64,000 nucleotides of DNA, taken from contig NZ_LBIA02000001.1 in assembly GCF_001006325.2 (NCBI RefSeq), positions 3,163,501-3,227,500 of the forward strand, written 5' to 3'. Shown one piece after another: positions 1 through 64,000 of this stretch (the stretch's first letter is position 1; every line of letters starts with the position of its first letter). The stretch is from Afipia massiliensis. GTDB taxonomy: Bacteria > Pseudomonadota > Alphaproteobacteria > Rhizobiales > Xanthobacteraceae. A program made the position numbers and the translations under genes. The notes below the pieces were generated by a model that made no database searches, was not told the DNA's origin, and saw only the letters and a list, made by a program, of their open reading frames with translations.

Positions 1-119
1 CCGGGGCCGGCCTGAAAGCCTTCGACCAGGCAATAGCGATAATCCCGGGCTTCGGCGGAGCCGGCGCCGAACACGGCCACGCCTGCCACGGCCAGAGCGG
101 CGAAAAGTGCATTGCGCAT
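1..119 (-). CDS. DUF3551-like small secreted protein (partial, 3' end cut)
   Basis: The reading frame starts at ATG 117-119 on the minus strand and runs off the window edge after 39 codons. The first ~24 residues form a signal peptide (MRNALFAALAVAGVAVFGAG, then SAEA). The mature part begins RDYRYCLVEGFQAG, which resembles the ARDYPYCL start of DUF3551 proteins, a large family of short cysteine-containing secreted peptides of unknown function abundant in Bradyrhizobium relatives. A GGGAGA ribosome binding site lies 7 bases upstream of the ATG. The family call is from memory of the motif; the C-terminal half is missing. Confidence 0.6.
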   Translation of the reverse strand, partial: MRNALFAALAVAGVAVFGAGSAEARDYRYCLVEGFQAGP

Positions 120-248
120 GAGACGTTCTCCCGGTTGGAAAGAGGCTAAAGCGGAAACATTCTTACGGGAATATGGTTCCGTTGGGACCTGACTTCAAAT
201 CAAACGTGGTTGAGGCGGCGGAACGGCCATGCTAGTGCTCGCCGCGTC

Positions 249-322
249 GCGGGTGTAGCTCAATGGTAGAGCAGCAGCCTTCCAAGCTGAATACGAGGGT
301 TCGATTCCCTTCACCCGCTCCA
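249..322 (+). tRNA. tRNA-Gly (anticodon TCC)
   Basis: A full cloverleaf can be folded: acceptor GCGGGTG pairs with CACCCGC, the D arm is GCTC/GAGC, the anticodon stem GCAGC/GCTG(A) carries loop CTTCCAA with anticodon TCC, and the T arm has TTCGATTC. The CCA end is encoded at 320-322. It reads GGA codons (and GGG by wobble). Confidence 0.95.
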
Positions 323-366
323 AACTTCCCTGAAAATTGATATTCGCCGCGGTCCGCGAGACCGCC

Positions 367-1179
367 TCACGAATCGTCGAGTTTGTTGAGGTCGCGCACC
401 GACTGCATGATCGGCTCGAAATTCGACCGCGCGTCCAGCGCGTCGAACAGTTGGGCCGTATCTGACAGCAGCGCGTGAGAGCGCTGAATCGCGATCCTCA
501 CGTCATCATGCGGCGTATCCGACAGGCGGCCGTGCCCGGACAGCAGGATTTTCGAGTCCAGCCCCTTCAAGCGCTCCAGCGACTGGATGTAGTCGCTGAT
601 GCTTCCCGACCCGAACACGCCGCCCATCACGCCGCCGGGCATCAGAGTGTCGGCGGCGAACAGCAAGCCCTTGTCCTGTTCGAACAGGCTGATGCACGCG
701 GAGGTGTGGCCGGGCGTGTACATCACGTTCAGCCTGAAGTTTCCGAGGTCGATCAGGTTGCCTTCCTCAAGCCAGATGTCGACGTCGATCGGCACGTCCG
801 GTTCGTTGAACATCTTGCGCAGCATCGAGAAGTCATCGCGCAGCATGATCTTGTTCGCGGCGAGACGATGCGCGGCGATGATCGTCTTCCCGGTGAAGTG
901 GTAGGCCGCGCCGATATGGTCGAGATGTTCGTGGCTGAGCACCACCATGTCGATGTCGGAAGGCTTGACGCCGAGATGCGCAAGGCATTCCAGCAGATGC
1001 GGAAAGTTCGAGGACAGGCCGACGTCGATCATGATGGTCCGCTTGCTGCCGCGCACCAGATACGCATTGGCGGCGCGGTTCTTGAACCGGATCTGATAGA
1101 CGTCCTCGGCGGCCTGAATCAGCGAACAGACATCGTCGTTGCGAAGAATGGGAAAGGGTGAGGGCTTGCGGTCGCTCAT
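367..1179 (-). CDS. Metallo-beta-lactamase-fold hydrolase
   Basis: This 270-residue protein has the MBL-fold metal signature HEHLDH at residues 83-88, preceded by a strand ending in LSHEH, and a second metal histidine in TPGHTSACIS around residue 158. A late GHGR motif around residue 217 fits a further ligand. The family hydrolyses thioesters, lactones, phosphodiesters or related bonds with two metal ions; the substrate cannot be read from sequence. No signal peptide is seen, so it is cytoplasmic. Its ATG overlaps the stop of the upstream cyclic-nucleotide-binding gene by 4 bases (ATGA at 1176-1179), implying translational coupling. Confidence 0.85.
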   Translation of the reverse strand: MSDRKPSPFPILRNDDVCSLIQAAEDVYQIRFKNRAANAYLVRGSKRTIMIDVGLSSNFPHLLECLAHLGVKPSDIDMVVLSHEHLDHIGAAYHFTGKTIIAAHRLAANKIMLRDDFSMLRKMFNEPDVPIDVDIWLEEGNLIDLGNFRLNVMYTPGHTSACISLFEQDKGLLFAADTLMPGGVMGGVFGSGSISDYIQSLERLKGLDSKILLSGHGRLSDTPHDDVRIAIQRSHALLSDTAQLFDALDARSNFEPIMQSVRDLNKLDDS

Positions 1180-1547
1180 GGCGTTGCGGCCTTGAAGGTG
1201 ATCGCGTTCGAGGCCCGCAATCGCTTGCTCAGCGCATCCATGATCATCAGCGCGAAGGCCGGCTGCTGGCTGACGAGGTAGACGAAGCGGGCGTGATTGA
1301 TCCGCATCACCTTCGTGCCGGAGACGGCGGCGACCGCCGTTGCCGAGCGCGACGAGCCGTCGATGACGGCCATCTCGCCGAAGAATTCACCCTTGCCGAG
1401 GCTGACGATGACGGTTCTGCCTGCGCCTGAATCCTTGACGATGTCGATCTTGCCTTCGAGCACCACAAACAGCTCGCGGCCGGTCGATCCCTCCTCGAAA
1501 ACGACTTCGGAGGCATCATACTCGTTGATGCATTTTTCGATTGTCAT
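1176..1547 (-). CDS. Stand-alone cyclic nucleotide-binding domain protein
   Basis: The 123 residues form a single CRP-type cNMP-binding beta-roll. The phosphate-binding cassette is GEFFGEMAVIDGSSRSAT (53-70), with the conserved Glu58 and Arg67 expected to hold the cyclic phosphate and ribose. There is no helix-turn-helix or membrane segment after the domain, so this is not a complete CRP-type regulator. It is the first gene of a two-gene unit with the MBL-fold hydrolase, overlapping it by 4 bases. Regulation of the hydrolase, or of another partner, by cAMP or cGMP is an inference. Confidence 0.85.
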   Translation of the reverse strand: MTIEKCINEYDASEVVFEEGSTGRELFVVLEGKIDIVKDSGAGRTVIVSLGKGEFFGEMAVIDGSSRSATAVAAVSGTKVMRINHARFVYLVSQQPAFALMIMDALSKRLRASNAITFKAATP

Positions 1548-1612
1548 GGAACGCTCACAGCCTTTCGCCGCCGGTTCTGCCCAGATATTAGGCTGGAATC
1601 CGGCCGACGCAA

Positions 1613-2539
1613 TCAGTCGCCCGCGGCAATCTTCCGGACGATCTTGAAAAAGGCCGTCATCGCGGGCGAGGGCGTGCGGTGCCGCTGGGTGATGAGCCCG
1701 AATTCAATGTTGATCGGCGTGGGGTTCATCACCAGGTGGGCAAGTTCGCCCCGGCGCCAATAGGGCTCAAGCAGCGGGATCGGCGCCCAGCTGATCGCAT
1801 CGCTGGCGATCACAGCTCCACGCATAGCCGCAAAGCTCTCGACCCAGATTCGGGGGACGAAGCCGCCGGACTTCGGGACGGTCAGCGCGCGATTGTCGCC
1901 GGCGCTGTCCATGACGTCAGACGAGTAGTGCGACGGCCGAGGGCCGGCCAGTGGATAATCCGCGAGATCCATTTCTCCGATCACGCCGCGTTGCAGCAGC
2001 GGATGACCGGGCCGGCAGAACAACGCCACGTTGACGGTGATCAGCTTTTCGAAGGCGAGGTCATCGAGCCCGCGCACTTCGACGCGGTCGCCGATTGCGA
2101 TGTCCGCGCTACCATTGAGAACTTCCTTTACGGCGCGACGACTCTCGCTGGAGCGCAGGCGGCAACGGACATTCGGAAATTCCATGGCGAGCCGTCCGAG
2201 CGCCTGAGGCACCCAAAGCTCCGATGGAAACGTGCCTGCGACGACCGTGAGTTCACCGACCTCGAGCCCCTTCGCCAGTCGTATCTCGCGGGTGAGGTTG
2301 TCCATGCTGCGCGCGACCGGTTGACCCCACTCCAGCAGGATCTTGCCAAACATCGTTGGCTCGGGAACGCCCGTCCCGCGGTCGAACAGCCGGACGTCCA
2401 GTTCGGTCTCCAGCGCCTGGAGCGCGCGCGTCAGGGCGGACTGGGTGATGCCCAGCGCTTCCGCAGCCCGCCCGAAGTGGCGATGGCGCTCAAGCGCCGT
2501 GACGATCTCGATGTGTCTCAGAGTAATCACGATGCACAT
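1613..2539 (-). CDS. LysR-family transcriptional regulator
   Basis: The 308-residue protein has an N-terminal winged helix-turn-helix (about 8-65, with FGRAAEALGITQSALTRAL as the HTH core) and a periplasmic-binding-protein-like effector domain (about 95-300). This is the usual LysR length and layout. It is transcribed divergently from the autotransporter gene at 2690, with about 150 bases between the start codons, so that gene and its own promoter are the likely targets. The ATG used lacks a strong ribosome binding site. The inducer is unknown. Confidence 0.9.
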   Translation of the reverse strand: MCIVITLRHIEIVTALERHRHFGRAAEALGITQSALTRALQALETELDVRLFDRGTGVPEPTMFGKILLEWGQPVARSMDNLTREIRLAKGLEVGELTVVAGTFPSELWVPQALGRLAMEFPNVRCRLRSSESRRAVKEVLNGSADIAIGDRVEVRGLDDLAFEKLITVNVALFCRPGHPLLQRGVIGEMDLADYPLAGPRPSHYSSDVMDSAGDNRALTVPKSGGFVPRIWVESFAAMRGAVIASDAISWAPIPLLEPYWRRGELAHLVMNPTPINIEFGLITQRHRTPSPAMTAFFKIVRKIAAGD

Positions 2540-2689
2540 TTCTCATTGATATTTGAGTTTCATGAATTTGACACATCAGACGACGCTTTGCCATCCATTT
2601 GATGGGGCGATGACGCGATTCGCGTCCGCATGAGGAACTGAATTCGCTTCGCCGGGGCGCGGCGATTTCAAGCAGGCAAGGGGCGTGCG

Positions 2690-4606
2690 GTGGCTTTTGT
2701 AAATCAGCGAGTGGGGTTGGAATCCGATCGCCGTAATGAGCAATCACCGTTTGCACCGGCGCGTTGCGGACGGCTGCGCAACGCGTTGCGCCGGCACTGG
2801 CTCTGCGGCGCCGCGCTGATGGCGCTGTCTGCGCCGGCGAGCGCGCAGACGATCGATACGATGCCGGCCTGGAACGGAACGTCTGCCCTTGGTTACTGGG
2901 GCGCGGGCGGCTCGGGGACATTCGGTCAGACCATCACGGCGCCGACGCAAAGCACATTGACCGAATTTTCGTTCAATCTGATTTACAACAGCAGCGGACC
3001 GCCCCATTCGCAGTATCAGGCCTTTGTCTATCGATGGGATAGCGTCAACGGCTATACCACGGGACCGGCGCTGTTCACCTCGGGAGTGATGACGGCACCT
3101 GGCGCCATGGCCTTTACTGAGGTGACATTCAATACCGGGCGCGTCACCCTCACGCCGGGCCAGCAATATGTGCTCTTCATCACCACCAAGAGCGTGGTGC
3201 AGGGCGGATCCGCGCAATACAGCATGGCCCAGGTTGCAGGCGGCGGGGCCTATGCCGGTGGTATGATGGTCTGGAACAACGGCGCGAATTTCAGCGACCT
3301 GGCTACCACGACATGGTCCAGCCTCCTCTCGCGAGACTTCGCGTTCACAGCGGTGTTCGCTCCATCGACGCTGCGCTCACAATTGCTGACGGGCACGCCG
3401 ATCAATCCAACCAATGTCGCGGGCGGGATCGACAAATTTCTCGCCAGCGGCGCACCGACGGGCGGATTTTTGGTGCTGACCGGCCTTGCGCCGGCGCAAC
3501 TGCCGGGCGCGCTGACGCAGCTTTCCGGCGAAAACGGCACCGCGGTCCAGCAGGGCGGCGTGCAGTTGATGAACCAGTATTTGTCGGTGCTGACCGATCC
3601 GACGGCGGCCAATCGCGGCGGCGTCGGTGGCGGCAATAATGGTGCGATGGGGTATGCGCCGGAGCGCTCTGCGGCGACTGCAAATCTGCCGCGCTCGATC
3701 GCATCAGCCTACGCCATGACCTCCAAGGCGCCGTCGCTGCAGGCGAACGCCACGTCGCGATGGAATGTCTGGGGCTCCGCATTCGGCGGCAGCAACAAGA
3801 CCAGCGGCGATGCCGTCACCGTCGGCAGTCACGATGTCCGGTCGAATGCCGGCGGTTTCGCAGCGGGCGCTGATTATCGCTTCTCCCCCGACACGCGGGC
3901 CGGCTTTTCGCTGGCGGGCGGCACCACATCATGGTCGCTGGCCGGTGGTCTCGGTGATGGCCGCAGCGATGTGTTGCTGGCCGGTGTCTATGGCACGCAC
4001 AACTTCGGCGCGGCCTATGTCTCCGGCGCAGCGTCCTACGGCACCTACTGGACGTCATCCTCCCGCACTGTAAGCGTCGTGGGCACCGACACGCTACAGG
4101 CAGATTTCAACGCCCAGAACTTCGGCGGACGCGTCGAAGGCGGCTATCGCATGCAGATGCCAATAGCGTTCCATGTGACGCCCTATGCCGCGGTTCAGGT
4201 GCAGGGCTTCCGCACGCCGTCCTACGGCGAAACCGCAACCTCAGGTTCCGCGCAGTTCGCACTCAATTACGAGGCGCGCACGACAACCGCAGTGCGCTCT
4301 GAACTGGGCGGCCGGATCGACAAGGCCTGGCTCGCCACCGGTGGCAGCGTGTTCAACGTGTTCGGCAAGGCTGCCTGGGCGCACGACGAGGTCAGCGACC
4401 CACGGCTCAACGTCAGCTTCGTCAGCCTTCCGGTGGCGAGTTTCGCGGTCAACGGCGCGACGCCGGCCCGCGATCTCGCCCTGACGACGGCGGGCGCGGA
4501 ATGGCGCTTCGGCAACGGCGTCTCGGTCATGGCGAAGTTCGACGGCGAGTTCGCTGAACGCTCGCAGACCTACGCCGGCACCGCGCGATTGCGCTACGCG
4601 TGGTGA
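2690..4606 (+). CDS. Autotransporter-type outer-membrane protein
   Basis: The 638-residue protein starts at GTG 2690, with AAGGGG a few bases upstream. An unusually long, Arg-rich n-region precedes a hydrophobic stretch (WLCGAALMALSAPA) and a cleavage site after ASA at about residue 52. Residues ~55-230 are Gly/Thr/Ser-rich beta strand, and ~357-638 form an autotransporter beta-barrel ending in the aromatic terminus RLRYAW expected for Bam-dependent insertion. The passenger is short (~300 residues) with no adhesin, protease or esterase motif that I recognise. It lies next to a second protein of the same design, and the divergent LysR gene may control it. Confidence 0.75.
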   Translation: MAFVNQRVGLESDRRNEQSPFAPARCGRLRNALRRHWLCGAALMALSAPASAQTIDTMPAWNGTSALGYWGAGGSGTFGQTITAPTQSTLTEFSFNLIYNSSGPPHSQYQAFVYRWDSVNGYTTGPALFTSGVMTAPGAMAFTEVTFNTGRVTLTPGQQYVLFITTKSVVQGGSAQYSMAQVAGGGAYAGGMMVWNNGANFSDLATTTWSSLLSRDFAFTAVFAPSTLRSQLLTGTPINPTNVAGGIDKFLASGAPTGGFLVLTGLAPAQLPGALTQLSGENGTAVQQGGVQLMNQYLSVLTDPTAANRGGVGGGNNGAMGYAPERSAATANLPRSIASAYAMTSKAPSLQANATSRWNVWGSAFGGSNKTSGDAVTVGSHDVRSNAGGFAAGADYRFSPDTRAGFSLAGGTTSWSLAGGLGDGRSDVLLAGVYGTHNFGAAYVSGAASYGTYWTSSSRTVSVVGTDTLQADFNAQNFGGRVEGGYRMQMPIAFHVTPYAAVQVQGFRTPSYGETATSGSAQFALNYEARTTTAVRSELGGRIDKAWLATGGSVFNVFGKAAWAHDEVSDPRLNVSFVSLPVASFAVNGATPARDLALTTAGAEWRFGNGVSVMAKFDGEFAERSQTYAGTARLRYAW

Positions 4607-4695
4607 GATTCACGGGCGTCGTTGTCGCGTAGCGCGATGCGTGTCGATCTTCATCAGTTGCTTTGACGTGTTGAACTAAGAATCGGGGACTTCCG

Positions 4696-6231
4696 TTGCT
4701 GTCAGATTTTGGTAGGGGCCATCGCCCATTTTCGCTCGCGCGCCGCGTGGTGTTTGGAATTGCCAGCGTTGGCATTCTGGTTTGCGGAAGCGGCGAAGCC
4801 CGGGCCTCCGCAGGTTGCGACAGCCTGAATGCTGGAACATGGAATGTCACGCAAACTGATGGACCGGCGTTCTCCCAGAAAACGGTCACAGGCTTTGTGG
4901 TCGGCGACAAGATCACGTTCACCATCACCGGGGTCAATGCGACGCTCGCGGCAGGTGGACAGTGGTGGATCACATCGGTCTCGGCTCCCGGAACGCTGCT
5001 CGATGACTACAGCATCTACTCCAGTGGTACGGTGGTTCGCACCTATACGGTGACCGGCAACGGCGGGGACACATCCCTTAGGCAAGTCTTGCGGTTTCAG
5101 GTTCAGAATATCGGGGAAACCATCAGCGTGACGGCCGCATGTCTGCCTGTCGGTGGTCACGCGTCGACAAAGCCGACAAACAGCCAGAAACTTCGCGCCA
5201 TGCAGGTGCAGGGATCTACCATCGCGGCGCAGGCCTCGGGTGCCGCGATCACCGGGGCGGTCGGCAATGCCATCGATGATGCCTTCAGCAACGGAGGTAA
5301 GCCGGTCACGTTCGGAGCGAACGGAATGTCGTTCAACTTCGCGGCTGATCCGGATGCGGATGTTGGCACGCGCTCGGATGTGACACGCCGCGCCGATGAT
5401 GCTTTCGCAGCGCTCGCTTATGTTGGTCCCACCAAGGCGCCGCGCGTGCCGACGCTTGAGCGGCAATGGAGCTTGTGGGCCGATATTCGCGGCACCGGCT
5501 GGGATCGCAACAACGCCGGCGGCGATCTTCGCGGCACGCAGATCAATGCCACCGCCGGCATCGGTTACAAGCTTCGCCCCGACGTTCTGGTCGGCGTGTT
5601 CGCCGGCTTCGAGAACTTCAACTACGACTTCGTTTCGCTCGCTGGCAACCTCAAGGGTAGCGGCGGCACCGCTGGCGGTTACGCCGCATGGCGGATCGCG
5701 CCGACGCTGCGCTGGGATGCGATGGCGGGCTGGTCGGGTCTCTCCTATGACGGCGTGGCCGGCACGGCGAGCGGCAGCTTCACCGGTTCGCGCTGGATCG
5801 CCTCGACCGGGCTGACCGGCAACACCCGCGTCGCGGCTTTCGTCTTCGAGCCGTCTGCGAAGATTTACGCGCTGTGGGAACATCAGGGCGCGTGGACCGA
5901 CAGCCTCAAGGTGTTGCAGGCCTCGCGCGACTTTGCCACCGGCCGCATCTCGGCGGGCGGTCGCGTGATCGCGCCGTGGCGGGTGTCGGCTACGACGACG
6001 CTGTCCCCTTATCTTGGTTTCTACGGGGATTGGCGCTTCGCGACCGACAACGCGCTGCCGGTGGGTGTGCCGTTCGTCGGCATCGGCGATGGCTGGTCCG
6101 GCCGGGTCACGGGTGGCGTCAACATCGCTATGGTGAGCGGCGGATCGCTGGCGCTCGGCGGCGAATACGGCGGCATCGGTGCGAACTACGGCGTGTGGAC
6201 CGCGAACGCGCGGGCAAACTGGCCGTTCTGA
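4696..6231 (+). CDS. Second autotransporter beta-barrel outer-membrane protein
   Basis: The 511-residue frame is best started at TTG 4696, preceded by GGGGA 7 bases upstream; in-frame GTGs at 4747 and 4750 are alternatives. A signal peptide ends at about ARASA (residue 39). Residues ~40-150 form a short beta-rich passenger with two cysteines (C41 and a later one in TAACLPVGG). Residues ~256-511 form a 12-14 strand autotransporter barrel ending in NWPF, a C-terminal aromatic residue. It follows the preceding autotransporter by 89 bases on the same strand and ends at a strong terminator. Function beyond surface display is not evident. Confidence 0.75.
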   Translation: MLSDFGRGHRPFSLARRVVFGIASVGILVCGSGEARASAGCDSLNAGTWNVTQTDGPAFSQKTVTGFVVGDKITFTITGVNATLAAGGQWWITSVSAPGTLLDDYSIYSSGTVVRTYTVTGNGGDTSLRQVLRFQVQNIGETISVTAACLPVGGHASTKPTNSQKLRAMQVQGSTIAAQASGAAITGAVGNAIDDAFSNGGKPVTFGANGMSFNFAADPDADVGTRSDVTRRADDAFAALAYVGPTKAPRVPTLERQWSLWADIRGTGWDRNNAGGDLRGTQINATAGIGYKLRPDVLVGVFAGFENFNYDFVSLAGNLKGSGGTAGGYAAWRIAPTLRWDAMAGWSGLSYDGVAGTASGSFTGSRWIASTGLTGNTRVAAFVFEPSAKIYALWEHQGAWTDSLKVLQASRDFATGRISAGGRVIAPWRVSATTTLSPYLGFYGDWRFATDNALPVGVPFVGIGDGWSGRVTGGVNIAMVSGGSLALGGEYGGIGANYGVWTANARANWPF

Positions 6232-6291
6232 TCATCTGCGGCGAGACGAGGATTGCCTCGCATCAGTCTTCGTTTTCTCGCAGACGACAAA

Positions 6292-6326
6292 GAAGGCGCG
6301 GAGCGATCCGCGCCTTCGATGTTTTT
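6292..6326 (+). terminator. Rho-independent terminator after autotransporter pair
   Basis: A perfect 11-bp stem (GAAGGCGCGGA / TCCGCGCCTTC) with loop GCGA is followed by GATGTTTTT. It lies 60 bases after the autotransporter stop and before the convergent MFS gene. Confidence 0.8.
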
Positions 6327-6357
6327 GCAGCAAAGGCTGCTTGCGCCGCTCGTTGGT

Positions 6358-7620
6358 TTACATTGCCCGACGTGCGGACTTTGCGGAAGTCACGTCTGCT
6401 TCTGTGGCTGCTTCAGGATAGCGGCCGAGAGACAGGAACAAGGCTGCGGGGATCAGTTGCAGCGCGGCCAACAAGAACAGCGGCACCACGGCGCCGCCGT
6501 GGGCGGCGGAGAGTTGCGCGAATGCAACTGGCCCGATCGCCGCGCCGATGAAGAATGCGAACAGAAACCAGCCAAATGTCTTCGAGACCGCGCGTGTGCC
6601 GAAATAGCGGCTGGCGAGATAGGGCATAAGGTCGGTTTCGCCGCCGACCGCGATACCGCCAGTCGCGGCCGCGACGAAGATCAGTGCCGGTGCCGTCGCT
6701 GTTGCATAGAGTCCGAAACAGGCCGCGGCGAGCGTGACCGTCAGGATGCCGACGACCGGGGCCTGCAGCTTGTCCAGCAGATAGCCGAACCCGATGCGCC
6801 CAAGCAGAACGGAGAGGCCCGACACGGCTTGTATCATCGCCACGTCGGCGAGGGGCATGCCCGCAGTCTCGGTCAGAATGAAGGCGATGTTGGCTGCGAT
6901 CGCGTAAAGCGACAAGCCCATGATCGCAAAGCAGACGGCAAGTTTCCAGAACGTTGCTGTGCGGACGATGTCGCGAACATCCATGCCAGGGGCTTCGCGC
7001 TTCGCGCCAGGAGCCGTTTCGGCCGATTGAGCGCCGTCCGGGTTGTCCTTCACAAGGAGAGCGACAAGCGGCAGGCAAATGAGTAGTTCGACAGCAGCCA
7101 GTGAGAGCAGGGCGGCCGACCATCCGGACTGCGCGATGATTTTCTGCGCCAGGATGGGAATGAAGAACGAGCCGACGGCCTGCGCGCTGGCGGCAAGCCC
7201 TAGGGCCAGTCCCCGCCTGCGATCGAACCAGAAGGCAATGGCCCTCGCATAGGACACCACGTTGGTGCCGGCGCTGACCAGACTGACCAGACCGAAGGCG
7301 AGATACATTTGAGTCAGCGAATTTCCGATCTGGCTCAGGAGAATGAGCGAGATCGCGAAGAGCGCGATGCTGCCCGTCGCAACCTTGCGCGACCCCCACC
7401 GGTCAAGCATCCATCCGCAAACCGGATACATCGCCGTCTGGATGAGCAGGAAAATCGTGGCGGCTTTGGCAAGCTCGGGTTGGGTCCAGCCGAACTGCCG
7501 TGCCCATGCGCTGGCGAGGAGGGCGAAGCCCGCACCCATGAAAACGAGCGAACCGAAGGAAATTCCGATCCCCGATCCGATAACAACTTTCCATCCCGCA
7601 TGGGATGTCCGCGCCGCCAT
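6358..7620 (-). CDS. MFS transporter
   Basis: The 420-residue protein has 12 predicted membrane segments in two halves, joined by a cytoplasmic loop around residues 193-215 (KDNPDGAQSAETAPGAK). A major-facilitator motif A variant, DRWGSRK, lies between TM2 and TM3, and FWFDRRRGLALG resembles the oxalate/formate-antiporter (OFA) and monocarboxylate branch. An organic anion is therefore a reasonable substrate guess, but unproven. It is a monocistronic gene convergent with the autotransporters. Its C-terminus is basic (SAKSARRAM). Confidence 0.85.
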   Translation of the reverse strand: MAARTSHAGWKVVIGSGIGISFGSLVFMGAGFALLASAWARQFGWTQPELAKAATIFLLIQTAMYPVCGWMLDRWGSRKVATGSIALFAISLILLSQIGNSLTQMYLAFGLVSLVSAGTNVVSYARAIAFWFDRRRGLALGLAASAQAVGSFFIPILAQKIIAQSGWSAALLSLAAVELLICLPLVALLVKDNPDGAQSAETAPGAKREAPGMDVRDIVRTATFWKLAVCFAIMGLSLYAIAANIAFILTETAGMPLADVAMIQAVSGLSVLLGRIGFGYLLDKLQAPVVGILTVTLAAACFGLYATATAPALIFVAAATGGIAVGGETDLMPYLASRYFGTRAVSKTFGWFLFAFFIGAAIGPVAFAQLSAAHGGAVVPLFLLAALQLIPAALFLSLGRYPEAATEADVTSAKSARRAM

Positions 7621-7783
7621 GGTGATTCTTGCCTCAGCCCTGAACTCAAGTGACGCTTGAGGGAATGAGGCGGCTAGCGCAAGGCCCGTTCATCGGTGGA
7701 GCCTGCGGCGATCTCACGCGGAGGCAAATTCTGAGGAATTGGCCTGTTCGCAGCACTCGCCGAGATGATCTTGATGAACGCCG

Positions 7784-9595
7784 TCACGCCGGCTTCATGT
7801 TCGCCATCACCATGGTGGCGACCTCGGTATAGGTATTCACCATCGGCCCCACGATCCTGTGCAGCGGGTTCTTCGAGACCAGCATGTCGTGCATCACCAG
7901 ATGGTCGATGCCGGTGGTCAGAAAGCAGATCACGGCGTCGCGCGGCGTCTCGATGATCGGCTCGCCCTTGACGTTGAACGACGTGTTGATCAGCACAGGC
8001 ACCCCGGTGAGGGCGTCGAATTCCTTCAGCAGCCGGTAGAGCATCGGGTTGGTGGCTTCGCGCACCGTCTGCACCCGCGCGGTGCCGTCCACATGCACGA
8101 TCGCCGGAATTTTATCGCGCCACTCGGGACGGACATTCTTGGCGATCAGCATGAAGGGCGAATCTTCCTCGCCCTCAAAGATTTCCTTCGCACGCTCATA
8201 GAGCACGATGGGCGCGAACGGTCGGAACGGCTGGCGATGCTTGACGCGACTGTTCAGGATGTCCTTCATCTCGGGCTTGCGCGGATCGGCCAGCAGGCTG
8301 CGATTGCCCAAGGCACGCGGGCCGAACTCGGAGCGGTCCTGAAACCAGCCGATCACCTTCTGATCGGCGAGCAGTTTCGCCGTGTCTTTCGCGATGTCGT
8401 TGCTTCTGGTTTGCGTAGTCTGGATGCGAACCAGGAACTTGCTGGCTGAATCAGCGACTTCCTGATCGGAGTAGCGCTTGCCGACATAGGAATGATCCAT
8501 CACAAAACTGCGGCGCTGCTTGAGGATTTCCACCCAGCCGTAATAGGCGCAGCCAATCGCGATGCCGTCATCGCCGGCCGCCGGCTGAATCCAGACGTTC
8601 TCGAAACCGGATTCCCGCGCCACGCGGCCGTTGGCGACACAGTTCAGCGCGACGCCGCCCGCGATGCAGAGATTTTTTGCGCCCGTGGTCTCGCGCAGCC
8701 ACGCCGCGCGGGCGAGCAGCACCTTTTCGGTGTCGTCCTGAACGCGCCAGGCAAGATCTTCCCAGTGCTTCATCAGCGGGCTGGTCTCCCACTTCTGGTC
8801 GCTGTCCATGATGTAGGGTTTGTTCAGTTCGGACGTCCAGCGCGGGACGGTGAGCGTGTTGTCCTTGATCTGCATCAGGGACGGGACGTTGCCGTGACGT
8901 CCGTAAGGCGCAAGCCCCATCAGTTCGCCGCACTTGTTCCAGTCGCCGAAGATGTAGGTGGAGGCGCGGCTGTAGAGCGCGCCGAGGCCGGGCATGTTGT
9001 AGAACTCGTCGCTGAGAAATCCGCGATCGGGCTCCATCCAGACCTTCTTCAGACATTCGAGCTTCGTGCCCGAGAACTTGTAGTAGCTCTCCGACTCGCG
9101 CGCCAACGGCGTGGCGGCGTCGCTTTCGGGAAACGCCTCGTTGACATCGGAGCGATAGCTGCCGACGCCATCGACGATCATCACGACGCCTTCCTCGAAA
9201 GGGGAGACGGCGAAGGCGCTGTAGGCGTGGGCGAGGTGATGCGAGATCGACACCACCTTGTCGGATCGCGACAGGAAATGGGGATGGCTCTTGGCATCCG
9301 CCCGTTCATATTCGGGCAGGAAGCCCGGCAGGTCCTGATACAGCAGCCGGTCTTCCATTTCAGGCACAGGCAGGATGTAGCAATTGCGGACCACCAGATC
9401 GACGTCGTCGAGCGTGATGCCTTCGGCGTCCAGGCAGTAATCGATAACTTCCTTGTAGAAGCCGGTGGCGTGCTTCTCGCGGGTGATGCGCTCCTTCGCG
9501 ATTGCATAAGCGATCTCGCCATCCCGCAGCAGGCAGGCGCTCACGTCGTGGTCATATGTGTTGAGGCCGAGAACGTAAGTATGTTTTTTGGGCAT
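7784..9595 (-). CDS. NodU/CmcH-family carbamoyltransferase
   Basis: The 603-residue protein matches the full two-domain family layout. The N-terminal ASKHA-fold Kae1-like domain has LGLNTYDHDVSACLLRDG and the metal-binding HHLAHA at 119-124, with AGGVALNCVANGR further on. The C-terminal YrdC-like part carries FGPRALGNRSLLADPR around residue 421. The family transfers carbamoyl from carbamoyl phosphate, via carbamoyl-adenylate, to hydroxyl groups of sugars, antibiotics or Nod factors. No glycosyltransferase, nodulation or antibiotic genes are adjacent, so the acceptor is unknown. It is the only gene in its unit, downstream of a ~360-base gap. Confidence 0.9.
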   Translation of the reverse strand: MPKKHTYVLGLNTYDHDVSACLLRDGEIAYAIAKERITREKHATGFYKEVIDYCLDAEGITLDDVDLVVRNCYILPVPEMEDRLLYQDLPGFLPEYERADAKSHPHFLSRSDKVVSISHHLAHAYSAFAVSPFEEGVVMIVDGVGSYRSDVNEAFPESDAATPLARESESYYKFSGTKLECLKKVWMEPDRGFLSDEFYNMPGLGALYSRASTYIFGDWNKCGELMGLAPYGRHGNVPSLMQIKDNTLTVPRWTSELNKPYIMDSDQKWETSPLMKHWEDLAWRVQDDTEKVLLARAAWLRETTGAKNLCIAGGVALNCVANGRVARESGFENVWIQPAAGDDGIAIGCAYYGWVEILKQRRSFVMDHSYVGKRYSDQEVADSASKFLVRIQTTQTRSNDIAKDTAKLLADQKVIGWFQDRSEFGPRALGNRSLLADPRKPEMKDILNSRVKHRQPFRPFAPIVLYERAKEIFEGEEDSPFMLIAKNVRPEWRDKIPAIVHVDGTARVQTVREATNPMLYRLLKEFDALTGVPVLINTSFNVKGEPIIETPRDAVICFLTTGIDHLVMHDMLVSKNPLHRIVGPMVNTYTEVATMVMANMKPA

Positions 9596-9953
9596 GGACC
9601 AACTTTCGGAGCGGCGGGCTTAAACGTTTAGTGGTGGAATGGTTCGGAAGGTTCAACCGCGTCTCGCACTTGCGAGGATTTTCGTTCAGCATGATGAACA
9701 CCCGTTCAGCACGGGTATGGCAGTATCGAGATTAGCATGAACAGATTGTGATGCTTTCTAAGTAAACGCCAACGCGATCGGCTGAGGTTGCTTGACCCAT
9801 GGGGCAGGTTGACCCTAGTCTGTTACCGGATGAATCGTGCGGTAGTCTTGTTTTTGACTATCTATTTTCCGAATGTGCCTGAACGGGACGCAGGCTCGCG
9901 GGTTTAATACGCGGAAGTGCTCCACTGCGTTTCCGGAATTGGAGGTGCCCTTT
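9596..9953. other. Intergenic region between divergent genes
   Basis: This 358-base gap separates the carbamoyltransferase (minus) from the Arg-Gly-rich protein (plus), so it must hold both promoters. A direct repeat of CGTTCAGCA occurs at about 9693 and 9711. Several TTGAC boxes are present (near 9789, 9808 and 9855) but none has a convincing -10 at the right spacing. A strong ribosome binding site, GGAGG at 9941, precedes the downstream gene. No conserved gene or RNA was recognised. Confidence 0.5.
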
Positions 9954-10274
9954 ATGACTCAGATCAAGACGCGTTCGAACTTCTTGAAGCGTGCCCTTGC
10001 GGCTGCGGCCTTGGTGTTGGTCTATTCGATCAGCTTCTTAGGCACATCGTTTGTCGTCGCGACTTCGACTTCGACTTCGGCGGAAGCGCGTGGCCGCGGT
10101 CGGGGTGGTGGCCGCGGGCGCGGCGTTGGTCGCGGCCGTGGCCGAGGCGGTGGTTGGGCTCGTGGCCGCGGTCGCGGTCGTGGCTACTATCGTGGCCGTG
10201 GTTATGGCTACGGCTTCATTGCTCCGGGCTGCTACTGGAGCCCGCGCTATGGCCGGACGATCTGCCCGTACTAA
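9954..10274 (+). CDS. Small secreted Arg-Gly-repeat protein
   Basis: The start ATG 9954 is fixed by GGAGG 8 bases upstream; a longer frame from 9873 has no such site. The 106-residue product has a basic start, a hydrophobic segment (ALAAAALVLVYSISFLG) and a likely cleavage after SAEA. It is then almost entirely RG/GRG repeats for ~35 residues, followed by YRGRGYGYG and a two-cysteine tail (PGCYWSPRYGRTICPY). The mature protein is very basic and glycine-rich, suggesting binding to anionic polymers such as nucleic acid, LPS or exopolysaccharide. That role is inference; no enzyme motif is present. Confidence 0.7.
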   Translation: MTQIKTRSNFLKRALAAAALVLVYSISFLGTSFVVATSTSTSAEARGRGRGGGRGRGVGRGRGRGGGWARGRGRGRGYYRGRGYGYGFIAPGCYWSPRYGRTICPY

Positions 10275-10312
10275 GAGTTATTCGCTCGCGTAAAGCGGGT
10301 TCGCAACAAATG

Positions 10313-10353
10313 CGAGGTGCGCCGGTTATCCGTCGCACCTCGTTTCGTTTTTA
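10313..10353. terminator. Terminator between convergent genes
   Basis: A 9-bp perfect stem (CGAGGTGCG / CGCACCTCG) with a 12-base loop is followed by TTTCGTTTTT on the plus strand. It ends the RG-protein transcript just before the convergent TetR gene. Confidence 0.7.
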
Positions 10354-10390
10354 TGACTTGTTTGGATTCTGATTTTGAACCCGATCACCG

Positions 10391-11062
10391 TCAGGATTTA
10401 CGAGAACCTGATGCGCGCACCGCAAGTGGAGTCGCGGCATCGCCGCCCCCAAGCGCAGCCCGCGCCGTGGACACAATCCGCCGGATGATGTCGTCGGTGT
10501 CGTTGAGATCACACAATCCGCCTGACAGCTTCTTCAGCCGCTCGCTGTCCGTCACGGTTTGCCGGATCATCGCCAGCGCGAAATGCAGGCCCCAGTAGAT
10601 ATCGACTTCGTCGCGATGGGGCAGGGCGAGACGCAATGCCGTTGCAAACCGCTGCAGATGCCGGAACTCGCGATCGACGATCTTCTTGATCGGCGGCACG
10701 GTCTCGACCGAGGCACGGGTCATGAACCGGGCCGCGGCGGAGCGTTGAAGATCGGGGCTGAGGCACCATCGCAACGGCGGGCCAACCAGCGCACTCAGAA
10801 TCGCATCGACGCTCGGGCGGCCGCCGCCTTCAAGTTCCGCAGCTTTCAGCTCCGCAAATCGCTCGCGGTTCAGAACGGTGGTGCGGCTGACGAACAGGTC
10901 GGCCAGCAATTCGTCCTTAGAGCCGAAATGATAGTTCACCGCCGCGAGATTGACGCCGGCGGCGGCCACGATGTCGCGCATCGTAACTTCGCCGAAGCTG
11001 CGCTCGGCCCAGAGCATTTCAGCGGCGGTGAGAATGGCGTTTTTCGTCTGATCGCTCGACAT
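10391..11062 (-). CDS. TetR/AcrR-family transcriptional repressor
   Basis: The 223-residue protein has a TetR DNA-binding domain at the N-terminus ([23 protein letters not shown], then [24 protein letters not shown]), and residues ~80-220 form the helical ligand and dimer domain. ATG 11062 is preferred; an in-frame TTG at 11071 would add three residues. It is divergent from the acyl-CoA dehydrogenase operon, with two perfect inverted repeats in the 257-base gap. A repressor that senses an acyl-CoA or hydroxyacyl-CoA and controls that operon is the natural inference, as with other TetR regulators of fatty-acid genes. Confidence 0.9.
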
Positions 11063-11126
11063 CGAAGCCAACGGTAAGAGGTGCTATGCAAAAGCGCGAA
11101 GGGTGTTTCGCGCTGCGAAACAAGAT

Positions 11127-11170
11127 CATACATTTGTTTGATCGTCACTTGCCATTCAAACAAATGTATG
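11127..11170. promoter_or_regulatory. 15-bp inverted repeat, candidate operator near tetR-like gene
   Basis: Arms CATACATTTGTTTGA (11127-11141) and TCAAACAAATGTATG (11156-11170) are exact reverse complements separated by 14 bases. The arms are AT-rich in a GC-rich genome. The element begins 64 bases upstream of the TetR start codon, the expected place for autoregulation. Confidence 0.6.
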
Positions 11171-11221
11171 AAATCAACCTAGCAGCAAGATTGCAGCGCG
11201 GCAAGACATCCATGCGACGAT

Positions 11222-11252
11222 CAGACAACGTCAACACTGTTGACGTTGTCTG
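11222..11252. promoter_or_regulatory. 31-bp perfect palindrome, candidate operator of the acyl-CoA dehydrogenase operon
   Basis: Arms CAGACAACGTCAACA and TGTTGACGTTGTCTG flank a single central C at 11237 and match at all 15 positions. It ends 67 bases before the ATG of the acyl-CoA dehydrogenase gene and contains TTGACG on both strands. The size and odd-centred symmetry fit a TetR dimer or dimer-pair site. Confidence 0.7.
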
Positions 11253-11319
11253 TCGGGTGGACAGTCGGTCGCGAGTGTTGCAAGACCGTCGCCAACCAAC
11301 AACAAGAGAGGACCGTTCT

Positions 11320-12546
11320 ATGGATTTCACGATGTCTGCGCGCCAGACCGAATGGCGTAACCGCGTTATCGCGTTTATGGACAAGCACGTTCGCCCCGCC
11401 GCTCCGATCTACAAGGAGCAGGATGCCAAGGGTGATCGCTGGAAGGTGATCCCGGTTCTCGAAGACCTGAAGAAGAAGGCGAAGGCCGAAGGCCTCTGGA
11501 ACATGTTCATGCCGCCAAACGAGCATGAAGACGATGAATTCCGCGGCGCCGGCCTGACCAATCTTGAATATGCGCCGCTCGCAGAGCAGATGGGCCACTT
11601 CTACTGGGCCTCCGAAGTGTTCAATTGCTCGGCTCCGGATACCGGCAACATGGAAGTGTTCATGCGCTACGGCTCCAAGGAGCACAAGCGCCAGTGGCTG
11701 AAGCCGCTGATGAACGGTGAAATCCGCTCGGCGTTCCTGATGACCGAACCGGCGGTGGCGTCGTCCGACGCGACCAACATCGAAACCAGCATCAAGCGAG
11801 ATGGCGATCACTACGTCATCAACGGCCGCAAGTGGTGGTCGTCCGGCGCAGGCGACCCGCGTTGCAAGATCGCGATCCTGATGGGCAAGACCGATCCGAG
11901 CCTGCCACGCCATCAGCAGCAGTCGCAAGTCCTCGTGCCGCTCGACGCGCCCGGCATCACGATCGAAAAGATGCTGCCAGTGTTCGGCTTCGACGATGCA
12001 CCGCACGGTCATGCGCAGATCCTGCTCGAGAACGTCCGCGTGCCTGCCAGCAACATTTTGCTCGGCGAAGGACGCGGCTTCGAAATCGCTCAGGGCCGTC
12101 TCGGTCCAGGCCGCATCCATCATTGCATGCGCACCATCGGCGTCGCCGAGGCCGCGCTCGAGAAGATGGTCAAGCGTTTGTCGTCGCGTACCGCGTTCGG
12201 CAAGAAGATCATCGAGCAGTCGGTGTGGGAACAGCGCATCGGCGAAGCGCGCACCAACATCGACATGACCCGTCTGCTCTGCCTCAAGGCGGCTGACATG
12301 ATGGACAAGGTCGGCAACAAGGCTGCGCAAACCGAAATCGCGATGATCAAGGTTGCGGCGCCGAATATCGCGCTCAAGATCATCGACGATGCTATCCAGG
12401 CATTCGGTGCCGCGGGCGTGTCCGACGAAGCCGGACTGGCGAAATCCTACGCGGGCATCCGTACGCTGCGTCTGGCTGACGGTCCGGATGAAGTTCACAA
12501 CCGGGCCATTGCGCGGCTTGAGCTTCGGAAGTATTCCAATCAGTAA
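11320..12546 (+). CDS. ACAD11-like acyl-CoA dehydrogenase family protein
   Basis: Start ATG 11320 is preceded by AGAGAGGA at good spacing; upstream in-frame codons cross the operator and are rejected. The 408 residues cover the whole acyl-CoA dehydrogenase fold: N-terminal helices, the beta domain with [17 protein letters not shown] and KWWSSGAG, and C-terminal helices. The signature [13 protein letters not shown] and the ending ADGPDEVH (386-393) are those of the ACAD10/ACAD11 branch. In the mammalian proteins an APH kinase domain is fused to this part; here the kinase is the next gene. ACAD10/11 and bacterial LvaC process 4-phosphohydroxyacyl-CoAs rather than plain acyl-CoAs, so a similar role is inferred. 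Confidence 0.9.
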
Positions 12547-12572
12547 CTGAATAAAAAAGATTGGAAGACGGT

Positions 12573-13634
12573 ATGGGTCTCGGTGTGAGAAACGACTCTG
12601 ACTTCTCCGGTACAATGCCGGTCGAAGAGCGCCATCGTGTTGACGAAGCAAATCTCGCCAAGTGGATGGCCGAACATGTCGAAGGCTACGCGGGACCGCT
12701 GACGGTCACGCAGTTCAAGGGCGGTCAGTCGAATCCGACATACCGCCTCGACACACCCAAGACCGCCTACGTGATGCGGCGTAAGCCGTTCGGCAAACTT
12801 TTGCCGTCGGCTCACGCCGTGGATCGTGAGTTCAAAGTGATCGCGGCCCTGCACGCGCAGGGTTTTCCGGTGGCGCGCGCTTACGCGCTCTGCATGGATG
12901 ACGCGGTGATCGGCACGGCCTTCTACGTCATGTCGATGGAAGAGGGGCGCGTATTCTGGAATCCGACGCTGCCGAGTCTCGAGCCCAAGGAACGTCACGC
13001 GGTCTTCACGTCGAAGATCGAGACGCTGGCGAAGCTGCACAGTTACGATCCGGAGAAGATCGGGCTGGGCGACTTCGGCAAGCCCGGCAATTATTTCGCG
13101 CGTCAGGTCGATCGCTGGACCAAACAGTACCGCGCGTCCGAGACCGATCCGATCCCGGAGATGGATCGCCTGATCGAATGGCTGCCGAAAACCGTGCCGC
13201 ATCAGGCGCGTGTTTCGGTTGTCCACGGCGACTATCGCCTCGACAACATGATCTTTCACGCGGACAAGCCGCAGGTGAAGGCTGTGCTGGACTGGGAATT
13301 GTCCACGCTCGGCGATCCGATGGCCGACTTCGCCTATCTGCTCATGCAGTGGACCATGCCGGGACTCGATGGCGCCGATTTCAAGGCGCTCAACATTCCG
13401 ACCATGGAGGAGGCAGAGGCCATTTATTGCAAGGCGGCGGGCGTTCCTCCGATTGCGGACCTCAACTGGTATTTCTCTTACAACCTGTTCCGGCTCGCCG
13501 GCATCGTGCAGGGCATCGCCAAGCGTATTGTGGATGGCACTGCGGCGAATGCGAAAGCGCAGGAATCCGCCTCTCGCCGCATCCCGCTGGCGCAGGCAGC
13601 CTGGGCTTACGCCCAGAAGGCCGGCGCAAGCTAA
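12573..13634 (+). CDS. APH-like phosphotransferase (hydroxyacyl-CoA kinase candidate)
   Basis: The 353-residue protein is an aminoglycoside-phosphotransferase-fold kinase. The nucleotide loop region is FKGGQSNPTYRL (48-59), the catalytic loop is VHGDYRLDN (217-225, Asp220 as base and Asn225 as metal ligand) and the second metal motif is VLDWE (238-242, Asp240). ATG 12573 has GGAAG upstream; a TTG at 12561 would add four residues. It corresponds to the N-terminal domain of ACAD10/11 and to LvaA of the Pseudomonas levulinate pathway, which phosphorylate 4-hydroxyacyl-CoAs. It follows the dehydrogenase by 26 bases. An antibiotic-resistance role is unlikely in this context. Confidence 0.88.
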   Translation: MGLGVRNDSDFSGTMPVEERHRVDEANLAKWMAEHVEGYAGPLTVTQFKGGQSNPTYRLDTPKTAYVMRRKPFGKLLPSAHAVDREFKVIAALHAQGFPVARAYALCMDDAVIGTAFYVMSMEEGRVFWNPTLPSLEPKERHAVFTSKIETLAKLHSYDPEKIGLGDFGKPGNYFARQVDRWTKQYRASETDPIPEMDRLIEWLPKTVPHQARVSVVHGDYRLDNMIFHADKPQVKAVLDWELSTLGDPMADFAYLLMQWTMPGLDGADFKALNIPTMEEAEAIYCKAAGVPPIADLNWYFSYNLFRLAGIVQGIAKRIVDGTAANAKAQESASRRIPLAQAAWAYAQKAGAS

Positions 13635-13658
13635 GGCAACAACAAACAGCTTCGGTGT

Positions 13659-13678
13659 GATGCGCGGCAGCGCGCATC
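13659..13678 (+). other. Intercistronic hairpin
   Basis: GATGCGCG and CGCGCATC form a perfect 8-bp stem with loop GCAG between the kinase and first SDR genes. There is no T tract. It may stabilise or process the operon mRNA; no stronger claim is possible. Confidence 0.4.
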
Positions 13679-13711
13679 CGCTCAATTCAATCAAAACTTC
13701 TGGAGAACGTC

Positions 13712-14497
13712 ATGGGTCGCCTCGAGGGCAAGTCCGTTATCATCACCGGCGCGGGCAGTGGCATAGGCCGCGCAGCATCGCTGATGTTCACCAAGGAAGG
13801 TGCGAAGCTGATCGCGGTCGACAAGACCGAGGGCGTCAACGAAACCGTCGAGCAGGTGCGCAAGGCCGGCGGCACCGCCGAGGCTGTGATTGCCGATGCA
13901 GGCATCGAAAACGATGTGAAGGCTTTCATCGCCAAGGCGATCTCGGCCTACGGCAAGCTCGACGCGATCTGGGCCAACGCCGGCATCGGCGGCGGTCTGA
14001 TCCCGCTGGCAGAGCAGACGCCGGAGCACTGGCAGGAAGTTCTGCGCGTCAATCTGATCGGGCCGTTCCTCGCCGTGAAGCACTCCATTCCGCACATGGT
14101 GAAGCAGGGCCACGGCGCCATCGTCTGCACTGCGTCGGTTGCGGGCCTGAAGGCCAATGCCAGCGGTCATCCATATGCCGCCAGCAAGGCGGGCGTGATC
14201 AGCCTCGTGCAGACCACAGCCTATTCGCTCTCCGGCACCAACGTTCGGATCAATGCGGTGTGCCCCGGACTGATTGAGACCGGCATGACCAAGCCGATTT
14301 TCGATGGTGCGAAGGAGCGCGGCACCGAAGGCAAGATCGGCCAGCTCAACCCGTTGAAGCGTCCGGGCCAGCCGCATGAACTCGCGGCGATGGGATTGTT
14401 CCTCGCCAGCGACGAAGCCTCTTACGTCAACGGACAGGCGTTCCCGGTCGATGGCGGTCTGACCGCGTCGATGCCGTACGCCGGCAAGCCGATCTGA
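13712..14497 (+). CDS. SDR-family oxidoreductase
   Basis: The 261-residue classical short-chain dehydrogenase has the cofactor motif TGAGSGIG (12-19), an acidic residue after strand 2 (VDKTE, favouring NAD), NAGI (89-92), catalytic Ser142 and Tyr155-x3-Lys159. GAGAACG precedes the ATG. It lies 77 bases after the kinase gene, and its stop overlaps the phosphatase start by one base. A dehydrogenase for a 3- or 4-hydroxyacyl-CoA in the same pathway fits the context; the substrate is inferred. Confidence 0.88.
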   Translation: MGRLEGKSVIITGAGSGIGRAASLMFTKEGAKLIAVDKTEGVNETVEQVRKAGGTAEAVIADAGIENDVKAFIAKAISAYGKLDAIWANAGIGGGLIPLAEQTPEHWQEVLRVNLIGPFLAVKHSIPHMVKQGHGAIVCTASVAGLKANASGHPYAASKAGVISLVQTTAYSLSGTNVRINAVCPGLIETGMTKPIFDGAKERGTEGKIGQLNPLKRPGQPHELAAMGLFLASDEASYVNGQAFPVDGGLTASMPYAGKPI

Positions 14498-15234
14498 TGT
14501 CGAGCGCTCCCGCCAAGCCGTTCGTTGCGCAGCATGCCGTCCCGGTGGGCGTGACATCGACACGCTGGTGGTGGGTGCGTCATGCTCCGGTGCGCGAGGA
14601 CGGCGGCAACATCTACGGCCAGTCGGACATCGGCTGCGATTGCAGCGACAGCGTCGTGTTCGCGGGTGTTGCGAAATTCCTGCCGCGGGATGCCGTCTGG
14701 TTTTCCAGCAATCTGCAACGCACGCACCAGACCGCCGCGGCGATCTGGGCGGCCGGATTGCCGAAGCCCGATCAGATGCTTCAGGACAAGGCGTTCGCGG
14801 AGCAGGATCTTGGCGAGTGGCAGGGCATGAATCGCGCCGCGTTCTTTGCGGCGCGTCCTGCGTCGATCGCGAGCTACTGGTTCGCACCCGCGCATGAACG
14901 CGCGCCGGGCGGCGAGAGTTTCAACGATCTGTCCGACCGGACGGTGGCGGGTATCCGGCGCATCAACGCCGCGCATGCGGGCAAGGACATCGTCTGCGTG
15001 TCGCACGGCGGTCCGATCAAGGCGGCGATCGCGCATGCGCTTGGGCTGGAAGCCGGCGCCGGTTTCGCATTCACCATCGACAACTGCTCGGTGACGCGGC
15101 TGGATTTTCTGGCGAGCGACAGCCACAGCGGCTGGCGGGTGCCGATGATCAACCAGCAGCCGTGGATCGCCAGCCACGCGCACGATGCCATGCATCAGCC
15201 CGCCGGACCGGAAGTCACCAACAAGCTCGGATAG
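14497..15234 (+). CDS. Histidine phosphatase family protein
   Basis: The 245-residue protein has the phosphoglycerate-mutase-like RHG-type motif as VRHAP (Arg28-His29, with Ala in place of Gly), an acidic GEWQGM block (EQDLGEWQGM) and the second catalytic histidine in CVSHGGPIKAA. The layout resembles alpha-ribazole phosphatase and small-molecule phosphatases of the family. It overlaps the upstream SDR stop by one base (TGATG), so it is co-translated with the operon. Removing phosphate from a phosphorylated intermediate or dead-end product made by the neighbouring kinase is an attractive inference. Confidence 0.85.
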   Translation: MSSAPAKPFVAQHAVPVGVTSTRWWWVRHAPVREDGGNIYGQSDIGCDCSDSVVFAGVAKFLPRDAVWFSSNLQRTHQTAAAIWAAGLPKPDQMLQDKAFAEQDLGEWQGMNRAAFFAARPASIASYWFAPAHERAPGGESFNDLSDRTVAGIRRINAAHAGKDIVCVSHGGPIKAAIAHALGLEAGAGFAFTIDNCSVTRLDFLASDSHSGWRVPMINQQPWIASHAHDAMHQPAGPEVTNKLG

Positions 15235-15273
15235 CAATAAGCGGCAGCGCCGCACGTATAGGGAGAGAAACGC

Positions 15274-16041
15274 ATGACCTTGTTCGACATGACCGGAAAA
15301 TCGGCCGTCATCACCGGCTCCACCAAGGGCATCGGCCGCGCCATTGCCGAGCGGATGGTGGAGCATGGCGCGCAGGTCGTGATTTCGTCGCGCAAGCAGG
15401 ATCAGTGCGATCAGGTGGCGAAGGAAATCAACGACAAGTTCGGCAAGGGCAAGGCGATCGCCGTCGCCGCAAATATTTCGAGCAAGGAGAATCTCCAGAA
15501 CCTCGTCGATGAAAGCACGCGCGCCTTCGGCAAGATCGACGTGCTGGTCTGTAACGCAGCGTCGAATCCGTATTACGGACCGCTCGCGGGCATTTCCGAC
15601 GATCAGTTCACCAAGATCCTCGGCAACAACATCGTCGCCAACAACTGGATCATCAGCATGGTGGTGCCACAGATGATCGCCCGCAAGGACGGCTCGATCA
15701 TCATCGTTTCATCCATTGGCGGCCTGAAGGGCTCGACCATTCTCGGCGCCTACGCGATCTCGAAGGCTGCCGACATGCAACTCGCGCGCAATCTGGCTTG
15801 TGAATACGGCCCGCACAATGTGCGCGTCAATTGCATCGCGCCGGGCCTGATCAAGACCGATTTCGCCAAGGCGCTGTGGGACAATCCGGACAACCTGAAG
15901 GCATCTACCGCGCGCTCGCCGCTGCTGCGCATTGGCATCCCCGATGAAATCGCGGGTGCCGCGGTGTTCATGGGATCGGCTGCCGGTAATTTCATGACCG
16001 GTCAGACGGTCGTCATCGACGGCGGCGCAACGATCAGCTGA
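15274..16041 (+). CDS. SDR-family oxidoreductase
   Basis: The 255-residue classical SDR has TGSTKGIG (14-21), SSR after strand 2 (Arg40, suggesting NADP preference), CNAA (93-96), serine at 146/147 and Tyr160-x3-Lys164. GGGAGAGAAACGC precedes the ATG. It closes the TetR-controlled operon, 39 bases after the phosphatase. The sequence is clearly different from the first SDR, so two separate redox steps or two stereoisomers are plausible. Confidence 0.88.
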   Translation: MTLFDMTGKSAVITGSTKGIGRAIAERMVEHGAQVVISSRKQDQCDQVAKEINDKFGKGKAIAVAANISSKENLQNLVDESTRAFGKIDVLVCNAASNPYYGPLAGISDDQFTKILGNNIVANNWIISMVVPQMIARKDGSIIIVSSIGGLKGSTILGAYAISKAADMQLARNLACEYGPHNVRVNCIAPGLIKTDFAKALWDNPDNLKASTARSPLLRIGIPDEIAGAAVFMGSAAGNFMTGQTVVIDGGATIS

Positions 16042-16051
16042 TCAAGAGCTT

Positions 16052-16143
16052 CGTCATTCCGGGGTACGCGAAAGCGCAAACCCGGAATCTCGTTGTGTTA
16101 GTGTGGATTCCGGGTTCAGCCCTGCGGGCTGCCCCGGAACGAC
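16052..16143. repeat. Interspersed palindromic (REP-like) repeat
   Basis: Outer arms GTCATTCCGGGG (16053-16064) and CCCCGGAACGAC (16132-16143) differ at one position. Inner arms AACCCGGAATC (16079-16089) and GATTCCGGGTT (16106-16116) are perfect. This CATTCCGGGG...CCCCGGAA type is a common interspersed repeat in Bradyrhizobium and Rhodopseudomonas genomes. It sits between two convergent genes and reaches within 3 bases of the serine hydrolase stop. Confidence 0.75.
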
Positions 16144-16146
16144 AAT

Positions 16147-17364
16147 TCATTCCACTGCAGCGTAGACGAGGCTGCGCACCAGCGTGCGGAAATACTCGCG
16201 CTGGCCGGGGCCTTGCGACAGGAAGATCGCAAACAGATCTTCCTGCGGGTCGATCCAGAAGAACGTGCCTGCGACACCGCTCCAGAAAAACTGTCCGACG
16301 GAGCCCGCATAGGGTGCCATGCCTGCATCGGTGCGCACCGCGAATCCGAGGCCAAAACCATGGCCTGGCGGCAGCAGGTGCGACTCCACCTTGACGTTTG
16401 CTGCGAGATGGTTGGACGCCATGAACGCGAGCGTCGTGCGTCCGATCACGCGGTTGCCGTCGAGCGTGCCGCCGTTCAGCAGCATCTGGCAGAAGCGCGC
16501 GTAGTCCATCGCGGTCGAGACCAGCCCGCCGCCGCCGGATTCCATCTTCGCTACTTCCAGCGGATCGAACAGCGCGACCTTGTCGCCGGTCCATGGATCG
16601 GCCGGGAAGGGCTGCGCGATGCGCGACTTGTTGTCCTGCGCGGTGTGAAAGCCGGTTTCGTTCATCTGCAGCGGGCTGAGGATGCGCTCGCTCAGGAAGG
16701 CGCTCAGCAGCTTGCCTGACACCACTTCAAGGACGCGGCCCAGAATGTCGGTGGAGCGGCTGTAGTTCCATTCCGTGCCCGGCTGGCACATCAGCGGCAT
16801 GCTGGCGATGAGCTTCGCGTGTTCCTCATTGGTGATGTCGCGGCGGAAGGTCTTCGCCTTCGCGTACATCCGCTGCACCATGCCGGCGCCGGTGATCTCG
16901 TATGAAATGCCCGAGGTGTGACGCAGCAGGTCCTGAATCGTAATCGGATGCACCGGCAGCGCGAATTCCAGCGCCCCGTTGCGCTCGACACCGACCTTCT
17001 GGCTGCCGAATTCCGGAATGTACTTGGCCAGCGGGTCGTTGAGCAGGAGATGGCCGTCCTCGACCAGCATCATGATGCCGAGCGACACCAGCGGCTTCGT
17101 CATCGAGAAGATGCGGAAGATGCTGTTCGTCGCCATCGCCGTGCTGCCGGCGGGGTCCTGTTTGCCCTGCGCCTCGAACCAGCCGATCTGGCCGCGCCGC
17201 GCCACCATCGACACCACGCCCGGCGTCGTGCCCTTGTCGATCTCGCGCTGGAACGCGTCGCGCATCCGCTGCAGCCGCTGTGCGGAAAGGCCAATCGTCT
17301 CCGGCTTGGCGGAGGGAAGGGCTGGGGTTGCCTTGGCGGCGCTTGGCGTGGCGTGGACGTTCAT
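16147..17364 (-). CDS. Serine hydrolase of the beta-lactamase (class C)/esterase family
   Basis: The 405-residue protein has the SxxK nucleophile motif SMTK at residues 87-90 and the Tyr of the YSRS motif (around 200, after PGTEWN) as the likely second catalytic residue. A late GHGFGLGFAV region precedes the final strands. This fits family VIII esterases and other penicillin-binding-protein-like hydrolases rather than a true cephalosporinase. No export signal is seen; the first 20 residues are Ala/Pro/Lys-rich. The substrate is unknown. It is monocistronic and convergent with the acyl-CoA operon. Confidence 0.85.
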   Translation of the reverse strand: MNVHATPSAAKATPALPSAKPETIGLSAQRLQRMRDAFQREIDKGTTPGVVSMVARRGQIGWFEAQGKQDPAGSTAMATNSIFRIFSMTKPLVSLGIMMLVEDGHLLLNDPLAKYIPEFGSQKVGVERNGALEFALPVHPITIQDLLRHTSGISYEITGAGMVQRMYAKAKTFRRDITNEEHAKLIASMPLMCQPGTEWNYSRSTDILGRVLEVVSGKLLSAFLSERILSPLQMNETGFHTAQDNKSRIAQPFPADPWTGDKVALFDPLEVAKMESGGGGLVSTAMDYARFCQMLLNGGTLDGNRVIGRTTLAFMASNHLAANVKVESHLLPPGHGFGLGFAVRTDAGMAPYAGSVGQFFWSGVAGTFFWIDPQEDLFAIFLSQGPGQREYFRTLVRSLVYAAVE

Positions 17365-17533
17365 GTTGCCTCCGGTTTTCTTGTTCTGAAATCAATGCCA
17401 GCTGAAGCTTGGCCCAGAACGCCTGACTTGAACAGAGTGTCATCGCAACGCAATACAATTATAAGTAGACAATCTGCTTTGCTCTCCCCTAACTTTCGCC
17501 CTGGCTGAGTAAAGCAAAAACAGCGGGGGCTGT

Positions 17534-18151
17534 ATGTCGAGGATGATGGGGCTGGCACGGCTTGCCGTGCTTGCGGGAGCGCTTGCGCTCGCTGGCTGCA
17601 AGACAATCGAGAATTCTCTATCGCAAAACGACGTAGCGGGCATGAAACTGACGGACATCTCCGTCAGCTTTGCTCCTGACGCAACTATCCAGTGGGACGA
17701 TGGCATCCGGGCCTACGCCACGTCGAAATCGATCCCGGACGATCAGATCGCGACAGCGACGAACACACCTGAGGGCAAGGCCTACGTTCGGAATCTTCTG
17801 GCGCAACGGATCAAGGCTGGAGTCGACAAGACGATGGCCGGTCATCTCAACGGCTCGCGTCCTGTACGGCTTAACATCGTGGTCCACAGCTTCACGATTT
17901 CACCCGCGATCCAGCGAATTGTTATCGGCGGAGGCCATGGCATGCTCGCTGACGCAAATCTGGTGGATGCACGAACTGGCGCCAGTATCGTGGCTTATCC
18001 GAAAATGAGTGTCGTTCTTGTTGTCGGACAAGGGGTTTTGGGAACCGCGGTTCAGGCCGCGATCGATCATGCTTCCGAGCAGAGCACGGCCGATAAAATT
18101 GCCAGCCGCTACGGCGATAGCTATCGTGATTGGCTGCTTCGAAAATCCTGA
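17534..18151 (+). CDS. Lipoprotein of unknown function
   Basis: The 205-residue product has a lipoprotein signal: basic start, hydrophobic LAVLAGALALAGC, with Cys22 as the acylated residue. The mature part has a beta-rich domain (VSFAPDATIQWDDG; RPVRLNIVVHSFTISP; DARTGASIV) similar in pattern to small alphaproteobacterial envelope lipoproteins, but I cannot assign a family with confidence. Gly at +2 and charged residues after it suggest outer-membrane sorting. It is followed 48 bases later by the thioesterase gene. Confidence 0.7.
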   Translation: MSRMMGLARLAVLAGALALAGCKTIENSLSQNDVAGMKLTDISVSFAPDATIQWDDGIRAYATSKSIPDDQIATATNTPEGKAYVRNLLAQRIKAGVDKTMAGHLNGSRPVRLNIVVHSFTISPAIQRIVIGGGHGMLADANLVDARTGASIVAYPKMSVVLVVGQGVLGTAVQAAIDHASEQSTADKIASRYGDSYRDWLLRKS

Positions 18152-18199
18152 GGGCCTATGTTTCGTTGGCCTTCCGCGAATATCTAGAGTGAAGGGTCA

Positions 18200-18625
18200 A
18201 TGACTGACGCAGGTGCCAGGAAACTGGCGAAAGACGGCTGGACGATCGTCGAGGACGACGGGTTTCTCAATCTGGTGGGACCGCTCTGGCATCGCGCCAA
18301 CGACACGACGGGCGAATACGCCATCGTTGCGCAGGCGAAACACAAGAACCGGCGTGGGTTCGTTCAGGGCGGGTTGCTGATGACGCTGGCGGACCGTTCG
18401 CTCGGCATGGCCGCGCGCGCGGGAAGCGGGTCCAGCGCTGTCGTCACGATCCAGATGGATACGCACTTCATCGATGCGGCCAAAATCGGAGAAATCCTGA
18501 TCTCGACGCCGCGCGTGGTGCGCAGCACGCGCACGCTGATTTTCCTGAATACCGAACTGACGGCGGAAGGCCGCTGCGTCGTGATGGCAAGCGGCGTGTT
18601 CAAGATCATGAAGGGCGCGGGCTGA
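18200..18625 (+). CDS. PaaI-type hot-dog thioesterase
   Basis: The 141 residues form one hot-dog domain. The characteristic segment is RRGFVQGGLLMTLADRSLG (about 52-70), where Gly-Gly and the following Asp75-like acid belong to the active site of PaaI and hydroxybenzoyl-CoA thioesterase relatives. Later strands (SAVVTIQMDTHFID; RTLIFLNTEL) complete the fold. The family hydrolyses acyl-CoA or aryl-CoA thioesters. The substrate is not evident. It ends at a bidirectional terminator shared with the chemoreceptor gene. Confidence 0.85.
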   Translation: MTDAGARKLAKDGWTIVEDDGFLNLVGPLWHRANDTTGEYAIVAQAKHKNRRGFVQGGLLMTLADRSLGMAARAGSGSSAVVTIQMDTHFIDAAKIGEILISTPRVVRSTRTLIFLNTELTAEGRCVVMASGVFKIMKGAG

Positions 18626-18653
18626 CCGATCACAAGCTCGCGGCTGAAACGAT

Positions 18654-18685
18654 AAAGGCCGCCCCACCAAGGTGGAGCGGCCTTT
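18654..18685. terminator. Bidirectional terminator
   Basis: A 15-bp stem with one mismatch (AAAGGCCGCCCCACC / GGTGGAGCGGCCTTT) and loop AA lies between two convergent genes. Short A and T runs flank the stem, so it could work on both strands. Confidence 0.75.
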
Positions 18686-18714
18686 ACCAAGGCACACACT
18701 ATTTTGAGGCGGAC

Positions 18715-20691
18715 TTACGCCGCCCGGACCTCGCGCAGGAAGGCATCGACCTGCGCCTTCAGTGTTTCGCCATTCATGGACAGTTCGGCGGCCGATGCGA
18801 CGACCTGATCGGCAGCGACGCCGGTTTCCCGGGCCGCATCGCGAACGCCGACGATGTTCGCCGAGACTTCGCCCGTGCCACGCGCGGCCTCGGCAACGTT
18901 GTGGGCGATCTCGCGTGTGGCTGCGCCTTGCTCCTCGACCGCGGACGCAATGGCGCTCGCGATCTCGTTGACCTTGCTGATGGTGTGGGTGATCCCGTTG
19001 ATGGCCTCGGCGGACGTCTTTGTCGCGGACTGGATGGCTCCGACCTGCGCTGAAATTTCGTCGGTCGCCTTCGACGTCTGGCTTGCCAGCGCCTTCACTT
19101 CGGACGCGACGACGGCAAATCCCCGTCCGGCTTCGCCGGCGCGCGCCGCTTCGATGGTGGCGTTGAGCGCGAGCAGGTTGGTCTGTTCGGCGATCTCGCT
19201 GATCAGTTTCACCACGTCGCCGATCTTCTGGGCGGCCAGCGCCAGTCCCTGAACTTCCGCATTGGTGTCGTTCGCCTGCTTGGCGGCGTGACCGGCCACC
19301 TGCGCGGATTCATTGACCTGCTGGGCGATCTCGTTGATCGAGGCGTTGAGTTCCTCGATCGCGGCGGCGACAGCCTGGGCATTCTGCGATGCTTCTTCCG
19401 ATGCATCGGCAACCGTCGCGGTCTGCTGCGTCGCTTCTTCCGCCGTGCGGGCCATATTTTCGGCCGTGCTGCGCAACTCGGTCGATGCCGCGCCCACCGC
19501 ATTCACGACGCTGCCGACGCCGGTTTCGAATCGCTCGGCGAGGGCCAGCACGGTGCTGCGGCGTTCGGCCTCCGAGGCGACACGCTGCTCTTCCTGCGCG
19601 GCACGCAACCGGCCGGTTTCAATCAGGCTGTCCTTGAACACCTCGACGGCGCGCGCCATCGAGCCGATCTCGTCGCGGCGATCTGCGCCCGGCACGATGA
19701 TGTCGTGCTTGCCGGACGTCATCACACGCATCGCGCCTTCGAGTGCCACGATCGGTCGTGCCAGTCCGCGACCCACCCAGGCGGCAATCAGACCGGCGAT
19801 CAGCACCGCGGCGATAGCGCCGACTGCGAGCCACTTCGCGGAGTTGCTCGCGATCTCGGCGTAGGCCTTCGTGTTGCGTGCGATCTCGATGACGGCGACC
19901 GGCTGTCCGGAGAAGTTCTTGATCTGACCGAAGGTGGTCGAAACGGGCTCACCCTTGCGTTCTCCCGACACGATAACGGACTCGCCGGCAAGCGCGCGCT
20001 TGACGATGTCACCGGAAGGTGCGGCTCCTCCGATGGTCGATGCGAGGGTCTTGACGTTGCCGTCATTGATCTGGTGGATCGCGACATCGACTGAGAAGCG
20101 GTCCTTCATCGATTTGACGAAAGCATCGCCGAACGGCGCGCCCATATCGACCGTGCCCAGCAGGGTGTCACCGTCGAGAATCGGCGTGGTGCCGAAGATA
20201 TTGAGGACATCGCGCCCGGCCTCGACGCCGCCGACCGGCTTCTTGGTGGCGAACGCCTGCACGACCATCTTGCGGCGGGCGGTGACGTCGTCGCCGAATG
20301 CGGTCGGGTTATGCAACCTCGCAAGGGTCACACCCGGCGGAATCTGGATCGTGATGAGTTCGACGCCGAGCGGCTTGATCGAATTCAGGGTGCTGGCGAG
20401 CAGTTTCAGCGTGGCATCCCGGTCGCGCGCCTTCACCACCGTCTTGAGCTCGGGCATGGTCGCGAGGGCATTCGCGACAACCTGAACCGTGCGCGTGTCC
20501 GAGTCCATCGCGCTCATCATGTTGTCGTAGTCGGATTTCAGTTCGCGCTGAAGCGCCAGATCGACTGCGGTCTGTTGCTGCCAAAGGCCAAAGGCGGCGA
20601 GGCCGGCACAGGAGGCCGCCGCCACCAGTGAAATTGCAATCATTATTCGGGCAGAAACGGACCAAAGCTTACGCATCGTGTCTCCAAACAA
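18715..20691 (-). CDS. Methyl-accepting chemotaxis protein
   Basis: The 658-residue receptor has a membrane segment near the N-terminus (~13-33) and a periplasmic double-Cache domain (~40-285, with [13 protein letters not shown] typical of dCache_3). A second membrane segment (~286-308) and a HAMP domain (~310-362) follow. The cytoplasmic coiled-coil carries the signalling hairpin, with [20 protein letters not shown] as the core followed by [17 protein letters not shown]. It relays ligand binding to CheA/CheW. No che genes are adjacent, so this is an orphan receptor. No CheR-tethering pentapeptide is seen at the C-terminus. Confidence 0.92.
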
Positions 20692-20841
20692 TCCTGAGCC
20701 AATGACAGAAAATCTGTTGGCAATAACCTAGGAAATTTGAATCAACATCGCGTTAAGGAGTGTCGTTAGGGCGGCTTCGCCGGCACGCGATGTTCGCCAG
20801 GCAGACATGGCGATTCCGTGAAGGTGCAACTATGCTTCGAG

Positions 20842-22554
20842 CTAGTTTCTCGGCTCTGTGTCCGGCGCAATCATGCTCAGGTGAAAGACGAGCCCCGACG
20901 GCGGGTAGCGGAAGGTGCAATCGCCGCCGAGTTGCCGGCTGAGATTCGAAATCAGCCGCGTGCCGAAACCTTCTTCGTCGGGAGGCGCGACCGAGGGTCC
21001 GCCGCTCTCGCTCCATATCAGGCTGACGGCTGTGCCCGCTTCATCGGGCTGCGCCGTCCAGCCGATGGTGACGCGGCCGCTGTCGTTCGCCAGCGCGCCG
21101 TACTTCATTGCGTTGGTGCAAAGCTCGTGCAGGATCATCGCCATCGGCACGGCCGTCGTCGGCGGCAGGTCCACCGGCGGTCCCGAAATCACGAAACGAT
21201 GTCCTCGTTCCTCCTGTAGCGGGGCAATCGCGGCTTGCGCGATTTCAGACAGATCCGCGTGCTGCCAGTTCTTGCGGGTCAGGAGATCGTGGCCGCGCAC
21301 CAGCGCCTGCAAGCGTTCGTGGAACTGGCGCAGGGCTTCTGGCCCCTGGCTGTGGCGAAAGCTCAAGGACGCGATCGATTGCACGGTGGCGAGGGTGTTC
21401 TTGACCCGGTGGGCGAGTTCATGAACCAGAATCTCGCGGCGTTCCTCGGCGGTGGCGCGCTGTTCCTCCCGCATGGCGTTTTCGTCCATCAGCCGGTCGA
21501 AGGTCTGCCCGAGCACGCCGATTTCGTCGCTGCGGCCGACGATGCCGGTGCGGACGGCATCGTGACCGCGCCGCCACGCTTCGGCCGTCGCCACCATGCG
21601 CATCAGCGGCCTGCGGATGATGCCCTCGCCGACAAGCCAGGCCAGCAGGAACGCCACCGCGCTTCCCAGTGCGAACAGCGCAATGCTGTTGCGCACGGCA
21701 CGGTCAATCGGCTCGAATGCTTCGCTGCGCGCGATGCCGCTGCTGACGTAAAGCCCGAACGGGGTCACCGATGCCGGGATGTAGCCGATGATGCGGGGCA
21801 CACCGTCGATACCGATGATGTCCTCGGTTCCAGGCGCCGCTGCACCGATTCTGCCGAGACTGTCGTCGATCTTCTTGCCGACATATTTTTCGGGGGCCGG
21901 TTCGCGTGAGATTACGATGCCGTTGCGGTCGGCGATCAGGATGGTGCCGCCGCGTTGTACGCCGCGCTGCTTCAACTGCTTTCCCAGCCAATCAACATTG
22001 AGGCCGGCGACAATTGCGCCTGTAACCTTTCCGCCGCGAATGATGGGTGTCGCCAGTGGAATGACGTTGCGGTCGGACACCTGGCTGGCGATGAACGTCC
22101 CGATCGCGAATTTCTGCTGGTCTATGGCGGTGCGAAAATAGTCGCGGGTCGCGAGATTGGGGGCTGCCAGGCTTGGCTCGCTGAAACAGCGGATGTTGCC
22201 GTCCAGCCCGACGACCAGAATGGAGGTCAGCGGTTCGATATGGGGACGGACCCGCATGATGTAGTCGGTGCATGCGGTGCTGTTAGTCCGGTGGACCTCG
22301 TCGGCCTCCGCCACCGTGCGAAGCGCGCCCTGGATGCCGTCGAAAATCTGGCCCACCTCGGAGGCAACGACCTGTGCGCTGCGCAGGGCGTCGGCGCGGG
22401 CTTCCGCATACCGGGCGTTTCGCAGGTCAAATGCCCCGTAACTGACCGCCGCGAGACCGGGCAGGGACGCAACGAGAGTAAGCGCCAGCAGCCGGTGGGT
22501 GAGCGACATGCGGCGTATGGCATTGCGAAGCGGCAAACCGTTTGTTTCCCCCAC
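20842..22554 (-). CDS. HWE-family membrane sensor histidine kinase
   Basis: The 570-residue protein has TM1 (~20-40), an extracytoplasmic Cache domain (~45-285), TM2 (~288-308) and a HAMP segment (~310-365). An HWE/HisKA_2 dimerisation region follows, with HELAHRVKN (378-386, His382 as phosphoacceptor), then an HATPase domain (ILHELCTNAMKYGAL and EEGFGTRLI). HWE kinases are abundant in Rhizobiales and feed into the general stress response or single-domain regulators. The start used is GTG 22554; ATG 22509 (before SLTHRLL) is an alternative and neither has a clear ribosome binding site. No response regulator is adjacent. Confidence 0.9.
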   Translation of the reverse strand: MGETNGLPLRNAIRRMSLTHRLLALTLVASLPGLAAVSYGAFDLRNARYAEARADALRSAQVVASEVGQIFDGIQGALRTVAEADEVHRTNSTACTDYIMRVRPHIEPLTSILVVGLDGNIRCFSEPSLAAPNLATRDYFRTAIDQQKFAIGTFIASQVSDRNVIPLATPIIRGGKVTGAIVAGLNVDWLGKQLKQRGVQRGGTILIADRNGIVISREPAPEKYVGKKIDDSLGRIGAAAPGTEDIIGIDGVPRIIGYIPASVTPFGLYVSSGIARSEAFEPIDRAVRNSIALFALGSAVAFLLAWLVGEGIIRRPLMRMVATAEAWRRGHDAVRTGIVGRSDEIGVLGQTFDRLMDENAMREEQRATAEERREILVHELAHRVKNTLATVQSIASLSFRHSQGPEALRQFHERLQALVRGHDLLTRKNWQHADLSEIAQAAIAPLQEERGHRFVISGPPVDLPPTTAVPMAMILHELCTNAMKYGALANDSGRVTIGWTAQPDEAGTAVSLIWSESGGPSVAPPDEEGFGTRLISNLSRQLGGDCTFRYPPSGLVFHLSMIAPDTEPRN

Positions 22555-22690
22555 CGGTTGAGCTTTTCTTGAATGTACGCGGCGCGCCGGATGGCGGCAA
22601 TCGCCGCAGGGCGGGTTCCGTGACCAAGCGAAAATCGCTGTGAGGGGGCGTGGACGGCGTGAAAATGGTTCGCTATAGAGGCGGCTCTGT

Positions 22691-22766
22691 AGGAGCGTAG
22701 CTCAGTTGGTAGAGCATCGGTCTCCAAAACCGAGGGTCGCAGGTTCGAGCCCTGCCGCTCCTGCCA
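22691..22766 (+). tRNA. tRNA-Trp (anticodon CCA)
   Basis: The cloverleaf has acceptor AGGAGCG/CGCTCCT, D arm GCTC/GAGC, anticodon stem TCGGT/ACCGA with loop CTCCAAA (anticodon CCA), T loop TTCGAGC and encoded CCA at 22764-22766. It sits directly upstream of secE, the usual alphaproteobacterial arrangement. Confidence 0.96.
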
Positions 22767-22789
22767 GTTTCTGGCCCAGTATCCGTACC

Positions 22790-22818
22790 TTGACCTGACG
22801 CCCGTCCCACAGTAGATA
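22790..22818 (+). promoter_or_regulatory. Predicted sigma-70 promoter for secE-nusG
   Basis: TTGACC (22790-22795) and TAGATA (22813-22818) are separated by 17 bases. The site follows the tRNA-Trp end by 23 bases and lies 200 bases before secE. It could drive the translocon/transcription-factor genes independently of the tRNA. Confidence 0.5.
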
Positions 22819-23018
22819 ACGGCACCTGCTGTCGGCCCGTTTTGACGGATTTCCGGCGCGGCATTGAAATCCCCGGACAATCGAGCCCGCTTGGCGGCTC
22901 ATCCTTCTAAAGAGGGTTGGGCGCAAGAAACTGTGGCGTGCGAGGGCTGTCCGGATTCCTGAAATAATTCAATCACGCCTGGAACGACGTTCCCGGCAAT
23001 ACGGATGCGGACCCGACG

Positions 23019-23213
23019 ATGGCTTTCAGCCCGTTCAAATTCCTGCAGGAAGTGCGCTCGGAGACCGCCAAGGTCACCTGGCCGACGCGCCGCGAGACCA
23101 TGATCACCACGATCATGGTGTTCATTATGGTCGCGGTGTCCTCGGTGTTCTTCTTCGTCGCGGACCAGATCATTCGCGTCCTGATCACTTTCATTCTTGG
23201 CATTCAGGCCTGA
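23019..23213 (+). CDS. secE: Preprotein translocase subunit SecE
   Basis: The 64-residue protein is the single-TM type SecE. It has an amphipathic N-terminal helix with the conserved FLQEVRSETAKVTWPTRRE segment, followed by one membrane span (~27-60). It clamps SecY in the inner membrane. The length fits alphaproteobacteria, which lack the two extra N-terminal spans of E. coli SecE. nusG follows 16 bases later. Confidence 0.96.
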   Translation: MAFSPFKFLQEVRSETAKVTWPTRRETMITTIMVFIMVAVSSVFFFVADQIIRVLITFILGIQA

Positions 23214-23229
23214 GCGCGGAACCGAAACA

Positions 23230-23760
23230 ATGAGCATGCGCTGGTACATCGTTCACGCCTATTCGAACTTCGAGAAGAAGGTCTCCGAATCCATTCGCGA
23301 GCAGGCCAAGCAGCGCGGACTGGAAGATCTGTTCGAGCAGGTGCTGGTGCCGACCGAGAAGGTCACGGAAGTGCGCCGCGGTCGCAAGATCGACGCTGAG
23401 CGCAAGTTCTTCCCGGGCTACGTGCTGGTGAAGATGAACCTCACCGACGAGGCTTTCCATCTCATCAAGAACACGCCCAAGGTAACGGGCTTCCTCGGCG
23501 CGGAAAACAAGCCGATGCCGATCTCGGAAGCCGAAGCCATGCGCATTCTGCATCAGGTGCAGGAGGGTGTGGAGCGGCCGAAGGCATCGGTGTCGTTCGA
23601 AATCGGCGAGAACGTGCGCGTGGCCGATGGCCCGTTCGCGTCGTTCTCCGGTGTGGTCGAGGAAATCGACGAGGCGCGTTCGCGCGTGAAGGTCGCGGTG
23701 TCGATCTTCGGACGTGCGACGCCGGTCGAACTGGAATTCGGTCAGGTCGAAAAGGTCTGA
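23230..23760 (+). CDS. nusG: Transcription termination/antitermination protein NusG
   Basis: The 176-residue protein starts at ATG 23230, giving MSMRWYIVHAYSNFEKKV, the classic NGN-domain start. An in-frame upstream extension would overlap secE and is rejected. The NGN domain covers ~1-110 and the C-terminal KOW domain ~123-176 (GENVRVADGPFASFSGVV). NusG binds the RNA polymerase clamp, suppresses pausing, and bridges to Rho or to ribosomal S10. Confidence 0.97.
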   Translation: MSMRWYIVHAYSNFEKKVSESIREQAKQRGLEDLFEQVLVPTEKVTEVRRGRKIDAERKFFPGYVLVKMNLTDEAFHLIKNTPKVTGFLGAENKPMPISEAEAMRILHQVQEGVERPKASVSFEIGENVRVADGPFASFSGVVEEIDEARSRVKVAVSIFGRATPVELEFGQVEKV

Positions 23761-23767
23761 TCGTTTT

Positions 23768-23789
23768 CGTCCCTGCTCAGGCAGGGACG
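23768..23789 (+). other. RNA hairpin between nusG and rplK
   Basis: A perfect 9-bp stem (CGTCCCTGC / GCAGGGACG) with loop TCAG begins 7 bases after the nusG stop and lacks a T tract. It is followed by three GGTCC copies between 23845 and 23873. It may be a processing site or part of an L1-responsive leader of rplKA, as known for E. coli rplKA; that role is inference. Confidence 0.4.
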
Positions 23790-23893
23790 TGAGAATGCCG
23801 TGGGAGGAGACAGCCGGTCGCCAGCCGCCTGTCGAACCGCACCACGGTCCTAAGAAGGTCCGGAATGGTCCGGATCGTTTGAAGGAGTGAAGT

Positions 23894-24322
23894 ATGGCTA
23901 AGAAAGTGACCGGATACCTGAAGCTTCAGGTGCCGGCCGGTGCGGCGAACCCGTCGCCACCGATCGGTCCCGCGCTTGGTCAGCGCGGCCTCAACATCAT
24001 GGAATTCTGCAAGGCGTTCAACGCGCAGACGCAGAAGGAAGAAAAGAACACCCCGATCCCGGTGGTCATCACCATTTATGCGGACCGGTCGTTCACGTTT
24101 GAAATGAAGACCCCGCCGATGTCCTACTTCTTGAAGCAGGCGGCGAAGATCCAGTCCGGTTCGAAAGCGCCGGGCCGCGACTCCGCAGGCAAGGTGACCC
24201 AAGCGCAAGTGCGCGAGATCGCCGAAAAGAAGATGAAGGATCTCAACTGTGACACCGTCGAAGCGGCCATGAAGATGGTCGAGGGCTCTGCCCGTTCGAT
24301 GGGTCTCCAGGTAGCGGGGTAA
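23894..24322 (+). CDS. rplK: 50S ribosomal protein L11
   Basis: The 142-residue protein has the L11 N-terminal domain signature [20 protein letters not shown], where the Pro-rich segment contacts the GTPase-associated region, and a C-terminal rRNA-binding domain ending SMGLQVAG. It forms the base of the L7/L12 stalk and is needed for stringent-response activation by RelA-type enzymes. A GAAGGAGTG ribosome binding site precedes the ATG, and rplA follows after 5 bases. Confidence 0.98.
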
Positions 24323-24327
24323 CGATC

Positions 24328-25020
24328 ATGGCTGTTGGCAAGAAACTGGTCAAAGCCCGTGAGGGTATCGACCGCGAAAAGCTCTATCCGATCGCTGATG
24401 CGGTCAAGATGATCAAGGAACGCGCTTCGGCGAAGTTCGACGAGACCATCGAGATTGCGATCAACCTCGGCGTTGATCCGCGTCACGCTGACCAGATGGT
24501 CCGCGGCGTGGTGACACTGCCGAACGGCACCGGCCGCACGTTGCGCGTCGGCGTGTTCGCCCGCGGCGCCAAGGCTGAGGAAGCCAAGGCTGCGGGTGCT
24601 GACGTCGTCGGTGCTGAAGATCTCGTTGAGAAGGTGCAGGGCGGCGCGATCGATTTCGATCGTTGTATCGCAACTCCTGACATGATGCCGCTGGTCGGTC
24701 GTCTCGGTAAGGTGCTCGGCCCGCGTGGCATGATGCCGAACCCGAAGATCGGCACCGTCACCATGGACATCGCCAACGCGGTCAAGGGCGCCAAGGGCGG
24801 CTCGGTCGAGTTCCGTGTCGAGAAGGCCGGTATCGTGCAGGCTGGCATCGGCAAGGTCTCTTTCTCGGAAGAGAAGCTCGTTGAGAACATCAAGGCGCTG
24901 GCCGACGCGGTTGTGAAGGCGAAGCCTGCTGGCTCGAAGGGCACCTACGTTCAGCGCGTTGCGGTCTCGTCGACGATGGGCCCGGGCGTCAAGGTCGAGC
25001 CGGGCAGCCTCAACTCCTGA
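24328..25020 (+). CDS. rplA: 50S ribosomal protein L1
   Basis: The 230-residue protein has the two-domain L1 layout, with [24 protein letters not shown] in the second domain and [14 protein letters not shown] in the first. It binds 23S rRNA at the mobile L1 stalk used for E-site tRNA release, and in many bacteria it represses its own rplKA mRNA. It is 5 bases from rplK and followed by a strong terminator, so rplKA is separated from rplJL here. Confidence 0.98.
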
Positions 25021-25043
25021 TCGGCATTGGCTTGAATGATTTG

Positions 25044-25080
25044 AAGGCGGAGCGGGGATAAACACCTGCTCCGCCTTTTT
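25044..25080 (+). terminator. Rho-independent terminator after rplA
   Basis: A perfect 10-bp stem (AAGGCGGAGC / GCTCCGCCTT) with a 14-base loop is followed by TTTTTC. It closes the secE-nusG-rplKA unit 24 bases after the rplA stop. Confidence 0.85.
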
Positions 25081-25106
25081 CGTTATGTTCCAGTGGAAGT
25101 TCAGCA

Positions 25107-26054
25107 ATGCCCCATCAAGTCCTGATCTTTTCGCGGTTTCCAAAAGCGCAGATGGTGCGCATCGGCGAGCGCTACGAATTGCTCGACGGCAAGGGCAGGC
25201 CACCGATTGAGACCTTCAGCGCCGAACAGCTCAAGCCGATCCGCGCGATGATCACGGCGGGCGGGCAGGCGATTCCTCCGGTGGTGCTCGATATGCTGCC
25301 GTCGCTGGGGGCGATCATTTGCTATGGCACAGGTTATGACGGCATCGATTTCGCGGAAACCGCGCGGCGCAAGATTGCCGTCGGCAACAGTCCCGCGGCG
25401 AACGCGGCTTCGGTTGCCGACCTTGCGATGACGCTGATGCTGGCGACGACGCGACGATTGGTGGCCGCGGACGACTACGTGCGCAGCGGCGGATGGTCCG
25501 GCGCGAAACCATCGCCATCGATGCGTCCGCCCCTCGGCATGACCGGACGCAAAATCGGAATCTACGGCATGGGCGAAATAGGCCGCAAGATCGCGGCACG
25601 TTGCGCGGTGTTCGAAACCGAAGTTGCCTACCACAGCCGCAGCAAGCACGACGTCCCATATGCGTATCACGCCAGTCTCGCGGCGCTGGCGGAGTGGGCC
25701 GACATATTGATGGTAGCGGTGCGCGCTGGCGCGGACACGCAGCACGCGGTCGATGCCGGCATTCTCAAGAAGCTTGGCCCGCAGGGAACCATCGTCAACA
25801 TTTCGCGCGGCTCGGTGATTGATCAGGCAGCGCTGGTCGCAGCACTTGAGAGCAACGTGATCGCGGGTGCTGGTCTCGACGTTTACGCGAAAGAGCCGCA
25901 TGCGCCGGACACACTGACGACCTTGCCCAACGTTGTGCTGACGCCGCACATCGGCGGCCACACGGTCGAGGCTCACATCGCCATGCAGGATTGCGTCATG
26001 GCCAATCTCGATGCCTTCTTTTCAGGCAAGCCGCTGCGTTATCCGGTGACGTGA
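25107..26054 (+). CDS. D-isomer-specific 2-hydroxyacid dehydrogenase
   Basis: The 315-residue enzyme has the Rossmann cofactor motif GMGEIGRK (154-161) and the catalytic set of the family: Arg in VNISRGSVIDQ (~235), Glu in YAKEP (~264) and His in LTPHIGGH (~283). An Arg in YHSRSK after strand 2 suggests NADPH, as in glyoxylate/hydroxypyruvate reductases. It would interconvert a 2-oxoacid and a D-2-hydroxyacid in the cytoplasm; the exact substrate is unknown. It begins just after the rplA terminator. Confidence 0.88.
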   Translation: MPHQVLIFSRFPKAQMVRIGERYELLDGKGRPPIETFSAEQLKPIRAMITAGGQAIPPVVLDMLPSLGAIICYGTGYDGIDFAETARRKIAVGNSPAANAASVADLAMTLMLATTRRLVAADDYVRSGGWSGAKPSPSMRPPLGMTGRKIGIYGMGEIGRKIAARCAVFETEVAYHSRSKHDVPYAYHASLAALAEWADILMVAVRAGADTQHAVDAGILKKLGPQGTIVNISRGSVIDQAALVAALESNVIAGAGLDVYAKEPHAPDTLTTLPNVVLTPHIGGHTVEAHIAMQDCVMANLDAFFSGKPLRYPVT

Positions 26055-26244
26055 AGCCGGGAAATAAAACTGTCATCATCGGGGACGCGGATGGGGACAG
26101 ACATAAGAAACCAGAACACACATTGCGAGGGTTCGTTCCTCGCGTATCGAAAAATATAGCTTCGCCGCAGCGCACATTAGTTTGATTGATGTTTAGAACG
26201 AGTCGAATGTAGGCTTCGCCTTCGATTTTCGAAGGAGATCCGCG

Positions 26245-26709
26245 ATGGCGGCATTCGTACTCAAGATCAACGGCGGCGAACATCGTGTGGATGTCGATCC
26301 GCAAACACCTCTGCTCTGGGCGATCCGCGACGGCGCGGGATTGATGGGCACCAAGTATGGCTGCGGCGTCGCGCAATGTGGCGCGTGCACCGTGCATGTC
26401 GATGGCCAGCCGGTGCGATCATGTTCGCTGCCGGTGTCGGCGGTCGGCGCTAGCGAAATCATCACCATCGAAGGCATCAAGAGCCGCGAAGCTCAGGCCG
26501 TGCAGAAGGCGTGGGTCGCACTCGATGTGCCGCAATGCGGCTATTGCCAGTCCGGACAGGTCATGAGCGCGACATCGTTGCTCTCACTCAATCCGAAGCC
26601 GACGGACGAGGACATCGATCTGGCGATGACCGGCAACATCTGCCGCTGCGCCACCTATGTCCGCATCCGCGCCGCGATCCACGACGCTGCCAAGTCGCTG
26701 GAGGGCTGA
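26245..26709 (+). CDS. [2Fe-2S] subunit of a xanthine-oxidase-family enzyme (IorA/CoxS-like)
   Basis: The 154-residue protein has a plant-type ferredoxin domain with Cys40, 45, 48 and 60, and a C-terminal four-helix domain whose second cluster is held by Cys98, 101, 133 and 135 (CGYCQSG and CRC). It passes electrons from the molybdenum site to the cytochrome. It lacks the FAD subunit typical of cytosolic xanthine or CO dehydrogenases, as in isoquinoline 1-oxidoreductase. A strong GAAGGAGA site precedes the ATG, and the molybdenum subunit gene starts 3 bases after its stop. Confidence 0.92.
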   Translation: MAAFVLKINGGEHRVDVDPQTPLLWAIRDGAGLMGTKYGCGVAQCGACTVHVDGQPVRSCSLPVSAVGASEIITIEGIKSREAQAVQKAWVALDVPQCGYCQSGQVMSATSLLSLNPKPTDEDIDLAMTGNICRCATYVRIRAAIHDAAKSLEG

Positions 26710-26712
26710 GCC

Positions 26713-28905
26713 ATGAACGTACACATCAAAGACACAGTCACGCGCGCATCCGCTCTCTCGCGCCGCTCGCTTCTCAAGGCGGGAGCGGGACTCGCGATCG
26801 GCGTTTACATCGCAAGGAGCGGCAAGGCGTTCGCGCAAGGTGCGCCCGCTGCGGCGCAGGTCAACATCGTGCCGAACACGTTCCTCATCATCAAGCCGGA
26901 CAACACGGTCACGGTGCTCTGCAAGCACATCGAATTCGGACAGGGACCGTTCACCGGCATGGCGACGTTGGTCGCCGAAGAGCTCGACGCCGACTGGTCG
27001 CAGATGCGCGCCGATCACGCGCCGTCCAATCCCGTGCTCTACAAGAATCTGGGGTTTGGCGTGCAAGGCACCGGCGGATCGAGCGCCATCTCAAACTCCT
27101 ACGAACAGATGCGCAAGGTTGGCGCAGCCGCGCGCGAGATGCTGGTGGCTGCGGCCGCCAAGGAGTGGAACGTGCCTGCGGCGGAGATCACCGTTGAAAA
27201 TGGGGTGATCAAGCACCCGTCGGGCAAGGAAGGCCGGTTCGGTGCATTCGCCGAGAAGGCGAACCAGTTGCCGGTCCCGGCCAATCCGAAGTTGAAGGAC
27301 CCGTCGCAGTTCAAGCTGATCGGCAAGGAAGGTGCGGTCAAGCGCCTCGACAGCGCCGAGAAATCGAACGGCACTGCGGTGTTCACGCTCGACATCAACG
27401 AACCGGACATGCTGACGGTGGTGATCGCGCGGCCGCCGCGCTTTGGAGGCATGGTTGCGTCGTTCGACGCGACAGCAGCCAAGGCTGTATCCGGCGTGGT
27501 CGATGTAAGGCAGGTGCCGACCGGTATCGCAGTCTATGCAAAAGGCTTCTGGCCGGCGAAGACCGCACGCGATCTCTTGAAAATCACCTGGGACGACAGC
27601 AAGGCGGAGAAGCGCGGTACAGCGCAACTGTTGACCGAGTTTCGCGGCCTGTCGAAGACGCCGGGAAAAACGGTGAAGACGGAAGGCGACTTCGAGGCGG
27701 AAGCCTCCAAGGCCGGCAGCCGCATCATCGAGTCCGAATACGTTTTTCCGTATCTGGCCCACGCGGCGATGGAGCCGCTGAATGCGTTCATCCACTGGCA
27801 GGGCGATACGGCGTCGTCGCGCTTCGGCAGCCAGTTCCCGACGCCGGATCACGCGACCATCGCGAAGATCCTCGGTCTGCCGATGGAGAAGGTCCAGCTC
27901 AAGACCATTCTCGCCGGCGGCAGCTTCGGGCGGCGCGCGCAGCAGACGGTGCATGTGGCCGCTGAGCTTGCGGAAGTGGCGAAAGCCATCGGCCCCGGCA
28001 AACCGATCAAGCTGGTATGGACGCGCGAAGACGACATGCGCGGCGGATACTATCGCCCGTTCAGCATTCACCGCATGCGCGGCGTGGTGCGCGATGGAAA
28101 AATCCAGGCCTGGAGCGACACCATCGTTGGGCAGTCGATCATGAAGGGATCGCCGTTCGAGGCGATGGCAATGAAAGATGGGCTCGATTCGACCGCCTAC
28201 GAAGGCTCGAACGAAATCCCCTACGACGTCGCCAACTTCAAGTGCGATCTGCATCAGGTCGATGTCGGCGTGCCGGTGCTGTGGTGGCGTTCGGTCGGAC
28301 ACACCCACACAGGCTACGCCGTCGAAGCCTTCGTCGATGAGTTGCTGGAGGCGGCCGGAAAAGATCCGGTCGAGGGGCGTCTTGAGCTGATGAGCAAGAA
28401 GCCGCGTCATGCCGGCGTGCTGCGCGCGGTCGCGGAACTGGCGGACTGGAAGAACGCAAAGCTCGAGCCGGGCCGCGCACGCGGCGTCGCGGTGGTCGAG
28501 AGCTTCAAGACATTTGTCGCGCAGATCGTTGAGGTGTCGATGGGCGACGAAGGCCCCAAGGTCCACAAGGTCTGGTGTGCGGTGGATTGCGGCGTTGCCG
28601 TCAATCCGGACATCATCCGCGCGCAGATGGAGGGCGGCATCGGGTTCGGCCTCGGTCACATCCTCTATGCGGATGTGCCGATGGAGGACGGCCGTGTGGT
28701 GCCGGGCAATTTCGACACCTACCGGTCGCTTCGCATCAACGAGATGCCTGCGGTTGAAGTCACCATCGTCAAATCGAGCGAGAGCCCGACCGGCGTCGGT
28801 GAACCGGGCGTGCCGCCAATCGGCCCTGCGGTAGCCAATGCGATGGCCAAACTCGGTCAGGTACGTCCGCGGCAATTGCCGATCGTGCCGGGAGCATCCG
28901 CATGA
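26713..28905 (+). CDS. Molybdopterin-binding subunit, isoquinoline 1-oxidoreductase (IorB)-like
   Basis: The 730-residue protein starts with a twin-arginine signal ([15 protein letters not shown], Arg17-Arg18, cleavage near AFA-Q at 41), so the enzyme is folded in the cytoplasm and exported. The xanthine-oxidase fold is shown by [24 protein letters not shown] and the C-terminal [11 protein letters not shown], with Glu697 as the catalytic base. Relatives hydroxylate N-heterocycles or oxidise aldehydes. With the 2Fe-2S and cytochrome subunits it would deliver electrons to the respiratory chain. The substrate cannot be told from sequence. Its stop overlaps the cytochrome gene by 4 bases. Confidence 0.92.
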
Positions 28906-29573
28906 GGGTGCTCAGACAGGGCGTGATGGCGCTCGGCGCAGGCGCTTTTGCCGCAGCGTTGCTGGCGTTCGCCGGACCGGCATTTCGCGGCGAGGCCGAT
29001 GCTGCGATGGAGCCGTCGGTCAATCCAGTGAAACTGAAGCCGGTGTCGGCCTTCGACGACATCAAGAGCAAGAACGAGCGCGCCGTTGCGCTATTCGAGG
29101 AAGCCGGCAAGGTGATCATGTCGCCGCGCTGCATGAACTGCCATCCAGCGACGGAGCGTCCGACGCAGACCAACAAGATGACTCCGCATCAGCCGCTGGT
29201 GGTGCGGGGCGAGGGTGGCATGGGGGCTGCGAGCGGTCTCGCCTGCAACACCTGCCACCGTGAGACGAACTTCGATCCCGCCGGTGTGCCAGGTCATCCG
29301 CAGTGGCACCTCGCGCCGCTGGAGATGGCGTGGCAGGGCAGATCACTCGGTCAGATCTGCGAGCAGATCAAGGACCCGAAGCGTAACGACGGCAAGGACA
29401 TGGCCGCGCTTGTGAAGCATATGGCCGAGGACAGTCTGGTCGGCTGGGCCTGGTCGCCGGGTGCGAACCGGACGCCAGCGCCCGGAAGCCAGAAGGAGTT
29501 CGGGGATTTGATCAAGGCATGGGCTGCGGCAGGCGGGGCGTGTCCGAAAATCGTAGGCAATACAAGAGGTTGA
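28902..29573 (+). CDS. Dihaem c-type cytochrome subunit of the molybdenum enzyme
   Basis: The 223-residue protein has an N-terminal signal or anchor ([16 protein letters not shown]) and two CxxCH haem sites, CMNCH at 77-81 and CNTCH at 115-119. No other CxxCH is present. It overlaps the molybdenum subunit gene (ATGA at 28902-28905), which marks it as the electron acceptor of the same enzyme. Similar three-gene sets encode membrane-linked aldehyde or isoquinoline oxidoreductases in Proteobacteria. It would act in the periplasm. Confidence 0.88.
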
Positions 29574-29598
29574 ACTTAAAGACTTGGTCCGTTATGCT
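29570..29598 (+). promoter_or_regulatory. Predicted promoter for rplJL-rpoBC
   Basis: TTGAAC (29570-29575) and TATGCT (29593-29598) have a 17-base spacer. The -35 overlaps the stop codon of the cytochrome gene. It would give rplJ an untranslated leader of almost 600 bases. Confidence 0.4.
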
Positions 29599-30195
29599 TT
29601 GACGGACGCCTTTGCCGGGCGACTCCGAGCAGCTTCTGGCCCGGAAAATGCTTTGGGAACTCAGAATCTCCTTGGCAAGGCGAACCTGACCCGTTAAACA
29701 TTCCTTTCCGGGCGTGCTGGCTGTCGCTGGCGCGTCCGTGTTCGTTTTCCGAAAATCAAACCAATAGGAGTCCATTCCTCGTCGATCATTCCGCATGGAT
29801 TGCTCACAGGAACGGAAAGCTCTTGTTTTGACTGACGAAAATGAGCCGGGGCTGTCTCGGGTGTCAAAAGCCGGAGAAAGCTCCATCCTGTCCAAGACTG
29901 CAGGTGCCTGGCCGAATCCCTTGTGGAAGCGGCTTCGCTTAATCTCCTGCACAGACGGGTGAAAACCGGATTTCGTGACCCACCCCCGATTCGGCGGTGG
30001 CTGCGGATTTGGTTCGAACCTCGACACCTCGTTCAGGCGAACCGCAAGGCAAGCCAGGGCGAGAGGGCAGGCTTCCGAAAATGTCGTCGTGCCCGACGTG
30101 TTGAGAGATGAATGTCTCGAGGCTTAGCGGGCAGGACGATCGGTGCAACCCGGCGGTTCTGTCTCAAGCGGACCGCCAACCGGAAAGAGCTTGCT
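29599..30195 (+). promoter_or_regulatory. Long rplJ leader, probable L10 autoregulatory region
   Basis: About 600 bases without a credible gene precede rplJ. The segment contains several GC-rich stem arms, for example GTCGTGCCCGAC near 30082 and GCGGTTCTG...CGGACCGCC near 30151-30178 just before the ribosome binding site. In many bacteria an L10-L7/L12 complex binds such a leader and shuts off rplJL translation. The homology is positional; no specific L10 motif was proven here. Confidence 0.4.
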
Positions 30196-30714
30196 GTGGA
30201 ACGAGCGGCAAAAAAAGAGGCGGTCGAAACGCTGAACGGGGTCTTCAAGGCCACGGGCGTTGCGGTCGTTGCTCATTATTCCGGCCTGACCGTTGCCCAG
30301 ATGCAGACTCTGCGGACGCAGATGAAGCAGGCTGGCGCCTCGGTAAAGGTCTCGAAGAACCGTCTCGCCAAAATTGCTCTGGAAGGCACGGATGTTGTTT
30401 CCATCGGCTCCCTGTTGAAGGGGCCGACCGTGATCGCGACTTCAAACGATCCGGTTGCAGCACCGAAAGTTGCCGTCGAATTCGCCAAGGCGAACGAAAA
30501 GTTCGTCATCCTTGGCGGCGCGATGGGAACCACTGTCCTGAATCCCGACGCTGTGAAGGCTCTGGCCTCGCTGCCGTCGCTTGATGAACTGCGCGCGAAG
30601 ATCGTTGGCCTCCTTGTGGCGCCTGCGACCAAGATCGCTCAGCTCTCCACCGCGCCTGCTGCGAAGCTGGCCCGCGTGGTTCAGGCCTATGCCTCCAAGA
30701 GTGAAGCGGCGTGA
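30196..30714 (+). CDS. rplJ: 50S ribosomal protein L10
   Basis: The start is GTG 30196, preceded by GGAAAGAG at 7 bases. This gives the family start [18 protein letters not shown] and the usual alphaproteobacterial length of 172 residues; a longer frame from 30112 would translate part of the leader. The N-terminal domain binds 23S rRNA and L11, and the C-terminal helix ([16 protein letters not shown]) carries L7/L12 dimers. It is separated from rplA by a 5-kb metabolic insert. Confidence 0.97.
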
Positions 30715-30765
30715 TGCCATTCTCCATCTCAACTGGTTCGAACTGATACGCTAAGGAAAGACAAA

Positions 30766-31143
<378 letters not shown>

Positions 31144-31156
31144 GCCGATACGTTTC

Positions 31157-31182
31157 CCGGTCGGTCCTTCGGGGCCGGCCGG
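31157..31182 (+). other. UUCG-tetraloop hairpin between rplL and rpoB
   Basis: A 10-12 bp GC stem (CGGTCGGTCC / GGGCCGGCCG with two G-U pairs) closes on loop TTCG, 13 bases after the rplL stop. No T tract follows, so it is more likely an attenuator or RNase III processing site, as known between rplL and rpoB in E. coli, than a full terminator. Confidence 0.55.
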
Positions 31183-31550
31183 ACACTTTAATGTGTGACG
31201 GTTCGATGATTTGACCCCCTCGAATCGCCGCGATTGCCGCCTACATAGGCGGAGGCACGAAAGGACGGATCGCCCTTTGAAACCCGGAACGAGTTCAAGG
31301 CGGGACGTCGGGAGACGAGAGATTTCGGGCTTTAATAAGCCGTAGGATTTGTTTGACGGGCAGGGCGCCACCAGCGCCCCGCGCGTCATTTTGCGTCTTG
31401 AGATTCGGATCGGGAAAGCCCGGAGCCAGAAGCTCGGATGCCGCGAAGCTCAGGCAGGTCGTTTGGGCAATTTGAAATTTACCCCGGGGGCGGTGCCCAT
31501 CGCACTCCGGAAGATGCCGCCAATCAAGGGCGGCGAAATGAGAGGCCACG
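31183..31550 (+). other. rplL-rpoB intergenic region
   Basis: About 370 bases after the hairpin hold no credible gene. A TTGACC at 31211 lacks a -10 at normal spacing. The segment is transcribed as part of the rplJL-rpoBC message, and a weak GAGAGG precedes rpoB. Confidence 0.4.
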
Positions 31551-35678
<4,128 letters not shown>

Positions 35679-35690
35679 CAAGAATACTTC

Positions 35691-35713
35691 ATGCCCGGCT
35701 TCATGCCGGGCAT
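35691..35713 (+). repeat. REP-like hairpin between rpoB and rpoC
   Basis: ATGCCCGGC and GCCGGGCAT form a 9-bp perfect stem with loop TTCAT, 12 bases after the rpoB stop. The same arms appear at 63249 and, shortened, at 53595, so it belongs to a repeat family. No T tract follows. Confidence 0.65.
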
Positions 35714-35803
35714 CTCGCCTTGCTCGGACGTTGAGCGGGGCGTGAGACGACAGACGATTTTCGAATTTGCTGCCGGTGACGATCGGCACGCGAGGAGAAT
35801 ACG

Positions 35804-40003
<4,200 letters not shown>

Positions 40004-40034
40004 TTTCACGCCAGTTGGCGTGTCAGCCATGAAG

Positions 40035-40062
40035 AAAGGCCGCCCCCGGGGCGGCCTTTTTG
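40035..40062 (+). terminator. Rho-independent terminator after rpoC
   Basis: AAAGGCCGCCCC and GGGGCGGCCTTT form a near-perfect GC stem around a single C and are followed by TTTTTG. Confidence 0.88.
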
Positions 40063-40188
40063 TTTATGATGAGGAACTATTTCAGCGCGCCGAGTGTCTA
40101 ACGTACTGTGACTGTCTTCCGGCTTTTCGCCGGTTCCACCAGATACTTGAAGATTTCAGTTTTGACGTTCGCGACATCGAGGACCCAT

Positions 40189-41313
40189 TTGCAGCAGCAA
40201 GACCGTCTCATTGCGGCGATTGAAGCAATCTACGCGGCGGCAGCCGAGCCATCGCGTTGGCCGTCAACTCTCGAGGTCGTCACGAAATGCTTCGACGATG
40301 TCGGGGCGATCCTTATTTACGGAAGGGACGACGGCAGCTTTGGCGTTATCGAATCGCCATCCCTCAGGGAGGTGAGCGCGGACTACGCCGCAGGCTGGAG
40401 CGACCGCGATCTTCGCGCGATCCGCGCACGCGAACGGGGCTATTTCTTCAAACGCGACGTCATTACCGACCGCGACGTTGTGTCTCCCGAGGACGTCGAA
40501 AACGATCCGTTCTACAATGATTTTCTGCGACGGCACGGTTTGCGTTACTTTGCCGCCGCGACGGTCTCTCCGGACCCTCATATTGAAGTCGCATTGAGCG
40601 TGCAGCGCGCGATCGGCCGTCCGGAATACTCGGAAGAAGAGTTGAACATGCTGGAGCGGCTTGCTCCGCATGTGGAAACGTCGCTGCGACTGAGCATCCA
40701 CCTGATGGACTCACAAGCCGTTAACGCCGGTATGGGTACGGCGATGGCCCGGATTGGAATCGGCGTGTTTGCGCTGGATTCGATGGGCCGCGTGGTGTCG
40801 TCCAACGCGGCCTCTCAGGCGCTGCTCGGCGACGGATTGAACATCGTGAACGATCGCCTGGTGCTGGCAAATCCAGCGGCGAGCGGAGAGGCGGTGGCCG
40901 CGATCCGGAATGCTCTCGATGGCAACAGGATTATCCTGTCGCAGGAAACCAAGCCGATTTTGGTCCATCGGCAGAACGCCAGCCGGCCGCTGGCGCTGTA
41001 TGTGCTGCCGATCCCGGCGAAGAATGTGGGCAATGGTTTTCTGACACGGGCGCGGGCGATCGTGCTTCTGATGAACCCGACGGCGGACGGCGTTCCCGAT
41101 CCGACGCTGATCCGCGATGTTCTCGGTGTGACGCTGGGGGAAGCCCGCATTGCCGCGCTGGTCGGCTCCGGTCTCTCGCCGAAGGATGCTGCGGAGCGGC
41201 TCGGCATCGCCGAGGAAACCGCGCGCTCGGTTTTGAAACGTGTATTTTCCAAGGTCGGCGTGTCGCGCCAGAGCGAACTTGCCGCCATGATGGCGAGACT
41301 CGTTATTAAGTAG
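40189..41313 (+). CDS. LuxR-type helix-turn-helix transcriptional regulator
   Basis: The C-terminal ~65 residues form a GerE/LuxR DNA-binding domain: VTLGEARIAALVGSGLSPKDAAERLGIAEE, then TARSVLKRVFSKVGVSRQSEL. The long N-terminal part has no autoinducer-binding or receiver motif that I can name. The central VFALDSMGRVVSSNAASQALL resembles a PAS-like strand-helix unit. TTG 40189 is preferred because GAGGA lies 5 bases upstream, giving 374 residues. GTG 40108 would add 27 residues but has no ribosome binding site. It is monocistronic, ending at a hairpin near 41331. The signal and targets are unknown. Confidence 0.8.
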   Translation: MQQQDRLIAAIEAIYAAAAEPSRWPSTLEVVTKCFDDVGAILIYGRDDGSFGVIESPSLREVSADYAAGWSDRDLRAIRARERGYFFKRDVITDRDVVSPEDVENDPFYNDFLRRHGLRYFAAATVSPDPHIEVALSVQRAIGRPEYSEEELNMLERLAPHVETSLRLSIHLMDSQAVNAGMGTAMARIGIGVFALDSMGRVVSSNAASQALLGDGLNIVNDRLVLANPAASGEAVAAIRNALDGNRIILSQETKPILVHRQNASRPLALYVLPIPAKNVGNGFLTRARAIVLLMNPTADGVPDPTLIRDVLGVTLGEARIAALVGSGLSPKDAAERLGIAEETARSVLKRVFSKVGVSRQSELAAMMARLVIK

Positions 41314-41601
41314 AGGCTGGTGATCAACGAGAGGCTTCGTGACTGAAGCCTCGTGTCGAATAAGCCTAAGTTGGCAGAACAACTCGCTCTTTTGGCGGTA
41401 CGTCGGACAGCTTTCACCCATTTGGGGGATGAATCATACCGTCACCGTCTTAGTCTGTGGCCATTCTGTGACCAACCAAGACGTGCACACGATTTGGGGC
41501 AGGGCATACAAAGGGCGCGATAATTTGAAGCCATAGGACATGATCGCCTCGCGGTGATTATTTTGGTGTTCGTGGCTCCGGATAGTGAGTTTCATCTTCC
41601 A
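41314..41601. other. Intergenic region with hairpins; possible small RNA
   Basis: After the LuxR-type gene, GAGGCTTC/GAAGCCTC (41331-41352, loop GTGACT) forms a stem without a T run. Further on ATCGCC/GGTGAT makes a small stem near 41542-41557, and the segment ends at a good terminator (41602). No open frame with a ribosome binding site ends there, so an independent short transcript is possible. Confidence 0.35.
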
Positions 41602-41632
41602 TGGGTCGGCTTTTGCCGGCCCATTTTCTTTG
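41602..41632 (+). terminator. Rho-independent terminator without an obvious upstream gene
   Basis: TGGGTCGGC and GCCGGCCCA form a 9-bp stem (one G-U) with loop TTTT, followed by TTTTCTTTG. It lies 289 bases after the LuxR-type gene and 231 bases before the next start codon. Confidence 0.7.
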
Positions 41633-41863
41633 CTGGAGTATTCCGCTCCGCGGAACCGAGGTGGCCAATCCGCCCAAGCCCATGACTTCTGACCCGGGAA
41701 ATCCGGCCAAAATCGTCGGGAAATACCCCCGATTTCCGCACATTCAGCCTTTTTCGCCTCGGATCGTGGTTTGTTCATCTTCCCTTCAGATGAAAAACGC
41801 ATTTGTTTAGGCAGAGTTAGACCGGCGGTATTTCAAGAACGCCGGCGAGGGGCGAAGGACAGC

Positions 41864-43918
41864 ATGCTCGATCTGGCGATAGTCGGCGGTGGCCCAGGCG
41901 GGCTGATGAGTGCGTGGTACCTCAAGAAGAAGCTTGGGGCGCTCTGCCGTATCACCATCTATGAGGCCTCCGATCGGGTCGGCGGCAAAGTCCTGACGAA
42001 AAAATTCGACACCGCGCCTGCCATGTACGAAGCGGGCGTTGCCGAAATCTACGACTACTCCATGACGGGGCCGGACCCGCTGCGTGAGCTGGTCCAGCAT
42101 TTCGGATTGCAGACCATCCCGATGGACGCCGAGCAGGTGCAGATCGACGGCGAACTGCTGGACGACGTGCCGGGCATGCGCCGCAAATACGGCGCGCAGA
42201 CCGCGAAAGCCATCGAGGATTTCCGCAAGCTCTGCGCCGGCATGGTGTCGCCGATCGAATACTATGAAGGCGTCGGCGCGCACGACAACGAGCATCCCTG
42301 GGCGTACATCAGCGCCGAAGAACTGCTGGATCGCGAGGTGGCTGATCCGGTCGCCAAACGCTTCCTGAAAGTCATGGCGCGCTCCGACATCGCCACCGAA
42401 CCGCACAACACCAACGGCCTCAATGCGCTGAAGAACTTCGTGATGGATGTGGAGGGCTACATCGGCCTCTACTCGATCCAGAACGGCAACGAGCAGTTGA
42501 TCCACAGCCTGCAGAGCGAGATCGAGGCTGACATCCAGTTGAACCACCGCGTGCTGAAAGTCGGCAAGGCGGACTCCGGGCGCTATGCCATCAACATGAT
42601 GAACGGCAAGGCTCCTATCACCAAGGAACACGATCTCGTGGTGATGTGCCTGCCGCATTCGTGGCTCACCACCATGCGCTGGGACGGCGAGCTGCTGCGC
42701 CATTCGATGGTGAAGCACATCGCCTATTTCGATCGTCCCGCGCACTATCTGCGGGTCTCGATCCTGTTCGACGAACCGTTCTGGGGCGACAAGGTGCCTG
42801 GCGCGTGGTGGATGTCCGAGGCGTTCGGCGGCTGCTGCGTCTACGTCGAAGGCGCGCGGCACGATGTCGGCCGCCACGGCGTGCTGAACTGGCTGATCCC
42901 GGGCTCCGATGCGCTGGCCTTCGCCAATCTCAGCGACAAGGAACTCATCGATGCGGCGATCAAGTCGCTGCCAAAATCTTTAGGCAATGCGCGCGCGCAT
43001 TTCCTGGAGGGCAAGACCCATCGCTGGCTGTCATCGGTGAACAGCATTCCGGGCGGGTTGCCTGCACGCGATGTGATGACCAATCATCACCCCGAGCCGC
43101 ATGAGCATCCGGGTCTGGTCGTCGTCGGCGACTATCTGTTCGACTCGACACTGAACGGCCTGCTGGATTCCTCGGACGCCGCCACCGACATCATCCTGAC
43201 GCAGATGATCAAGCTGCGCTACGAGCGCGGCGAGGGCGGCAACGTGCCGTCCGACAAGATCGACCGCGCCTACTTCGACAACTATCGCAACCAGGGTCCC
43301 TACGGCGAGGTCTGGAGCAAGTTCACTGATCCGGACTATCTCACCAACCTGATCAAGATCGTCTGGAATCGCGCCAAGGGCTACAAGCTGCTGGTTGCGG
43401 GATCGGCGAGCGGCGAACTGGTCGGCGCGCTGCGGGAACGCGGCATCGATGCCTGGGGCGTCGAGAACAACCGCTACATCCACGGCAAGACGCCGAAGGC
43501 GCTGCGCAAGTACAACAAGCTTGGCTCGCTGACGAAACTGCCGTTCAAGGCAGGCGAGTTCGATTTCGTGTTTGAAACCAGCCTGTGTCATGTATCTGAC
43601 AAACAGGTGAAGCGCGCCGTGCGCGAGCTTAACCGCGTGGTGAAGACCGGCTTCGTGTTCGGATCGGTCACCAGCGACATGGTGCCCGCGCTGATCGACC
43701 GCTACGATCTGCTGCGCGGTGTCAAGAAACTGGGCACCTGGTGGGAATGGTCCGAGCTGTTCTTCGGCAACGGTTTCGACCTGTCCATGCATCGGCGCGA
43801 TACCACCGACGCGGTGTGGGATGCGACGCTCGCTGCCAACAAGGGGCCGGGCGACTGGTACGCGGACGCCGACAGCCTGCGCTATTCGTTCTTTGACAAG
43901 ATTGCGGACGACGACTAA
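41864..43918 (+). CDS. FAD-dependent amine-oxidase-like domain fused to a SAM methyltransferase domain
   Basis: ATG 41864 follows GAAGGA and starts directly at the dinucleotide-binding strand LAIVGGGPGGL (4-14), so it is chosen over upstream codons. Residues 1-~450 form a flavin amine-oxidase/desaturase fold, with YEASDRVGGK for the FAD ribose and VVVGDYLFDSTLNGLLDS (~416-435) as the C-terminal FAD motif. Residues ~480-684 form a class I methyltransferase, with motif I LLVAGSASGEL (509-519), an acidic VEN end of strand 2, and FDFVFETSLCHV as motif IV. The two activities in one chain are unusual. The substrate is unknown. An ABC exporter gene follows, beyond a palindromic repeat. Confidence 0.8.
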   Translation: MLDLAIVGGGPGGLMSAWYLKKKLGALCRITIYEASDRVGGKVLTKKFDTAPAMYEAGVAEIYDYSMTGPDPLRELVQHFGLQTIPMDAEQVQIDGELLDDVPGMRRKYGAQTAKAIEDFRKLCAGMVSPIEYYEGVGAHDNEHPWAYISAEELLDREVADPVAKRFLKVMARSDIATEPHNTNGLNALKNFVMDVEGYIGLYSIQNGNEQLIHSLQSEIEADIQLNHRVLKVGKADSGRYAINMMNGKAPITKEHDLVVMCLPHSWLTTMRWDGELLRHSMVKHIAYFDRPAHYLRVSILFDEPFWGDKVPGAWWMSEAFGGCCVYVEGARHDVGRHGVLNWLIPGSDALAFANLSDKELIDAAIKSLPKSLGNARAHFLEGKTHRWLSSVNSIPGGLPARDVMTNHHPEPHEHPGLVVVGDYLFDSTLNGLLDSSDAATDIILTQMIKLRYERGEGGNVPSDKIDRAYFDNYRNQGPYGEVWSKFTDPDYLTNLIKIVWNRAKGYKLLVAGSASGELVGALRERGIDAWGVENNRYIHGKTPKALRKYNKLGSLTKLPFKAGEFDFVFETSLCHVSDKQVKRAVRELNRVVKTGFVFGSVTSDMVPALIDRYDLLRGVKKLGTWWEWSELFFGNGFDLSMHRRDTTDAVWDATLAANKGPGDWYADADSLRYSFFDKIADDD

Positions 43919-43921
43919 TCG

Positions 43922-44085
43922 CTAGTGTGATGGTTCGCAAGTCCGCATCATTTCTACAGCACGTCCATTTGCGGACTTGCGAACCAAAACCACACTAGAA
44001 TTATAATTTCTAGTGTCCTTTTGAATCCGAAGTTCGCTATGGAAGATGCTGCAAAGTGAAGCGAACTTCGGATTCAGGACACTAG
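43922..44085. repeat. Tandem long palindromic repeats
   Basis: Two long inverted repeats lie head to tail. The first (43922-43998) pairs CTAGTGTG and GGTTCGCAAGTCCGCA with TGCGGACTTGCGAACC and CACACTAG. The second (44010-44085) pairs CTAGTGTCC and GAATCCGAAGTTCGC with GCGAACTTCGGATTC and GGACACTAG. The 11-base AT spacer itself sits in a third dyad (CACTAGAA / TTCTAGTG). Repeats of the GAATCCGAAGTTCGC type are interspersed in Bradyrhizobium relatives. Confidence 0.8.
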
Positions 44086-44154
44086 GGACGCACCGGCCAT
44101 CCGGCCGCTGCGACAAGTGATTGCGGCCGTTTGGCCGTGCAGCGACGGTTTTAG

Positions 44155-46116
44155 ATGTCGACCAAGCCGCCCACCCCGGATACCGACAAGCCAGAGTCGG
44201 GCAAGCCGCTCGATGATGAAGCTGCGCGCCTTGCCGCAGCGGCTCAGGCCGATATTCCGGCGCCGCCGGAGCCGGACGATATCGACGACGATGACGACGA
44301 CGAGGATCTCGTCGCCTATACCGCGAGCGAGGCCGCGGGTGCGTTCGCAACGTTGTGGCGGTTCACCTGGCCGCAACTGCGCAACTACAAGACCTGGCTC
44401 AGCTTCGTCGCGATCGGTCTTTTCATCGAGACGTTGTTCAACGTCATCATGCCGCTCAGCCTGAAATTCCTGATCGACGATGCGCTCGGCGAGGAAGATT
44501 TCCAGGCGCTCTACACCATCCTGACCGTGCTGGCGGTCGCCGGCATCATCACTTCCATTGTGGCGGTCTGGTACGAACGCTGGGACGCACGGCTGGCCGC
44601 CGCCGTCATCTCCGATGTTCGCGGGCGGCTTTTCTCGCATGTCCAGAATTTGCCTGCCGCCTTCTTCGGGCGCACCAAGCGCGGTGAAATCCTGTCGCGG
44701 TTCTCCGTCGACATGGCGGGCTACGAATCCTCGATCAAGCACTTCGCCAACGGCGCGATGCTGCCGTTCCTCGAATTGATCGCCGGCATCGGCCTGATGA
44801 TCTGGCTGAACTGGCAGTTGGCCGCCGTGGCGCTGCTGATATTTCCCATCACGCTGATCGGTCCGCGCATCCTGACCCCGAAGGCGGTGCAGGCGAACTA
44901 CGAGCAGAAGGTCAACGAATCCGCGATCCTCGGCGTGGTGCAGGAGAATGTCGCGGCGCAGATGGTGGTGAAGGCATTCGGCCTGCAGCGCAAGGCGTTC
45001 GGCTGGTTCACCTTCCGCAACAACGCGGCGCGGCGCTCGATGGCCGACGCGACGTTTCTCTCAACCATGGTGGAGCGCACCGTTACGGTGTCGGTGCTGC
45101 TGCTGCATCTGATCGTGCTGGCGATCGGCGCCTATCTCGCCACCATCGGCAAGATTTCGATCGGCACCTTCGTGACCTTCGAAAGCGCGTTCTGGGAAAT
45201 CTCCTACAACATCGCGCACCTGATGCACTTTATTCCGGTCGCGATCCAGGCCGCTGCCTCCGTTCGGCATATGGAGGAACTCCTTGATGAGCCGACCCGC
45301 GGCGCCGACCGGCCCGGCGCGCCGGATCTGCCGCGCATCACCGACAACATCAACTTCGACCGCGTTGTCTTCAAGTATGAAGGCAGTGACGCCGCCGTAC
45401 TCGACGGTCTCTCGCTCAAGATCGGCGTCGGCAAGAATGTCGCCATCGTGGGACCGAGCGGGTCCGGCAAGAGCACGCTGCTCAATCTCATTCTGCGTCT
45501 CTACGAACCGAGCGAAGGCAAGGTGACCGTCGACGGCGTCGATATTCGCAAGGTGACGCGCGACTCGCTGCGCAACAGCATGGCTGTGGTGTTCCAGGAA
45601 AACATGCTGTTCAACATGTCGATCCGCGAGAACATCCGCCTCGGCAAGGAAGGCGCGACCGACGCCGAGGTCGTGGATGCGGCGAAGAAGGCCGAGATCC
45701 ATCGCTACATCATGACGCTGCCGCAGAAGTACGACACGGTGGTCGGCGAGCGCGGCGACACGTTGTCCGGCGGTCAGCGCCAGCGCATCGCGATTGCGCG
45801 CGCCATCGTGCGCAACCCGTCCGTGCTACTGCTCGATGAAGCGACGTCGGCGCTCGACCAGACCACGGAAGCCGCGATCAACCGCACGCTGTTGAAGGTC
45901 GCCAAGGGCCGCACCATGATCTTCTCGACCCACCGGCTGACGTCGGTGGTCGACATGGATGAAATCATCGTCATCAGCAACGGCCAGGCCATCGAGCGCG
46001 GCCCGCATGCCGAACTGCTCAAGGCTAACGGCATGTACCGGAAGCTATGGGACGACCAGCTTCACAAGTCGCATCATCCCACCGAGGATGACGACGACGA
46101 TGATGACGACGATTGA
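44155..46116 (+). CDS. ABC exporter (fused membrane and ATPase domains) with Asp-rich ends
   Basis: The 653-residue half-transporter has six membrane segments in ~70-370 and an ATPase domain with Walker A GPSGSGKST (433-441), signature LSGGQ (537-541) and Walker B LLLDEAT (Asp561-Glu562). Half-transporters of this type dimerise to export lipids, peptides or small molecules. Unusual features are the cytoplasmic N-terminus containing DDIDDDDDDED (~41-51) and a C-terminus of HHPTE followed by about nine aspartates. It follows the FAD/methyltransferase fusion and may export that enzyme's product, which is inference. The palindromic repeat fills the gap between them. Confidence 0.92.
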   Translation: MSTKPPTPDTDKPESGKPLDDEAARLAAAAQADIPAPPEPDDIDDDDDDEDLVAYTASEAAGAFATLWRFTWPQLRNYKTWLSFVAIGLFIETLFNVIMPLSLKFLIDDALGEEDFQALYTILTVLAVAGIITSIVAVWYERWDARLAAAVISDVRGRLFSHVQNLPAAFFGRTKRGEILSRFSVDMAGYESSIKHFANGAMLPFLELIAGIGLMIWLNWQLAAVALLIFPITLIGPRILTPKAVQANYEQKVNESAILGVVQENVAAQMVVKAFGLQRKAFGWFTFRNNAARRSMADATFLSTMVERTVTVSVLLLHLIVLAIGAYLATIGKISIGTFVTFESAFWEISYNIAHLMHFIPVAIQAAASVRHMEELLDEPTRGADRPGAPDLPRITDNINFDRVVFKYEGSDAAVLDGLSLKIGVGKNVAIVGPSGSGKSTLLNLILRLYEPSEGKVTVDGVDIRKVTRDSLRNSMAVVFQENMLFNMSIRENIRLGKEGATDAEVVDAAKKAEIHRYIMTLPQKYDTVVGERGDTLSGGQRQRIAIARAIVRNPSVLLLDEATSALDQTTEAAINRTLLKVAKGRTMIFSTHRLTSVVDMDEIIVISNGQAIERGPHAELLKANGMYRKLWDDQLHKSHHPTEDDDDDDDDD

Positions 46117-46126
46117 TCGGTGAGGG

Positions 46127-46143
46127 GCAGCCGTTACGGCTGC
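46127..46143. other. Hairpin between convergent genes
   Basis: GCAGCCG and CGGCTGC form a 7-bp stem whose TTA loop is the stop codon of the minus-strand flavoprotein gene. It lies 10 bases after the ABC exporter stop. It may serve as a shared 3' end. Confidence 0.35.
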
Positions 46144-47300
46144 GCCGTCCGCCGGACCGACAGCGTTTCGCGCGCATGGCGCAACGCGCCGACCACGGCG
46201 CGATGCAGGAAGCGGGTCCAGCGCCGGAGATGCCACGACAAACCGGTATCGATGGAAATCGAACGCAGGTCGTAGGCCTGACGTTGTGAAGAAGCGTCGT
46301 TGGCGCACTTTTCCGGATCGTCGTAGAACTGCGAGATCTTTGCTGCGTCCATGCCCGTGCTGGCCAGCCACGCCGGGATGTAGGCGTTGCACAGCCGTTG
46401 CACATCCATGAACACCTTGCCGGTTCCGGTGCCGGCAGCAGGGCACGATGTGCAGAACGCGTCGCCGACCAGAACGATGCCGGCTTGCCGGTGCCCCTTG
46501 GTGACGTACAAGTCCGCCGGTCGAATCTTGATCATGCCGTCGACCTTGAACTCGCCGGAGAGGGCGCGAAGGTTCGGCATCAGTTCGTGAATGGCATTCT
46601 CGGGCGTCTGGCGCATGCGCCGCAGCCACGGATCGTCCATGCCGCGATAGACCATGAGATTGGCGCGCATGGCGGAGCCGATCGGGAACAGCGTCAGATA
46701 AGACATCTGCGCCGCCGAGTTCTCCGTGAAATAGGTCAGTGCGGGAAATTCAAACGTGTCGCGGCCCACCGGCGCGACATTGAATCCGACGGTGATGGAA
46801 TGACAGGGGCTGATGACCTCGCGCTCGATGCCGAGGGTGTGGCGCAGGCTGATGTTCAGGCCGTTCGCCAGCACGATCAGCCGCGCGGAAATTTCTTCGC
46901 CATTTGACAGCGTCAACGTCTGGCGATCGGGACTGGTTGCGACGGCTGTGATCTTGGCTTCGATGAAATCGACGCTGTCCGGAATCTGGCGGCGGACGGT
47001 GTTGACGAGGTCGTCGTAGATGATGCCGTGCTGGTCGCTGGGCTTCTTGTCGAGCAGGCGTCCCAGCCGGGCGGTCCAGGCGCTGCGGTCGAGCGTGGTG
47101 GCGGCAAGCACCGCTTCCGAAATTCCGGTCTTGCGCAGAAGGTCGAGCTGATAGCCGCCGAGCTTTTCGCAGCGGAAGTCTGGCGGATAGATTTTGTGAG
47201 GATCGACCAGGATCGCGGAAATGCCGGCGCGGCCAAGCATCGCGGCGGCCGTCGATCCGGCAAGCCCGCCACCAATGATGGCGATGTCCGTATGCCGCAT
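46134..47300 (-). CDS. FAD-dependent oxidoreductase/monooxygenase-like flavoprotein
   Basis: ATG 47300 is chosen because GAGG lies 8 bases upstream and the Rossmann strand follows at once (HTDIAIIGGGLAGSTAAAMLG); a longer frame starts at 47330. The 388 residues show FAD motifs GxGxxG at 10-15 and a late GDAFCTSCPAAGTG around 280-295, placing it with group A monooxygenases, geranylgeranyl reductases and halogenases. The halogenase WxWxIP motif is not seen. The substrate is unknown. It is convergent with the ABC exporter and divergent from the acyltransferase-like gene. Confidence 0.82.
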   Translation of the reverse strand: MRHTDIAIIGGGLAGSTAAAMLGRAGISAILVDPHKIYPPDFRCEKLGGYQLDLLRKTGISEAVLAATTLDRSAWTARLGRLLDKKPSDQHGIIYDDLVNTVRRQIPDSVDFIEAKITAVATSPDRQTLTLSNGEEISARLIVLANGLNISLRHTLGIEREVISPCHSITVGFNVAPVGRDTFEFPALTYFTENSAAQMSYLTLFPIGSAMRANLMVYRGMDDPWLRRMRQTPENAIHELMPNLRALSGEFKVDGMIKIRPADLYVTKGHRQAGIVLVGDAFCTSCPAAGTGTGKVFMDVQRLCNAYIPAWLASTGMDAAKISQFYDDPEKCANDASSQRQAYDLRSISIDTGLSWHLRRWTRFLHRAVVGALRHARETLSVRRTAQP

Positions 47301-47561
47301 GTTTTTGGCCTCTTTCGAGGTACTTAGCACCGCGGCTGCAAACTCGACTAAAGCTTGAACGAAATATGGTGAACGGTTGGTTAAGCGAATGCTGCAGAAA
47401 CACGTGTATTAACGATTAAAATGGTTGCGACTTGCCTGCGTCGTGCGGTCGCAGCACTAATGTTCCGGGACGACTTTTGGTTCTTGGATATCAGTCGTGC
47501 ACCCGCAATCAGGTACCGCGAGAATGCGGCTTCGAGGCGCATTGGCGCAGGTTTGGCCTTC

Positions 47562-48692
47562 ATGATTTCAGTTACCGTCGCAACGCCGGGCCAGGACCTC
47601 ACCGCGCAGTGGAATGATCTCATTCGCCGCGCGCCTGGCAATGCATTCATGAATCCGGTGGCGCTCAAGGCGGCGTTCGACACCATGTTCGCGGCGGTTT
47701 ATGTGCTGCTGGCTTGGGAGGAGGGCGTCGAGTCCGCGCGGCTGGTGGGGCTTTGGGCCTTGCAGCATCGCAACGTCATGATGCTCTGGCCGGCGCTGCT
47801 CGAAGCCCGCCCGTTCAACTACGCTTTTTTATCGACGCCGGTGATCGATCCCGCCTTCGCCGCCGAAGTCATGCCTGCATTCTTCGCCGCAATCCGCAAA
47901 AACCCCGCGCTGCCGAATGTGGTCAGCCTGAAGGAAATGGATGCGGACTCGCAGGCCTATGCGGCAATTCAAAAGACGATCGCGGACGAGCATCACGCGC
48001 ATCTGACGCTCACCCGGAGTTTGCGGCCGTCGGTGTCGCGCGAAAAGGGCGTCAAGAATTCAGGCTCGACCCGCAAGAAGCTGCGGCAGGACTGGAACAG
48101 GCTGTCCGCCCTGGGCAGGCTGGAGATGGTCAACGAGCGTACCGCGGACGCGACAAAGGCCGCTTACGAGCAGTTTCTCGATCTCGAAAAGCGAAGCTGG
48201 AAGGGCGACAAGGGCACCGCGATCCTTTGTAGCGAGCGGGATGCCGAATTCACCCGGCGGCTGATTGGCGATCTCGCGGCGGAGGGCAACGCCTCGGTGG
48301 CCCTGCTGCGCCTCGATGGGCGGGCCATCGCGGCCCAGGTGCTGATGTATTGCGGGACCACGGCCTTTACGTGGAAAATCGCGTTTGACGCCGAATTCGC
48401 CAAATACTCCCCGGGCGTGCTGCTGGTCGACAAAATGACCGAGCAACTCTTCGCTGAGACCGATGTTCAGGCCATCGATTCGTGCTCGGCGGAGGGGAGT
48501 TTCATGGCCCAGATCTGGACCGGCCGGAAAACCATGGTCGACATGGTGGTCGACGTCGGCTCCACCCGTTCGCTGGTGTTCGGCATGGAGGCGGCCCGGC
48601 AGTACGGCTATGAGCGGCTGCGCGACCTGCGGGACTGGTTGCGATCGACTTCCCTAAGCCCGGCAAAGCGGCGGCTGGCGCCATCGTCATAG
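47562..48692 (+). CDS. BioF2/FemAB-like GNAT-fold acyltransferase
   Basis: From ATG 47562 the protein has 376 residues. The frame is open upstream to ATG 47421 (423 residues), but the recognisable domain starts near ISVTVATPGQDLTAQW; neither start has a strong ribosome binding site. The C-terminal half is a GNAT fold with TKAAYEQFLDLEKRSWKGDKGTA and VALLRLDGRAIAAQVLMYCG, as in CelD/BcsL and BioF2-like proteins linked to cell-envelope or polysaccharide modification. The later FAKYSPGVLLVDKM segment is typical of that family. The donor and acceptor are unknown. It is divergent from the flavoprotein gene. Confidence 0.75.
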   Translation: MISVTVATPGQDLTAQWNDLIRRAPGNAFMNPVALKAAFDTMFAAVYVLLAWEEGVESARLVGLWALQHRNVMMLWPALLEARPFNYAFLSTPVIDPAFAAEVMPAFFAAIRKNPALPNVVSLKEMDADSQAYAAIQKTIADEHHAHLTLTRSLRPSVSREKGVKNSGSTRKKLRQDWNRLSALGRLEMVNERTADATKAAYEQFLDLEKRSWKGDKGTAILCSERDAEFTRRLIGDLAAEGNASVALLRLDGRAIAAQVLMYCGTTAFTWKIAFDAEFAKYSPGVLLVDKMTEQLFAETDVQAIDSCSAEGSFMAQIWTGRKTMVDMVVDVGSTRSLVFGMEAARQYGYERLRDLRDWLRSTSLSPAKRRLAPSS

Positions 48693-49388
48693 CGCGAGTG
48701 ATTTGCGCGAAAATCTGTATAAATAATTGAAATATAACAGATTTATTCTAAATTTGACGCCGCAAGTCTGCCGGTGTGCGCCCGTTGCCAGTCTGTCCCG
48801 CCCCAAATAGGCGCTCGGAAGCTCTCCGTCTGACCAGATCAGCAGCCTGTGGAATCAGCGGAATCGGCGCTGCGCGGATTCGCGCGGTATGTCATAAATA
48901 GCCCGTTCGGGTTTCGCTGAGAGTGCAAGAAGTGGCTCTGCCGCTTGCGCTTTTGCGATGTCGTTTAGTCTTGACTTGGCATCGCATGACTTATAAAACC
49001 CGGCCACTTCACGACAGGCGGTGAGCTTCTCTTACGTCGGAACGGACCACCATTTCAGCCCTACGGGATGAAACGGCACCAACCTCGACGAACGTCGCTC
49101 AAACGCTGTCGGCACTAGCCAGGCAATGCCAGGACAATATTTGGTCTTAAGAGCAATAGCTCCTGAGATCAGTCTCGGATGCATGATCTCGGTGAGCCGA
49201 ACAGGCGAGCTGCGGTCCTCTGTGGCGTCAAGCGCTTTCCGTTCAGCGATGAATGGTTGGCGTGATTTCGTTTTGCGCGATCAAGCGCGCGAGGCGAGGT
49301 TGGTGGGCCGAAGACGTGAAGCGAGTGGGGCGGTGGCCCCGAATGAATTTGCGGAGCCGATAAGGTTTCGCGCGAACAAGGGTGAACG
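48693..49388 (+). promoter_or_regulatory. str-operon upstream region with predicted promoter
   Basis: This ~700-base gap has an AT-rich inverted repeat just after the acyltransferase gene (AAATCTGT 48711-48718, ACAGATTT 48737-48744). TTGACT (48971-48976) with TATAAA (48993-48998) at a 16-base spacer is the best promoter seen. It would give rpsL a leader of about 380 bases. A GAGATCA/TGATCTC stem (49165-49190) lies within that leader. An in-frame stretch near 49126 has no coding character. Confidence 0.5.
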
Positions 49389-49760
49389 ATGCCGACGATC
49401 AACCAGCTGATCGCGAAACCACGCGAAGCGCAGAAGTCGCGCAAGAAGGTGCCAGCGCTGCAGCAGTCGCCGCAGAAGCGTGGCGTTTGCACGCGCGTCT
49501 ATACGACGACTCCGAAGAAGCCGAACTCCGCGCTTCGTAAGGTCGCCAAGGTGCGTCTGACCAACGGCTTCGAGGTCATCGGCTACATTCCGGGTGAAGG
49601 CCACAACCTTCAGGAGCACTCGGTGGTCATGATCCGCGGCGGCCGCGTCAAGGATTTGCCCGGCGTTCGTTACCACATTCTCCGCGGCGTCCTCGATACG
49701 CAGGGCGTCAAGAACCGCAAGCAGCGCCGTTCGAAGTACGGCGCGAAGCGTCCGAAGTAA
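49389..49760 (+). CDS. rpsL: 30S ribosomal protein S12
   Basis: The 123-residue protein has the invariant decoding-centre loop [11 protein letters not shown], with Lys43 unmutated (streptomycin-sensitive type), and KDLPGVRYH with the second conserved lysine and the Asp that is often thiomethylated. It is the first gene of the str operon; rpsG follows after 15 bases. Confidence 0.99.
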
Positions 49761-49772
49761 TCGGGGATCTGA

Positions 49773-50246
<474 letters not shown>

Positions 50247-50278
50247 CGGCGAAACGAACGGAAATTAAGGAAGCTCCT

Positions 50279-52351
50279 ATGCCCCGCCTTCATGCCATCG
50301 AGGATTACCGGAATTTCGGTATCATGGCGCACATCGACGCCGGTAAAACGACGACGACTGAGCGCATCCTCTATTATACCGGCAAGAGCCACAAAATCGG
50401 CGAAGTGCACGAAGGTGCCGCGACGATGGACTGGATGACGCAGGAGCAGGAGCGCGGCATCACCATCACGTCGGCTGCGACGACCGCGTTCTGGGACGGC
50501 AAGCGTCTGAACATCATCGACACCCCCGGCCACGTCGACTTCACCATTGAGGTCGAGCGTTCGCTGCGCGTGCTCGACGGCGCCGTTTGCGTTCTCGACT
50601 CCAACCAGGGCGTCGAGCCGCAGACCGAAACCGTCTGGCGCCAGGGCGACAAGTATAAAGTGCCGCGCATCGTCTTCGCCAACAAGATGGATAAGACCGG
50701 TGCGGACTTCTACAAGTGCCTGCAGGACATCATCGATCGTCTCGGCGCGAAGCCGGTCGCGATCCAGTTGCCGATCGGTTCCGAGAGCAACTTCAAGGGC
50801 ATGGTCGATCTTGTCCTGATGAAGGCTTACGTCTGGAATAACGAGGCGCTCGGTGCGATGTACGACGTTGTCGACATCCCGGCCGATCTCGCCGACAAGG
50901 CGAAGGAATATCGCGAGAAGCTCGTTGAAGCCGCCGTCGAACTCGACGACGACGCCATGGCTGCCTATCTCGACGGCAAGGAGCCGGACGAAGCGACGCT
51001 GAAGCGGCTCATCCGCAAGGCGGTGCTGACCGGCGCGTTCTATCCTGTGCTTTGCGGTTCGGCCTTCAAGAACAAGGGCGTGCAGCCGCTGCTCGACGCC
51101 GTCGTTGCGTATCTTCCGTCGCCGGTCGACGTGCCTGCGATCAAGGGCACCGATGAAGACGGCAACGAAGTCGTGCGCAAGGCCGACGACAAGGAGCCGC
51201 TGGCTCTGCTCGCGTTCAAAATCATGGACGATCCGTTCGTCGGCACCATCACGTTCTGCCGCATCTATTCGGGCGTTCTCGTCAGCGGTACCGGCGTCGT
51301 CAATTCGACCCGTGACAAGAAAGAGCGTATCGGCCGCATGCTGTTGATGCATGCGAACAACCGCGAAGACATCAAGGAAGCCTATGCAGGCGACATCGTC
51401 GCGCTGGCTGGCCTCAAGGAAGCGCGTACCGGCGACACGCTGTGCGACTCCAACAATCCGGTCATCCTTGAAAAGATGGAATTCCCGGAGCCGGTGATCG
51501 AAATCGCGATCGAGCCGAAGTCGAAGGCCGATCAGGAGAAGCTGGGTGTCGCTCTGGCGAAGCTCGCGAACGAAGATCCTTCGTTCCGCGTGTCAACCGA
51601 CCACGAGTCCGGCCAGACCATCCTGAAGGGCATGGGCGAACTCCATCTCGACATCAAGGTCGACATTCTCCGCCGCACCTACAAGGTCGACGCCAACATT
51701 GGCGCGCCGCAGGTGGCGTTCCGCGAGAAGATCACCAAGAAGGCCGAGGTCAAGTATACCCACAAGAAGCAGACCGGTGGTACCGGTCAGTTCGCTGAAG
51801 TGTCGATCGTGGTCGAGCCGAACGAGCCAGGTGCTGGTTACGAGTTCGAGTCGAAGATCGTCGGCGGCTCTGTGCCGAAGGAATACATCCCGGGCGTCGA
51901 AAAGGGCCTCAACAGCGTGATGGGTTCGGGCGTCGTTGCTGGCTTCCCGGTTGTCGACGTCAAGGTCTCGCTCGTGGACGGCAAGTATCACGACGTCGAC
52001 TCGTCGGCGCTCGCCTTCGAAATCGCGGCGCGCGCTGCGTTCCGTGAAGCGCTGCAGAAGGGCAAGTCGGTCCTCCTTGAGCCGATCATGAAGGTCGAGG
52101 TGGTGACGCCTGAGGATTACACCGGTTCGGTGATCGGCGATCTCAATTCTCGTCGTGGCCAGATCCAGGGTCAGGACATGCGCGGCAACGCCAACGTCGT
52201 CAACGCGATGGTACCGCTCATGAACATGTTCGGTTACGTGAACAACCTGCGCTCGATGAGCCAGGGCCGCGCGACCTTCACGATGCAATTCGATCACTAC
52301 GCTGAAGCGCCGGCCAACGTGTCGGCAGAAGTCCAGAAGAAGTTTGCTTGA
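50279..52351 (+). CDS. fusA: Elongation factor G
   Basis: The 690-residue GTPase has the P-loop AHIDAGKTT (17-25), switch region [19 protein letters not shown] and [10 protein letters not shown] for guanine recognition. Domains II-V follow, with [17 protein letters not shown] in domain III. It drives ribosome translocation and recycling. A 37-base gap with a small palindrome precedes tuf. Confidence 0.99.
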
Positions 52352-52354
52352 TTT

Positions 52355-52372
52355 CTTTGACGCAAGTCAAAG
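52355..52372. promoter_or_regulatory. FNR/FixK-like palindrome between fusA and tuf
   Basis: CTTTGAC and GTCAAAG flank GCAA, containing the TTGA-N6-TCAA core recognised by FNR/FixK regulators. It lies 17 bases before the tuf ATG. It could equally be a short mRNA hairpin. Confidence 0.3.
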
Positions 52373-52388
52373 TTGAACGGAGAACGTC

Positions 52389-53579
<1,191 letters not shown>

Positions 53580-53594
53580 CAAACGATCCGTCGC

Positions 53595-53670
53595 ATGCCC
53601 GGTCGGAAGGCCGGGCATTCACGACCCTCTTGATAAAAACGTGGATGGCCGGGCTGACCGGTCGTGACGG
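53595..53670. repeat. REP-like repeat between tuf and rpsJ
   Basis: ATGCCCGG (53595-53602) pairs with CCGGGCAT (53611-53618). After a spacer, CGTGGATGGCCGGG...GGTCGTGACGG repeats the plan seen at 63248-63338. It starts 15 bases after the tuf stop and separates the str from the S10 cluster. Confidence 0.7.
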
Positions 53671-53688
53671 ACAAGAAAGACAGCGGCA

Positions 53689-53997
53689 ATGAACGGCCAG
53701 AATATTCGCATTCGTCTCAAGGCGTTCGACCATCGAATTCTCGATACGTCGACCCGTGAGATCGTGAACACGGCAAAACGCACCGGTGCACAGGTTCGCG
53801 GACCCATTCCGCTTCCGACGCGCATCGAGAAGTTCACCGTCAACCGTTCGCCGCACGTCGACAAGAAGAGCCGCGAGCAGTTCGAGATGCGCACTCACAA
53901 GCGCCTTCTCGATATCGTCGATCCGACCCCCCAGACCGTGGACGCGCTGATGAAGCTCGACCTGGCCGCAGGTGTCGACGTCGAGATCAAGCTGTAA
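53689..53997 (+). CDS. rpsJ: 30S ribosomal protein S10
   Basis: The 102-residue protein includes [19 protein letters not shown] and ends VDVEIKL, as in other Proteobacteria. Besides its 30S role it is NusE, partner of NusB and NusG in antitermination and transcription-translation coupling. It opens the S10 operon; rplC starts 51 bases downstream. Confidence 0.99.
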
Positions 53998-54048
53998 GAA
54001 TTTTTGTTAAGTTCGCAGATCGCGGACAGAAAGACAGGAAGCACGCCG

Positions 54049-54774
54049 ATGCGCTCCGGAGTGATCGCACAAAAGGTCGGGATGACACGGGTCTTTACGG
54101 AGACCGGTGAACATATCCCTGTGACTGTGCTCAAGTTGGGCAATTGCCAGGTTGTTGGCCATCGCACCACTGACAAGAACGGTTATGTCGCTTTGCAGCT
54201 CGGTTCGGGCTCGCGCAAAAGCGTCTATCTGCCGAAGGCTGAGCGCGGCCAGTTCGCCGTCGCCAAGGTCGAGCCAAAGCGCAAGGTCGCGGAATTCCGC
54301 GTCTCGGAAGATTCGCTGATCCCGGTCGGCGCGGAAATCCAGGCGGACCATTTCGTTGTCGGCCAGTTCGTCGACGTGACGGGCACCTCGGTCGGTAAGG
54401 GCTTCGCGGGCGGCATGAAGCGCTGGAATTTCGGCGGTTTGCGCGCAACCCACGGCGTCTCGGTCTCGCACCGTTCGATCGGTTCGACCGGCGGCCGTCA
54501 GGATCCCGGCAAGACCTTCAAGAACAAGAAGATGCCTGGCCACATGGGCGTCGATCGGATCACCACGCTGAACCTGCGAGTCGTCCAGACGGACGTGGCG
54601 CGCGGACTTCTTCTCATCGAAGGCGCCGTTCCCGGCTCCAAGGGTGGATGGATCACCGTGCGCGATGCCGTGAAGAAAGCATTGCCAAAGGATGCGCCGA
54701 AGCCCGGCAAGTTCAAGCTGGCTGGCGGAACCGACGCTGCTCCTGAAGCGGCACCGGCAGAGGAGGGTGCGTGA
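54049..54774 (+). CDS. rplC: 50S ribosomal protein L3
   Basis: ATG 54049, after ACAGGAAG, gives [20 protein letters not shown], the usual L3 start; upstream in-frame codons are rejected. The 241-residue protein has the loop [20 protein letters not shown] reaching to the peptidyl transferase centre and an Ala/Pro/Glu-rich C-terminal extension. It overlaps rplD by one base. Confidence 0.98.
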
Positions 54775-55394
54775 TGGAATTGAAGGTCACAACCCTGGAA
54801 GGTAAGTCGGCTGGCTCCGTTCAGCTGTCGGACGAGATCTTCGGTCTCGAGCCGCGCAAGGATCTGATCCAGCGCGTCGTCAACTGGCAGCTCGCGAAGC
54901 GTCAGGCCGGCACCCACAAGACCAAGGGCCGCGCTGAAGTCTGGCGCACCGGCAAGAAGATGTACAAGCAGAAGGGCACCGGCGGTGCTCGTCACGGTTC
55001 GGCTCGCGTTCCGCAGTTCCGCGGCGGTGGCCGTGCGTTCGGTCCGGTCGTTCGCTCCCATGCGCACGACCTGCCGAAGAAGGTTCGCGCGCTCGGTTTG
55101 CGGCACGCCCTGTCGGCGAAGGCCAAGGACGGCGGTCTCATCGTGATCGAGAGCGCCGATCTCAAGGAAGCCAAGACGAAGGCGCTGCTCGGACACTTCT
55201 CGAGCCTGGAGATCACTAACGCGCTGATCATCGACGGCGCCGAAGTGAACACCGGTTTCGCGACCGCTGCGCGTAACATTCCGCACATCGACGTGCTGCC
55301 GATTCAGGGCATCAACGTCTATGACATTCTGCGCCGTCAGAAGCTCGTTCTGACCAAGGCCGCTCTCGATGCGTTGGAGGCGCGCTTCAAATGA
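54774..55394 (+). CDS. rplD: 50S ribosomal protein L4
   Basis: ATG 54774 shares its A with the rplC stop; a GTG at 54771 is also in frame. The 206-residue protein has the tunnel-lining loop [24 protein letters not shown]. In E. coli L4 represses the S10 operon. It overlaps rplW by 4 bases (ATGA). Confidence 0.98.
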
Positions 55395-55690
55395 CAACCG
55401 CTGATGTGCGCCACTACGACATCATCGTGGCTCCGGTCGTGACCGAAAAGGCAACCGTCGCTTCCGAGCACAACAAGATTGTGTTCAAGGTTGCGGCGAA
55501 GGCGACCAAGCCGCAGATCAAGGACGCGATTGAGAAGCTGTTCGACGTCAAGGTGAAGAGCGTCAACACGCTGGTTCGCAAGGGTAAGACGAAAGTCTTC
55601 CGCGGCCAGTTCGGTTCTCAGTCGGATACGAAGCGTGCGATCGTGACCCTCGAAGAAGGTCATCGCATCGACGTGACCACCGGACTGTAA
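55391..55690 (+). CDS. rplW: 50S ribosomal protein L23
   Basis: The 99-residue protein shows [24 protein letters not shown], the L23 signature. It sits at the tunnel exit and docks trigger factor and the signal recognition particle. It is coupled to rplD by a 4-base overlap. Confidence 0.98.
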
Positions 55691-55701
55691 GGCACACGAC
55701 G

Positions 55702-56538
55702 ATGGCATTGAAAACATTCAACCCCACGACGCCAGGCCAGCGCCAGCTGGTGATGGTCGATCGTTCGGCGCTGTACAAGGGCAAGCCCGTCAAGGCTTTG
55801 ACCGAAGGCAAGCACTCGTCCGGCGGACGTGGTAATACCGGCCGCATCACCGTGCGTTTCCGCGGCGGTGGCCACAAGCAGACGTACCGCATCGTCGACT
55901 TCAAGCGTAAGAAGGTCGACGTGCCGGCCAAGGTCGAGCGTCTCGAGTACGATCCGAACCGCACCGCGTTCATCGCGCTGATCAAGTACGCCGATGGCGA
56001 GCAGGCCTACATCCTGGCGCCGCAGCGTCTGGCGGTTGGCGACACCGTTGTCGCCGGCAGCTACGTCGACGTGAAGCCGGGCAACGTCATGCCGCTCGGC
56101 AACATGCCGGTCGGCACCATCGTGCACAACGTCGAGCTGAAGATCGGGAAGGGCGGCCAGATCGCTCGCTCCGCGGGCACCTACGCCCAGATCGTCGGCC
56201 GCGACCATGATTTCGTGATCCTGCGCTTGAACTCGGGCGAACAGCGCCTGGTTCACGGCCGCTGCATCGGCACCATCGGTGCGGTGTCGAACCCGGATCA
56301 CATGAACATCTCGATCGGCAAGGCCGGTCGCAAGCGTTGGATGGGCCGTCGTCCGCATAACCGCGGCGTCGTGATGAACCCAGTCGACCATCCGCACGGC
56401 GGCGGCGAAGGCCGCACCTCGGGCGGCCGTCACCCGGTTACTCCGTGGGGCAAGCCGACCAAGGGCAAGAAGACGCGTTCTAACAAGTCGACAAACAAGT
56501 TCATTCTCATCAGCCGCCACAAGCGGAAGAAGAAGTAA
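55702..56538 (+). CDS. rplB: 50S ribosomal protein L2
   Basis: The 278-residue protein has the catalytic-centre region [20 protein letters not shown], with the conserved histidine near residue 230, and ends in a basic HKRKKK tail. It is needed for subunit association and peptidyl transfer. rpsS follows after 12 bases. Confidence 0.99.
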
Positions 56539-56550
56539 GGATCGCCGGAC

Positions 56551-56826
56551 ATGGTTCGTTCAGTCTGGAAAGGCCCGTTCGTTGAAGGCTCTCTGCTCAA
56601 GAAGGCAGATGCCGCGCGTTCGTCCGGCCGTCACGACGTTATCAAGATCTGGAGCCGCCGCTCGACGATCCTCCCGCAGTTCGTGGGGCTCACCTTCGGC
56701 GTCTACAACGGTCAAAAGCATGTTCCGGTCGCAGTGAACGAGGAAATGGTTGGTCACAAGTTCGGCGAGTTCTCGCCGACGCGGACCTTCCACGGCCATT
56801 CGGGCGACAAGAAAGCCAAGAAGTAA
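56551..56826 (+). CDS. rpsS: 30S ribosomal protein S19
   Basis: The 91-residue protein begins [19 protein letters not shown] and has [16 protein letters not shown] near the end, both characteristic. It binds the 30S head with S13. Confidence 0.99.
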
Positions 56827-56844
56827 GGGCTTGAGGACTTAGTC

Positions 56845-57231
56845 ATGAGCAAACCAAAGCGCGAACGGGTTCTCCCGGAAAACGAAGCCAAGGCGGTAGC
56901 CCGCATGCTTCGCGTCAGCCCGCAGAAGCTGAACCTTGTTGCGCAGTTGATCCGCGGCAAGAAGGCATCTTCTGCGCTCGCCGACCTGCAGTTCTCGCGC
57001 AAGCGGATTGCCGGCGACGTCAAGAAGTGCCTGGAGTCCGCGATTGCGAACGCCGAGAACAACCATGACCTCGATGTCGACGCCCTGGTCGTCGCTGAGG
57101 CGCATGTTGGCAACGGCATCGTGATGAAGCGTTTCGCACCGCGCGGCCGTGGCCGTTCGGGTCGTGTATTTAAACCGTTCTCGCAGCTGACGATCGTCGT
57201 TCGTCAGGTCGAGGCCGAGGCGAGCGCCTAA
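56845..57231 (+). CDS. rplV: 50S ribosomal protein L22
   Basis: The 128-residue protein has the long beta-hairpin segment that reaches into the exit tunnel ([18 protein letters not shown]). The macrolide-contact loop shows no obvious deletion. It is 18 bases from rpsS and 15 from rpsC. Confidence 0.98.
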
Positions 57232-57246
57232 GGGCGGGAGAAGACG

Positions 57247-57945
57247 ATGGGTCAGAAGATCAATCCAATCGGGCTGCGTCTGGGCATTAACCGGACTTGG
57301 GATTCCCGTTGGTTCGCCGGCAAGAACGAGTATGCGAAGCTCCTCCACGAGGACATCCGCATCCGCGCCATGCTGATGAAGGAACTGAAGCAGGCTGCGG
57401 TCGCGCGCATCGTGATCGAGCGTCCGCACAAGAAGTGCCGTGTGTCGATTCACTCGGCGCGTCCGGGCGTCGTGATCGGCAAGAAGGGCGCTGACATCGA
57501 CAAGCTGCGCCAGAAGGTTGCCGCGATCACCGAGTCCGACGTGGTCATCAACATCATCGAAATCCGCAAGCCGGAGCTCGATGCGACCCTGGTCGCCGAA
57601 TCGATCGCGCAGCAGCTTGAGCGCCGTGTTGCGTTCCGCCGCGCCATGAAGCGCGCCGTTCAGTCGGCGATGCGTCTGGGCGCCGAAGGCATCCGCATCA
57701 ACTGCTCGGGCCGTCTCGGCGGCGCTGAAATCGCACGTATGGAATGGTATCGTGAAGGCCGCGTGCCTTTGCACACGCTGCGCGCTGACGTGGACTACGG
57801 TGTCGCCACCGCGTTCACGACCTTCGGCACCTGCGGCGTCAAGGTCTGGATCTTCAAGGGTGAAATCCTCGAGCACGATCCGATGGCTCAGGACAAGCGT
57901 ATGGCCGAAGGCGACAGCGGACGTCCGCGTCGCGATGCGGCTTGA
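57247..57945 (+). CDS. rpsC: 30S ribosomal protein S3
   Basis: The 232-residue protein starts [20 protein letters not shown] and has the KH-domain GxxG in [14 protein letters not shown]. It lines the mRNA entry channel with helicase activity. The C-terminal tail is short and charged. Confidence 0.99.
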
Positions 57946-57978
57946 TTGAAATTCGAAGAAGGTTTGAGGGCGTAAGCC

Positions 57979-58392
57979 ATGATGCAACCAAAGAAGACAA
58001 AGTTCCGCAAGGCGCATAAGGGCCGTATTCACGGCGTCGCCTCGTCGGGCGCGACGTTGTCTTTCGGCCAGTTCGGCCTGAAGGCGATGGCGCCGGAGCG
58101 CATCACCGCGCGCCAGATCGAAGCCGCTCGTCGCGCGCTGACCCGTCATATGAAGCGTGCCGGCCGCGTCTGGATCCGCGTGTTCCCGGATCTGCCGGTC
58201 TCGAAGAAACCCGCCGAAGTGCGAATGGGCTCGGGCAAGGGTACGCCGGAGTTGTGGGTTGCACGGGTGAAGCCAGGTCGTCTCATTTTCGAGATCGACG
58301 GCGTGACCCAGCAGACCGCGAAGGAAGCACTGTCGCTCGCCGCCGCCAAGCTTCCGATCAAGACGCGCTTCGTTGCGCGCATTGCGGAGTAA
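57979..58392 (+). CDS. rplP: 50S ribosomal protein L16
   Basis: The 137-residue protein starts [16 protein letters not shown]; the second ATG at 57982 is an alternative. It contains [19 protein letters not shown], which contacts the A-site tRNA. Confidence 0.98.
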
Positions 58393-58402
58393 GGAACCGA
58401 TC

Positions 58403-58615
58403 ATGGCCGATTTGAAAGTCGAAGATATCCGCGCGATGAGCCCCGATCAGATGGACGAAGCCGTCCTCAATCTGAAGAAGGAGCGTTTCAATCTGCGCTT
58501 CCAGCGCGCCACCGGGCAGCTCGAGAACACCTCGCGCCTGCGTGAGGCTCGCCGCGATATCGCACGCATCAAGACTGTCGCGGCGCAGAAGCGCGCCGCG
58601 CAGACCAAGAAGTAA
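58403..58615 (+). CDS. rpmC: 50S ribosomal protein L29
   Basis: The 70-residue all-helical protein starts at ATG 58403 ([16 protein letters not shown]); a longer frame from 58373 overlaps rplP and is rejected. It has the L29 core [29 protein letters not shown] and sits at the tunnel exit next to L23. Confidence 0.98.
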
Positions 58616-58625
58616 GGGGCGAAAG

Positions 58626-58871
58626 ATGCCGAAGCGTACTCTCCAGGGCGTCGTCGTCAGCGACAAGCAGGACAAGACCATTGTCGTGCGCGTCGACCGC
58701 CGCTTCACCCACCCGATCTACAAGAAGACGATCCGACGTTCGAAGAACTATCACGCGCACGACGAGAACAATCAGTTCAAGGCAGGCGACGTGGTTCGAA
58801 TTGAGGAAAGCAAACCACTCTCGAAGTTGAAGCGCTGGACGGTAGTCCAGGCCGAAACAAAAACAGCTTAA
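58626..58871 (+). CDS. rpsQ: 30S ribosomal protein S17
   Basis: ATG 58626 ([18 protein letters not shown]) follows GGGGCGAAAG. The 81-residue OB-fold protein contains [18 protein letters not shown]. It is the last gene of the S10-type set, with 38 bases before rplN. Confidence 0.98.
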
Positions 58872-58909
58872 GCGCAACAAGCGCATCAGAAAGAGGACGA
58901 GGTGCATCA

Positions 58910-59278
58910 ATGATTCAGATGCAGACCAACCTCGACGTGGCCGATAATTCCGGCGCGCGCCGTGTCATGTGCATCAAGGTTCTTGGAGGTTCCAAGCGCC
59001 GGTACGCGACTGTGGGTGACATCATTGTCGTTTCCATCAAGGAAGCCATCCCTCGCGGGAAGGTGAAGAAGGGCGACGTGATGAAAGCCGTCGTCGTTCG
59101 CGTTGCGAAGGATATTCGCCGCGCCGATGGTTCCGTTATCCGTTTCGACCGCAACGCGGCTGTGTTGATCAACAACCAGTCCGAACCGGTCGGCACCCGT
59201 ATCTTCGGGCCGGTGCCGCGCGAGCTTCGCGCCAAGAACCACATGAAGATCATCTCGCTTGCGCCGGAGGTGCTGTAA
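58910..59278 (+). CDS. rplN: 50S ribosomal protein L14
   Basis: The 122-residue protein starts [20 protein letters not shown] and ends ISLAPEVL, the standard L14 ends. It forms an intersubunit bridge with L19. It shares one base with rplX (TAATG at 59276-59280). Confidence 0.99.
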
Positions 59279-59592
59279 TGGCTGCCAAGATCCGCAAGGG
59301 TGACAAGGTTATCGTGCTGAATGGCCGCGACAAGGGCCGGACTGGCGAAGTGTTCGAGGTGCGTCCCACCGAGAGCAAGGCGCTGGTGCGTGGCGTCAAC
59401 CTGGTGAAGCGTCACCAGAAGCAGACGCAGGCGCAGGAGGGCGGCATCATCACCAAGGAGTCGCCGATCCACCTGTCGAACATCGCGATCGTCGGCAAGG
59501 ACGGCAAGCCGACCCGCGTCGGCTTCAAGATTCAGAAAGATGGCACCAAGGTGCGCGTCGCCAAGCGCTCGGGAGCAGAGATCGATGGCTGA
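59278..59592 (+). CDS. rplX: 50S ribosomal protein L24
   Basis: The 104-residue KOW-domain protein ([20 protein letters not shown]) is an early assembly initiator of the 50S subunit. It overlaps rplN by one base and rplE by 8 bases. Confidence 0.98.
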
Positions 59593-60142
59593 GACCGCAT
59601 ACGTTCCGCGTCTCCGGACGCAATTCGACAAAGAGATTCGCGGCAAGCTGGTTGAGCAGTTCGGTTACACGAACGCCCTGCAGGTGCCGGTTCTCGATAA
59701 GGTCGTGCTCAACATGGGCATCGGCGAAGCCGTCAACGACCGCAAGAAGGTCGAACTGGCTGCCGCCGATCTCGCGCTGATCGCCGGTCAGAAGCCGATC
59801 GTCACGCATTCGCGCATGGCAATCGCGACCTTCAAGCTGCGTGAAGGCCAGGCCATCGGCGCCAAGGTGACGCTGCGCAAGTCCAAGATGTACGATTTCG
59901 TCGATCGTCTTGTGAACATCGCGCTGCCTCGCGTTCGCGACTTCCGTGGCCTCAATCCGAAGAGCTTCGACGGCAGGGGCAATTACTCCCTCGGCCTCAA
60001 GGAGCATCTGGTGTTCCCGGAAATCGACTACGACAAGTCGGGCGAGACCTGGGGCATGGACATTACGATCTGCACCACCGCTGCCACCGATGACGAGGCG
60101 CGTGCGTTGCTGACCGCATTCAATTTTCCGTTCCGGCAGTGA
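59585..60142 (+). CDS. rplE: 50S ribosomal protein L5
   Basis: ATG 59585, inside the end of rplX, gives [19 protein letters not shown], the family start, and 185 residues. It has [13 protein letters not shown] and the ending [11 protein letters not shown]5 binds 5S rRNA and the P-site tRNA. Confidence 0.98.
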
Positions 60143-60194
60143 GACACTGAACTAGTCAGCGTCTCAAACGCGGAAAGGTATGGAGACTACTCGT

Positions 60195-60500
60195 ATGGCG
60201 AAGAAAAGTTCAGTCGAGAAGAATAACCGGCGTCAGAAGATGACGAAGAACGCTGCGGCCAAGCGCTCGCGCTTGAAGGCGATCATCGCCGACAAGAAGA
60301 AGCCGATGGAAGAGCGTTTCGCGGCGACGATCAAGCTCGCCGAGATGCCGCGCAATTCGTCGGCGACCCGCATCCGCAACCGCTGCGAAATCAGCGGCCG
60401 GTCGCGCGCGGTCTATCGCAAGAACAAGATGAGCCGCATCGCGCTCCGTGATTATGGCTCGAAGGGCCTGATCCCGGGCCTCGTGAAGTCCAGCTGGTAA
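60195..60500 (+). CDS. rpsN: 30S ribosomal protein S14 (long, zinc-free form)
   Basis: ATG 60195 gives [19 protein letters not shown] and 101 residues. The CxxC pairs of the short zinc-binding form are absent; only one cysteine ([10 protein letters not shown]) is present. It lies in the 30S head. Confidence 0.98.
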
Positions 60501-60512
60501 GGAGGGTCGGAC

Positions 60513-60911
60513 ATGTCAACGCACGATCCCATCAGCGATCTGATCACCCGCATCCGCAACGCGCAGATGCGCTCCAAGTCCAAGGTTTCGACACCGGGCT
60601 CGAAGATGCGCGCCAACGTTCTCGAAGTGCTGAAAGCCGAGGGTTATATCCGCGGTTACGCAGCGGTCGAGCATGCCGGCGGCCACAACGAGCTTGAGAT
60701 CGAGCTGAAGTATTTCGATGGCGAGCCAGTTATCCGCGAAATCGAGCGGGTCTCGAAGCCAGGGCGTCGCGTGTACGCTTCGGTGAAGAACCTGCCGCGC
60801 GTGAAGAACGGTCTCGGCATTTCTGTGCTGTCGACGCCAAAGGGAATTATGGCTGACCACGACGCGCGTGACGCGAATGTGGGCGGCGAAGTTCTCTTCA
60901 CGGTGTTCTAA
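60513..60911 (+). CDS. rpsH: 30S ribosomal protein S8
   Basis: The 132-residue protein starts [19 protein letters not shown] and ends with the conserved GGEVLFTVF. In E. coli S8 binds the rplE region of the spc mRNA and represses it. A GGAGGG site precedes the ATG. Confidence 0.99.
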
Positions 60912-60924
60912 GGAAGGAACGATT

Positions 60925-61458
60925 ATGTCACGCGTAGGCAAACGACCCGTTCCGATTGTCTCGGGCGTCACCGCGAATCTCGAAGGCCAGACGGTCAAGA
61001 TGAAGGGGCCGAAAGGCGCACTTCAGTTTGTCGTGCACGACGACGTGTCGGTCGAAATGAAGGACGGCGCGATCACCGTTGCGCCGCGCTTCGAGACCAA
61101 GCGCGCGCGTTCGCTGTACGGGACCGCTCGCGCCCAGATCGCGAATCTGGTCGAAGGCGTCACCAAGGGCTTCGAGAAGAAGCTGGAAATTACCGGCGTC
61201 GGTTACCGCGCCGCGCTGCAGGGCAAGAACCTTCAGCTCGCGCTCGGTTACAGCCACGACGTGATCTACCCGATCCCGGAAGGGATCACGATCACCGTGC
61301 CGAAGCCGACCGAAATCACCATCGTCGGCAACGACAGCCAGCGCGTCGGCCAGGTTGCCGCCGAGATCCGCAGCTATCGTCCGCCGGAGCCCTACAAGGG
61401 CAAGGGCGTGAAGTACGCCAACGAATTTATCTTCCGCAAGGAAGGCAAGAAGAAGTAA
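60925..61458 (+). CDS. rplF: 50S ribosomal protein L6
   Basis: ATG 60925, after AAGGAAGG, gives [20 protein letters not shown] and 177 residues; an upstream frame overlapping rpsH is rejected. It ends [20 protein letters not shown], typical of L6 near the sarcin-ricin loop. Confidence 0.98.
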
Positions 61459-61469
61459 CGGAGCCGGTC

Positions 61470-61832
61470 ATGTCGAAACTCAAGGTCACGAATGCCCGGC
61501 GCAAGCAGCGCGTACGTCTCGCGCTGCGCCGGACTGCGAACGGGCGTCCGCGCCTGTCGGTGTTCCGCTCGTCGAAGCACATCTACGCTCAGGTCATTGA
61601 CGATCTGAAGGGCGAAACGCTGGCTTCGGCCTCGTCGCTGGAAAAGACGATGCGCGATGCCGGAAAGACCGGCGCCGACATCGATGCGGCGAAGGCTGTC
61701 GGCAAGCTGCTGGCGGAACGCGCTGTGAAGAACGGCGTCAAGGAAGTGGTTTTCGACCGTGGTGGTTATCTGTACCACGGCCGCGTCAAGGCGCTCGGCG
61801 ACGCCGCGCGGGAAAGCGGCTTGAGTTTCTAA
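61470..61832 (+). CDS. rplR: 50S ribosomal protein L18
   Basis: The 120-residue protein has [18 protein letters not shown] and the ending [19 protein letters not shown], both L18 signatures. It binds 5S rRNA with L5. A 73-base gap precedes rpsE. Confidence 0.98.
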
Positions 61833-61905
61833 GCTCAGCCTTTTGAATTTGGTTTGAACGGACACAAGGTCAGAGGCGCGAGCCTCACAAGGATTGGAAA
61901 ACACC

Positions 61906-62484
61906 ATGGCAGGTGAACGCGAACGCGGCGGACGCGAGCGGGGCGGTCGGGATCGGGAAGAGCGCGACAGCGAGTTTGTCGACAAGCTCGTCCACATCAA
62001 TCGTGTTGCGAAGGTCGTCAAGGGCGGCAAGCGCTTCGGTTTCGCAGCTCTGGTCGTCATCGGCGATCAGAAGGGCCGGGTCGGGTTCGGTCACGGCAAG
62101 GCGCGCGAAGTGCCTGAAGCGATCCGCAAGGCGACCGAGTCGGCCAAGCGCAACCTGACGCGCGTTGCTCTGCGCGAAGGCCGCACGCTGCATCACGACA
62201 TCGCTGGCCGTCATGGCGCCGGCCGCGTCTATCTGCGCGCCGCGCCTGCCGGTACCGGCATCATCGCGGGTGGCCCGATGCGCGCTGTGTTCGAGACGCT
62301 CGGCATTCAGGACGTGGTGGCGAAGTCGATCGGTTCGTCGAACCCCTACAACATGGTTCGCGCGACGTTCGACGCGCTGAAGCATCAGGATTCGCCGCGT
62401 TCGGTTGCGAACCGCCGTAACATCAAGGTTTCCACGTTGCAGTCCCGCCGCGTCGGCGGCGACGCGGAAGCTGTCGCGGAATAA
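61906..62484 (+). CDS. rpsE: 30S ribosomal protein S5
   Basis: ATG 61906 is chosen over TTG 61894, because GGATTGG is a usable ribosome binding site and the product then starts MAGERERGG. The 192-residue protein has the dsRNA-binding-like domain [20 protein letters not shown] and a charged Arg/Glu N-terminus common in Rhizobiales. The spectinomycin-contact loop (KGGKRFGF) looks wild type. Confidence 0.98.
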
Positions 62485-62511
62485 TTCACGCGCCGTTTTG
62501 GAGTTTAGACA

Positions 62512-62709
62512 ATGGCCAAGGCCGCAACGAAAACCATCAAGGTCGAGCAGACCGGTAGCCCGATCCGCCGTCAGGCTGCGCAGCGTGCGACGCTGATCGG
62601 TCTGCGTCTCAACAAGATCGGCCGTGTCTCCGAGTTGCAGGATTCGCCTGCCATTCGTGGCATGATCGACAAGGTCAAGCACCTCGTCCGCGTCGTCGAC
62701 GAGAAGTAA
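62512..62709 (+). CDS. rpmD: 50S ribosomal protein L30
   Basis: The 65-residue protein contains [20 protein letters not shown] and [16 protein letters not shown], which define L30. It is 11 bases from rplO. Confidence 0.97.
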
Positions 62710-62720
62710 GGAAGCAAGCG

Positions 62721-63239
62721 ATGAAGCTCAATGAGATCGCCGACAACAGCGGCTCGCGCAAGAAGCGCATGCGCGTTGGCCGTGGCATTGGCTCCGGCAA
62801 GGGCAAGCAGGCAGGTCGCGGCGGCAAGGGCCAGACCGCGCGTTCGGGCGTCCGCATCAAGGGCTTTGAAGGCGGCCAGATGCCGCTGCATCGCCGTCTG
62901 CCGAAGCGCGGCTTCAACAACATCTTCCGGCTCGACCTGACGGAGGTCAATCTCGACCGTCTTCAGGAAGCCATCGATGCCAAGAAGCTGGACGCCAAGG
63001 CGACCGTTAACGCGGAGACGCTGGTGAAGTCCGGTCTGCTGCGCCGTTCGAAGGACGGCGTGCGTCTGCTGGGCCGCGGCGAACTCAAGGCCAAGCTGAA
63101 CATCGAAGTGCACGGCGCGACCAAGTCCGCGATCGAGGCAGTCGAGAAGGCCGGCGGAACGGTGAAGATCTTGGCACCGGCGAAGGACGCAGCCGCGCAG
63201 AAGGCTGCTGCCAAGAAGCCGAACAGGAAGGCCTCGTAA
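62721..63239 (+). CDS. rplO: 50S ribosomal protein L15
   Basis: The 172-residue protein has the Gly/Arg-rich N-terminal extension [19 protein letters not shown] that winds through 23S rRNA and [18 protein letters not shown]. The C-terminus is an Ala/Lys tail longer than in E. coli. A REP-like repeat follows. Confidence 0.98.
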
Positions 63240-63247
63240 AATTCGGT

Positions 63248-63338
63248 CATGCCCGGCCTTGTGCCGGGCATCCACGTCTTTACTTCTTTGATGGCCCAAA
63301 GGAAGGCGTGGATGGCCGGGACAAGCCCGGCCATGACG
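63248..63338. repeat. REP-like repeat between rplO and secY
   Basis: ATGCCCGGC/GCCGGGCAT (63249-63271) and ATGGCCGGG/CCCGGCCAT (63311-63334) are two hairpins joined by CCACG...CGTGG arms, so the whole element can fold on itself. It matches the plan of the tuf-rpsJ repeat and the stem between rpoB and rpoC. Confidence 0.75.
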
Positions 63339-63361
63339 AGTTGAAAGAACCGGGATCAAAA

Positions 63362-64000
63362 ATGGCCTCTGCAGCAGAACAACTGGCAGCAAACCTCAAC
63401 TTCTCGGCATTCGCGAAGGCTGACGAGCTCAAGAAGCGCATCTGGTTTACACTGGGTGCGCTGCTTGTTTATCGGCTGGGCACCTATGTGCCGCTGCCGG
63501 GCATCGATCCGAACATCTGGAGCCAGATCTTCAAGTCGCAGGCCGGCGGTATTCTCGGTATGTTCAATATGTTCGCCGGCGGCGGTATCAACCGCATGGC
63601 GATCTTCGCGTTGAACATTATGCCGTACATTTCGGCATCGATCATTCTCCAGTTGCTGACGACAGTGTCGCCGCAGCTCGAAGCTCTCAAGAAAGAGGGC
63701 GAGTCGGGCCGCAAGGTCATCAATCAGTACACGCGCTATCTGACCGTCGTGCTTGCGACGTTCCAGGCCTACGGCATCGCTGTCGGCCTTGAGGGCGCGG
63801 GTAACGTCGTTTCCGATCCCGGCATGTTCTTCCGTCTGTCGACCACGATCACGCTGGTCGGCGGCACCATGTTCCTGATGTGGCTCGGCGAGCAGATCAC
63901 CTCGCGCGGCATCGGCAACGGCATTTCGCTGATCATCATGGCCGGCATCGTCGCCGAGCTGCCGTCGGCAATCGCCGGCACGCTCGAACTCGGCCGCCAG
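63362..64000 (+). CDS. secY: Preprotein translocase subunit SecY (partial, 3' end cut)
   Basis: The frame starts at ATG 63362 and is cut by the window edge after 213 codons. It shows the first membrane span ([20 protein letters not shown]), the plug region ([31 protein letters not shown]) and three to four further spans, ending in the segment with [16 protein letters not shown]. SecY is the protein-conducting channel working with the SecE encoded at 23019. Confidence 0.98.

Follow-up and report, generated by a model that had tools for sequence, protein, structure and literature searches.

Between rpoC and rpsL in the window (the whole stretch of 64,000 nucleotides that was analysed) lies a gene encoding a 684-residue chain, in which an FAD oxidoreductase of the amine-oxidase family precedes a class I SAM methyltransferase (Table 1). 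As the first-pass annotation had recognised, one open reading frame (ORF) spans both domains, and both score above their Pfam gathering cut-offs: Amino_oxidase (PF01593) covers residues 12-432 (E 4e-28; 99.3 bits against a cut-off of 19.8) and Methyltransf_11 covers residues 512-596 (E 2.4e-8; 34.9 bits against 21.2). The same two domains exceed their cut-offs in all four distant fusion members tested. The ORF is real; its start, M1, is invariant in 44/44 aligned orthologues, and its product is 100% identical to a protein of Afipia massiliensis DSM 17498 (L021). The fusion is not a chance product, since it occurs as a single copy in its own genome and is conserved across families. At the level of sequence, the domain matches support the presence of a complete FAD fold in the predicted protein. 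AlphaFold gave poor models for the full-length fusion (44-row alignment; mean pLDDT 48.9) and for the FAD half alone (64 rows; mean pLDDT 51.9); the alignments were shallow because the input relatives are 80-98% identical to the window protein, and the models were set aside.

Table 1. Features of the fusion locus and of the loci compared with it (window coordinates unless a locus or contig is named).
Feature	Position	Strand	Basis or comment
rpoC	35804-40003		5′ of the fusion gene
Terminator-like hairpin 5′ of the fusion gene	41601-41624	+	Consensus match only; 6 such sites against 4.2 expected
Shine-Dalgarno-like GAAGGA	41854-41859	+	Read directly; 4 nt 5′ of ATG
Fusion gene, FAD oxidoreductase (amine-oxidase family) + class I SAM methyltransferase, 684 aa	41864-43918	+	Open ORF, Pfam
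FAD half, residues ~1-452	41864-43219	+	Pfam, alignment of motifs
Linker, residues ~453-495	43220-43348	+	Lowest conservation of the chain in most pairs (dN/dS 0.11-0.50)
Methyltransferase half, residues ~496-684	43349-43915	+	Pfam, motif alignment
Perfect inverted repeat (9 bp) in the fusion-exporter gap	43992-44016		Exact form in 4/253 loci, all nearest relatives
ABCB-type exporter, half transporter, MsbA/Sav1866-like	44155-46116	+	Pfam ABC_membrane + ABC_tran; invariant type-A partner
Variable cassette, FAD-binding monooxygenase beside GNAT-type gene	46134-47330; 47421-48692	-; +	
rpsL	49389-49760		3′ of the fusion gene
Type-B partner	L137: 7172-8062; L138: 10502-11338; L144: 10057-10908; L145: 10312-11154	- (L137)	In place of the exporter
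Separate CMAS + DUF1365 + amine-oxidase row of the host	L190: 2639-6147; G000, C1: 3800000-3810000	- (L190)	UfaM-UfaO-UfaD-like furan fatty acid operon

The FAD half carries the motifs G8xG10xxG13...E34...R38-G40G41 and G422D423...N431G432, which are invariant in every covering row of a 107-row alignment. Outside these motifs, the polar or aromatic residues K190, H285, D290, Y295, and W307 are also invariant in this alignment. The lysine of the KV..PFW segment, which we take to be the active-site lysine of amine oxidases lying near flavin N5, aligns to Arg297 of the fusion in two alignments, including that with the PDB profile, and arginine occupies this position in 107/107 rows. Amine-oxidase activity is therefore doubtful, as the catalytic-lysine position is held by an invariant arginine. 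The first-pass description of this half as amine-oxidase-like stands for the PF01593 profile and the FAD motifs and becomes questionable where it would extend to activity.

When a profile of the FAD half built from ten members was compared with solved chains, putrescine oxidase was the best match (E 1.7e-14, residues 4-378), followed by matches to MAO-A, L-amino acid oxidase, and MAO-B; no chain named UfaD occurred among the 60 best PDB matches. Putrescine oxidase and the MAO enzymes share the PF01593 domain family with the fusion, but possess Lys at the position of Arg297, and the fusion adds a methyltransferase. Among ten amine-oxidase-type proteins drawn from the genomes surveyed, the highest scores with the FAD-half profile belonged to UfaD-like proteins, although these were weak (21.5 and 20.4 bits), and an hhalign comparison with UfaD-like proteins gave 95-97% probability while covering only residues ~2-287.

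In the methyltransferase half, SAM motif I (L510..G513..G517) and the acidic residue E534 are invariant in every covering row of the 107, and D567 is invariant. A check for the loss of FAD- or SAM-binding residues thus found every one of them retained wherever a row covers it; the gaps in the motifs come from the frameshifted locus L033, the extraction of L145, and the truncated contig L036. By their sequences, both halves look functional. Against solved chains, the methyltransferase half returned generic matches only, to the LahSB peptide methyltransferase (E 5.6e-10) and to O-methyltransferases. Its top stand-alone match among the loci compared was L106 (53.9 bits), where we read the neighbouring ORFs as NDP-sugar, glycosyltransferase, and ABC-2 genes of a putative surface polysaccharide cluster; with such neighbours, a sugar substrate would fit equally. 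As judged by profile comparison, the half is not of the CMAS type: the fusion protein has no match to PF02353 (CMAS) at E 0.1, the profile of the C-terminal half scores 11-14 bits against L181 and L178, no other CMAS locus being among the matches listed, and hhalign against the host's own UfaM-like protein gives a weak 50% over 69 columns.

The first-pass annotation knew of no characterised enzyme with this domain order, a claim that plant enzymes show to be too strong. According to the available text on the cotton (GhCPS) and Sterculia cyclopropane synthases (CPS), these have an N-terminal FAD oxidase and a C-terminal SAM methyltransferase in one chain, the cotton oxidase extension being ~400 residues long and containing an FAD motif (PMC3132707). 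The same source notes that in Agrobacterium and mycobacteria the oxidase and synthase are encoded separately, by neighbouring genes, and Arabidopsis AT3G23510 is reported to match both UfaM and UfaD (PMC10940516). The plant enzymes thus share with the bacterial fusion a single chain with the FAD oxidase first and the SAM methyltransferase second. However, their methyltransferase is of the CMAS/UfaM family, whereas that of the bacterial fusion is of the Methyltransf_11 type without a CMAS match, and the available parts of the two reports mention no linked exporter (PMC3132707; PMC10940516), unlike the type-A fusion described below. A second known arrangement is MnmC, which, as far as the accessible text goes, is a bifunctional single chain in which FAD-dependent oxidation is followed by SAM-dependent methylation, with active sites ~45 Å apart, and for which its authors deem substrate channelling implausible (PMC3648344). 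Unlike the fusion, MnmC places the methyltransferase first, has a glycine-oxidase-like FAD domain, and acts on the tRNA wobble uridine; the MnmC model is absent from the 19 NCBIfam matches. FAD-oxidase/SAM-methyltransferase fusions are therefore known from plant lipid modification and, in reverse order, from tRNA modification. The presence of both activities in one chain and the FAD-first order are already known; what is new is a family with another methyltransferase type, an FAD domain with Arg in place of Lys, and either a dedicated exporter or a different partner in its stead. Among the papers listed by searches of the open-access literature, none treats this family.

A third comparison concerns UfaD, described in the accessible text as a desaturase whose action on phospholipid chains follows that of the methylase UfaM (PMC7380195). 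In Rhodobacter and Rhodopseudomonas, UfaD and UfaM provide an FAD desaturase and a SAM methylase working sequentially on one lipid (PMC7380195), but they differ from the fusion in being separate genes with a CMAS methylase and a DUF1365 partner. The domain order of the plant fusion, together with the rank of UfaD-like proteins among the ten compared with the FAD half, would be consistent with a fused UfaD-UfaM pathway for furan fatty acids (or cyclopropanes) on phospholipid acyl chains. This explanation is unlikely given the absence of a PF02353 match, the low CMAS scores, the weak alignment with the host's UfaM-like protein, and the PDB profile that places the FAD half nearest putrescine oxidase and MAO. 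In addition, the fusion is not simply this pathway fused, because the host carries the CMAS, DUF1365, and amine-oxidase genes as a separate operon (Table 1); on this operon and on the methyltransferase comparisons, membership of a fused UfaD-UfaM group was rejected.

The search for the fusion covered the phylum and below, plasmid records, and genome contigs, the last for close relatives only. It was found in 117/296 genomes of the window's own family (103/231 of those of good quality), representing 14 of 47 genera, in 34/397 genomes of the order, and in 4/385 genomes of the class, of which two lie beyond the order. All 11 carriers among the 398 genomes drawn from the phylum belong to the window's own family. 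Six further families carry the fusion at 39-42% identity to the window protein, the range across 12 aligned members being 39-84%, while none of 72,556 plasmid records held most of it. In 110/117 family genomes the chain lies in one open frame (one of which runs to the contig end), and none of the seven split or partial cases breaks at the domain junction. The split sites fall at residue ~349 in G071 (L202), near 46 in G018 (C3), and near 365-372 in G1327 (C523); these genes and L033, all interrupted within the FAD domain, probably reflect gene breakage or faulty assembly. Another four are incomplete (G1282, starting at a contig edge; G1315, on two contigs; G1321; G1345). The alternative that separate genes are the rule was rejected, as every match is fused and the splits fall inside the FAD domain. 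With one open frame in nearly all carriers and members down to 39% identity, the fusion is the rule in its family, and it is old. Relatives from many soil bacteria retain the fused form and, beside it, a gene for a membrane protein, most often the exporter.

Trees built separately for each half from 16 sequences agree on three deep clades, supported at 99-100, which indicates that the halves travelled together. Both halves are under purifying selection: across eight pairs, the FAD half had dN/dS values of 0.07-0.17 and the methyltransferase half values of 0.07-0.25, and in most pairs the linker exceeded both. These values bear on the proposal that the methyltransferase alone is catalytic on the substrate, with the FAD domain serving as a stabilising, redox-sensing, or regulatory module. 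Such a role would agree with the replacement of the usual amine-oxidase lysine by Arg, and, as the accessible text reports, cotton cyclopropane synthase lacking its 409-residue oxidase keeps ~30% of its activity (PMC3132707). However, conservation is stronger in the FAD half, which has the lower dN/dS in 7/8 pairs and whose invariant polar and aromatic residues reach beyond the FAD motifs, as would be expected for an active site. We regard a purely accessory FAD domain as improbable, if somewhat easier to entertain than the fused UfaD-UfaM pathway.

The exporter gene that the first-pass annotation noted after the fusion proved to be a constant partner in what we term type A. It lies directly 3′ of the fusion on the same strand in 79/79 testable loci of the set L021-L100, one more locus being left out for too little downstream DNA, and in 10/10 loci of a distant family whose chromosomal neighbourhood differs. 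In a search of 12 genomes, an exporter orthologue was present in both type-A genomes (75% and 43% identity) and in 0/10 others, namely eight related genomes without the fusion and two of type B, whose best ABC matches reached 32-36%. The exporter shares the half-transporter layout of ABC_membrane and ABC_tran with MsbA, Sav1866, and ABCB4, but differs from them in its acidic N- and C-terminal tails and in scoring under the cut-offs of the named NCBIfam models: it reaches 376.7 bits with the MsbA model TIGR02203 (cut-off 602) and stays below the cut-offs of all named subfamilies among the matches listed. Both tails are strongly acidic, with runs of Asp and Glu, and acidic N-terminal runs recur in the exporters of the distant family (L101, L139, L140, L146, L147). 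Among solved structures, the exporter is as near to broad ABCB pumps as to lipid flippases. One genome, G1309, has a second type-A copy.

In type B, defined on L137, L138, L144, and L145, the exporter is absent and an undescribed protein of ~280 residues stands in its place. A fresh test on six more loci of the ~41% identity class, from five other genomes, found this partner adjoining the fusion in 6/6 and the exporter in 0/6; L124 and L136, which lie on short contigs, are outside the downstream-gene counts. The partner has no significant Pfam family in 4/4 cases and a single predicted C-terminal membrane helix in 4/4. Its C-terminus may resemble that of DUF155/RMD1 proteins. A profile built from the four defining loci did not find it in 11 other genomes searched. 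Two copies of the partner lie near the fusion in G086 (L257, L258), and G1382 carries two type-B loci. The exchange of partners weighs on a further explanation, in which the fusion would be a soluble secondary-metabolite or polyamine-type enzyme and a drug-type ABC pump would expel its product or a toxic intermediate, with no lipid involved. Although the putrescine oxidase and MAO matches of the FAD half and the resemblance of the exporter to multidrug pumps would fit this arrangement, the FAD half carries Arg where Lys is conserved in amine oxidases, and the replacement of the pump by a tail-anchored protein suggests that what the two types share is the membrane and not efflux. We consider it improbable.

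The reading preferred here, to which we assign a probability of about one half, is a bifunctional enzyme that oxidises and methylates one shared molecule, with a product handled at the membrane. The FAD domain would dehydrogenate or oxidise a small molecule, probably hydrophobic or lipid-linked, and the tethered class I methyltransferase would methylate either that molecule itself or what the first step makes of it. In type A, including Afipia, the dedicated ABC exporter would carry the product through the inner membrane or release it from there, while in type B the tail-anchored membrane protein would stand in for the exporter, either moving or holding the product. We infer that both halves are catalytic on a shared substrate and that the exporter carries the product; its adjacency is linkage and no proof of function. 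Two observations suggest that the substrate is membrane-associated, namely the occurrence of one or the other of two membrane partners and the use of lipids by the look-alike systems; a sugar or soluble metabolite is also possible. Counted against the preferred reading as a whole are the lack of a specific relative for the methyltransferase half, the dispensability of the plant oxidase domain for the methyltransferase reaction in the available account (PMC3132707), and the resemblance of the exporter to broad ABCB pumps. A more tentative proposal is that this undescribed family couples a non-standard oxidation, with Arg at the Lys position, to methylation of one membrane-associated molecule, which would be passed to a dedicated flippase/exporter or, in the second lineage, to the undescribed tail-anchored protein; Bradyrhizobium, Afipia, and their relatives would then export a new lipid or lipid-like metabolite. 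The bacterial family combines a different methyltransferase, a fusion kept across families at ~40% identity, and one of two membrane partners; since the fusion is conserved beside one of these adjacent partners, its product and pathway are directly testable genetically.

Other elements of the locus were considered and rejected. Assignment to a defence system was dismissed, as the PADLOC matches comprise only a desaturase-type model on the FAD fold and generic ABC ATPases. The inverted repeat between the fusion and exporter genes is probably not general, its exact form being confined to the nearest relatives, and it was discarded as a general signal. The remaining neighbours vary: a LuxR-type gene upstream occurs in 25, an FAD monooxygenase in 51, and a GNAT gene in 17 of 64 long loci, as against the constant exporter, and none was retained as a pathway member. 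In the window, the monooxygenase and GNAT-type genes form the variable cassette listed in Table 1. The GNAT-type gene scores 121 bits with the BspF effector model (cut-off 775), and a second monooxygenase copy is present in L074, L076, and L092.
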